Source of the DNA: Candidatus Uhrbacteria bacterium
GTDB taxonomy: Bacteria; Patescibacteriota; Patescibacteriia; UBA9934
Assembly (NCBI GenBank): GCA_903848275.1
Contig: CAINGB010000027.1
Span: 1-42,347 of the forward strand
Reading direction: 5' to 3'
DNA length: 42,347 bases
A program made the translations under genes and the position numbers. Positions 1 to 42,347 of this stretch are shown piece after piece. Position 1 is the stretch's first letter, and the number at the start of each line of letters is the position of its first letter. The notes below the pieces were generated by a model. That model had not been told where the DNA came from and did not search any database. It saw nothing but the letters and a program-made list of their open reading frames with translations.

Positions 1-2
1 AC

Positions 3-2690
3 ACTTCCTACGACGGTACTTCATGTACCAGCTCATCTGGTTCATGTTCTTACAGCGCCGTTCAAGGTGGCGACCTGACCTTGGTCCTCTCCGGTCCAAG
101 CACTGGCGACATCCGCACCAACAGCCAGGATCAGACCCTTTTGGCCTTCACCATGACCTCAAGTCAGGAGTTGACCATTAAGGACCTCGACGTCATCGTC
201 TACGGTGACGACGACAACGACGGCACCGCCGTCGACAATGCTGATGACTCCAGCGACGATAACACTGGTCTTATCAACACTGGCGCCGAAGGTAACTTGA
301 AGGACATCAAGATCATCAACGTCGACACCGGCGCTGTGGTCATGGGTCCTCTCGAGCTCGACTGTGTCACCGTTGTTTGTGGTGCCGCTGGTACCCAAGA
401 CGCTGCTCAGACCATCGACTTCACCGATGACTTCTCCATGGCTGCAGGCACTGTCTTGCACTTGGCTGTCACCGCTGACGTTGACAACAATGTTACCAAC
501 CCAACCGCCTTCGCCGCTGCTATCGACATTTCCGGTCTCTCGGAAGAAGATGCCAACGGTGATGCTTTGAGCGCTTCTGACATCATCCCAAGCGGTGATA
601 TCACTGGCTACGACCAGACTGCTCGCGCAGCTTCGATGGTCATCTCATTGGGTAGCACCCCAGGCGACGTAACCTCCGTTCAAGGTACCAGCAACGTGTT
701 GGTCAATGCCTTCAACATGGTTGCCGGCCAGGGTGGTGACGTCAACATCTCTGAAATCATCTTGACCGCCTACTCGGATGCCAACGCTTCCGGTTCGTTC
801 GAACTTGGTGACTCAGTTACTCCAGCTATCGACGTCAACGACTACGTTACTTCCTGTTACTTGAAGGATGGCAACGGTGCCGCTATCGGTACTGCCAAGT
901 CCCCAAGCAGCAACGGTGAAACCCTCACCTTCGACAGCCTCGACTGGACCGTGGCCGCTAGTGCCGCCGCTCAGTTGAAGGTCTACTGTAACTTCAGCAA
1001 CCCATCCCTCGCTACGACCTTCCAGTTCGCCTTTGACATCGCCACTCCAGCTAGCGACGTAGTAGCTGAAGACGACGACGGTGTTGACGTCGACCCAACT
1101 GGTACCGCTGTTAACGGTGGTACAACACCAAACAGTGTCGTCACTTTGGCCGCTTCTGGTTCCCTTGCAGTCGCTGCAGGTGCTAGCCAGCCAACTGCCA
1201 ACTTCGTCCTCACCGGCAGCAGCAACAACCTCGTCGCTTCCTATCGCTATACTGCGACCAACGAAGCCTTCGAAATTCAGACCGTCTCCTTCTCTGAAGA
1301 AGCCGCTGAAGATGCTACTTACGGTCACAGCAACACCGGTACTACCGATGTTGAGGTCGTAGTTACCACCGACGGTAACGAATCAACCTACGCTAACAAC
1401 GTTTCCCTCGCTACTATTACCTACCCTAAGGTTGACGGTACCACCGGTACCAGCTCTGTCGCTTTGGTTGGTAACGAAGCCAAGTTCTCCGGTTTGCATG
1501 CCTACGCAGCTGTAGGTACGCCAGCCGACATCAATGTCTACGTTAACGTTCCAGCCACGGATCGTACCTCTGGTGGTTCTGCTACCAGCAACGAAAAGAT
1601 CCGCATGGGTTGGTTCGTTGACGTCACCAATGCAGACAACTTCAAAGCTGTCGGCGTCGGTTCAGGTACTACCTTCACGGACACTGACAGTGATGGTTCC
1701 GGCACAAACTACACCCCAGTTGGTGACGATACCGCCGACGGTATCAACGCCTTCGTGGTTCGTGAAGCTATGCCAACCTTCTCTATCTCTTCCGCTACAC
1801 CTTCCGGTTCTTCAATCGCTACATTGGGTGAAGTATTGCGCTTCAACGTCGCAGCTTCTGCCAACAAGGATGTGGTTCTCGAGTCCCTCATGTTCAAAAT
1901 CACCGCCACTGACTTGACTCTTAGTCACGCTGCCGGTGGTTGGGCGACTTGTGACACTGACATCAACGCTACCGCTGGTAACCTGCACACCAGTGAGTTC
2001 GAATTCTACAATCTCGACAAGAGCGCTAGCACCCAGCTTGATACTTCCAACAACACAGTCAATTCTAACGAACTTCTCAACACCGACTGGTTGGAACTCA
2101 AGACCACTGGTGCCGTCTGTGACACCACAGCCGCTCAGCTTGGCTACATTAAGTTGACTCTCCCAACTGCGGAAGTCATCCCAGCTGGCCACAGCTACAG
2201 GTACTCCTTGAAGGTTGACACCACTGGTGCTCTCACCGGTAGCGATTCCTTCCGTGTCGACTTGGTTAACGAGCCATTGGTTTCAACCTGGTTGGTACCA
2301 ACTGGCAGCAACTCCAACGAGGCTCTTTCTATCAGCGACACCGATTTCGCTGTCGACGCAGTCACAGACTTCTACCAGGGTGACGTAATCTGTTTGACAG
2401 ATGACGACGCCGTCTGTGGATCAACTGACGAACGTGCCTTGGTTGTTGCTTGTACAAACGCTACCGGTCTTAACGGCGGCAAGTGTACCTCCGGCAACCT
2501 CACTATCATTCGTGGTTACATGGGTTCAGTCCCAACCTCGACTGAGTCAACTGCCGACGAAGTTGCTCGTATGCCAGGCTCCCTGCTCTGGCAGGATGAC
2601 GGCGCTGCCGCCATCACCGATGCTACCAAGGAACGTTGGGGTGGTTACCTCGTAACCAACCTCGCCACCGGTGGTACCCTCGTCTACTAA
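3..2690 (+). CDS. Partial (5' truncated) large secreted/S-layer-like surface protein
   Basis: Frame is open to the window edge upstream of the TTG at 81; Thr/Ser/Asp/Gly-rich repetitive sequence; strongly biased codon usage; followed by a strong terminator. Confidence 0.7.
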   Translation, partial: TSYDGTSCTSSSGSCSYSAVQGGDLTLVLSGPSTGDIRTNSQDQTLLAFTMTSSQELTIKDLDVIVYGDDDNDGTAVDNADDSSDDNTGLINTGAEGNLKDIKIINVDTGAVVMGPLELDCVTVVCGAAGTQDAAQTIDFTDDFSMAAGTVLHLAVTADVDNNVTNPTAFAAAIDISGLSEEDANGDALSASDIIPSGDITGYDQTARAASMVISLGSTPGDVTSVQGTSNVLVNAFNMVAGQGGDVNISEIILTAYSDANASGSFELGDSVTPAIDVNDYVTSCYLKDGNGAAIGTAKSPSSNGETLTFDSLDWTVAASAAAQLKVYCNFSNPSLATTFQFAFDIATPASDVVAEDDDGVDVDPTGTAVNGGTTPNSVVTLAASGSLAVAAGASQPTANFVLTGSSNNLVASYRYTATNEAFEIQTVSFSEEAAEDATYGHSNTGTTDVEVVVTTDGNESTYANNVSLATITYPKVDGTTGTSSVALVGNEAKFSGLHAYAAVGTPADINVYVNVPATDRTSGGSATSNEKIRMGWFVDVTNADNFKAVGVGSGTTFTDTDSDGSGTNYTPVGDDTADGINAFVVREAMPTFSISSATPSGSSIATLGEVLRFNVAASANKDVVLESLMFKITATDLTLSHAAGGWATCDTDINATAGNLHTSEFEFYNLDKSASTQLDTSNNTVNSNELLNTDWLELKTTGAVCDTTAAQLGYIKLTLPTAEVIPAGHSYRYSLKVDTTGALTGSDSFRVDLVNEPLVSTWLVPTGSNSNEALSISDTDFAVDAVTDFYQGDVICLTDDDAVCGSTDERALVVACTNATGLNGGKCTSGNLTIIRGYMGSVPTSTESTADEVARMPGSLLWQDDGAAAITDATKERWGGYLVTNLATGGTLVY

Positions 2691-2721
2691 TCTAGACAGG
2701 TCATCACTCGGTAACGAACAA

Positions 2722-2755
2722 GAAAAACTGGCCTTCGGGCCAGTTTTTCTGTTAC
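2722..2755 (+). terminator. Rho-independent terminator
   Basis: AAAAACTGGCC-TTCG-GGCCAGTTTTT just after the surface-protein stop. Confidence 0.85.
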
Positions 2756-2800
2756 CAAAATAGTTGCCAAACTGTGGGCAATCCTCTAAACTACAGCCAT

Positions 2801-3523
2801 ATGATGAATCGCTTCTCCCACTTGGACAAACGTCAAAAAATCGCCCTTACCGCTGCCAGTGTCGTGTTACTCGCCATCCTCGTGGTCGGCGGCTACCTGC
2901 TGTTCCACCAGTCCGCCAGCAATAATGCCAACCTCACGTTGTGGCGCGAGACGCAAATCGATGACGCTACCAAAGCCACCCTCACCCAACGCATCGCAAC
3001 TACCATCGCCTCCATCAAAGCCAAGCCGTCAGACACCTCAGCTGTGGACCTGACCAACCTCTATCTCTCCATCGCCAACGACTCGTACATTCTCGGCGAT
3101 CTCGCCACCACGCGGCACTACCTAGAACTGGCTCTGAACCAAAATGCTCTAATGGATACTGCTTGGAACATGTACGGCGACGTGCTGAACCAGATGGGGG
3201 ACCGCGCCAAAGCGGAAGACGCTTTCAAACAAGCCATCCAGATTAGCCCGATGATCAAATACTACATGGACTACGCCGCGTTCCTCAAGCAGGACTCGCC
3301 AGCTCGTGACGCGGATCGTTTGGCCGACCTCCAGCAGGCCGTCACCGTGCTCGGTCAAAGCACAGATCTCATGGTCGCCCTCGCCGAATATTACAACGAT
3401 CACAGCGACTGCGCCGAATCTCTGGCGCACTACAAAGTCGCCGTCACCCTCACTCCCAAGAACCAAGCCATCAAAGACGACATGGCCATGGTCAAGTCCA
3501 CCTGCGTCCAAGCCACCCAGTAG
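2801..3523 (+). CDS. TPR-repeat protein with N-terminal transmembrane helix
   Basis: IALTAASVVLLAILVVGGYLLF TM segment followed by TPR-like helices (AWNMYGDVLNQMGDRAKAEDAFKQAIQISP); ATG at 2801 preferred over GTG 2774. Confidence 0.75.
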   Translation: MMNRFSHLDKRQKIALTAASVVLLAILVVGGYLLFHQSASNNANLTLWRETQIDDATKATLTQRIATTIASIKAKPSDTSAVDLTNLYLSIANDSYILGDLATTRHYLELALNQNALMDTAWNMYGDVLNQMGDRAKAEDAFKQAIQISPMIKYYMDYAAFLKQDSPARDADRLADLQQAVTVLGQSTDLMVALAEYYNDHSDCAESLAHYKVAVTLTPKNQAIKDDMAMVKSTCVQATQ

Positions 3524-3558
3524 CGCTCAGTAAAAAAAAAGTTTGGTCTACAAAAGTT

Positions 3559-3605
3559 TGGTCTACATTCAATGTATACATTGAATGTAGACCACTTATC
3601 CACAG
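3559..3605. repeat. P1 palindromic repeat copy 1 (36-nt perfect palindrome + CTTATCCACAG), left end of RAYT element 1
   Basis: TGGTCTACATTCAATGTATACATTGAATGTAGACCA is self-complementary; inverted relative to 4381-4427. Confidence 0.92.
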
Positions 3606-3706
3606 TACCAGCGTTGACGACAAACTCGATACGCGGTGCAATATATGTAAGCTCCCCAGCCTAATAGTGCTGGGGCTTTGTATTCAGCGCGTATTATAAA
3701 ATACGT

Positions 3707-4390
3707 ATGAGTCACGTCGCGTTTGGTAGTGGAGGTACTTATCACATCATGAATCGCGGGGCAGGGAAGCGGGACATATTTCTTGATGACATCGATCGTG
3801 TTCGTTTTACAAAAGGTCTACTTCTCTTTAACGATGAATCAACATTACCAATGGGCAGGGCACTCGTAGAAGCCTGGAAGAATCCAAAGAAATCCATCCA
3901 TCCACTAGTGAGAATTCTCGCCTACGCTCTCATGGATAACCATTACCACCTCGTACTCGAACAGCTTGTCGACAATGGCATTGCAAGGTTCATGCAACGT
4001 CTCGGCAATGGCTTTACAAAGTATCATAATAAACGCAGCGATAGAAAAGGCGTAGTTTTTGAGGCTCGTTACAAATCGGTCGCCATCCAAACTGAAGCAC
4101 AATTCTTGCATATTACTCGTTACGTCCACCTCAATCCGTACGACAAGTGCGACTACGCTTGGCGTCATGGCGAGGCTCGTTCACGCGACGAGGCCAAGGC
4201 AGTTCTCTTGTCTTATCCATGGTCGAGTTACCGTCATTATAAAGGTCTCGAAGTCAATCCAGCTGTCGACGCTTCTCCCGTCCTTGCCTGCTTTAACGAC
4301 TCTGCCGATTACGAAAACTTCGTTCTCTCCTGGATCAACCGTAACTACGAACCCATTCTCGGCCTCATGCTCGACGACGACTGTGGATAA
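3707..4390 (+). CDS. REP-associated tyrosine transposase (RAYT / Y1_Tnp, IS200-like)
   Basis: HIMNRG, MDNHYHLVLEQLVDNGIARFMQRL, FEARYKS, HITRYVHLNP motifs; flanked by inverted P1 repeats. Confidence 0.92.
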   Translation: MSHVAFGSGGTYHIMNRGAGKRDIFLDDIDRVRFTKGLLLFNDESTLPMGRALVEAWKNPKKSIHPLVRILAYALMDNHYHLVLEQLVDNGIARFMQRLGNGFTKYHNKRSDRKGVVFEARYKSVAIQTEAQFLHITRYVHLNPYDKCDYAWRHGEARSRDEAKAVLLSYPWSSYRHYKGLEVNPAVDASPVLACFNDSADYENFVLSWINRNYEPILGLMLDDDCG

Positions 4391-4427
4391 GTGGTCTACA
4401 TTCAATGTATACATTGAATGTAGACCA
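4381..4427. repeat. P1 palindromic repeat copy 2
   Basis: CTGTGGATAAG + 36-nt perfect palindrome, reverse complement of 3559-3605. Confidence 0.92.
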
Positions 4428-4531
4428 TACCTCAGGCATCCTTCCGCACCCAAACCTTCCTACCCACATCCCGCCAAATACGTTAAAATACTCTCATCCT
4501 CATCTCATAATCCTTGCCGCTGATTTTGCCT

Positions 4532-6649
4532 ATGCCTAGTTCTCGCCGCCTTCGCCCTTTTCTCGCCGCCAGCTTGGGCCTTATCATCGCAGCCCAGCCG
4601 CTGGCCGCCTTCGCCCGCACCGCCAATGACCCGGATTACAGCAAGCAGTGGTACCTCGACACCATTCACGCTCCAGCCGCCTGGGATACGCAAACCGGTT
4701 CCAAAAATGTCGTGGTTGCCGTGCTCGACACGGGCGTTGATATTAGTCATCCTGACATAATTAACAACATTTGGACCAACCCTCGTGAAATTCCCGATAA
4801 TAATCGCGACGACGACAACAACGGTTACATTGACGACGTTAACGGTTGGGACTTTGTGGAAGACAATAATCACGTCTCGCCAGATAAAGACGGCAGTCAG
4901 GTCGCCACCTCCCACGGCACCCTCATTGCTGGCATGATTGCAGCTGAAGGCAACAACGGCCAGGGCATCGCCGGTATCGACTGGCACGCCAGTATTATGT
5001 CAGTCCGCATGCTCGATATTGACGGCAGTGCTGACTCCGCCATTGCTGCAGATGCCGTGGACTACGCCGTGGACAATGGGGCTGACATCATCAACATGAG
5101 TTTCGCCGGTCTAAATGCCGACACTGTTTTACGTACCGCAATTTCCCGAGCCTATGCCGCTGGCGTCGTCGTGGTGTCCGCCATGGGCAATGACCATCAG
5201 GACACGGACGCTGTATCCGTCTATCCCGCCTGTCTCGGCACGACAGATCACGACTGGGTGATTGGCGTCGCTAGTTCGGCAGAGGGGGACACCGCCTCCG
5301 ACTTCTCTAACTTCGGCCACAATTGCACGGACATCACTGCTCCCGGCGAGAACATCTATGGCCTCATGTATCACAACCCAGCCGCTGGCTACAACCTTCT
5401 TTACGATGGCGGTTGGAACGGTACTTCTATGGCCTCACCAGTCATTGCTGGCGCCGCGGCCTTGCTCCTCTCCGCCTTTCCCGACCTAACTCCAGATCAA
5501 ATCCGCAACAGCCTCAAGCTTGGCGTCGACCCTCTTCGCCTAACCCCAGATCAACGCGGCAAATACGGTGCCGGTCGCGTCAATCTGGCCCAAGCCCTGG
5601 CTATCGCTGCCCAGTTCTCCAACAACTCCGGTGTCGACCCAACCCACGGCGACTCCTCATCTAACCCCATCGCTATCACCGAGCCAAGCCAAAGCTCAGC
5701 TTTGGCCACAAACCCCCCAAGCGAGCTGAGCTCGCCCAGCCAACCCGCTAGTAATCCCCACCTCGCGTTCGGTAACACTTCCAGTCTCGCCCCCATCGTC
5801 GACCTCCGCTCCGTCGACGGCACCTCTATCGCCATCTTTCCCGCCTACGCCGACACCTACACTGGCGGCATTAAAGTCGCGCTCGGCGACGTCACCGGTC
5901 AGGGTCATGACAGCGTGGTGACCGGCACTGGCCTCGGCGGCGGTCCACAAGTCCGTGTCTTTACCACCACTGGCGCTCTCGTCAGCCAGTTCTTCGCCTA
6001 TGACTCTACTTCTCGCCAAGGCGTCGATGTGGCGACTGGCGACATCGACGGCGATGGTACCGACGAGATTGTCACCTCAGTCGGCGGTAGCGTCAGCCAC
6101 GACATTATCGCCTACTCCTATCGCGGCCTAGCCAAAGTCCGTTTCACCGCCTCACAATTTTCCGCCACCGCTAGCCTCCGTGTAGCTGTGGGCGACCTCG
6201 ACGGCGATGGTCTGGGCGAATTCATTGTCAGCGCTGGAACGGGGAGTGCTGCTCAAGTTTCTCTCTACGACACGGACGGCACCTTCCTCCGTACTTTCGC
6301 TCCTTACGCTACCACCTTTACTGGCGGCGTTTACGTAGCCTCGGGTGACATTGACGGCGACGGTACGGATGAGATTGTCACCGGCACGGGCGACGGTGGT
6401 GGTCCTCAAGTTCGCGTCTTTAACGCCGACGCTAGCGTCAAAAACTCCTTCTTTCCCTTCCTAAGTACTTCCCGTCATGGCGTTCGTGTAGCCGTAGCCG
6501 ATACGGACCGCGACGGTATCGCCGAAATCATCGCTTCGCCTGGGCCAACCATGACCACGGTCAAGATCTTGAGCGCCTCAGGTCTCGCTAAATCCCTCTT
6601 CGACATTGTCTCCAGTGGCAATGAAGGTCTCGCTGTCGCGGCATGGTAG
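4532..6649 (+). CDS. Secreted subtilisin-like S8 serine protease with C-terminal FG-GAP/VCBS-like repeats
   Basis: Signal peptide; VLDTGVD, SHGTLIAGMIAA, NGTSMASPVIAGAAAL catalytic motifs; GDIDGDGTDEIVTGTGxGGGPQVRVF repeats. Confidence 0.92.
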   Translation: MPSSRRLRPFLAASLGLIIAAQPLAAFARTANDPDYSKQWYLDTIHAPAAWDTQTGSKNVVVAVLDTGVDISHPDIINNIWTNPREIPDNNRDDDNNGYIDDVNGWDFVEDNNHVSPDKDGSQVATSHGTLIAGMIAAEGNNGQGIAGIDWHASIMSVRMLDIDGSADSAIAADAVDYAVDNGADIINMSFAGLNADTVLRTAISRAYAAGVVVVSAMGNDHQDTDAVSVYPACLGTTDHDWVIGVASSAEGDTASDFSNFGHNCTDITAPGENIYGLMYHNPAAGYNLLYDGGWNGTSMASPVIAGAAALLLSAFPDLTPDQIRNSLKLGVDPLRLTPDQRGKYGAGRVNLAQALAIAAQFSNNSGVDPTHGDSSSNPIAITEPSQSSALATNPPSELSSPSQPASNPHLAFGNTSSLAPIVDLRSVDGTSIAIFPAYADTYTGGIKVALGDVTGQGHDSVVTGTGLGGGPQVRVFTTTGALVSQFFAYDSTSRQGVDVATGDIDGDGTDEIVTSVGGSVSHDIIAYSYRGLAKVRFTASQFSATASLRVAVGDLDGDGLGEFIVSAGTGSAAQVSLYDTDGTFLRTFAPYATTFTGGVYVASGDIDGDGTDEIVTGTGDGGGPQVRVFNADASVKNSFFPFLSTSRHGVRVAVADTDRDGIAEIIASPGPTMTTVKILSASGLAKSLFDIVSSGNEGLAVAAW

Positions 6650-6662
6650 AATATTAGTAACT

Positions 6663-6709
6663 CTGTGGATAAGTGGTCTACATTCAATGTATACATTGAA
6701 TGTAGACCA
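6663..6709. repeat. P1 palindromic repeat copy 3 (solo)
   Basis: Exact 47-nt match to 4381-4427 with no transposase attached. Confidence 0.92.
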
Positions 6710-6725
6710 AATAATTTTACATTTT

Positions 6726-7733
6726 ATGGCAGTTAGTGAAAAGAAAACAGTACTCGTGACAGGCGGCGCCGGTTTCATCGGCTCCTTGCTTTGCGAGCAA
6801 CTCCTCAAGTCTGGTTCCCGAGTCATCTGCATCGACAACTTCGTCACCGGCCATGTCCGTAACATCGAATCCTTGCTCCGTAGTCCCGACTTCCAGTTCC
6901 TCAAGCTCGACATCAATGAACCAATCAACCTCGAGAGCTTCGTCGAACTCCAACCTTTTAACATCCCCTTCGTTGGCATTCAAGAAATCTACCACCTCGC
7001 CGTCCCGACCGCCGTCAAAAAATTTGACCAATATCGCTTGCAAACTCTCCTCGCCAATTCCGTCGGTACTAAAAACGTGCTCGACCTCGCCGTCAAATAC
7101 AAGGCTCGCGTCGTCTTCACCTCGGCCGCCGTTGTTTACGGTCAGCGCCGTGCCGATAGTCCAGTTTTTTCCGAAGAAGATTTGGGCATTCTCGACCACC
7201 TGAATCCTCGTGCCTGCTACAACGAAGGTAAGCGCTTTGCGGAAACCATGTGCCAAACCTACGCCGACGTCCACGGCCTCGACATCAAAATCGCCCGCAT
7301 CTTCCGCACTTACGGCCCGCGCATGCCGCTCTTCAACGGCCACCAGGTGCCAGACTTTATCCTCCATGCGCTCGATAACGAGGACATTGTCATTAGCGGT
7401 ACAGCCGACAGCCTCACTTCCTTAGCCTACGTGGCGGACATTACCGACGGCTTGATTCGCCTGATGCGCGCCGAGGCCAATATTGGGCCGGTTAACATTG
7501 GGAGTGACGTGGATCTCAAGATGAGCGACATTGCCGCTAAAATTATCGAACTCTCCGGTTCCACCTCGAAAATTATCTACGAACCAGCGCCACCATATTT
7601 AGTCGCTATGGGCCTGCCAAATTTGACTAAAGCTAAAGAAAAATTGGGCTGGTTGCCGCTCGTCCGTTTTGAGGATGGCCTGCGCAAAACCATTGACTAC
7701 ATCAGGGCAAACAAGGTACTTTTGACGGAGTAA
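6726..7733 (+). CDS. NAD-dependent epimerase/dehydratase (UDP-glucuronate decarboxylase-like)
   Basis: VLVTGGAGFIGSLLCEQLL Rossmann motif; YNEGKRFAET catalytic region. Confidence 0.88.
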   Translation: MAVSEKKTVLVTGGAGFIGSLLCEQLLKSGSRVICIDNFVTGHVRNIESLLRSPDFQFLKLDINEPINLESFVELQPFNIPFVGIQEIYHLAVPTAVKKFDQYRLQTLLANSVGTKNVLDLAVKYKARVVFTSAAVVYGQRRADSPVFSEEDLGILDHLNPRACYNEGKRFAETMCQTYADVHGLDIKIARIFRTYGPRMPLFNGHQVPDFILHALDNEDIVISGTADSLTSLAYVADITDGLIRLMRAEANIGPVNIGSDVDLKMSDIAAKIIELSGSTSKIIYEPAPPYLVAMGLPNLTKAKEKLGWLPLVRFEDGLRKTIDYIRANKVLLTE

Positions 7734-7744
7734 TAGCTTCGTTT

Positions 7745-8425
7745 ATGAAAGTAATTGCCATTATTCCAGCCTACAATGAAGAGGCGCGGATTTTGGCTGC
7801 CGTGGCCGATGCTGCCGGGCACGTTGACGCCGTCGTGGTGGTCGACGATTGTTCGGCGGATGCTACTGGCGAGCAAGCTCTGGCCGCTGGTGCCTACGTC
7901 CTCCGCCATGTCATCAACCGTGGACAGGGCGCCGCGTTGCAAACTGCCACGGACTTCGCTGTGCGACACTTGGCAGCTGACGTCATTGTTCACTTCGACG
8001 CCGACGGCCAAATGCTAGGCAGTGAAATACCTCTCATGATCGCACCAATTGTCAGTGGGGAAGCGGACATTGTACTCGGTTCGCGCTTCCTGGGACGACG
8101 TCTCGCGTCGTCCATGCCTTATTCCCGTTGGCTTATTCTCAAGCTCGGCCTCATTTTTACCCGCCTAGTTTCCGGTATTAAAACGACGGACACGCACAAT
8201 GGCTTCCGTGCTTTATCCGCCGACGCAGCAGGGAAATTGCATCTCACCTTGGACCGCATGGCCCACGCCTCAGAAATCCTAGATCTCATCGTCGTTCACA
8301 AATTGCGCTACGTCGAGCGGCCAGTTACCATCCGTTACAGCGCCGAGACTCTGGCAAAAGGACAGTCCTCGCTCGGTTCACTACTCATTGCTGCAGACTT
8401 CCTCAAGAAACGTTTCCTCGGTTAA
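7745..8425 (+). CDS. Family 2 glycosyltransferase (polyprenyl-phosphate glycosyltransferase-like)
   Basis: VIAIIPAYNEEARI, VVVVDDCSADAT, HFDADGQ motifs. Confidence 0.88.
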   Translation: MKVIAIIPAYNEEARILAAVADAAGHVDAVVVVDDCSADATGEQALAAGAYVLRHVINRGQGAALQTATDFAVRHLAADVIVHFDADGQMLGSEIPLMIAPIVSGEADIVLGSRFLGRRLASSMPYSRWLILKLGLIFTRLVSGIKTTDTHNGFRALSADAAGKLHLTLDRMAHASEILDLIVVHKLRYVERPVTIRYSAETLAKGQSSLGSLLIAADFLKKRFLG

Positions 8426-8434
8426 TTACTTGCT

Positions 8435-8776
8435 ATGGTCTTCCAAATTTTCCTCATCCTCTTTGCTATCTTCGGCCTCGTTCGCGCTGGCAAACAATAC
8501 AATACCCAGAAAATCTCACGACATTGGTTCATGCTCTGGGGTTTGGTCTGGGTTCTGCTCATCCTCGCCGCCATCTTTCCCTCCGTCATCGACAGCTTTG
8601 CCCGCTTAGTCGGCGTCGAACGTGGTGCGGATCTTTTACTCTACACCTCCGTCGTCGTCCTCATTTACGCCACTTTCCGCAACATGGTCCTCACCCAAAA
8701 ACTCCGCGAAGAGCACACCGAACTCGTCCGGCAGGTAGCGATTAGGGATGCGAAGAAAACTGAGAAGGCGGGGTAG
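8435..8776 (+). CDS. DUF2304-like membrane protein
   Basis: Small protein with several TM helices immediately downstream of a GT2 gene. Confidence 0.7.
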   Translation: MVFQIFLILFAIFGLVRAGKQYNTQKISRHWFMLWGLVWVLLILAAIFPSVIDSFARLVGVERGADLLLYTSVVVLIYATFRNMVLTQKLREEHTELVRQVAIRDAKKTEKAG

Positions 8777-8811
8777 CTGGGTAGGGGCGTAGCGGGGTAG
8801 CTTAACTTTTT

Positions 8812-8966
8812 GTGTGACGGAGGCCTTTAAGAGCGAGCGACTGCCGTTGTCTCCTGTGACGACGCCAGCCTCGGCCCTGCGCCACCGCCCGAGTCATACG
8901 AGGTGAGACGGGTGGTGCGGTTGACGAGGCGCAGCTAGGAACAGGAGACACGGTAGTTGCGAGCGA
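8812..8966 (+). ncRNA. Candidate structured RNA/leader A upstream of a GT2 gene
   Basis: ~20-bp stem 8837-8857/8941-8960 with G-U pairs in plus orientation; inner CTGCGCC/GGCGCAG and CACCGCCCG/CGGGTGGTG stems; shares GACGGAGGCCTTTA with 34214-34227. Confidence 0.55.
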
Positions 8967-8982
8967 CATGTAATTCATATTT

Positions 8983-10059
8983 ATGCCAAAAGTCGCCATC
9001 ATCTGGGTCTGCTACGGCAACCTCAAACACTTGCCGGAAGTCGTCGCCTCCTGGGCTGCTTTGTCATATCCTCGCGAATTACTCACCATCTACATCATCC
9101 CCGCCGCCTCACCTGACGGCATTGCCTCCGTCATCACCTCCGGCGTCCTGCCACGTTCCGGCAAAGACCTACCAAAAATCGTCATCATCAACGCTCCCAA
9201 CCGTGGCTTTGCGGCTAATTATAATCTCGGCATCACAGCTGCCCTCAAGGACGGTGCCGACTACGTCTACCTCCAAAACGGCGACCTCCGTCTCACGCCT
9301 CGCACTATCAACGAAGTCGTGTCGCTCGCCAAGACCTCGCCCCTCATCGGCAGCGTCCAATCCCTCGTTTGCTACTGGCATGACGAGGCTAAGGTCAACA
9401 CCTCGGGCTGTATGGTCCACCCCGCTGGTTATGCTTTTGCTCGCGACAACGGCCGCCTCAGGGCCGACCTCGACCTCCGCCGCGGCGAAGAAATCACCTA
9501 TTCCTCCGGTGCCGCCGTCCTCTTCAGCGCCGCAGCTCTGGCCAAAGTCGGCCTACTCGAAGAAGGCTTTTTCATGTACCACGAAGACGTCGAGCTTGGC
9601 CTGCGCCTCCGCATCGCCGGTTACCAGAACGTCCTCGCCCCGTCGTCGCTCGTCTACCACGACTACGTTTTCTCGGGCCGTACGCCGCAAAAATTTGCTT
9701 GGATGGAATTGTATCGCTGGCTTGTTATTCTCGCCTATTATCGCCTTCCGACCATCATCTTGCTCACGCCATTCTTACTCGCCGTCGAACTCGGTTCTTG
9801 GCTCCTCGCTGCTCGTGGCGCTGGTCTCGCCGGAAAATGGTACGCCTATCGCGAACTTATCAAGCCTCGCACTTGGAAACTTTGGTTTACCATGCGCCGT
9901 CGAGCTCAATCTCTGCGCACCGTTCCCGATCGCGCTTACCTTAAATTCTTTACCGGCAAAATTGAAGGCCAGGAAATATCCTCGCCTCTCATCGACAACT
10001 TCATCAACCCCATAGTCGACGCCATTTGGCGCACGCTGCGTTTACTAATTATATGGTAG
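8983..10059 (+). CDS. Family 2 glycosyltransferase (rhamnosyltransferase-like)
   Basis: IIWVCYGN, NAPNRGFAANYNLGI, EEGFFMYHEDVELGLRLRIAGY. Confidence 0.87.
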   Translation: MPKVAIIWVCYGNLKHLPEVVASWAALSYPRELLTIYIIPAASPDGIASVITSGVLPRSGKDLPKIVIINAPNRGFAANYNLGITAALKDGADYVYLQNGDLRLTPRTINEVVSLAKTSPLIGSVQSLVCYWHDEAKVNTSGCMVHPAGYAFARDNGRLRADLDLRRGEEITYSSGAAVLFSAAALAKVGLLEEGFFMYHEDVELGLRLRIAGYQNVLAPSSLVYHDYVFSGRTPQKFAWMELYRWLVILAYYRLPTIILLTPFLLAVELGSWLLAARGAGLAGKWYAYRELIKPRTWKLWFTMRRRAQSLRTVPDRAYLKFFTGKIEGQEISSPLIDNFINPIVDAIWRTLRLLIIW

Positions 10060-11159
10060 ACGCCAAGCCCATCTCATCATCTTTGCAGGTGGCGCAAATC
10101 GTCGCCGTTTACCCGCCATATCGTGGCGGTCTCGGCACCGTCGCCGCGGAATATACTCGTCGTTTAATCGAAGCGGGGGATTCGGTCACCGTTTTTACGC
10201 CAGACTACGCGAGTAAGTGGGCGCTCAAATGGGGCAAAGCCGCTGTCATGTTTTCCTTGCTCTGGCGCCTCCGCGGTTTTGACGTCATCCATTTACACTA
10301 TCCTTTTTACGGCAGCGACCTCTTCGTCGTCCTCGCCTCGATCGTCTGGCGTATTCCACTCGTCGTCACTTACCACATGACGGCCCAAGCCAGCGGCCTC
10401 CTCGGCCTCATCTTCCGTGTTCATCGCCTTCTCATCGAGCCACTAATCCTCTGGCGCGCCAGTAAAATTCTCGTCAGCTCTACCGAATACGGCCGTCGTG
10501 CCAGACTCGACGAACGTAAAATGATGGTCATGCCCTTCGGCGTCGACACGACTCGCTTCACCCCCGGCCGCGACGACGCCTTCCGCGCCCTGCATCACAT
10601 TGATACTGACGCCACTGTCATCCTCTTTGTCGGCGGCCTCGACGCCAATCACTACTTCAAAGGCCTCGACGTTCTGCTGACTTCGCTCCCAACCCTCGTC
10701 GACGACCCAACTTGGCAGCTCGTCATTGTCGGCAGCGGGGAACTGCAGCCCTCCTTCGTCGAACAATCTCACAGACTCGGCCTGGCCACCCGCGTCCACT
10801 TCGTTGGTTCCGTCCCATTTGCGGATCTCCCTCGCGCCTACCGTGCCGCGGACCTCCACGTTCTCCCTTCCATCAACAGTTCGGAAGCCTTCGGTATAGT
10901 CACTATCGAAGCCGCTGCTAGTGGCCTGCCTTCCATCGTTACAGATCTCCCTGGCGTCAGGACCGTCGTTATCCCGCACGAAACTGGCCTCATCGTCGCC
11001 CCAAATGACGCCGACGCCTTAGCTCGCGCCCTCCGCGAACTGCTCGAGCCGGACGGTCGCCGTGAACTCATGGGTGCCGCCGCTCGCGTTCGGGCCGAAA
11101 AGGAGTACGATGCAGTTACCCTTATCGAATCCCTCCGCACGGTTTATCGCACTATCTAG
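10053..11159 (+). CDS. Family 4 (GT-B) glycosyltransferase
   Basis: YPPYRGGLGTVAAEY N-terminus; SEAFGIVTIEAAASGLPSIVTDLPGV donor site. Confidence 0.88.
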   Translation: MVDAKPISSSLQVAQIVAVYPPYRGGLGTVAAEYTRRLIEAGDSVTVFTPDYASKWALKWGKAAVMFSLLWRLRGFDVIHLHYPFYGSDLFVVLASIVWRIPLVVTYHMTAQASGLLGLIFRVHRLLIEPLILWRASKILVSSTEYGRRARLDERKMMVMPFGVDTTRFTPGRDDAFRALHHIDTDATVILFVGGLDANHYFKGLDVLLTSLPTLVDDPTWQLVIVGSGELQPSFVEQSHRLGLATRVHFVGSVPFADLPRAYRAADLHVLPSINSSEAFGIVTIEAAASGLPSIVTDLPGVRTVVIPHETGLIVAPNDADALARALRELLEPDGRRELMGAAARVRAEKEYDAVTLIESLRTVYRTI

Positions 11160-11162
11160 CTT

Positions 11163-12374
11163 ATGAAAATCGGCATTATAACTAATCTTTACCCACCTTA
11201 CGCTCGTGGCGGCGCCGAAAACGTCATCGTCCGTACCGTCGGCCAGCTCATTGCCATGGGGCACGACGTCTTTGTCATCACCGGCCAACCCAAGCGCGCG
11301 GGCGTTACCAAACTTGTCCTCGATTGTTCGTCTACGGAGCGTACCTATCGCTTTTTTCCACCCAACTTTTATTTCACCCTCGACGACTATAAAAACCCCT
11401 GGCCAATCCGTTTGCTCTGGCACATCGTCGACGCTTTTTCGCCAATTCCCGGTAACATTGTCGGCAGTATTTTGGACGACGAAAAGCCCGACCTCGTCAT
11501 GACGCATAACCTCAAAGGTCTCGGTCTCACTATTCCGGCCGCTATCCAAAGCCGCGGCATCCCGCATCTCCATGTTCTCCACGACCTTCAACTTGTCATT
11601 CCCTCTGGCCTCCTCATTGCCGGCAAAGAATACCTGCTCACTTACGCCAAGCCTTTCTACGCCGTTTATCGGGCTATTTGCCGGTGGCGTCTGGGTCATC
11701 CTGGTCTCGTCGTTTCGCCTTCGCAATTTATTGTCGACCAGTACACTCACTACGGCTTCTTCAAAGGCATTCCGTTCGTCATGCAGCCCAACCCGACGCC
11801 GAACTTTCACCAGGTTCACCGCGCCGAACGTTTGGGCGGCCCACTTAAATTACTCTTTGTCGGCCAGTTGACGACCCATAAAGGTATCGAATTCCTGCTC
11901 GACACCTTCGCTAAAGTTCCCGGCGAAACTCAGTTGCTCATTGTTGGCGAAGGGCCCCTCACCGATTTCGTGAAAGAGCGGGCGGAGAAAGACTCGCGGA
12001 TTATTCACATGGGCTATATGGTGCCCGACGAGTTGATGAAATGCTATAGCGTGGCCGACGCCCTAGTTGTACCCTCACTCTGTTACGAAAACTCACCGAC
12101 CGTCATTTACGAGGCCTTGCATGCTGGTGTTCCGGTACTCGCTTCCCGCATTGGTGGCGTCGGTGAACTAGTCCGCGAAGGGGACACCGGCTACCTCTTT
12201 GCCCCAGGCGTCGCCAGCGACCTCCTCCGTGTCATCGCCGAACTCGACAGCCGCAAGGACGACTTTGCCAAACGCCGTGACGAAATCGCGCGTAGCGTCG
12301 CCCCGTTCTCCCTCAACAAATACGCCGAACGCCTCCTCACGCTGGCCGCGCACATCATGCCGGAGAAAAAGTAA
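11163..12374 (+). CDS. Family 4 (GT-B) glycosyltransferase
   Basis: NLYPPYARGGAENVIVRTV; ENSPTVIYEALHAGVPVLASRIGGVGELV. Confidence 0.88.
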   Translation: MKIGIITNLYPPYARGGAENVIVRTVGQLIAMGHDVFVITGQPKRAGVTKLVLDCSSTERTYRFFPPNFYFTLDDYKNPWPIRLLWHIVDAFSPIPGNIVGSILDDEKPDLVMTHNLKGLGLTIPAAIQSRGIPHLHVLHDLQLVIPSGLLIAGKEYLLTYAKPFYAVYRAICRWRLGHPGLVVSPSQFIVDQYTHYGFFKGIPFVMQPNPTPNFHQVHRAERLGGPLKLLFVGQLTTHKGIEFLLDTFAKVPGETQLLIVGEGPLTDFVKERAEKDSRIIHMGYMVPDELMKCYSVADALVVPSLCYENSPTVIYEALHAGVPVLASRIGGVGELVREGDTGYLFAPGVASDLLRVIAELDSRKDDFAKRRDEIARSVAPFSLNKYAERLLTLAAHIMPEKK

Positions 12375-12378
12375 CCTA

Positions 12379-12416
12379 ACAAAAAATCCCTCGCACCAGG
12401 CGGGGGATTTTTTGAT
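12379..12416. terminator. Bidirectional terminator between convergent GT4 gene and rpmB
   Basis: AAAAAATCCCTCGCACCAGGCGGGGGATTTTTTG. Confidence 0.8.
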
Positions 12417-12421
12417 CTTGT

Positions 12422-12652
12422 TTAGGAGATGAGGTCGTTGATATCCATCGTCTTACCTTCGCGAGCCCACTTCATCAGGGTCTTGAGGCCACGGGTGCTG
12501 ATGACTACCTTTTGCTTGTTGCCGCTGACCGGGTTGATGATGGTGCGGTTCTGCAAGTTTGGCATCTGGCGACGCTTGGTCTTTTGATTGCTGTGGCTGA
12601 CATTATTGCCAGTTAATGGGGTTTTGCCGGTTACGGCGCAGACTTTCGACAT
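12422..12652 (-). CDS. rpmB: 50S ribosomal protein L28
   Basis: [34 protein letters not shown]. Confidence 0.93.
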
Positions 12653-12749
12653 AATAGGGGACTATTGGTTGGCTGAAATATGGCCGAACTGTACCCGAAA
12701 GGTCATTTTTTGGCAAGTGTTGGGGATAAGGTGCTATACTACCCTCAGT

Positions 12750-14105
12750 ATGGGGGAAAAACAGGGGGACGGGGGCATAGCCCACGTAGTTGCGGTTAAT
12801 ATGGGTTATGGGCACGAACGCCCAGCCCACGCTTTGCGTTGCCTAGCCGTCGGCGGGGAAGTCATCATCGCCAACGACTATCCTGGCATTCCGGACGCGG
12901 ACAGAGCCCTGTGGCACACCACCCAAACCTGGTACGAGCGCATTTCACGCCTCAGCGCCTTGCCCCTCGTCGGCCAAGTCGCCTTCAAACTCTTCGACCA
13001 AATCCAACACATCCCCGAGTTTTACCCCCGCCGCGACCTCTCCGCCCCGTCGCTCGAAGTCCGCGAGCTGGCCATGATTATTCGCAGCCGCGGTTTTCTC
13101 AAGCACCTCATTGATCGCCTCGCCCACAATCCCAAGCCGCTCATCACTACCTACTTCGCCGTCGCCATGGCCGCGGAGGAATTCGCTTATCCGGCGGACA
13201 TTTACCTCCTCGTGACCGACGCTGACATGAATCGCGTTTGGGCCCCCGTCCACCCCAAAAAAAGTCGCATCAAATACTTTGCCCCCACGGGCCGTGTGGC
13301 CGAGCGCCTCAAGCTCTACGGTATTCGCGAGTCACAAATCCACCTGACCGGCTATCCATTGCCGCGCGAAGCTATTGGCGGTCTCGAACCCATCATACTC
13401 AAGGCCGACCTCGCTCGTCGTCTTTGCAACCTTGATCCTCAAGGCGTTTTTGCCGAGCACGCCAGTCACATGCTGGAAGCAACCCTCGACGCGAAAACCT
13501 GCCGTCGGGCCAGCGGTCGAGCATCTAAAATCTCCCTCACCTTTGCTATTGGCGGCGCCGGTGCCCAGCGAGAAATTGGCATCACCATTGCCAAGAGTCT
13601 CGCCTCGGCAATTCTTGATGGTCGCATTCGCCTCAACCTAGTGGCTGGTACTCGTCCCGAGGTCGCTGAATATTTCCGGGTACACCTTATGAAACTTGGC
13701 TTAGCCTCTGCTCTCAAGAGTGGGGGAGTCCGCATTATCTTGGCGGACAGTCGGGCCGCCTATTTTGCCGCCTTTAACAAACTCATGCAGGAAACGGACA
13801 TTTTGTGGACCAAACCGAGTGAACTGGCTTTCTACACTGGTCTCGGGCTGCCCGTCATTATCGCTCCAACCGTCGGCAGCCAGGAAGACTTTAATCGTCG
13901 GTGGTTGACGCAAATCGGCGGTGGTATAGACCAGTTGGATCCGCGCTATACTCATGAATGGTTATTTGACTGGATCAACGCCGGCGCCCTGGCTCGGGCC
14001 GCTTGGCTCGGCTTCATTGACGCCCCAACTCACGGCGCCTACCGGATTGAAGACATTGTCCTCGGTCGGCCAAACTCCATCCACGCCTTGCCTAGTATCA
14101 TCTAA
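12750..14105 (+). CDS. Hypothetical GT-B/MGDG-synthase-like protein
   Basis: GYGHERPAHALR N-terminal motif; PTGRVAERLKLYGIRESQIHLTGYPL; ATG at 12750. Confidence 0.5.
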   Translation: MGEKQGDGGIAHVVAVNMGYGHERPAHALRCLAVGGEVIIANDYPGIPDADRALWHTTQTWYERISRLSALPLVGQVAFKLFDQIQHIPEFYPRRDLSAPSLEVRELAMIIRSRGFLKHLIDRLAHNPKPLITTYFAVAMAAEEFAYPADIYLLVTDADMNRVWAPVHPKKSRIKYFAPTGRVAERLKLYGIRESQIHLTGYPLPREAIGGLEPIILKADLARRLCNLDPQGVFAEHASHMLEATLDAKTCRRASGRASKISLTFAIGGAGAQREIGITIAKSLASAILDGRIRLNLVAGTRPEVAEYFRVHLMKLGLASALKSGGVRIILADSRAAYFAAFNKLMQETDILWTKPSELAFYTGLGLPVIIAPTVGSQEDFNRRWLTQIGGGIDQLDPRYTHEWLFDWINAGALARAAWLGFIDAPTHGAYRIEDIVLGRPNSIHALPSII

Positions 14106-14123
14106 TAGGCTAGACTCTGGTCT

Positions 14124-14804
14124 ATGCTTAGCAAAGCTCAAGAAAGAATCCTCCGCGAATTACAGCTCAAAAAAGGCCGCCGTGAACGCGGTATGTTTAT
14201 CATTGAAGGCGAAAAGTTCGTCCGCGAGGCCAAAAACCTGGTGGAATTCACTTTTACGCCTAAAGATACCAACCAATTCCGCGAATACGTTAGCACGGAA
14301 AATCCGCAAACTACGGCCGCCGTCGCCAAAATTCCACATTTCACCCTCGACCAAGTTTTGGCTTTTGACACTGTGGTTGTGCTCGACGGTGTACAGGATC
14401 CAGGCAACGTCGGTACCGTTCTCCGCGCCTGTCTCGGCTTTCGTGCCGCCGTCATTCTCGTTGAATGCGCCGACGTCACCAACCCCAAAGCCGTGCGGGC
14501 CAGTACCAGCGCTTTACTTTACGTGCCGTGGGTAGAAATGAAGCGCGAAGAAGCTACGGAAGCCTTGCGTTCACTTGGCCGCAAAGTTTATCGCTTGGAG
14601 AACCGTCCACACTCCGTCACCTTGGACCATATCGGTCAGGGTAAAATCCTTCTCATCGCCGGCAACGAAGGCTCGGGCATCTCCCTTGCCCTCACCGGAA
14701 CATCGGTTAAAATCAGCCATGAACGAGCCCTCGAGTCTCTCAACGTCGCCGTCGCTACCAGCCTTGTATTGCACGAGGTTTACCAAAAAAATATCGCCAA
14801 ATAA
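14124..14804 (+). CDS. TrmH/SpoU family RNA methyltransferase
   Basis: LDGVQDPGNVGTVLRACLGF, LLIAGNEGSGIS, LNVAVATSLVLHEV motifs. Confidence 0.92.
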   Translation: MLSKAQERILRELQLKKGRRERGMFIIEGEKFVREAKNLVEFTFTPKDTNQFREYVSTENPQTTAAVAKIPHFTLDQVLAFDTVVVLDGVQDPGNVGTVLRACLGFRAAVILVECADVTNPKAVRASTSALLYVPWVEMKREEATEALRSLGRKVYRLENRPHSVTLDHIGQGKILLIAGNEGSGISLALTGTSVKISHERALESLNVAVATSLVLHEVYQKNIAK

Positions 14805-14810
14805 GAAGGC

Positions 14811-14836
14811 CACCCCGATCGAGGTCGGAGTGGCAG
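14811..14836. terminator. Terminator-like hairpin
   Basis: GCCACCCCGA/TCGGAGTGGC stem between convergent genes. Confidence 0.55.
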
Positions 14837-14862
14837 GGGGGAGCCGCAGCTCCCAGAAACGA

Positions 14863-16632
<1,770 letters not shown>

Positions 16633-16687
16633 CTCATGTGGACAAGTCACACATTAAACCTTCTACTATGCTATAATTTAAGCATAG

Positions 16688-19600
16688 ATGTTATTGCTTG
16701 GTTCATGTAATAGGAGTATGAAGATTTGCGGTGGCGCTCTGGCTAAATTTCTTTTTGCGGCTGGTTTTTTGTTTGTCTTTTTTGTCAGTGCACACTCAGT
16801 TCAAGCGGCCACTTACACCGTCACCTCAACTGACGACGTGACGGACGACTGCACCTCGTTGACGCCTGCTGCTGGCTCATTACGTGAGGCTATTCTTGCG
16901 GCTAACGGTAACGCCGGTACCGATACAATTGATTTTAATGTCGCTTTAGCCGGAGCGACGCTAACGCTCGAATGCACGTTGCCTTTTATAACAGAAGCTA
17001 CTGTTATCGACGGCACTACGTTGACTAACGTGCAATCCGGGCCAGATATTACAATAGCTGGCAGTACAGTCTTTACCGCGATTATCGAGTTTTTGAATAC
17101 TGATTCGGGTAATGTTATTAAAGGCATCGCCATTAGCGGTGGCTATTACGGTATCTACGCTGTCGGTACGACCGGTATCACCATTGGCGGTAGTGCGGCC
17201 GGCACTGGGAACTGGGTCGACGGTGCCTACAATAGCGGCATTAAACTGGAGAACGATGCTAACTCTATCGTCCGGGGTAATACGGTTGGTGGCACGGTCG
17301 GTCAGATGGTTGGCATTAATGTTATCGGGAGTACTTCGCTAACAATGGGTGGCACTGGTGCTAATGACGGAAACGTCACTATTAACAATACCTTTGCCGG
17401 CATGGCTCTTTCTGGTGTGACCACAGTTCTCATTCAAGGAAATAAAACAGGTATCAAGGCCGACGGGCTTACTGCAGCGGCAAACCTGGGCTACGGTCTG
17501 TTTTTTGACGGCACAAACGACGGCGTGACTATCGGTGGAACTTCCGCTAGTGCAAGAAATATTATCTCCGGCAATACCAGTGTCGGGCTACTTATTGTCC
17601 AGGATAATAATACAAACATTCTTGTCGAAGGGAACTATTTTGGGACGAATGCTGCTGGCGATGCCGCCGTTCCTAACGGGGGAGTCGGTTTAGAGTCCAA
17701 TAGTGTGATCACTATCGGCGGTACAGCTGCTGGCGCAGGCAACGTTATTTCGGGAAATTCTGGAGCTCAGATTCTTTTAGCTAATGCCGGTGCTACTACT
17801 GAAGTCGCGAACGTCACCGGTTCCACCGTTCTTGGTAATATTATCGGCTTGAATGCTGCTGGAGATGCAATTATTGTGGGAAATGCGGGGTATGGAATTC
17901 AAATTCAAAATAGCAATAATATCATTGGTGGGAGTGCAGCCGGGGCTAGGAATATAATTTCCGGAAATACCTCACATGGCATTCTCATTTTTGGCAGTGG
18001 CTTGGTGACCGCGGGAAATGTGATTCAAGGGAATTTTATTGGGTTGAGTAAGGACGGAACAGCGGACCAAGGAAACGGATTGAATGGAATTAATATTAAT
18101 ACTGCTGCTCGTGAGACACAGATTGGTGGAACTGGCGTCGGGGAGGGTAATGTCATTTCTGGTAATACCGGTCACGGAATTCAAATCGAAAATTATGCCG
18201 GAACGGGCAACATTATTGAGGGCAATATCATTGGTTTAAGTAGTAATGCGACCGTTGCTTTGGGTAATACTGGCTATGGTATTGATGTTTCCTCGGATAG
18301 CAACACGGTCGGTGGCGTGACGACGGCGAGTAGAAACATTATTTGTAGCAATGTTGGCGGCGGTGTGATTGTGGCTGGTGATAGTTCCGATAATAACTCG
18401 ACAGGGAATATTATTGAGAATAATTACGTTGGGACAGCCGATGGTACAGATGATTTTGGCAATGATGGTCCAGGTATTGCGTTCGTGCAGAACGTTTATG
18501 GAAATAGTGTTCTAAAGAACATTGTTGTTGGAAATGGGGTTCATGGTATTTACATGGCGGAAGCTACGGTCCACGATATTACGGTACAAGGAAATTATAT
18601 TGGTGTCTTGGCAGACGGCTCAACCGCCCTTGGTAATACCAGCTCCGGTATCGTTGCCCAGGGAAATTCCATTATTGGAGGCACGGGTGTTGGCGAGGGG
18701 AATGTCATCGCAAACAATACAGATATTGGCATTCTGCTTGTTGGGAATGGGGGATCCACCGTGCTTGGGAACATGATTGGTGTGACGGCGGATGGTTCTA
18801 CGGACGCCGGTAATGGCAGTGACGGTATCCAGATTATTTCGAGTAATAATACTATTGGTGGTACGACTGCCAGTGCTAGGAATATTATTTCCGGAGGTGG
18901 GCGTTTGGGAATTTTTATTTATGGTGCCGCAGCAGCGGAGCATAATGTTGTACAGGGCAACTACATCGGCCTTAACGCGGCGGGAACATCAGCCATACCT
19001 AATGCGGAGCATGGGATATCGATTGTTGGGGCTTTGGCGTTGAACAATACTATCGGTGGAACGGTAGCCGGAGCAGGCAACGTGATTTCTGGAAATTCAG
19101 AAAGTGGTATAAATATTGAGGGCGACGGCGGAAGCGAGACAGTTGCGGGAAATTATTTTGGCTTAAACGCTGCCGGTACTGCGGCGATTGCCAACGCCAA
19201 CGCCGGCATTCGGATGAACTCGAGCAATAACATTATTGGTGGAACAGTTGCTGGCGCGCGGAATATTATTTCTGGAAATACTACTCAAGGTATTTTGATA
19301 TTTGGTACATCGGTGGGGAATACTTTTGAAGGAAACTATATCGGTACCAATGCCGCCGGCACGGCAGCTGTAGCGAATGGCGACGTGGGCATTTATGTTC
19401 TTAATGCTTCGACGGCTAATTTTATTGGTGTTGCGGGATACGGTAACGTTATTTCAGGGAATGCGACCAGAGGTATTCTTATCCAAGGTGACACCGCTGA
19501 CAACAATTCCATTCAAGGCAACATTGTCGGTCTTGGCGCCAACGGTTCAACCATCATTGGTAACGGAGCGGCGGGTATAGTCATTATCGGCGCTGACGGC

Positions 19601-21772
19601 ACGCTCATTGGTACCGCGAACTCTGCCACTGCTCGGAATGTTGTTTCAGGCAATTCGGATATTGGTATTTGGCTTTATTCTGACGTCACTGGCACGGTTG
19701 TCGCTGATAACTATATCGGTCTGGCCTCGGATGGCGCAACGGCCAAAGTAAACACAAGTTATGGCGTGCGCATCGAAGCTGCTTCTCCGTCCAACATCAT
19801 CGGCGGCACAGCTAATGGGGCTGGCAACACTATCAACGTCATCGATACCTCGAGCTGCGTTTACCTCACTGCTGACTCAGGTGATTACAATAATGTTCGT
19901 CACAACAACTGTTTGAATGAAGGTGCTACTATCATGAATATCACGCGCGACGGTACCAGCAATGAAAGTATCGCCACGCCAGCTATCACCTCATTGACGG
20001 CCACCACTTCCTACGTGGAGGGAACCTCAAGTACCGCCAGTGGTGCTGTCGACATCTTTGTTAATGGCTCTTACTCAACCTCGGTCGCAGCTGACGGTAG
20101 CGGCAATTGGAGTAAAGCCTTTAGTCTGGCCTCTGGCAGCAAGGTCTCAGCCTCAATCACTAACGGCACGCTCAGTACTTCCGCTACCTCCACTCCTCAA
20201 GTCACCGTCGCTGACGACGTCACCAATCCGGCAATTTCAGTTTTGAGCCCGGCCGACGGAGCGACTGGCGTCTCCGTGTCGGCAAATTTGGTCATTATGT
20301 TCTCGGAAGCGGTAACGGTCCAAACCGGCAACATCGTCATTAAAAAAACCTCGGATAATTCAACCGTCGAAACTATCGCCGTGACCGACGGCGCCAAAGT
20401 GACTGGCAGTGGTACTTCTACTATCACTATCAATCCGACAGTCACACTCGGTGCCTTGGTTGGTTACTACGTGCAAATTGCCGCGACAGCTTTTGACGAT
20501 CATTCAGGTAATAGTTACGCCGGTCTTGCCGACACCACGAGCTGGAACTTTACGACCACTGGCACCGCCGGGATTGTCGTAACCGAGTCGTCTGGAACTA
20601 CCGCTGTTGAAGAAGGTGGCATAACCGATTCTTACACGGTTGTCATGTCGACTGAACCAGCAGCCAACGTCGTCATTGCTATTGCTAGTACAACTGGGGA
20701 TACTTCAACCTCGCCCACCTCGCTGACCTTTACCATCGCCGACTGGGCTACACCACAAACCGTCACCGTCACGGCTGTCGACGACTCAATCCCCGAGATG
20801 CATGACTCGGATACCATTACTCACACCGTCACTTCCACCGATCCTAATTACAACGGCTTCTCGGTGGCCGCCGTGTCAGTCAGTATCGCCGACAGCGACC
20901 AGCACCACGGCTCAGCTCCCGTTGATCCACGAACTACCGAAGCTAAAACCATTACCGTAGTTACACCAGTTTCTGGCACCAACGTTCAAGCCAGGGCAAC
21001 CCTCAACGTCGCCTGGAATTATACCGGCATCATTCCCGTCACCAATATTTACCTTTCCACCGACGCCGGCGCTACCTGGACCAGGATGGTGAGCAATATC
21101 ACCAATAACGGTTCAACCAGTTTTACCGCTCCAGCCACAGCAACCTCTCACGCCATCGTCAAGGTTGAGGGGACTGATTTAGCTACAGTTCTAGCTACCG
21201 GCCTAAGTGCAGAATTCACCATCGTCTCGGTCGCTACTCCAGCCACACCGGTGACGGAAACTCCTACAACGCCAGCCGAAGTCAGCCCAGTCGCTACTGC
21301 ACCCGCCGCCCTTCAGCCAACCATGCTAGTTAAGCTGCCAGACGACGGAAACCTCGCCACTCAAGCCGACTCCTGCGTTTACTTTATCGGCACCGACGGT
21401 GCCCGGCATGCCTTCCCAAATCCTAAAGTTTACTTCACCTGGTATGGCAGCTTTACGAACGTTGTCATCGTCTCGGCTGAGACCATGGCTACTCTGCCAC
21501 TCGGTCACAACGTCACCTACAAGCCAGGCGCTATAATGGTCAAATTTGAATCATCACCTCAAGTTTACGCCGTTAGTCGTCACGCTGTTCTTATGCCAGT
21601 GACTAGTGAAGTAGTTGCGGCTAGACTCTACGGCTCAGCTTGGAACACCAAGATAGACGATATCTCAAGCGCCTTCTCCGCTGATTACACTATTTCTGCC
21701 ACCACAGCTGCAGCCGCCGACTTCTCGGCTGACGGTTTTGCTGACGTCCTGAGTCCTGACGATTCACTGTAG
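16688..21772 (+). CDS. Very large secreted parallel beta-helix protein with C-terminal Ig-like and surface-associated domains
   Basis: Signal/TM N-terminus; dozens of IIGG(T/S)xAGxxNxISGN..GI.I.G...xGNxIGxxxxG repeats; Ig-like and Calx-beta-like segments; alternative start 16718. Confidence 0.85.
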   Translation: MLLLGSCNRSMKICGGALAKFLFAAGFLFVFFVSAHSVQAATYTVTSTDDVTDDCTSLTPAAGSLREAILAANGNAGTDTIDFNVALAGATLTLECTLPFITEATVIDGTTLTNVQSGPDITIAGSTVFTAIIEFLNTDSGNVIKGIAISGGYYGIYAVGTTGITIGGSAAGTGNWVDGAYNSGIKLENDANSIVRGNTVGGTVGQMVGINVIGSTSLTMGGTGANDGNVTINNTFAGMALSGVTTVLIQGNKTGIKADGLTAAANLGYGLFFDGTNDGVTIGGTSASARNIISGNTSVGLLIVQDNNTNILVEGNYFGTNAAGDAAVPNGGVGLESNSVITIGGTAAGAGNVISGNSGAQILLANAGATTEVANVTGSTVLGNIIGLNAAGDAIIVGNAGYGIQIQNSNNIIGGSAAGARNIISGNTSHGILIFGSGLVTAGNVIQGNFIGLSKDGTADQGNGLNGININTAARETQIGGTGVGEGNVISGNTGHGIQIENYAGTGNIIEGNIIGLSSNATVALGNTGYGIDVSSDSNTVGGVTTASRNIICSNVGGGVIVAGDSSDNNSTGNIIENNYVGTADGTDDFGNDGPGIAFVQNVYGNSVLKNIVVGNGVHGIYMAEATVHDITVQGNYIGVLADGSTALGNTSSGIVAQGNSIIGGTGVGEGNVIANNTDIGILLVGNGGSTVLGNMIGVTADGSTDAGNGSDGIQIISSNNTIGGTTASARNIISGGGRLGIFIYGAAAAEHNVVQGNYIGLNAAGTSAIPNAEHGISIVGALALNNTIGGTVAGAGNVISGNSESGINIEGDGGSETVAGNYFGLNAAGTAAIANANAGIRMNSSNNIIGGTVAGARNIISGNTTQGILIFGTSVGNTFEGNYIGTNAAGTAAVANGDVGIYVLNASTANFIGVAGYGNVISGNATRGILIQGDTADNNSIQGNIVGLGANGSTIIGNGAAGIVIIGADGTLIGTANSATARNVVSGNSDIGIWLYSDVTGTVVADNYIGLASDGATAKVNTSYGVRIEAASPSNIIGGTANGAGNTINVIDTSSCVYLTADSGDYNNVRHNNCLNEGATIMNITRDGTSNESIATPAITSLTATTSYVEGTSSTASGAVDIFVNGSYSTSVAADGSGNWSKAFSLASGSKVSASITNGTLSTSATSTPQVTVADDVTNPAISVLSPADGATGVSVSANLVIMFSEAVTVQTGNIVIKKTSDNSTVETIAVTDGAKVTGSGTSTITINPTVTLGALVGYYVQIAATAFDDHSGNSYAGLADTTSWNFTTTGTAGIVVTESSGTTAVEEGGITDSYTVVMSTEPAANVVIAIASTTGDTSTSPTSLTFTIADWATPQTVTVTAVDDSIPEMHDSDTITHTVTSTDPNYNGFSVAAVSVSIADSDQHHGSAPVDPRTTEAKTITVVTPVSGTNVQARATLNVAWNYTGIIPVTNIYLSTDAGATWTRMVSNITNNGSTSFTAPATATSHAIVKVEGTDLATVLATGLSAEFTIVSVATPATPVTETPTTPAEVSPVATAPAALQPTMLVKLPDDGNLATQADSCVYFIGTDGARHAFPNPKVYFTWYGSFTNVVIVSAETMATLPLGHNVTYKPGAIMVKFESSPQVYAVSRHAVLMPVTSEVVAARLYGSAWNTKIDDISSAFSADYTISATTAAAADFSADGFADVLSPDDSL

Positions 21773-21797
21773 CTCTTTCGTGCTATAATCCTTGCAT

Positions 21798-22178
21798 ATG
21801 CAAACAGTCGCCAAGGGTCTCGGCAACATTGTGAATGAAGTCATCGGCGAAGTCGTGCGCTTCCCAATTTGGTGGTACAGCACCGGCCTCGTCCACGCCA
21901 TCGCCTCGCTCTTCGGCACCTGGCGCAATTATGCTCGCCGCTTGGCCGTTGCCGTTTGGGCCAAAAACATCCTCGTCCCCATGTACGGCCAGTACAACCT
22001 CCAGGGCCGCCTCATTTCCGTTTTCATCCGTAGCGTCCAAATCTTCTTCCGCAGCCTCTTACTCTTCTTCGCCTTCCTCCTCACCCTGGTCGCTTTCGCC
22101 CTCTACGTCGCCCTGCCCATTATCGCCGTTTCTTTCCTAATCTTCCACCTCACCGGCGGTATTTTTGGCTTACTTTAA
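21798..22178 (+). CDS. Hypothetical membrane protein
   Basis: LLLFFAFLLTLVAFALYVALPIIAVSFLIFHL TM segments. Confidence 0.6.
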   Translation: MQTVAKGLGNIVNEVIGEVVRFPIWWYSTGLVHAIASLFGTWRNYARRLAVAVWAKNILVPMYGQYNLQGRLISVFIRSVQIFFRSLLLFFAFLLTLVAFALYVALPIIAVSFLIFHLTGGIFGLL

Positions 22179-22192
22179 TTTTGGCTTTTGTT

Positions 22193-22741
22193 ATGCAGAA
22201 GCCGCTTCGTAATAGTGCCTACATCGACGCGGCTAATCTGCACCACGGCATCCATGCTCAGGGTTGGACACTCGATTATCGGCGTTTTAGGACTTGGTTA
22301 ACGGCCAAGCATGGGGTTAATAACGCCTATCTCTTCATCGGACTATTACCTGCCAATGCGGCTCTCTACACTTGTTTGCAGAACTGTGGCTATATTTTAG
22401 TTTTTAAAGAAGTTGTGTATAACAGTGACGGCAAGGCGAAAGGGAACTGTGACGCAGATCTCGTCCTGCAATCAGTAGTCGACTTTTTCGAACATAAGTA
22501 CGAGCGGGCTATTATAGTTTCGAGTGACGGTGACTACGCCTGTTTAGTAAAATTTCTTCAAGGTCACCAAGCGCTCAAAATGGTCGTTTCACCATCTATT
22601 CAAAATCGCTGTTCCATTCTCCTTAAAAGAACTCAGGCACCTATTACCTATCTCAACGACCCCCGTCTCAAGAATCTCTTATCTGCTAAAAATAAAGAAG
22701 CCCCTGATGCAGACGGAACTGCACGAGGGTCTTCTTTGTAG
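22193..22741 (+). CDS. NYN-domain (LabA/DUF88-like) putative RNase
   Basis: AYIDAANLHHGI, KGNCDADLVLQSVVDFF, AIIVSSDGDYACLVKFL. Confidence 0.88.
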   Translation: MQKPLRNSAYIDAANLHHGIHAQGWTLDYRRFRTWLTAKHGVNNAYLFIGLLPANAALYTCLQNCGYILVFKEVVYNSDGKAKGNCDADLVLQSVVDFFEHKYERAIIVSSDGDYACLVKFLQGHQALKMVVSPSIQNRCSILLKRTQAPITYLNDPRLKNLLSAKNKEAPDADGTARGSSL

Positions 22742-22842
22742 TGATGCCAATACTATAACCTATTTTACACTCATCGTCAAAATCAAGTCGCTTTTAACCC
22801 AGTATTCTTGGCTTACTTTAGCCATATTTCCCTCATAACCCA

Positions 22843-22871
22843 TTGACAAAAGGCCTATTTTTTGCTATACT
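22843..22871 (+). promoter_or_regulatory. Strong sigma70-like promoter
   Basis: TTGACA-17 nt-TATACT with a T-rich GC-ending spacer, matching the promoters in the 38-42 kb array. Confidence 0.8.
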
Positions 22872-22925
22872 TAGCCCCGTTACCTTCTTGTTTTTCGTTT
22901 CGAAACCTACGCTCCGGAGTCTCCC

Positions 22926-23357
22926 ATGCCTGTTCCCGTTATCGACCGTCGAGTCTTTTCGGAAGACTGTCCCGGCCTCTACGCCGTCCTTCTCTGCCTC
23001 TCCGACATCGAAGTAGCCCTTCTGGCTGAGTTGGTGCCAGAGCGTAGCTCGGATCTCTGGGTCAAGTGGACTACCTGGAGTGAGCAGGCCCCTGAAGGCT
23101 CCGAACCGTGTGAGTGGCTAACTGATCTGACGTGCGCCAACATCGTCAAGGTGGTCTACCCTCAGGGCTGCCAGCTCGATGAATTCACGCGGCAGTTGCT
23201 CATGCACGAAGTCATGAAGGCCGTCGCTCCCGAGAATGATGCGGAATTCCTGAACGTGCACTTCGGGGTAGAGCCACAATATGGGCGCGCTCGTAACGTC
23301 GCTTGTCGTGGTTGCAATATGAGGAGCTGCTCGCACTATGTTGCTCGCCCACGCTGA
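22926..23357 (+). CDS. Hypothetical protein (orphan)
   Basis: ATG preceded by CCGGAG; strong promoter upstream, strong terminator downstream. Confidence 0.65.
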   Translation: MPVPVIDRRVFSEDCPGLYAVLLCLSDIEVALLAELVPERSSDLWVKWTTWSEQAPEGSEPCEWLTDLTCANIVKVVYPQGCQLDEFTRQLLMHEVMKAVAPENDAEFLNVHFGVEPQYGRARNVACRGCNMRSCSHYVARPR

Positions 23358-23395
23358 CCCTCGTTGCCGCCCCTCACCCGGGCCGACCCGCGTCC

Positions 23396-23436
23396 TAACT
23401 AGAGTCTTGCCTTCCGGGCGAGACTCTAGTGTTCGT
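23396..23436 (+). terminator. Rho-independent terminator
   Basis: ACTAGAGTCTTGCC-TTCC-GGGCGAGACTCTAGT then T-rich. Confidence 0.75.
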
Positions 23437-23455
23437 TTTAGTGTATACTTGGTTC

Positions 23456-26125
23456 ATGAACTCCGACTTTGTCCCAACCCTCGCCGACCTGGGCCTCGGC
23501 AGCGGCCCGACCATGCACCGTGGCGTCCTAATTGACGGCACTTTTTGGCATGTTGCCACCAAGGTCGACGAGACCGCCATCAACTTCCGCCACGTCCAAG
23601 CTAAAGTCCGCCGGGCCGTCACTTCGCTCGTCACCTTCTTAGCCGTCCTCGGCCTTTTTCTCTTCGTGGCCGGTATCGCTACTAGTTTCCACGCCCAAAT
23701 CCTCACGGCCGCCGTCTGGCTTAAACCTAGCCTCTACCTCTTTGGTTTCTGGTTCGCCATAATCTGCTGGGCCTTTTTATACTATCGCCGTGTCGCGCCA
23801 ACCCTCGACGTCCGCCACCTGCCAGTGCCACACACCATGCCAGAACTGCAAACCATTCCTTCGCTCGATGTCGTTGAACGCCACGAGGATCTCTGGAGCC
23901 TCTGCGACGAGGAAGCTAAAATGATCATCGAAGGCGCTTACACTCTAGCCCACAAAGCCAAGCACGCCGACGTCCTGCCCTTGCACCTCTGGGTCAGCGC
24001 TATTTCCGGCCGTTCGGTCAACATGCTTTTTGCTCGCCTCGGCCTCAGTTTCAAGGACATTACAGATCCCTTGCGTCGACGCTTTGCCACTTTCGTTACG
24101 GGCGACACGGACTTCGGCGGTATTGCCGACGACTTGCTGGCTCGCGCCCTCATGCTGGCCATTGCCGACAAGCGTGGTTACATCACACCGCTTGAAATCT
24201 TCACCGCCGCTTACGCCGTAGATGAATTCGCTCAAGACCTCTTGTCATCCAAAGGCATCGAAAAAGCCGAACTCGACAACGCCCTCGCCTGGCTCCGCAT
24301 TACCGACAACCTCCGCGACCGCTACACCAACTTCCGCGGCGCCGCCAGCTTTAAGCCAACTGGCAACATGGACCGTGCCTACACCGCCATTGCCACGCCA
24401 TTCCTGGACAAAGTCAGCGAAGACCTTACTCATCTCGCTGCCAGCCTCCGCACGGAAATGCTCATTGGCCGCGAACGCGAAATGACGGAAATACTCCGCG
24501 CAATCGAAAGCGGTAATCGTAGTGTTGTGCTAGTCGGTAATCCCGGCGTCGGTAAAGCCGCCATGATTGAAGGCCTGGCTGAACGCATGGTAGCGGAAGA
24601 CGTACCGAAAGTGTTGCAAGACAAGCGCCTGCTCAAACTCTCCGTGCCCCACATTGTCAGCGCTCAAGGCGGCCAAGGCGCCGACGAGCGTTTGCTTTAC
24701 GCCCTGCAAGAAGTCGGCCGCACCGGCAACGTCATCCTCGTCATCGAAAACTTGCACGAACTGGTCACCGGCACCGGCCTCGATCTTTCCTCCATTCTTT
24801 CAAGCGAACTGGAGAAAGGCTACACCCTCGTCATCGGCACCACCACGCCCGCTGGCTACCAGCAACTCGAAGCTAGTCCTCTTCGTAACCGCTTAGCCAA
24901 AGTCGTCATTAATGAACCAGAACGCGATCACGCCATCCAAATCCTGGAATCAAAAATGACGCTGATCGAAGGCCGCAACCACGTCGTCTTCACCTATCAA
25001 GCACTAGCCGCTTTGGTTGACTTATCGACGCGTTACTTGCACGAAGACAACCTGCCGGAGAAAGCCATCACCCTCGCCAAAGAAGTTGCTCTCCAAGTAG
25101 GGAAGTCGTCCCCCTCTTACAAAAAAGGAGGCCAGCTCACCTGGATTGGCCAACCGCAAGTCGCCGCTCTCATTGCGGAAAAAACCGGCGTCCCAGTTAC
25201 CAGCGTCACGGCCGACGAAGGCGAGAAGCTCTTACATATCGAAGACCGCATGCACGAACGCGTCATCGGCCAAGAAGCTGCCGTCACCGCCGTCGCCTCA
25301 GCCTTGCGCCGCGCTCGCGTCGAATTACGTTCTACCAAACGGCCAATCGCCAACTTCCTCTTCTTAGGGCCTACCGGCGTCGGTAAAACAGAACTCGCCA
25401 AAACTACCGCCGAAGTCTTCTTTGGTAGCGAGGGCAACATGATTCGCTTTGACATGAGCGAGTACCAGGACAAAGCCTCCATTGCTCGTCTCATTGGCGG
25501 CAACGGGGAAGCCGGCTTACTCACCGATGCCGTACGTCGCCAGCCTTTTGCCCTCCTCTTGCTCGACGAGCTCGAAAAAGCCCACCCCGATATTCTCAAC
25601 CTCTTCCTGCAAGTCATGGACGACGGCCGCTTAACTGACGGCACTGGTCGCACTATCGACTTCACGAACGTTATTCTCATTGCCACGAGCAACGCCGGCA
25701 CCACCTACATTCAGGACGCTCTCGGTCGCGGCGACAACATCGATGTCATCAAAAACGCCTTGCTGGAAACCGAACTCCGTCAAATCTACAAACCAGAATT
25801 CTTGAACCGTTTTGACGACACTATCGTTTTCAAGCCACTGTCGCCCGAAGACGTCGTCGCCATCGCTTATCTCCTCATCAAAGGCGTGACCGAACAAATG
25901 AAGGCCAAAGGCATCACCCTCACTGTTACGGACGACGCCATTCACGAGCTGGCCAAATTGGGCTACGACCCTAAGTTCGGTGCCCGCCCTCTCCGCCGCG
26001 TCATTCAGGAAAAAGTGGAAAACACTATCGCCAGCTTCTTACTCCAAGGCCAAGTCGGCCGCCGCGACACTCTCCGCCTCGAAGCCGGGGGCAAAATCAC
26101 CGTGGAGAAAGCGGTCGAACTATAG
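23456..26125 (+). CDS. Membrane-anchored Clp/Hsp100-type AAA+ ATPase
   Basis: Two N-terminal TM helices; AAA1 GNPGVGKAA (degenerate), AAA2 GPTGVGKTELAK and LLLLDELEKAHPD. Confidence 0.9.
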   Translation: MNSDFVPTLADLGLGSGPTMHRGVLIDGTFWHVATKVDETAINFRHVQAKVRRAVTSLVTFLAVLGLFLFVAGIATSFHAQILTAAVWLKPSLYLFGFWFAIICWAFLYYRRVAPTLDVRHLPVPHTMPELQTIPSLDVVERHEDLWSLCDEEAKMIIEGAYTLAHKAKHADVLPLHLWVSAISGRSVNMLFARLGLSFKDITDPLRRRFATFVTGDTDFGGIADDLLARALMLAIADKRGYITPLEIFTAAYAVDEFAQDLLSSKGIEKAELDNALAWLRITDNLRDRYTNFRGAASFKPTGNMDRAYTAIATPFLDKVSEDLTHLAASLRTEMLIGREREMTEILRAIESGNRSVVLVGNPGVGKAAMIEGLAERMVAEDVPKVLQDKRLLKLSVPHIVSAQGGQGADERLLYALQEVGRTGNVILVIENLHELVTGTGLDLSSILSSELEKGYTLVIGTTTPAGYQQLEASPLRNRLAKVVINEPERDHAIQILESKMTLIEGRNHVVFTYQALAALVDLSTRYLHEDNLPEKAITLAKEVALQVGKSSPSYKKGGQLTWIGQPQVAALIAEKTGVPVTSVTADEGEKLLHIEDRMHERVIGQEAAVTAVASALRRARVELRSTKRPIANFLFLGPTGVGKTELAKTTAEVFFGSEGNMIRFDMSEYQDKASIARLIGGNGEAGLLTDAVRRQPFALLLLDELEKAHPDILNLFLQVMDDGRLTDGTGRTIDFTNVILIATSNAGTTYIQDALGRGDNIDVIKNALLETELRQIYKPEFLNRFDDTIVFKPLSPEDVVAIAYLLIKGVTEQMKAKGITLTVTDDAIHELAKLGYDPKFGARPLRRVIQEKVENTIASFLLQGQVGRRDTLRLEAGGKITVEKAVEL

Positions 26126-26188
26126 GCGGGGTCTCCCCGCAGGGCGAGGACGCGACCGCCCCCGCCAAGTGTGCTACAGTATTCTGGT

Positions 26189-27214
26189 ATGGCTCTCTGG
26201 TGGCTACTCCCAATCTTATCGGCCTTGTTCTTGAGCCTCGTGCTCACGGCTGTTGTTCGTTATCTGGCCCTGCGCCATAATCTAATCGATAACCCCGATG
26301 GCGGCCGCAAACTTCACACCTCGGCTATCCCACTTGGCGGGGGAGTCGCCATTTATCTCGCCTTTGCCCTTCCCACCCTCCTCGTCCTAGCCTCGACGAA
26401 CCACTTTACGAGCGGCGCCATCCGTCCTCTCGCCTTCGCTGGCCTCCTCCTCGGTGGCCTTGTTCTCATTCTCGGCGGCTTGCTTGACGACAAATATCGT
26501 TTACGCGCCAAGCAGTCGATTATCTTCCCAGTTCTCGCCGCCCTCATCGCCGTCATCTGTGGCATCGGCGTAACAAAATTGACCAACCCATTCGGCGCCC
26601 CTTTCTTACTGCCTACCGCCATCTCCTCAATCTTTACTTTTCTCTGGCTCCTCTCAACCACTTACACCACCAAACTCCTCGACGGACTCGACGGACTCGC
26701 TACCAGCATCTCCACGGTCGCCGCTTTGCTCATCATGGCCCTCTCCTTATCGGCTAAATTCTGGCAACCCGACGTCGCGCTCTTAGCCGCTATCGCCGCC
26801 GCCGCCCTCCTCGGCTTTTTACTTTGGAACTGGCACCCCGCCCGCATTTTCTTAGGCGAAGGGGGGAGCACCTTCCTTGGTTTCTTGGTCGGTGTCTTGG
26901 CCGTCATCTCCGGCGGCAAAGTCGCAACTGCACTCTTGGTCCTCGGCCTGCCAGCTCTCGACGTCGTCTTCGTTATCATCCGTCGCTTAGCCCGTAAACA
27001 AAACCCTTTCACTGCTTCCGACCGTGACCATCTGCATTACCTCCTCCTGGATTACGGCCTTTCGCCGCGCCAAGTCGTCAGCCTCTACGTCACTCTCGCC
27101 GTCATCTTTGGCGTCACCACGCTCTTTCTGGTCAGTTGGCAAAAGCTCATAATTCTTGCTATTCTGGCGACTGTCGCCGCCTTGATGGCTATTTCTTTAC
27201 ACAAAACTAACTAA
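26189..27214 (+). CDS. MraY/WecA-like undecaprenyl-phosphate glycosyl-1-phosphate transferase
   Basis: DNPDGGRKLHTSAIPLGGGVAIYLAF; GLLDDKYRL; KLLDGLDGLATS; FLGEGGSTFLGF. Confidence 0.9.
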   Translation: MALWWLLPILSALFLSLVLTAVVRYLALRHNLIDNPDGGRKLHTSAIPLGGGVAIYLAFALPTLLVLASTNHFTSGAIRPLAFAGLLLGGLVLILGGLLDDKYRLRAKQSIIFPVLAALIAVICGIGVTKLTNPFGAPFLLPTAISSIFTFLWLLSTTYTTKLLDGLDGLATSISTVAALLIMALSLSAKFWQPDVALLAAIAAAALLGFLLWNWHPARIFLGEGGSTFLGFLVGVLAVISGGKVATALLVLGLPALDVVFVIIRRLARKQNPFTASDRDHLHYLLLDYGLSPRQVVSLYVTLAVIFGVTTLFLVSWQKLIILAILATVAALMAISLHKTN

Positions 27215-27216
27215 AT

Positions 27217-27699
27217 ATGTCTAAACCACAAGCACTCAAAAGCCTCTTCGCCTTAATCGTTCTCCTCGTCATTGGTTCCCTCGTCTACTTCGGTGTCAGC
27301 GGCCACCACACCGCCACCTTCCAGTTGGGCGATCTACCGGCGGATCTACACACTGCCAAAGTCGCCGACAATCCACTTAAACAAGCTAAGGGCCTCTCTG
27401 GCATCTCTTTAGCTAGTCTCAAAGAGGACGGTATGCTCTTTACTTACAACACCGCCACCGTCCAGAACTACTGGATGAAAGACATGGAATTTAACCTCGA
27501 CTTTATCTGGCTCAAAGATGGCCATATTGTCAAAATCGACAAGAATATCCCGGCACCTGTGGCTGGGGCAGCGGTCGCCACTGTCACTTCCTCGCCTTTA
27601 GCCGTCAACCAGGTTTTGGAGCTTCCAGCCGGAAAAGCCGATAAATATGGCTATTTCATCGGTCAGGACTTACACATTATCCTTGACGGCGCCAAGTAA
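27217..27699 (+). CDS. DUF192 family protein
   Basis: LKQAKGLSGISLASLKEDGMLFTYNTATVQNYWMKDMEFNLDFIWLKDGHIVKI. Confidence 0.85.
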   Translation: MSKPQALKSLFALIVLLVIGSLVYFGVSGHHTATFQLGDLPADLHTAKVADNPLKQAKGLSGISLASLKEDGMLFTYNTATVQNYWMKDMEFNLDFIWLKDGHIVKIDKNIPAPVAGAAVATVTSSPLAVNQVLELPAGKADKYGYFIGQDLHIILDGAK

Positions 27700-27797
27700 A
27701 ACTGTTATTGTCCCCCCGTTATCGACTCTTAAACAGCCATGTGTAAGGCCAGTCAAGTTTCCGCGGTTGGCGGAGCGCCTGAACAGGTAAACCCAGT

Positions 27798-28109
27798 ATG
27801 TACGCAATTATCGTTACCGGCGGCAAGCAATATCTTGTCACCGAAGGTCAAAAGTTGCAGGTAGAAAAGCTCGACCTCGAAGTCGGCGCTACCCTCAACC
27901 TCGACTGCCTGCTCGTCTCTGACGAATCCGGCGAGTCAGTCAAAGTCGGCACCCCTCTTGTCCCAGGTGGTCAGGTCACGGCCAAAGTGGTCGCCCAAGA
28001 TCGCGCCGACAAAGTCTCCGTCATTAAATACAAGCGTAAGGTGCGTTATCGCCGCAACGTCGGTCATCGTCAGCCCTTCACAGAAATCCTCATCGAAAAG
28101 ATTGCCTAA
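27798..28109 (+). CDS. rplU: 50S ribosomal protein L21
   Basis: [26 protein letters not shown]...[23 protein letters not shown]. Confidence 0.95.
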
Positions 28110-28115
28110 AAAAGA

Positions 28116-28162
28116 TATCCCCGACGCCCGGTCTAAACCAGGTGTCGGGGATTCTTCTTTCG
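28116..28162 (+). terminator. Terminator hairpin after rplU
   Basis: ATCCCCGACGCC...GGTGTCGGGGAT followed by TCTTCTTTC. Confidence 0.75.
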
Positions 28163-28181
28163 TGCTAAACTACCATTAACT

Positions 28182-29414
28182 ATGTTTCATAAATCCTCGT
28201 CAACTGCGGACATTGGTCTTGGTACCTGGCTCAAGCGACTCCTTCTCTTTATTGCCATCGCGGCTATCTTTATTTTGGGCTATAGCCTCGGGGCCGCCAA
28301 AGTAACTAGTGGCACCGCTTGGGGCACTGGCAATATTCTAGGCAGTGCGTCACTCGACAGTTCCGCCCAGGCCGACATGAGTACCTTCTGGCAGGTCTGG
28401 AACCTCGCCAAAGCCAACTACGTCGATCAACCGGTGGATCAAAAGAAACTCATGGATGGTGCCATGGAAGGCCTCGTTTGGTCCTTGGGCGACCCTTATT
28501 CTACTTACTTCACAGCGGATCAAGCCAAAGATTTTAACGGAACATTGAACGGCACGTTCTCCGGTATCGGCGCTGAAATTGGCGAGCGGACCGCCGGTAT
28601 TACCGTCGTCGCTCCTTTGCCTGACAGTCCAGCTGCCAAGGCCGGTGTCCAAACCGACGACATTATCGCCGCCATCGACGGCAAGACAACCGCCGGCATG
28701 TCAGCCGACGAAGCTGTTCACCTCATTCGCGGTGACGCTGGCACAACTGTTACGCTTACTCTCATTCGCGGCACAGCTAAGCCGTTTGACGTCGCTATAG
28801 TCCGGGCCGACATCAAGACCAAGAGTGTGACCTGGGACATCCGTAAAGACGGCATCGCGGTCATCACCATCAGCGTTTTTAATGAAGATACTGACTCGCT
28901 CTTTGCTCAAGCTGTCGACGAAATGACCAAGGCTAAAGTCAAAGGTCTCGTAGTCGACTTGCGTGGCGATCCGGGTGGTCTGCTCACGGCCGCCATCGAC
29001 GTCGCTTCCTACTGGACTGGCGACAAAACGGTCGTCATCGAAAAGTTCCGTGATCACGAGAACCCTTACCGTGGCAATGTCGCTGCCGTCTTGGCGGATA
29101 TCCCAACCGTTGTTCTCGTTAACGGGGGCTCCGCCTCGGCCTCGGAAATTCTCTCCGGTGCCTTGCAGGATTACGGTTTGGGCACCATTATGGGGGAAAC
29201 AACGTTTGGCAAAGGTTCAGTCCAGGAATATTACGACCTGCCTGGTGGCTCCGCTGCCAAAATCACCATTGCTCGCTGGCTCACGCCAAAGGGTCGCACC
29301 ATTCACGAAGTTGGCATCACGCCAGACATCGAAGTTAAAGAAACTCTAGATCAAATACATGCTGGGTCAACGCCACAAATGGACGCGGCGATCGGTCACC
29401 TCACGCAAAAGTAG
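28182..29414 (+). CDS. S41 family C-terminal processing peptidase with PDZ domain
   Basis: NGGSASASEILSGALQDY and GETTFGKGSVQ catalytic motifs; PDZ segment. Confidence 0.93.
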   Translation: MFHKSSSTADIGLGTWLKRLLLFIAIAAIFILGYSLGAAKVTSGTAWGTGNILGSASLDSSAQADMSTFWQVWNLAKANYVDQPVDQKKLMDGAMEGLVWSLGDPYSTYFTADQAKDFNGTLNGTFSGIGAEIGERTAGITVVAPLPDSPAAKAGVQTDDIIAAIDGKTTAGMSADEAVHLIRGDAGTTVTLTLIRGTAKPFDVAIVRADIKTKSVTWDIRKDGIAVITISVFNEDTDSLFAQAVDEMTKAKVKGLVVDLRGDPGGLLTAAIDVASYWTGDKTVVIEKFRDHENPYRGNVAAVLADIPTVVLVNGGSASASEILSGALQDYGLGTIMGETTFGKGSVQEYYDLPGGSAAKITIARWLTPKGRTIHEVGITPDIEVKETLDQIHAGSTPQMDAAIGHLTQK

Positions 29415-29994
29415 CGGCGAGCGTGAGCGACATCGCACTGAAGTGTCGGCTGGAGGGCTGGTGTTTAAACGCCAGCGCGGGGCCGTCTACTTTGCGATGG
29501 TCGTCGATAGTTACGGCAAATGGGCTTTTCCCAAGGGCCATGTCCGTGATGGTGAGAGCTATCGCCAGGGCGCGGTGCGTGAAATCGGGGAAGAACTCGG
29601 CCTCAAAATTCTCCGTTACGTCGCCCGGCTCGATACCATCGACATCTGGTTCCGTGATCGTTACGTCCACAAAGGCGAACTCATTCACAAGTATATTCAC
29701 TATTTCCTCTTCGAAGCCTTGCCCGACGCCGAGCTAACCAAGCCGGTTATCGAAGCTGAAGGGGAGCGCATTCAGTCAGTTTCCTGGGTCAACGCTAACG
29801 AACTCGCCAAACGCTCTAGCTATCCAGATATGGTAGCTACTATCAACAAAGCTCTACATCTATGCAAGTTATCCTCCTACAAGACGTCGCCGCGCACGGC
29901 CGTAAAGGTTCCGTCGTGGAAGTATCGGAAGGTTACGCCAGGAACTTCCTCTTCCCGGCCCACTTTGCCATCGAAGCCAGCCCCAAGGCCTTAA
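29359..29994 (+). CDS. NUDIX hydrolase (real start uncertain; 3' end overlaps rplI)
   Basis: Complete Nudix box GHVRDGESYRQGAVREIGEELGL. Confidence 0.85.
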   Translation: MLGQRHKWTRRSVTSRKSSGERERHRTEVSAGGLVFKRQRGAVYFAMVVDSYGKWAFPKGHVRDGESYRQGAVREIGEELGLKILRYVARLDTIDIWFRDRYVHKGELIHKYIHYFLFEALPDAELTKPVIEAEGERIQSVSWVNANELAKRSSYPDMVATINKALHLCKLSSYKTSPRTAVKVPSWKYRKVTPGTSSSRPTLPSKPAPRP

Positions 29995-30296
29995 AAGACA
30001 AGGCTGACCAGGAGCATCGGGCGGTCAGCAAAGTGGCCAAAGTGAGTAAGGAAGACCGTCAGTTGGCTTCCAAATTGGACGGCCTGGAAATTATGATTTC
30101 CGCCAAGTCCGACGGTGGCAAACTCTACGCCAGCGTCGGCCCGAAAGACGTCGCTGCAGCCTTGAAGGAACTCGGTTACAAAATCGACGTCGACCAGGTG
30201 GAGATGACGCCAGTCAAAGAAGTTGGCACGAGCAGCGCGATTGTCAATTTCCCCAGCGGTTACGAAGCAACTTTAGCTATTATTATCGAGGCTTAA
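29862..30296 (+). CDS. rplI: 50S ribosomal protein L9
   Basis: MQVILLQDVAAHGRKGSVVEVSEGYARNFLFP. Confidence 0.95.
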   Translation: MQVILLQDVAAHGRKGSVVEVSEGYARNFLFPAHFAIEASPKALKDKADQEHRAVSKVAKVSKEDRQLASKLDGLEIMISAKSDGGKLYASVGPKDVAAALKELGYKIDVDQVEMTPVKEVGTSSAIVNFPSGYEATLAIIIEA

Positions 30297-30305
30297 CTAT
30301 TTGTT

Positions 30306-31937
30306 ATGAAACATCGTTTTATTTTCGTGGTGGGTGGTGTCATGAGCGGCGTCGGCAAAGGCACGTCAACGGCTTCTCTCGGCCTCATCCTGCGCTCCAA
30401 GGGCTACACCGTCACCGCCATCAAAATTGACCCTTACGTCAACGTCGACGCTGGCACCATGAATCCAGTCGAGCACGGTGAAGTTTTCGTGACCGTTGAC
30501 GGCGACGAGACGGACCAAGACATTGGCAACTACGAGCGCTTCCTCGACATCAACATTACCAAAATGAACTACATGACTACTGGTCGTGTTTATCAAACCG
30601 TCATCGATCGTGAACGTCATGGCGGCTACCACGGCAAGTGTGTGGAAGTCGTGCCCCGCGTGCCAGAAGAAGTTATTGCTCGCATTGACGCGGCCGCCAA
30701 GGCTGCCAAGGCGGACTTTGTGCTCATCGAAATCGGCGGCACTGTGGGTGAATACGAGAACATTCTTTTCCTGGAAGCTCTCCGCATGATGCGTCAGCGT
30801 GACGTCGACTCTGTCCGCACTGTGCTCGTCAGTTATTTGCCAGTGCCGCCATCCATCGGCGAAATGAAGACCAAGCCAACCCAACACGCGGTGCGCGAAA
30901 TCAACCGCGTCGGCATTGCCCCAGACTTCATTATCTGTCGCAGCGAGCAGGCACTCGACGCCCCACGTCGTGAAAAGCTCAGTCGTTTTTGCGGTGTGGC
31001 AGAGAATCACATCATTACCGCCGCCAACGCCCGCAGCATTTACGAAGTGCCAATGTCCTTCGAGTCCCAGCATTTCGCCGACACCGTTCTTAAGTCCTTC
31101 CGCATGAAGGCGCCAGCTTCGAATTTGACCACTTGGACCAAGTTTGTCGACGGCCTCATGACCGTGAAGGACGAAGTGCGCATCGGCGTCATTGGTAAGT
31201 ATTTCTCCACCGGCGACTTCACGCTTAGCGACGCCTACATTTCCGTGCTCGAGGCTATCAAACACGCCGCTTGGGCCACTGGTCAAAAGCCAGTTATTGA
31301 ATGGCTCAACTCCGAGGCTTACGAAACAGATCCAGCCTTACTCGCCGAACTCCACAACTACGACGGTATTCTCATCCCTGGTGGCTTCGGTTCCCGCGGT
31401 GTGGAAGGTAAAATCGCCGCCATCGCTTACGCTCGCAAACACAAAATCCCGTACTTCGGCATCTGTTACGGCATGCAGTGTGCCGTCATCGAGTTCGCTC
31501 GTTCGGAACTTGGTTTCGCCGACGCCAACACTACGGAAATTGATCCAAAGTCCAAGCATCCAGTCATTCACATCATGAACGACCAAACTGCTAAGCTGAA
31601 GGACGCTGGTATTGGCGGCACCCTCCGCCTCGGTTCATACCCATGTGACTTGGCCGCTGGCACGCAATCACGTAAGGATTACGGTCAAGCCTCCATCAGC
31701 GAACGTCACCGTCATCGCTACGAATTTAACAACGACTACCGCACCCAACTCGAAGCCGCTGGTCTCGTCATTGCCGGCACCTCGCCCGACAATCGTCTGG
31801 TCGAAATCATCGAAGTCGCGGATCACCCCTTCTTCGTCGGCGTGCAATTCCACCCCGAATTCCAATCCCGCCCGCTTACCCCACACCCTCTCTTTCTGGG
31901 CTTCCTCAAAGCTGCCAAGGCCCAGAAGTCAAAGTAA
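30306..31937 (+). CDS. pyrG: CTP synthase
   Basis: FVVGGVMSGVGKGTSTASLG; GGFGSRG; FGICYGMQ glutaminase motif. Confidence 0.97.
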   Translation: MKHRFIFVVGGVMSGVGKGTSTASLGLILRSKGYTVTAIKIDPYVNVDAGTMNPVEHGEVFVTVDGDETDQDIGNYERFLDINITKMNYMTTGRVYQTVIDRERHGGYHGKCVEVVPRVPEEVIARIDAAAKAAKADFVLIEIGGTVGEYENILFLEALRMMRQRDVDSVRTVLVSYLPVPPSIGEMKTKPTQHAVREINRVGIAPDFIICRSEQALDAPRREKLSRFCGVAENHIITAANARSIYEVPMSFESQHFADTVLKSFRMKAPASNLTTWTKFVDGLMTVKDEVRIGVIGKYFSTGDFTLSDAYISVLEAIKHAAWATGQKPVIEWLNSEAYETDPALLAELHNYDGILIPGGFGSRGVEGKIAAIAYARKHKIPYFGICYGMQCAVIEFARSELGFADANTTEIDPKSKHPVIHIMNDQTAKLKDAGIGGTLRLGSYPCDLAAGTQSRKDYGQASISERHRHRYEFNNDYRTQLEAAGLVIAGTSPDNRLVEIIEVADHPFFVGVQFHPEFQSRPLTPHPLFLGFLKAAKAQKSK

Positions 31938-31940
31938 TAT

Positions 31941-31974
31941 ACACAGAAGCCCGGCTTAAGCCGGGCTTCTGTGT
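31941..31974. repeat. P2 palindromic repeat copy 1
   Basis: ACACAGAAGCCCGGCTTAAGCCGGGCTTCTGTGT, perfect 34-nt palindrome; may also terminate pyrG. Confidence 0.92.
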
Positions 31975-32609
31975 TACATCTCAGGGAAGAGTTCGATTTC
32001 ATGCATGAAAGAGTGGTAATCAATAGGACTTGTGATCATATCTTTAATTAAACCAGAATCAACTACCGGGTCTTTACAGATACCTAGATAAAATGGATAG
32101 CTCGACCAGCGATATTGTTTTAGGAATCTATCTCCATCAACTCTGCATTTTGTATCTTTCCAGCCGGGAATATAAAGATCAAGTGGGTTAGTATGAATAT
32201 ATCGCGATAAATGGAGCAGGTATTCATCGCTATCGATGAGTTTCGCCTTGAATCGTCCTTCGAATAGTGAACCTGATCTACCGTGTCTTTCATTAATGTA
32301 TTTAGTATGGCTCGTACCCAGTCTCTGCATAAATTCAGTAATGCCATTATCTACCAACTGTTCAAGCAAAAAATGATAGTGATTAGGCATGAATGAGTAG
32401 CAAACTATTCGCGCCAGGGGCTTTCCCTGCCTGGTCGTTGCTAGACGAAGAACCCGGGTATCTTTATATTTTGTGGCGTCACTATTGAAAATGAACATGT
32501 TTTGGTAAAAATAAAATCTGTCCTGATCATCGTAGAAAATCTCTTGTTTATTGTTTCCACGATTGTATACATGGTAATAACAACCTGTCACAAAGTTCAT
32601 GCCTCGCAT
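31974..32609 (-). CDS. REP-associated tyrosine transposase (RAYT) 2
   Basis: YHVYNRGNNKQEIF, MPNHYHFLLEQLVDNGITEFMQRL, FEGRFKAKLI, LSRYIHTNP. Confidence 0.92.
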   Translation of the reverse strand: MRGMNFVTGCYYHVYNRGNNKQEIFYDDQDRFYFYQNMFIFNSDATKYKDTRVLRLATTRQGKPLARIVCYSFMPNHYHFLLEQLVDNGITEFMQRLGTSHTKYINERHGRSGSLFEGRFKAKLIDSDEYLLHLSRYIHTNPLDLYIPGWKDTKCRVDGDRFLKQYRWSSYPFYLGICKDPVVDSGLIKDMITSPIDYHSFMHEIELFPEM

Positions 32610-32712
32610 AAAATTAAATAATAAAATCCCCAAACACTCGGATTTAAGAGCGGGGGAGTATCTATATTACCTCACCGTCAAAGATCTTTGTCAATGTGGA
32701 TAACTTATGTCT

Positions 32713-32746
32713 ACCCAGAAGCCCGGCTTAAGCCGGGCTTCTGGGT
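32713..32746. repeat. P2 palindromic repeat copy 2
   Basis: ACCCAGAAGCCCGGCTTAAGCCGGGCTTCTGGGT; one compensated base-pair change relative to copy 1. Confidence 0.92.
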
Positions 32747-32795
32747 GATGTTCTGTTTTCTTTATGAATATCCCTCTTTAAGCTATACTCCCCTC

Positions 32796-34193
32796 ATGCC
32801 TAAAATCATCACCGAACGCAGCTTCTACAAGTACCTCAAATGCCCGTCGTGGATTGCCCACGAGGCCAAAGAGGAACATCTTGTCGAGGACGCCTTGCGC
32901 GTAAAACTGCAGCACGATGGCCTGTTACGCGAGCGGCAGCTGGCTCTTTTAGCGAACCGTCCGATGGTGGAGGTGGTCACGGAAGATCAGGACGAAGCCA
33001 TGCTGAAGACGGTGGAACTCATGGCTCAAGGCGTGCAAACTATCTATCGCCCGGTGCTCGTGCACCATCACTGGATCGCCCGGCCGGACATTCTGGAGCG
33101 CGTCGAGGGCAAATCCAAACTCGGCGAATATTACTACGTCGCCTGCGACATCAAACGCTCCCGTCGCCTCAAAGACGAGTATTGCTTTCAAGGTTGCTTC
33201 TACGCCCTCTTGTTGGCGGAAGTCCAAGGCAGCAAACCCATTCAAGGCTACGTCATGCATCCGGACGGTGTCGTCGAGGGCTACATGCTGGAAAATTACG
33301 CCACCAAATTCCACCTCACTTTGGACGCCATCGAGCGTATCCTAAACGGCGAGGAAGAACCGCATTTCCTAACGAGCGACTGCAAACAGTCACCTTGGTT
33401 CAGCACCTGCAAGCACGGCAGCGCCAGTTGCGACGACCTCTCACGCCTCAACCGCGTTTGGCGGAGCGAGGTCAAGTCCATCAACGACGCCGGCCTCTAC
33501 ACCGTCACGGATTTCGCTAAATCCACTAAGGAATACTTAGCCACTCACGCCACCGGCGTCCCCACAGATCGTCTCGCTTTCTTACAAGAGCAAGCCATCG
33601 CTCTCATTGAAGACCGGGTCATCGTCCTCGGTGCTGTCGACTTCGCCCCAGGTGCCGACGCTCTCATTATCGACGTCGAAAGCGACCCCTTGCGCAGCGA
33701 CTTCCATTACCTCATCGGCGTCCTGGAAGTTCACGGCGAATCGAGTTCCTTCCGTTCTTTCCTCGCCAAAAAGCCGGAGGAAGAAGGGACTATGTGGCAG
33801 GAATTCTCAGCCTACCTAGCCAGCAAACCAGCCATGCCCATCTATCATTACGGCTACTTTGAGGTCGACGTCATCAAAACCCTGGCCGAGCGTCACGGCG
33901 TGCATCACGAGATGTCGCCGGCCATGATCATGCCCCGCATGGTCGACGTCCTAACCAAACTCCGCGACCGCGTCATTTTCCCTTTGTCCTTCTATTCCCT
34001 CAAGGACGTGGCCAAATATCTCGGTTTCCACTGGCGTACGGACGAAGCCAACGGCCTGGATTCCATCAGTTGGTACGAGCACTGGCTGTCCGCTGGCAAA
34101 CCGGAAGACTTGGAACGCATTGTGCAGTACAATGAAGATGACGTCAGAGCCACCTGGCACGTTGTCGACTGGGCCCGAAAGCAAGGTAAATAG
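32796..34193 (+). CDS. TM0106-like RecB-family nuclease with RNase H-like domain
   Basis: N-terminal PD-(D/E)XK-like part (RPDILERVEGKSKLGEYYYVACDIKRSR) and C-terminal LIIDVESDPLRSDFHYLIGVLE...YNEDDVRATWHVVDW; ATG 32796. Confidence 0.78.
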   Translation: MPKIITERSFYKYLKCPSWIAHEAKEEHLVEDALRVKLQHDGLLRERQLALLANRPMVEVVTEDQDEAMLKTVELMAQGVQTIYRPVLVHHHWIARPDILERVEGKSKLGEYYYVACDIKRSRRLKDEYCFQGCFYALLLAEVQGSKPIQGYVMHPDGVVEGYMLENYATKFHLTLDAIERILNGEEEPHFLTSDCKQSPWFSTCKHGSASCDDLSRLNRVWRSEVKSINDAGLYTVTDFAKSTKEYLATHATGVPTDRLAFLQEQAIALIEDRVIVLGAVDFAPGADALIIDVESDPLRSDFHYLIGVLEVHGESSSFRSFLAKKPEEEGTMWQEFSAYLASKPAMPIYHYGYFEVDVIKTLAERHGVHHEMSPAMIMPRMVDVLTKLRDRVIFPLSFYSLKDVAKYLGFHWRTDEANGLDSISWYEHWLSAGKPEDLERIVQYNEDDVRATWHVVDWARKQGK

Positions 34194-34209
34194 CAGCATA
34201 AACTTTTAC

Positions 34210-34395
34210 GCAAGACGGAGGCCTTTAGCAGTGGGGACGAGGGCATTAAAACAAACTTCCTCTAGTCGGGTGACGCGGAGGGAGGCCCCCGGGCGGCGCG
34301 CAGCTTGCGAGCACCGAACGGGGTCCGCAGTCGGCAGGACCCGACGAAGTCCGTTACCAAATAGCCCTCGTCGAACTTCCGAGGCTTGGCCGTGA
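34210..34395 (+). ncRNA. Candidate structured RNA/leader B upstream of the C39-like peptidase gene
   Basis: Closing stem 34215-34224/34382-34393; GACGAGGGC/GCCCTCGTC (34236-34244/34364-34372); GTCGGGT/ACCCGAC; shared 14-mer with leader A. Confidence 0.55.
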
Positions 34396-34413
34396 TCTAT
34401 TAAATAAAATTCT

Positions 34414-35319
34414 ATGATCGGCAAAATGCTCGTCCCCAACTTCGGCCCACGCAAATACCAGGCCTGGCACGGGTATTTAATTTTGGCCGTCGTGGTCGTC
34501 GCTCTAGTTCTCGGCGTCGTCAATTACTTCGGTCATCGCAAAACTCCCACGAGCGACGTCCCATCACTCACCTGGCGTGATTTGAATATCGACGACATCG
34601 TAACTAAGAACCCCACAGCAACGACCCCAACTTCTACTGCTGGCACAACCCCAGCTCAACTTATCATAACACCCCCATCTCCTACTCCCGAGCCAAGTCA
34701 AAGCTCAGCTTTGACCGCAAACCAAAAAACCGAGCTGAGCTCGGCCAATCTAGCTGTCCCATTCACCAGCCAAGCACCAACCGGCAACTGGGATGCTTTA
34801 CACGAAGACGCTTGTGAGGAGGCTAGCATTTACATGGTTCATGAGTATTTCGGCGGCGTCACAGCCAACGCTAAAATTGATCCAGCTACAGCCGACACTG
34901 CTATCACTGCCATCGTCAATTACAGCGTCACTAAGTTCGCCGACGGTCCCAGCATCGACGCCAGCCAAGTCGTCCAACTCATCACCTCATATTACCCAAC
35001 CTTTACCGCCACTATCGTCGACAACCCAACCATCGAGCAAATCAAAACCGCTATCAACGCCGGCCATCCCGTCCTCGTGCCAGCTGCCGGCCGCCTGCTC
35101 GGCAACCCCAACTTCTCAGGCTCCGGTCCGCTTTATCACTTCCTCGTTATCCGCGGTTACGATGCCACACATTTCATTACCAACGACCCGGGCACCCGCC
35201 TCGGCCAAAACTACAACTACACTCAGTCCGTCATCATGAACGCCATGCACGACTGGAATGGTGGCGACCCTCTGAACGGCGCGGCTCGTGTAATAATTAT
35301 GACGCCAAAATCCCAGTAA
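34414..35319 (+). CDS. Membrane-anchored C39-like cysteine peptidase
   Basis: N-terminal TM; VPFTSQAPTGNWDALHEDACEEASIYM; YHFLVIRGYD; TNDPGTR. Confidence 0.85.
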   Translation: MIGKMLVPNFGPRKYQAWHGYLILAVVVVALVLGVVNYFGHRKTPTSDVPSLTWRDLNIDDIVTKNPTATTPTSTAGTTPAQLIITPPSPTPEPSQSSALTANQKTELSSANLAVPFTSQAPTGNWDALHEDACEEASIYMVHEYFGGVTANAKIDPATADTAITAIVNYSVTKFADGPSIDASQVVQLITSYYPTFTATIVDNPTIEQIKTAINAGHPVLVPAAGRLLGNPNFSGSGPLYHFLVIRGYDATHFITNDPGTRLGQNYNYTQSVIMNAMHDWNGGDPLNGAARVIIMTPKSQ

Positions 35320-35333
35320 TTACTATTTATTTC

Positions 35334-35367
35334 TGTATACGTTGAGCGTATACGCTCAACGTATACA
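35334..35367. repeat. P3 orphan perfect palindrome
   Basis: TGTATACGTTGAGCGTATACGCTCAACGTATACA is self-complementary; 5 nt before xseA ATG. Confidence 0.9.
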
Positions 35368-35372
35368 ATTGT

Positions 35373-36578
35373 ATGTCTTTAACTCCAGTCATCTCTGTTA
35401 GCGACTACCTAGGCCTCATCAACCTCGCCTTGGGCACCATCCCTGAGGAAGTTGTCGTCGAAGGCGAAGTCGTGGAGTACAAAGTTAGCCAAGGCAAGTG
35501 GATTAACTTCGACTTGAAAGACGAAAAGGCCGACGCCAAAATCAGCTGCTTCGCTACTATCTTTCAGTTGACGACGCCTCTGGCCAGCGGCATGCGTGTC
35601 CAAGCTCGTGGTTACGCCAAAGTTTTCGAACGCTTCGGCAAACTCTCCTTCAACGTGGAAGAAGTCACGCCAGTGGGGGAGGGCGCACTCCAAAAAGCCT
35701 ACCAACTCCTCAAAGCCAAGCTCCAAGCCGAGGGTCTCTTCGACGCTCCTCGCAAACGCGCCTTGCCCAAATTCCCGGGCACCATCGGCCTCATCACCTC
35801 CCGTGAGGCAGCCGCTTACGGCGACTTCCTGCGCATCCTTAACAATCGTTGGCGCGGCGTCACCGTCGTCCATTGCCCCGTCACCGTGCAAGGCAAATCC
35901 GCCGTGGCCGAAATCCTGGCCGCCTTTGCCGCCTTCAACGCGCTCCCACCAGTTGAGCGCCCGGACGTCATCGTCTTAACTCGCGGCGGTGGCAGCCTCG
36001 AAGATTTGCACGCCTTTAACGATGAACAAGTTGCTCGCGCCGTCTTTGGCAGCGCTGTTCCGGTGGTGGTCGGCGTTGGTCATGAGCGCGACGAATCTCT
36101 GTGCGACTTCGTGGCCGACGTCCGCGCTTCAACGCCGAGTAACGCCGCTGAACGTGTCGTACCAGATCATCTGGAAATCGAACGCGGTCTCACCTCAGAC
36201 ATCGATCGCCTCACCATGCAGCTCGAACGCACGCTCGAACGCCGCCACAATAACATCGACTACGCCGTCCGCGTCATCGATCGCTTCATGAGCGACAAAA
36301 CGCCGCAAGTCAACCGTATGGCGGAAGTCATCGATCAGCGCTTCTCCTTCTTGCTCAGCACCCGTGTCGCTCGCCTCACCTCGGCGGAAAAATTCTTGGC
36401 TAGCGTCGACCCCCAGCGTGTGCTGCAACGCGGCTACTCAATCGTTCGGCATCGTGGTAATGTACTCCGCGACGCCAGCAACTTGGCAGATGGCGACCTG
36501 TTGCGCCTCCAATTTGCTCACGGTGAAGTTGACGCGGTAGCTAAAACAAGCGGCAAAATTCAAGATAAATTGCTCTAA
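35373..36578 (+). CDS. xseA: Exodeoxyribonuclease VII large subunit
   Basis: VEGEV OB-fold; GTIGLITSREAAAYGDFLRIL; VLTRGGGSLEDLHAFNDEQVARAV; GVGHERDESLCDFVADVRASTPSNAAE. Confidence 0.96.
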   Translation: MSLTPVISVSDYLGLINLALGTIPEEVVVEGEVVEYKVSQGKWINFDLKDEKADAKISCFATIFQLTTPLASGMRVQARGYAKVFERFGKLSFNVEEVTPVGEGALQKAYQLLKAKLQAEGLFDAPRKRALPKFPGTIGLITSREAAAYGDFLRILNNRWRGVTVVHCPVTVQGKSAVAEILAAFAAFNALPPVERPDVIVLTRGGGSLEDLHAFNDEQVARAVFGSAVPVVVGVGHERDESLCDFVADVRASTPSNAAERVVPDHLEIERGLTSDIDRLTMQLERTLERRHNNIDYAVRVIDRFMSDKTPQVNRMAEVIDQRFSFLLSTRVARLTSAEKFLASVDPQRVLQRGYSIVRHRGNVLRDASNLADGDLLRLQFAHGEVDAVAKTSGKIQDKLL

Positions 36579-36581
36579 TCT

Positions 36582-36779
36582 ATGAGTAAGAAACCAACTT
36601 TCTCCGCAGCCTTTGCTGAACTCGAAGCCATCACCGAATGGTTCGAAACCGGTGAGGTGGACCTTGACGAAGGCCTTAAAAAATTTGAGCGTGGCCTCGA
36701 GCTGGCCCAAATTTGCAAAGCCAAATTGGCCGACGTGGAAAATAAAGTTATCGAGCTTAAACAAAAATTTAGCGCTTAG
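36582..36779 (+). CDS. xseB: Exodeoxyribonuclease VII small subunit
   Basis: FAELEAITEWFETGEVDLDEGLKKFERGLELAQICKAKL. Confidence 0.93.
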   Translation: MSKKPTFSAAFAELEAITEWFETGEVDLDEGLKKFERGLELAQICKAKLADVENKVIELKQKFSA

Positions 36780-36782
36780 CTT

Positions 36783-37139
36783 ATGAAATTTCTTCTCAAG
36801 TGGCTCATCAACGCCATCGCCCTGATTGCCATCACCAAACTGGTAGCCGGTTTTCACGTTGACACTTTCTACAGCGCCCTCATCGCCGCCCTCGTCATTG
36901 GCCTCTTGAACGCTCTCATCCGCCCTGTCCTTATCCTCCTCACTCTTCCCGTCAGCATTATCACTCTCGGTCTCTTCACTTTCGTCATCAACGCCTTGCT
37001 CATCTGGTTCACCTCGAGCATCGTCAAAGGTTTCTCGGTCGACGGTTTCTGGCCCGCTCTCATGGCCGCCCTCATTCTCTGGGCCGTTAGCACTGTTACT
37101 AGCTGGGCCATGCACCGAGACACGCCAGTTCGCACATAA
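36783..37139 (+). CDS. Phage holin family / Mycobacterium-type 4-TMS membrane protein
   Basis: MKFLLKWLINAIALIAITKLVAGFHVDTFYSALIAALVIGLLNALIRPVLILLTLPV. Confidence 0.88.
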   Translation: MKFLLKWLINAIALIAITKLVAGFHVDTFYSALIAALVIGLLNALIRPVLILLTLPVSIITLGLFTFVINALLIWFTSSIVKGFSVDGFWPALMAALILWAVSTVTSWAMHRDTPVRT

Positions 37140-37178
37140 TCAGGGGCTTCGGCCCCTTTAATTTTACTTTGCTTTATT

Positions 37179-37889
37179 ATGCCGCACCTGAAACTAGCCG
37201 CCAAAGAACCAATCGTTATTTCGCTCGGCGGTTCGCTGATTGTCCCCGACGGTGGCCCCGACATCAAATTTCTCACGGCTTTTCGTAAATACGTTCTCGA
37301 CCTCGTCAAGGGCGGCCACAAAATCGTCATCGTTTGCGGTGGCGGCAAAACCGCTCGTCATTACATCAATGCGGCGAGCGAGGTGATGGACGCTATCGAC
37401 CCCGAAGATTTGGACTGGCTAGGTATTCATGCCACCCGCTTGAACGCTCACCTCCTCCGCACCTTATTCCGCGCTGTCGCTCATCCGAACGTCATCAAAC
37501 ATCCTATGCGGACGCCTCGTCACTGGAACGAGAAAGTCCTCGTTGCTGCCGGCTGGAAGCCAGGTTGGAGTACGGACTATGTGGCTTGTCGTATTGCCGG
37601 ACTCATGAAAGTTAAACACATTATCAACGCTAGCAACATCGAATACGTCTACACGGCGGATCCTCGCACCGATAAAACCGCTACCATCGTCAAGGAAATG
37701 ACCTGGCACGACTATCGCCACATGGTCGGCAATGAGTGGTCACCCGGTCTCTCCGCCCCGTTCGACCCCGTCGCCTCAAAATACTGTTCTCGTCACGACA
37801 TCGCAGTCGCCATCGTCGACGGCCGTAACCTCTCGAACCTCGCGCAAGTTATTGACGGCGCAGACTTCAGGGGAACATTGTTATCTTAG
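37179..37889 (+). CDS. pyrH: UMP kinase, archaeal-like amino acid kinase family
   Basis: IVISLGGSLIVPDGGPD, VCGGGKTARHYI, STDYVACRIAGL, NASNIEYVYTADP, GTLLS. Confidence 0.8.
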   Translation: MPHLKLAAKEPIVISLGGSLIVPDGGPDIKFLTAFRKYVLDLVKGGHKIVIVCGGGKTARHYINAASEVMDAIDPEDLDWLGIHATRLNAHLLRTLFRAVAHPNVIKHPMRTPRHWNEKVLVAAGWKPGWSTDYVACRIAGLMKVKHIINASNIEYVYTADPRTDKTATIVKEMTWHDYRHMVGNEWSPGLSAPFDPVASKYCSRHDIAVAIVDGRNLSNLAQVIDGADFRGTLLS

Positions 37890-37890
37890 T

Positions 37891-38046
37891 ACGTCAACGA
37901 AGACGAGTGGGATGTCCCTTTCGTCGACCGAGGGACGCGCATTTTGGTGGCGATATTTCACTCAAGTAGTAAATATCGATCGTCAAAATGCCCGACCGAG
38001 TAAGAAAGGGACTCCCCGAGTCTGAAGTTGATCGCAGAGTTGACGA
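37891..38046 (+). ncRNA. Candidate small RNA with long interrupted hairpin
   Basis: Nested stems CGTCAAC/GTTGACG, GGGA-GTCCCTTTC/GAAAGGGAC-TCCC, GCATTTTG/CAAAATGC, CGATATTT/AAATATCG; terminator follows; no convincing ORF. Confidence 0.5.
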
Positions 38047-38057
38047 ATTCGTTGAAT

Positions 38058-38091
38058 CAAAAAACCCGTGAAATTAATCACGGGTTTTATG
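38058..38091. terminator. Bidirectional Rho-independent terminator
   Basis: AAAAAACCCGTGAAATTAATCACGGGTTTT. Confidence 0.85.
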
Positions 38092-38136
38092 ATTTGTGTT
38101 CGACCCGGCCCGAGAGACCGTGTCGAACAGCCGGCT

Positions 38137-38415
38137 CTAGTCCCACATCCACCCAGGCATAGGCGGTGGCTTCATCGACTCGGCGATTGCCTCGACAATC
38201 ACTTCACGCAGACCGAGCGAAGAAGCTGGGTGGCTCCGCATGTCCTCGATGAGTTTGGTTAGCTGGACCTTGAGTTGATTCACTTGGCTGGCTTTGCCTG
38301 ACGAGCCGACGCGGATGAAGTTCTTGTTGGTGCTGTGGCTCCGGTCGCCGAAGTCCACAGTGGCGAATTGCCAGCCATCATCAGTGATTTGTACGAACAA
38401 AATGTAGGTTCGCAT
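38137..38415 (-). CDS. Array small hypothetical protein 1
   Basis: MRTYILFVQITDDGWQFATVDFGD; AGGAGG Shine-Dalgarno before ATG. Confidence 0.7.
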   Translation of the reverse strand: MRTYILFVQITDDGWQFATVDFGDRSHSTNKNFIRVGSSGKASQVNQLKVQLTKLIEDMRSHPASSLGLREVIVEAIAESMKPPPMPGWMWD

Positions 38416-38439
38416 GGGTACCTCCTGTTCATTGTGTAG

Positions 38440-38540
38440 TGCCCTCGCAGTCCTCGACGACATAACTCGTCAAAAATTATGAGGGCACCAGCAATCGTTT
38501 TCACGACTGCCAGTACGGGGCGACGGGGAAGAGCCTTCCC
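38440..38540 (-). ncRNA. Array intergenic structured RNA element R1
   Basis: H1 38440-38487 and H2 38487-38514 pair fully in minus orientation with G-U wobbles. Confidence 0.7.
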
Positions 38541-38556
38541 TCATCGCGAGTCGGCA

Positions 38557-39072
38557 CTAGCTCTCGTCGCCGAGCCAAGCCGGGTTCGGCTCGATGTCGA
38601 ACTCGTCGTCCTGGTCAACATTGGTACTGACCTGGCTGACGGCATCGCTGTCATCCTCGTCTGCCTCCGCAATATCGTCACCGTTACTGATCGGCTCGCG
38701 CCAGTCAGCACCCTGCCACTCATTGCGGTGCGGGACGTCGAGGCGCAGCTCAATGTCGCTGGCCACGATGTAGTCGTCAAGCATCTGGTTCTGCACAGCC
38801 TCCTTCTTGGTGACGATGAGGGAGTGCCCATTGGCCTCGGAGATGCAGAGCAGCCCCAGTTGGCTCAATTTCGGGCAGCTGTCGAGCGGCATCCACTCCC
38901 CAGTTGTCCTGCTGAAGAAGCCGATCGCTGTCTCATTCTCGGCATCATCAAACAATGTGAAGAAAATCTCGTGCTCTGGCAACGCGACATCGGCGAACCG
39001 ATGGGCTGCGAACAGAACGATGGCGGCCTGGGCGGCTTCGGTGGGGGAGAGGGATTTGTCGGGGAAGAACAT
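38557..39072 (-). CDS. Array small hypothetical protein 2
   Basis: MFFPDKSLSPTEAAQAAIVLFAAHRF; ends FDIEPNPAWLGDES. Confidence 0.68.
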   Translation of the reverse strand: MFFPDKSLSPTEAAQAAIVLFAAHRFADVALPEHEIFFTLFDDAENETAIGFFSRTTGEWMPLDSCPKLSQLGLLCISEANGHSLIVTKKEAVQNQMLDDYIVASDIELRLDVPHRNEWQGADWREPISNGDDIAEADEDDSDAVSQVSTNVDQDDEFDIEPNPAWLGDES

Positions 39073-39129
39073 GAGGGCGCACTCCGGTTGGGGGGAAAGA
39101 GACTCCGCGACATGCGGTGACTCGCGAAA

Positions 39130-39158
39130 AATATAATAAAAAAAAGCGGTTTTGTCAA
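39130..39158 (-). promoter_or_regulatory. Sigma70-like promoter TTGACA-N17-TATATT
   Basis: Reverse complement of 39130-39158. Confidence 0.82.
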
Positions 39159-39185
39159 TCAAAGACGGCATCTTGGTCTAGCTAG

Positions 39186-39280
39186 TGTCCTCGCAATCCT
39201 CGAAAATTCCTTCCAGGATTATGGGGGCACCGGCAACTCTTGCGAGCTGCTGGTACGGGGCGACGGGGAGGCGCACTCCC
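39186..39280 (-). ncRNA. Array intergenic structured RNA element R2
   Basis: H1 39186-39229; H2 39229-39254 with GCAA loop; H3 GGGGAG/CTCCCT. Confidence 0.68.
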
Positions 39281-39295
39281 TGGTCGCAAGGTCGA

Positions 39296-39805
39296 CTAGT
39301 CGTCGTCGCCGAGCCAGACGGGATCTGACTCGAGGTCGAAATAGTCGCTGTCGAAGAAGCCGCCGAGGCTGTTCGGGTTGGTCTGACTGGCGAACCAGCC
39401 GGACTTGTCGAGCCCAAGGCAGGGATCGAAGGAGTCGATCACGGCCTCGTCAGCGATGTCCTGGTCGGTCTTCTCGATCTCGTCATCGAACAAAGCCAGA
39501 ACATCCTCATCCTCACCGAGCGTATCGGCAACGGTGTCGCGATCCCAGGCTGGCAGCGTGGTCACGAGGAGATCGACGCAGCGCTTGCTGACGCCGATAT
39601 TGGTCGGGTCGTCGTGGTCATCCTCCTCGGTGCTGAACGTTGAGACGTTGCTGGCAAGGAGGGGAGCATCAGGCTTCAGGTTTGGCACGTCAGGGGACGT
39701 CTCGGTGATGTAGATGTACAAGCAGCCGCGCGGCAGGAAGTCGATGTCGTCATGGGATGTGATGATGGCGGGGGGGTGTTCAGGGGGACTGGCGGGGGTG
39801 AACAT
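39296..39805 (-). CDS. Array small acidic hypothetical protein 3
   Basis: MFTPASPPEHPPAIITSHDD; ends FDLESDPVWLGDDD, matching protein 2 C-terminus. Confidence 0.68.
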   Translation of the reverse strand: MFTPASPPEHPPAIITSHDDIDFLPRGCLYIYITETSPDVPNLKPDAPLLASNVSTFSTEEDDHDDPTNIGVSKRCVDLLVTTLPAWDRDTVADTLGEDEDVLALFDDEIEKTDQDIADEAVIDSFDPCLGLDKSGWFASQTNPNSLGGFFDSDYFDLESDPVWLGDDD

Positions 39806-39859
39806 TGAACGTACTCCAACTTGGAAAGAGACGCAGCGGAACTGCAGCGACTCGCGAAA

Positions 39860-39888
39860 ATAATAGCAAAAAAAGACGTTTTTGTCAA
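39860..39888 (-). promoter_or_regulatory. Sigma70-like promoter TTGACA-N17-TATTAT
   Basis: Reverse complement of 39860-39888. Confidence 0.82.
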
Positions 39889-39905
39889 TGTAATTAGTCA
39901 CAAAT

Positions 39906-39944
39906 CAAAAAACCAGTGGGAGAGAGATCCACTGGTCTTTTGAA
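39906..39944 (-). terminator. Rho-independent terminator of upstream array operon
   Basis: Minus strand ACCAGTGGATCTCTCTCCCACTGGTTTTTTG. Confidence 0.82.
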
Positions 39945-40004
39945 TTGTGCCCGACTTCGTAGTCGGACACCGGTTTGCCACGTCGGTCAAGACTGACTAT
40001 GGCG

Positions 40005-40298
40005 CTACGCCTGCGGCACGAGATTGATCCTCATGATGACCGGCGGCGGACGACGTTGATGGAGGGCCATGATCGCCTCGTTGACGATGTCCTGCAGGTT
40101 ACCTCCGCGCTGCTTGGCGCGACGTTGCCTGATGTCGTTCACGATCTCACGCTCGATGGCCGCCACGGCGAAGAAGTCGCGCGTGACATAGGCCTGCTTC
40201 ATCTTCAGGCCCGGCAGAGCGTCCGGCAAGATGTTGGCGTACGAGTGGATGGCCAGGATGCCACCCTCGAAGGTGGCCAGGTAGATGATCCAGGGCAT
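40005..40298 (-). CDS. Array small hypothetical protein 4
   Basis: MPWIIYLATFEGGILAIHSYANILPDALPG; AGGAGG Shine-Dalgarno. Confidence 0.72.
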   Translation of the reverse strand: MPWIIYLATFEGGILAIHSYANILPDALPGLKMKQAYVTRDFFAVAAIEREIVNDIRQRRAKQRGGNLQDIVNEAIMALHQRRPPPVIMRINLVPQA

Positions 40299-40308
40299 GG
40301 CTGACCTC

Positions 40309-40518
40309 CTAGTAGCGGAAGTTGACGTGACGGCCACCGCGCCGGGCCGCCTGGGCCTGAGCCGCGACGTCGGCCGGACCGGGGACGTAGCTGTCGTCCG
40401 GCTCGTACTCGTCGCCCTCCTCGAGCCAGTCCTCGCTGTCGCACATCAGGTGCACGGCGAGGAGCATGGTGGAACGGAGCAGATCATCTGCTCGCAGTTG
40501 GGTCTGGGTAGAAGACAT
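40309..40518 (-). CDS. Array small hypothetical protein 5
   Basis: MSSTQTQLRADDLLRSTMLLAVHLM; AGAGGT Shine-Dalgarno. Confidence 0.65.
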   Translation of the reverse strand: MSSTQTQLRADDLLRSTMLLAVHLMCDSEDWLEEGDEYEPDDSYVPGPADVAAQAQAARRGGRHVNFRY

Positions 40519-40557
40519 GAGATGTACCTCTTGGTTTTGGTACAACGCTGTATGCGC

Positions 40558-40655
40558 TGCCCTCGCAATTCTCGAATTACTTCGAGAACTCTGAGGGCAC
40601 CAGCAATCACGTTCGACGTGACTGCCGTGCGGGCCGCAGGACGAACTCCTGTGGC
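40558..40655 (-). ncRNA. Array intergenic structured RNA element R3
   Basis: H1 with GUAA loop (40558-40599), H2 (40598-40629), H3 GCCGCAGGA/TCCTGTGGC (40633-40655). Confidence 0.75.
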
Positions 40656-41125
40656 TATTGTACGGAACGGGACCCAGGGCCGTAAAGCTCGCGCTGGATG
40701 AGCTGAACCTCGTCGAGTTCGCTGTCGTCCTCGCCCGGCAGGAGTGCTCGCAGCAGCTGTTCCTGCTGCTCCCTCACCAAATCCTCAGCCTCGAGCTCGG
40801 CCTCGGTCTCCAGGTGGTAGCGCTGCTCGGCGAAGAAGTCGGTGGCGACCAACCGCAGTTCAGTGATCGGCAAGTTGCCCCGCTTGCCACCCATTTTGCT
40901 CATCACCCAGATCTTGAAGGCCTCGTCCTCGAACGTGAGGCTGAGGCTCTCCAGGTCGAAGGTGTAGACGATCCGGCGGACATTCTTGCCGGCCAGCTTG
41001 ACCGCGAAGGTCGCGATGGCCAGCTCGGCACCGGGGCTGACGCTGAGCTTGCGCTTGCTCCGCGGCTCGATGTCGAACCGCAAGTTGGGCGGCGGGGACT
41101 GAAAAAGCTTCTGTGTGATGGTCAT
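40655..41125 (-). CDS. Array small hypothetical protein 6
   Basis: MTITQKLFQSPPPNLRFDIEPRSKRKLSVSPGAELAIATFAVKLAG; AAGAGGT Shine-Dalgarno. Confidence 0.7.
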   Translation of the reverse strand: MTITQKLFQSPPPNLRFDIEPRSKRKLSVSPGAELAIATFAVKLAGKNVRRIVYTFDLESLSLTFEDEAFKIWVMSKMGGKRGNLPITELRLVATDFFAEQRYHLETEAELEAEDLVREQQEQLLRALLPGEDDSELDEVQLIQRELYGPGSRSVQ

Positions 41126-41160
41126 GTTTACCTCTTGGTTTGGCACAACGCTGTATGCGA

Positions 41161-41263
41161 TGCCCTCGCAATCCTCGAATCACTTCTAGAACTCTGAGGG
41201 TACCGCCGGCCGAATGTGAGTTCGACCGGAGGGTACGAGCTGAAAGACGAAACTCTTTCAGCT
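41161..41263 (-). ncRNA. Array intergenic structured RNA element R4
   Basis: H1 41161-41202 with GUGA loop; H2 CCGGUCGAA/UUCGGCCGG; H3 AGCTGAAAG/CTTTCAGCT. Confidence 0.75.
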
Positions 41264-41273
41264 ATAGTCACGA

Positions 41274-41678
41274 CTACTCGTCACTGCCCGAGCTGTAGCA
41301 GACGCCGATGAGCTCGTCCAAACCGAGCAAACGACGTGTCTTGTTGACCTGGGCGTTGTAGTCAGCCGCCGATTCATGTCTGATGACCTCGCGCATGCTC
41401 TCGATGAGGCAGCCGCCACTGTCGCCGGCCAGCCTCGAGGCCACGAGCCCCAACGCCGTCACGCCGACGCAGTGCTCGTTGCTGCCGACGGGCCAGCGGT
41501 CCTGCTCGGCCTCGTTGTAGAACGACAGCGTGGCGGTCTCCCAGCCGTCGGTGAAGTTCAGATAGAACATCACGTAGGGCCAGCTGCGGTACATCCTCGC
41601 GACGTGTGCCGTGATGACGGCCCGGGCGGCGATGGTGGTGATGACGTTGTTCAAGTTTCCGACAATGATCTGGGCCAT
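41274..41678 (-). CDS. Array small hypothetical protein 7
   Basis: MAQIIVGNLNNVITTIAARAVITAHVARMYRSWPYVMFYLNFTDGWETATLSFYNEAE; CAGAGGT Shine-Dalgarno. Confidence 0.7.
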   Translation of the reverse strand: MAQIIVGNLNNVITTIAARAVITAHVARMYRSWPYVMFYLNFTDGWETATLSFYNEAEQDRWPVGSNEHCVGVTALGLVASRLAGDSGGCLIESMREVIRHESAADYNAQVNKTRRLLGLDELIGVCYSSGSDE

Positions 41679-41723
41679 GAAAAACCTCTGGGTTGAGTGT
41701 TGTTTGTTAGAGCAGTTTATGGC

Positions 41724-41824
41724 TGCCCCCGCAATCTTCGAAACTCAGTTCGAAAACTCTGGGGGCACCGGCAGCGAATTTCTTCACTGCCGGCACGGGG
41801 TACATCACGTCGTGCGCGAACGAC
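41724..41824 (-). ncRNA. Array intergenic structured RNA element R5
   Basis: H1 GCCCCC/GGGGGC (covaries with GCCCTC/GAGGGC in R1 and R3); H2 with GAAA tetraloop. Confidence 0.75.
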
Positions 41825-41831
41825 TATGGAG

Positions 41832-42185
41832 CTACGCGGCCAGCTTCTCATCGACGTACTCGAAAGCACCAGCTTCGTCGGCCTCGTCAAGCGTGCAGAT
41901 GAAGTAGCTGCCGTCGCGGTCGGTCCAGGCCGCGAGCTCGAGCGACTCGAGAATCAGCGTCCAGGCAGGGATGCCCTTGTTGCTGATCGGCAGCCACAGC
42001 GGGTTGCCAGCTCGGTCGTAGAACTTGAGGCTGTCGGCGTTCGGGTCCTCCTCGTTGTAGACCAGCTCGTAGCTGATCTCGCGGAGCTGCTCGTACTTCT
42101 TGGCGACGAACTCGGCGATGATCTGCTTGGCGGCCGGGGTGGGGAGCAGGAAGTCGGCGTGGGTGATGATCTGGGTGATTTTCAT
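41832..42185 (-). CDS. Array small hypothetical protein 8
   Basis: MKITQIITHADFLLPTPAAKQIIAEFVAKKYEQLREISYELVYNEEDPNADSLKFYDRAGNPLWLP; GAGGT Shine-Dalgarno. Confidence 0.7.
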   Translation of the reverse strand: MKITQIITHADFLLPTPAAKQIIAEFVAKKYEQLREISYELVYNEEDPNADSLKFYDRAGNPLWLPISNKGIPAWTLILESLELAAWTDRDGSYFICTLDEADEAGAFEYVDEKLAA

Positions 42186-42245
42186 GACAAACCTCGTTTG
42201 GCAGGGGGTGGATTTCTCGAGCACCGCAGGGGATACTCGCTGCTA

Positions 42246-42274
42246 ATAATAGCAAAAAAACGCCTCTTTGTCAA
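42246..42274 (-). promoter_or_regulatory. Sigma70-like promoter TTGACA-N17-TATTAT
   Basis: Reverse complement of 42246-42274. Confidence 0.82.
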
Positions 42275-42347
42275 GCCATTATCAGTACAAAACAGCTAAC
42301 TTTAGCCAAATAATATAGTGCCAGGTGTGTGCTAGGTACTACCCAGT

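Follow-up and report, generated by a model that had tools for sequence, protein, structure and literature searches.

Eight small genes beside a UMP-kinase-like gene

The DNA analysed here (the window) is a whole contig of 42,347 bases from a genome of 0.98 Mb (G000), and it is a Candidatus Uhrbacteria-like (Patescibacteria) contig. Between positions 38137 and 42224 its minus strand carries eight small genes encoding 69-171 amino acids, each with a plausible Shine-Dalgarno (SD) site, as a sequence-only reading of the contig had described. With the likeliest ATG starts the array spans 38137-42185, and position 42224 corresponds to an upstream GTG. In the direction of transcription the genes are P8 (41832-42185, 117 aa), P7 (41274-41678, 134 aa), P6 (40655-41125, 156 aa), P5 (40309-40518, 69 aa), P4 (40005-40298, 97 aa), P3 (39296-39805, 169 aa), P2 (38557-39072, 171 aa) and P1 (38137-38415, 92 aa). 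The conserved flank of the array is an amino-acid-kinase-family (UMP-kinase-like) gene on the plus strand (37179-37889), which in relatives is usually followed by rplJ-rplL. The P8 promoter is about 70 bases away from the end of the contig, so part of the array may be missing beyond the edge.

Judged by composition and conservation, the eight ORFs are genes rather than chance ORFs, since their GC content at third codon positions (GC3) is elevated (0.71-0.91 versus mostly 0.58-0.71 in neighbouring genes) and P7, P4 and P2 have syntenic orthologues in a congener, G001 (contig matched to JAGVNL010000028.1, DeMMO3_42). Expression-level codon bias alone is insufficient to account for the GC3 of the array, because GC3 of the G001 rplJ and rplL genes reaches only 0.58-0.67.

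One type of promoter-like site (TTGACAAA, T-tract, TATTAT) occurs upstream of P8, P3 and P2, all on the minus strand. The sites for P8 (42246-42274) and P3 (39860-39888) read TTGACA-17-TATTAT, and the site for P2 (39130-39158) has TTGACA, a T-tract and TTATAT. The pattern, which was drawn from these same promoters, finds four sites in the whole window where none are expected in shuffled sequence. Reading of the sequence and folding also place hairpins followed by T-tracts, resembling intrinsic terminators, 3' of P4 (39905-39936, minus strand) and 3' of P1 (38058-38087, minus strand). The placement of these promoter-like and terminator-like sites suggests about three promoter-led units, namely P8-P7-P6-P5-P4, P3 and P2-P1.

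A duplicated and fast-diverging protein family

Searches of the eight proteins against Pfam, NCBIfam, PHROG and PADLOC gave no significant matches, which bears out their earlier description as belonging to no recognised family. Most are acidic (pI 4.05 for P2 and P3, 4.33 for P8), and no secretion signals were seen in the array proteins of G000. The proteins are small and mostly cytosolic, as had been proposed, with the correction that P4 is basic (pI 10) and P1 neutral.

The sequence-only reading had also suggested common descent from weak shared patterns. Within a 13-protein set, P8, P7 and P2 match one another by BLASTP with E values of 2e-4 to 1e-7, and in most profile tests none of 300 shuffles scored as high (2/300 did for Q2 against the P7 pair). 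On these similarities P2, P7 and P8 are true paralogues, which we term family A. Scored with a five-member family profile, P6, P1 and Q8 (a G001 protein) each exceed every one of 300 shuffles, and P6 and P1 are probably family A members as well; the resemblance of P1 is to the beta part of the family, with a weak one to P4. Paralogy of P4 is only weakly supported by its marginal similarity to P1. P3, P5 and P4 show no link to the family A profile. P5 is an acidic ORFan that has no detectable paralogue, so the shared patterns do not extend to it, and P3 is a very acidic ORFan whose reported C-terminal likeness to P2 is confined to a 15-residue tail; P2 itself is a family A protein with an acidic tail. 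Tandem duplication followed by fast divergence is therefore upheld for at least three, and probably five, proteins of one family, but not for P3 or P5.

AlphaFold models were compared by Foldseek for P7 and P4, and neither gave a significant fold match. The P4 model is a predicted beta-beta-beta-alpha-alpha arrangement (pLDDT 80), and the P7 model (pLDDT 63) has helices plus strands. A fold like that of the ribosome hibernation factor HPF was the top match of the low-confidence P7 model in two libraries; the match is not significant (E 0.08, TM about 0.3), and we do not claim such a fold.

The array genes diverge fast. Amino-acid identity to the positional orthologues in G001 is 61% for P7 (orthologue at L035:2729-3109), 49% for P2, 35% for P4 and 22% for P1/Q1, compared with 67-94% for neighbouring genes. 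Nei-Gojobori dN/dS is 0.48-0.72 in the array versus 0.04-0.09 in the neighbours, although the array values are inflated because extreme GC3 restricts synonymous change and depresses dS. We therefore rely on changes at codon positions 1+2, where the acceleration is independent of dS (0.27-0.47 versus 0.04-0.20); positive selection is not thereby proven. At the DNA level the spacers are 83/74% identical to those of the congener, whereas the coding sequences are 74/64/51/45% identical, and the impression that the spacer RNAs are better conserved than the proteins was correct in these terms.

A structured RNA in the spacers

In five array spacers, all read on the minus strand, tandem hairpins precede the next gene. 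These are s87 (41724-41797; hairpin 2 at 41724-41769), s76 (41161-41239; hairpin 2 at 41161-41204), s65 (40558-40630; hairpin 2 at 40558-40601), s32, which lies between P3 and the P2 promoter (39186-39256; hairpin 2 at 39186-39231), and s21, between P2 and P1 (38440-38516; hairpin 2 at 38440-38489). The hairpin is missing from two gaps, one between P5 and P4 and one in G001. All five spacers fold far better than shuffled copies, with z between -3.4 and -7.7 (between -0.6 and -2.2 for coding controls). Hairpin 2 of this type (R1) consists of 6-7 outer and about 10 inner pairs on either side of a 2x2 internal loop (AG/GC), in all about 18 helical layers, and is common to G000, G001 and a further Candidatus Uhrbacteria bacterium, G010 (contig matched to CAIKHN010000024.1).

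In another genus, represented by G015, the second spacer hairpin has an outer stem, an A.C mismatch, 3 bp, a Y.Y mismatch and 7 bp. An alignment of these hairpins, independent of model matches, shows 10/17 pairs changed on both sides. A model of the G015 hairpin (R2) gave strong matches in G006, G037, G051, G033, G045 and G030, and a 15-sequence model (R3) was built without any window sequence. In R3, 13/17 pairs are changed on both sides, with 56 changed cells versus 16.9 in shuffles, counts that include sequences found with R2 and are hence biased towards structure. None of 500 shuffles reached the observed changed cells or score, and slid controls gave 2-6 pairs. Covariation in an eight-sequence alignment using the window's own hairpins alone is modest (4/15 pairs). 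Folding on the sense strand is indicated by 32 G.U versus 5 A.C cells.

When R3 was run on the whole window, the window's hairpins ranked 1, 2, 3 and 5, with s65 the best match; detection of these R1-type hairpins is weak (E 1e-4 to 0.3). Conversely, the best match of R1 in 90 kb of other loci is the G015 hairpin c1 (E 0.044). Because R3 ranks the window hairpins so highly and R1 finds c1, we treat the R1-type and G015/R3-type hairpins as one RNA family, which they probably are. Searches of the whole window and eight loci against Rfam 15 at the gathering score gave no matches. By these comparative data, hairpin 2 represents a structured RNA family of this order that is absent from Rfam. In the literature searched, neither this RNA nor the array turned up, an absence that is weak evidence.

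Distribution of the RNA and of the array

Most of the 31 listed copies of the element, including those of the window, lie 4-134 nt upstream of an SD-led ORF of 42-171 aa, and matches in other genera and families are mostly located 5' of ORFs of 42-137 aa. The downstream ORF chosen by script is doubtful for G037b, G051, G033 and s21. Copies G045a, G049 and G064a have no SD-led ORF within 260 nt, and one of these is near a contig end. In G006 and G064 the hairpin directly follows a promoter and is hence also found outside intercistronic positions.

Scans with R3 covered 1,598 genome slots, with overlaps. Matches at E<=1e-4 were obtained in 9/381 genomes class-wide and 4/380 phylum-wide, under strict filters by which weak matches are lost. 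The few R3 matches in other classes of the phylum lack a clear context; one of them is in a pnp leader, where it possibly arose by chance. The distribution of the R3 element, as recovered by these models, is centred on this order. A hairpin pattern search in genome contigs returned G010, G001, a single Devosia contig and nothing else; the Devosia contig was discarded as a carrier of the family because R3 gives no match to it. Phage, plasmid and viral contigs searched for the RNA yielded nothing convincing; pattern matches in viral contigs were mostly one perfect terminator-like hairpin.

In most family members tested, rplJ-rplL follows the kinase gene after 0.25-1.3 kb. Copy number varies among sister genomes, a point that the earlier reading had proposed to check by synteny: in G001 the gap is occupied by an array of five minus-strand genes, among them the P7, P4 and P2 orthologues in the same order, with macAB-like genes after it, and elsewhere the gap is short (0.64 kb in G003) or contains other genes. 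The kinase gene was unmatched in G002 and G004, of the same genus, which hence fall outside the array comparison. In G015 the gap (L038) is 7.7 kb long; its small ORFs, about 13 in number and on the plus strand, have spacers of the kind seen in the window. Many of these ORFs have signal or membrane segments, judged by eye, and this cargo of small secreted or membrane proteins is unrelated to the window's proteins. The two genera share a locus and a spacer RNA but differ in cargo. G006, of the genus of G015, has a short version of the array, and G010 has two small ORFs between rplJ and xseA. Gaps in more distant relatives hold other genes and no array of this kind.

A search with P8 in 60 relatives matched only P8 itself, and the family A profile matched only G000 and G001 among 73 genomes of the order. 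The proteins had no convincing matches among the phages, plasmids and viral contigs searched.

A possible role in punctuating messages

The fixed orientation of the hairpins, their constant position ahead of small genes and the G.U pairs on the sense strand point to a role at the mRNA level. We tentatively read the locus as a lineage-specific accessory array in the interval that separates rplJ-rplL from the UMP-kinase-like gene in Ca. Uhrbacteria, in which hairpin 2 may serve as modular mRNA punctuation for small genes; we give this joint reading slightly less than an even chance. In such a scheme hairpin 2 would act as a leader or processing element, either being cut or bound by an enzyme of the RNase III type or insulating a 5' end. 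Each small gene would thereby behave as a separate message with a stability and a translation start of its own, and cargo genes could be duplicated, lost or replaced with the operon intact. The fast divergence of the proteins might, less securely, reflect a setting of conflict or host interaction. A broader form of the proposal, for which we hold a similarly guarded preference, is that this RNA of the Uhrbacteria order is a standard leader or insulator for small, lineage-specific and fast-evolving proteins, and that its multiplication at the umpk-rplJ site could build arrays whose cargo is exchanged around a persisting RNA punctuation.

Most members of the Patescibacteria, a very large group, are uncultured; their genomes are small, and their many lineage-specific proteins have no assigned function. 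A conserved RNA element ahead of small ORFans provides a sequence handle for real small genes in these organisms. The finding also reveals a variable locus common to genera and suggests how such small genes are expressed.

We favour processing or insulation of single messages, with translational control as the main rival. The genome does encode RNase III, but classical RNase III sites are longer than the about 18 helical layers of hairpin 2. Counting against processing alone, in G037 and G030 the 3' arm contains or adjoins the SD, an arrangement that would also fit translational control. Specifically, the hairpin might respond to a ligand or a protein, as a riboswitch-like or autoregulatory leader would, and so control how the small gene downstream is translated. 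Its position in the 5' leaders of G006 and G064, immediately behind the promoter, the SD inside or beside the 3' arm in G037 and G030/G025, and conserved mismatches with a nearly invariant U.G pair that resemble a recognition feature are consistent with this mechanism. In most copies, however, the hairpin does not contain the SD, which follows 20-60 nt downstream, an alternative fold was not found, and the downstream genes are mutually unrelated with no visible common pathway. We consider a responsive leader unlikely, though a serious contender.

The sequence-only reading had compared the locus to effector, anti-phage or immunity arrays, in which the proteins would form an arms-race system and the RNA would be incidental. 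Fast divergence, gene turnover between congeners, small acidic proteins and a variable locus would all fit. That proposal is nevertheless improbable and has no direct support: no defence, toxin or phage family was matched in PADLOC, PHROG or Pfam, no phage or plasmid homologue was found where searched, no fold match was significant, no defence neighbours were noticed, and the G015 array carries cargo of another kind.

The spacers could also be REP-like mobile palindromes spread by the genome's Y1 (IS200-like) transposases. As in REP/BIME systems, palindromes lie between genes and Y1_Tnp genes are present (two such proteins are encoded in the window), and a true palindromic repeat occurs upstream of both G001 array promoters. 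The window hairpins are, however, undispersed, with R1 matches in the genome confined to the array; the copies covary instead of being near-identical, hold a fixed orientation and position before small ORFs, and are rare outside the order. We regard a REP-like origin as very unlikely. An integron-like cassette array with attC hairpins is also very unlikely: small ORFans that share one orientation and mostly have a hairpin behind them, with content varying between species, would suit one, but reading the spacers by eye revealed no RYYYAAC/GTTRRRY cores, an integrase was not noticed nearby, promoters are internal, shared genes keep the same order in G000 and G001, and the stem contains G.U on the sense strand.

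Comparison with known processing hairpins

For the favoured reading, message processing or insulation, the best functional analogy is with the early operons of T7-type phages, where RNase III hairpins separate small host-takeover genes. The likeness lies in small, fast-evolving genes in a row with interrupted-stem mRNA hairpins between them. The window array differs in being chromosomal, at a conserved Patescibacteria site, and in having two tandem hairpins, with cleavage here only proposed; viral contigs gave no convincing match to its RNA. Another long interrupted leader hairpin is that of E. coli pnp, which is cut by RNase III. The pnp leaders of this order are not R3-like, as the R3 model does not match them, and we did not take them as support for membership of the RNase III class; they also fold into long interrupted hairpins.

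Further elements elsewhere in the window and in other genomes

A fourth promoter of the type that precedes genes in the array lies elsewhere in the window, where it forms a unit (22843-23357, + strand) with a single gene encoding a 143-aa ORFan (22926-23357). This gene, which has a GC3 of 0.66, is followed on its 3′ side by a terminator-like hairpin, and its product does not belong to family A, the paralogue family of the array.

In the syntenic five-gene array of the congener G001, both promoters are preceded upstream by a perfect palindromic repeat, CAACCCTTAGGGTTG-GT-CAACCCTAAGGGTTG, plus adjoining sequence (L035:1795-1826 and 3246-3277). The window itself encodes two Y1_Tnp transposase-like proteins (3707-4390, + strand; 31974-32633, − strand), both of which are IS200-like and possibly REP-associated.

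Two spacers of the array in G015, a member of another genus, carry a 97% identical insertion (L038:3738-3803 and 7131-7196) that seems to sit within the loop of hairpin 2, the second of the tandem spacer hairpins. One genome within this class has a hairpin of the type described by our R2 and R3 models (L089:1501-1547) between an apparent tRNA 3′ end, immediately 5′ of the hairpin, and the start of another tRNA. Long interrupted hairpins are the fold of the pnp leaders in this order (upstream of pnp, L123-L151), and these resemble the E. coli pnp leader.

Follow-up and report, generated by a model that had tools for sequence, protein, structure and literature searches.

The early mRNA of bacteriophage T7 is processed at RNase III sites of the R1.1 type, which are located between cistrons and consist of an irregular hairpin of ~20 bp with an internal loop. 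Known RNase III sites show little sequence requirement and, to our knowledge, those of T7 have neither a second hairpin flush with the first nor a conserved core of the kind described below. An illustration of the R1.1 site is included in PMC8708148. In the cip-cel operon of Clostridium cellulolyticum, intercistronic stem-loops at the 3' ends of genes, most of them without U-tracts, set the ratios of the transcripts (PMC4423207). The rRNA genes of CPR bacteria can contain intervening sequences, i.e., short insertions in rRNA stems, at the tip or at the base, and some of them are presumed substrates of RNase III (PMC11270868). Whilst intercistronic processing hairpins are thus known, a conserved family of two adjoining hairpins is, as far as we found, undescribed: searches of the literature, with most subscription journals outside their scope, yielded no description of such an element.

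The window analyzed here, 42,347 nt in length, is the entire contig C27 of a Candidatus Uhrbacteria genome (985 kb in 48 contigs, 99.3% complete). The right end of the window contains eight small ORFs on the minus strand, which are arranged in three transcription units, and five copies of a hairpin element, R1-R5, are each placed between a minus-strand stop codon and the following minus-strand ORF (Table 1). The initial annotation had listed five copies at these places and on the strand of the genes, each just after a stop codon and before the next ORF, and this is true of every copy. The element is a flush pair of hairpins, of which one partner, H1, is conserved and the other, H2, is strong and variable; often, a third hairpin, H3, is found before H2. 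One of the predicted promoters follows R2, which therefore closes a transcription unit besides separating genes, and no strong promoter was predicted right after R1, R3, R4, or R5. Scans of the window for Rfam families, tRNA, and tmRNA gave no match.

Table 1. Positions of hairpins, predicted promoters, terminator-like hairpins, and ORFs at the right end of the window.
Feature	Position	Strand	Basis or remark
R1 H1 hairpin (conserved core)	38440..38487	-	42.0 bits, covariance model R3
R1 H2 hairpin, flush with H1	38488..38513	-	folding
R1 H3 hairpin	38520..38547	-	folding
R2 H1 hairpin	39186..39229	-	36.8 bits
R2 H2 hairpin, flush with H1	39230..39253	-	folding
R2 H3 hairpin	39260..39287	-	folding
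R3 H1 hairpin	40558..40599	-	55.4 bits
R3 H2 hairpin, 1 nt from H1	40601..40627	-	folding
R3 H3 hairpin, begins within stop codon of upstream ORF	40633..40655	-	folding
R4 H1 hairpin	41161..41202	-	47.2 bits
R4 H2 hairpin, sequence rewritten, pairing kept	41203..41232	-	folding
R4 H3 hairpin	41238..41263	-	folding
R5 H1 hairpin	41724..41767	-	49.6 bits
R5 H2 hairpin, flush with H1	41768..41793	-	folding
Sigma-70-like promoter, first operon	42246..42274	-	11/12 matches
Sigma-70-like promoter, second unit	39860..39888	-	11/12 matches
Sigma-70-like promoter, third unit, just after R2 (-35 at 39158)	39130..39158	-	11/12 matches
Terminator-like hairpin after last gene of first operon	39912..39936	-	listed on +; minus-strand use inferred from side of U-run
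Terminator-like hairpin, A and T runs on both sides	38061..38088	.	listed on + strand
Small ORF, 117 aa, array paralogue	41832..42185	-	
Small ORF, 134 aa, homologue in G001 (63% identity)	41274..41678	-	
Small ORF, 156 aa, weakly similar array paralogue	40655..41125	-	
Small ORF, 69 aa	40309..40518	-	
Small ORF, 97 aa, last gene of first operon	40005..40298	-	
Small ORF, 169 aa	39296..39805	-	
Small ORF, 171 aa, array paralogue	38557..39072	-	
Small ORF, 92 aa, last gene	38137..38415	-	

The folding proposed earlier was confirmed on the minus strand, with z-scores against dinucleotide shuffles of -6.8, -4.4, -8.3, -4.1, and -6.5 for R1-R5, respectively, and the internal-loop sequences of H1 as well as the compensatory changes in R4 and R5 are as they had been described. 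The H3 hairpin is clear in R1-R4 but weak in R5, and the GNRA loops that were pointed out are present in some copies but are no feature of the family. H1 consists of a lower stem of ~7 bp, an internal loop with the sequence ARAG/YUKC, and an upper stem of ~10 bp in which a GA/UCG step is near-invariant. The consensus of its core is roughly C-ARAG-UUCAUGA ... UCGUGRRYUKC-G, with invariant A-U pairs at alignment columns 13-94 and 21-86. The sequence of H2 is wholly different between genomes and is repeated within one array (e.g., the CCCGCAACCACTAGCACTAGCTGGTTGCGGG type). Its 3' end (GGUGC) has alternative partners, either the upstream GUACC or the base of H1 (GGGCA), and both pairing options are retained in most copies. 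A hairpin ending at most 3 nt from H1 was found in 80 of the 93 non-overlapping hits vs. 200 of 600 random control windows (33%), and the same test on the downstream side of H1 was positive in 30 of 92; the gap between H2 and H1 was zero in 67 of the 87 cases where a hairpin was drawn. As H2 is absent from covariance model R3, its adjacency to H1 was counted independently of the model.

In an alignment of 42 sequences, two-sided changes were found in 15 of the 17 pairs of H1 (146 cells in total), and the covariation score was 0.610 as compared with at most 0.131 when the partners were slid. Because the structure was used in fitting this alignment, which also contains one row with R3 on its opposite strand, 77 distinct best-strand hits were additionally tested against a tree-aware null in the manner of R-scape. 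With these many homologues, 9 of the 17 pairs of H1 were significant at E < 0.05. The sole significant pair outside the model was the R.K position in the internal loop of H1, with 43 A-U, 18 G.G, and 7 A.C combinations; since the model treated this position as unpaired, its covariation cannot stem from structure fitting. As to the strand, it had been argued that mismatches in R1 become G-U wobbles on the minus strand. This holds for the family as a whole, with 134 G-U vs. 35 A.C cells on the sense strand, but not for every copy: at two stem mismatches in R2, the minus strand has A.C where the plus strand would have G-U. Thus, the argument is reversed in R2 and the strand is not settled by the window alone.

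Searches with covariance models located H1 well beyond the window. A first model, comprising H2 and H1, revealed copies in three genomes (G004, G010, and G049), and a model of H1 only revealed a second array in the same genome (contig C23) as well as arrays in numerous members of the order. The final model, R3, was built on 42 hits and has matches in 29 of the 73 genomes of the order (E <= 0.05). In a sample of 380 genomes of the phylum, 9 further genomes were matched, of which G223, G365, G496, and G504 strongly; the E-values are rough, some of the weak matches across 380 genomes must be chance, and the one in locus L104 is doubtful. No match to model R3 was found in 8 non-Patescibacteria genomes (~36 Mb in total). 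A pattern scan of viral contigs gave two hits, neither of which is a family member by model score, and of the 10 hits of a genome-wide pattern scan, nine look like chance by model score; the only one that scores with the model is a copy in a 16S rRNA gene of Candidatus Moraniibacteriota. No Rfam family was matched by the element: Rfam 15 showed no match in the window and none at E <= 0.5 over H1 in loci L011 and L033-L036, and in the further loci there was none over H1 except an SSU rRNA match containing the 16S copy.

Since the double hairpin is conserved and is found behind genes in numerous relatives as well, the H1-bearing element is a real, uncatalogued cis-acting RNA family, found mainly in one order and scattered elsewhere in the phylum. 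The earlier proposal of an undescribed cis-acting RNA is borne out by the significant covariation with homologues, the absence of an Rfam match, and the sense-strand bias. The initial annotation would have given it up if covariation had been lacking or if a terminator-only or attC model had matched; neither was encountered, with attC judged by eye from its features. The result is a new, well-supported RNA family that can be searched for with a model, from a phylum in which RNA biology has hardly been explored.

In a test based on codon periodicity, genes were found beside the copies on the sense strand in 72 of 93 cases and on the antisense strand in 29 of 93, and genes with periodicity on both sides of a copy were seen in 19 cases vs. 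3, respectively. H1 lies a median of 66 nt past the stop codon, and the next start codon follows H1 at a median of 54 nt; most placements rely on a simple codon-based gene caller, which chose the wrong strand in G+C-rich loci, as in L071, where the genes, when read directly, are on the strand of the element, and possibly also in L075 and L077. In three loci (L034:5104, L073:4785, and L083:4036), a copy follows the last gene and a normal terminator begins 9-12 nt past H1. In locus L101, the order is tmRNA, H2, H1, and a lipoprotein-like gene. In locus L114 (Candidatus Moraniibacteriota contig JAAXXG010000011.1), an H1-like hairpin is located inside the 16S rRNA gene, where it extends a helix that we take to be helix 40; as a single case among ten pattern hits, it could have arisen by convergence, given that this helix has to be paired in any event. 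This copy is reminiscent of the intervening sequences in CPR rRNA, whereas H1 is mainly found at gene ends in protein-coding arrays.

Judged from sequence and position, there is an even chance that H2-H1 is a gene-end module for endonuclease processing and 3'-end stabilization, for which the conserved core suggests a dedicated binding factor. An endonuclease would recognize and cut H1 within a long transcript. The leading candidate is RNase III, given that this genome encodes it (G000:C30:11387-12037, 223.7 bits) and that H1 forms an irregular hairpin of ~20 bp. H2 and H3 would then shield the upstream message, at its newly formed 3' end, from exonucleases, so that each small gene of the polycistronic transcript would obtain a separate stable mRNA of individual abundance. 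The conserved core of H1 may be the site for RNase III itself or for a protein guiding it. As only three promoters serve the eight ORFs, processing would have work to do.

H1 shares with the T7 sites an irregular hairpin of ~20 bp with an internal loop and a position between cistrons, the co-transcription of its neighbors being deduced from spacing and promoters; whereas the T7 sites are processed by RNase III, cleavage of H1 is proposed by analogy. With the selective RNA processing and stabilization (SRPS) stem-loops of the cip-cel operon, H2-H1 has in common the intercistronic position at the 3' ends of genes in an operon, mostly without a U-tract. However, those stem-loops are defined by folding energy and position and not by homology, whereas H2-H1 is one architecture across the order and beyond. 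RNase III was found in 67 of the 73 genomes of the order; being nearly universal, its presence is not diagnostic. Genome G045 (94% complete), with four H1 matches and no match to RNase III, speaks slightly against this reading, but the lack could be due to an assembly gap. A module for processing and protection would account for the position at gene ends, the pairing on the coding strand, the scarcity of U-tracts, the core of H1, the replaceable H2, and the use after a stable RNA. If this is its function, minimal genomes would employ a repeated RNA punctuation mark to adjust gene dose individually within an operon.

The invariant base pairs of H1 are no less compatible with a specific RNA-binding protein than with an RNase III site. 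Tentatively, H2-H1 might be an mRNA tag of wide occurrence among Patescibacteria, with its H1 core recognized by a putative dedicated RNA-binding protein or nuclease; such a tag on rapidly changing small genes and some stable RNAs may constitute a post-transcriptional regulon in very small genomes. Less probable than processing is the reading in which H1 is not cut but is bound by a dedicated protein, by which these mRNAs would be marked or regulated with respect to stability, localization, or storage. The invariant A-U pairs, the GA/UCG step, and the covarying non-canonical pair in the internal loop (A-U, G.G, A.C) argue for such a protein, as does the fact that one portable module is found on small genes with no other relationship, behind tmRNA, and within 16S rRNA, but no candidate protein emerged, and no array-linked gene common to the loci read was found. 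If true, H1 would define a new regulon.

A U-tract ends the element in only 2 of the 93 copies (L099 and L105), and an identity as intrinsic terminator is thereby ruled out. The strong tandem hairpins after genes might still act as terminators or attenuators without U-tract, giving stepwise expression along the array, but this is improbable: real terminators follow H1 as separate hairpins in the three loci mentioned above, strong promoters were not predicted directly past four of the five copies in the window, and terminators do not need the conserved internal loop.

The initial annotation also considered recombination sites between cassettes, for which no positive support was obtained. It is very improbable that the elements, as folded single-stranded DNA, serve as mobile or recombination sites for the movement of gene cassettes. 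A gene and its downstream element do behave as a unit, close species differ in gene content, with recurring elements and leaders newly combined, and the pairs of the outer stem are strongly palindromic. The arrays are also reminiscent of integrons, in which each small gene carries an imperfect hairpin, attC, at its 3' end. On inspection by eye for the attC features (R and L boxes with extrahelical bases, RYYYAAC/GTTRRRY ends), the ends of the outer stem were found to vary freely. However, the integron integrase model (TIGR02249) gave only tyrosine-recombinase matches below the cut-off, likewise in all 14 control genomes, and the preference for G-U over A.C on the coding strand, ~4:1, indicates pairing as RNA on one strand. 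Sequence turnover in the outer stem is larger than would be expected of a fixed recombinase site. The median distance from H1 to the next start codon could suit regulation of the downstream gene by a leader, through translational coupling, as was proposed earlier, or in a riboswitch-like manner, but as a general function this is most unlikely, because copies also follow last genes immediately before terminators, and a promoter follows R2.

H1 also flags arrays of small uncharacterized genes that are missed by ordinary annotation. The array proteins showed no significant match in Pfam, PHROGs, NCBIfam, or the PDB sequences, nor did a PDB search with the predicted structure of the protein encoded at 41274-41678; this structure, computed from 7 sequences, is an alpha/beta model with a pLDDT of 68. 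In a genome of the same genus (G001), a syntenic cluster after a pyrH-like gene contains fewer genes and two copies of the element. The arrays look dispensable, since another genome of the genus (G003, 94% completeness) has no H1 match. Several ORFs from the arrays of the window and G001 can be weakly aligned with one another as a single family of small proteins; its pattern is PTxAAxAAIxxFVA ... LGLxA, and the identity to the first row is 20-24% or, in one case, 62%.

Between a queA-like and a metK-like gene (both named by eye) in L033, a locus from another genome with copies of the element, lie ~2.5 kb in which no convincing ORF was found. Folding is strong in many windows of this region (z to -6, with one window at -16), and it contains two related repeats of ~115 nt as well as the locus's copy of H1, the conserved hairpin of the RNA element at gene ends. 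Possibly, the region is a large structured RNA.

A second small-gene array is present within the same genus, in the source genome and two others. Its intergenic regions consist of a few recurring modules, arranged in new combinations, i.e., H1 types, types of H2 (the variable hairpin flush against H1), and leader modules, such as CCCTTACCATGGGGTTT...AAGGAGGT, which precede start codons. A further intergenic module, repeated in L070, can be drawn with a somewhat tRNA-like fold; ARAGORN reported no tRNA in it. In G223, a genome from the 380-genome phylum sample, a tRNA-like gene lies together with a 48-aa ORF between the two halves of a long-range complementary pair, and H1, with a seven-T run, follows. 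In L036, an H1 array is located immediately upstream of an L10-leader-like match, which scores below its gathering score, and of an rplJ-like gene.

The three promoters of the window array have common sequence around their -35 and -10 boxes (TTGACAAA...TATTAT), and two of them share the leader TCGCGAGTC. A related promoter is also found in G001, a same-genus genome with a syntenic cluster. In the window, a gap in synteny after the pyrG-like gene is flanked on both sides by a palindromic repeat, approximately 34-38 nt long, which G001 carries too.

Coordinates of the features described
Feature	Locus	Positions
ORF-poor region	L033 (G049:C5)	840-3330
Second array	L069 (G000:C23)	1-6900
Second array	L070 (G002:C13)	
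Second array	L035 (G004:C20)	
Module GGCGCCTTGGTGCGTCGTGACGG...GGGTCGCAAACCCAACACCAA	L070	3724-3790, 7867-7930, 9025-9090
Region with pair ACAGGTGATGTAA / TTACATCACCTGT, tRNA-like gene, ORF and H1	L099 (G223)	990-1545
H1 array, L10-leader-like match	L036 (G015:C20)	900-4200
Array promoters	Window	39109-39158, 39839-39888, 42245-42276
Palindromic repeat	Window	31941-31974, 32713-32750
Palindromic repeat	L011 (G001)	14632-14665
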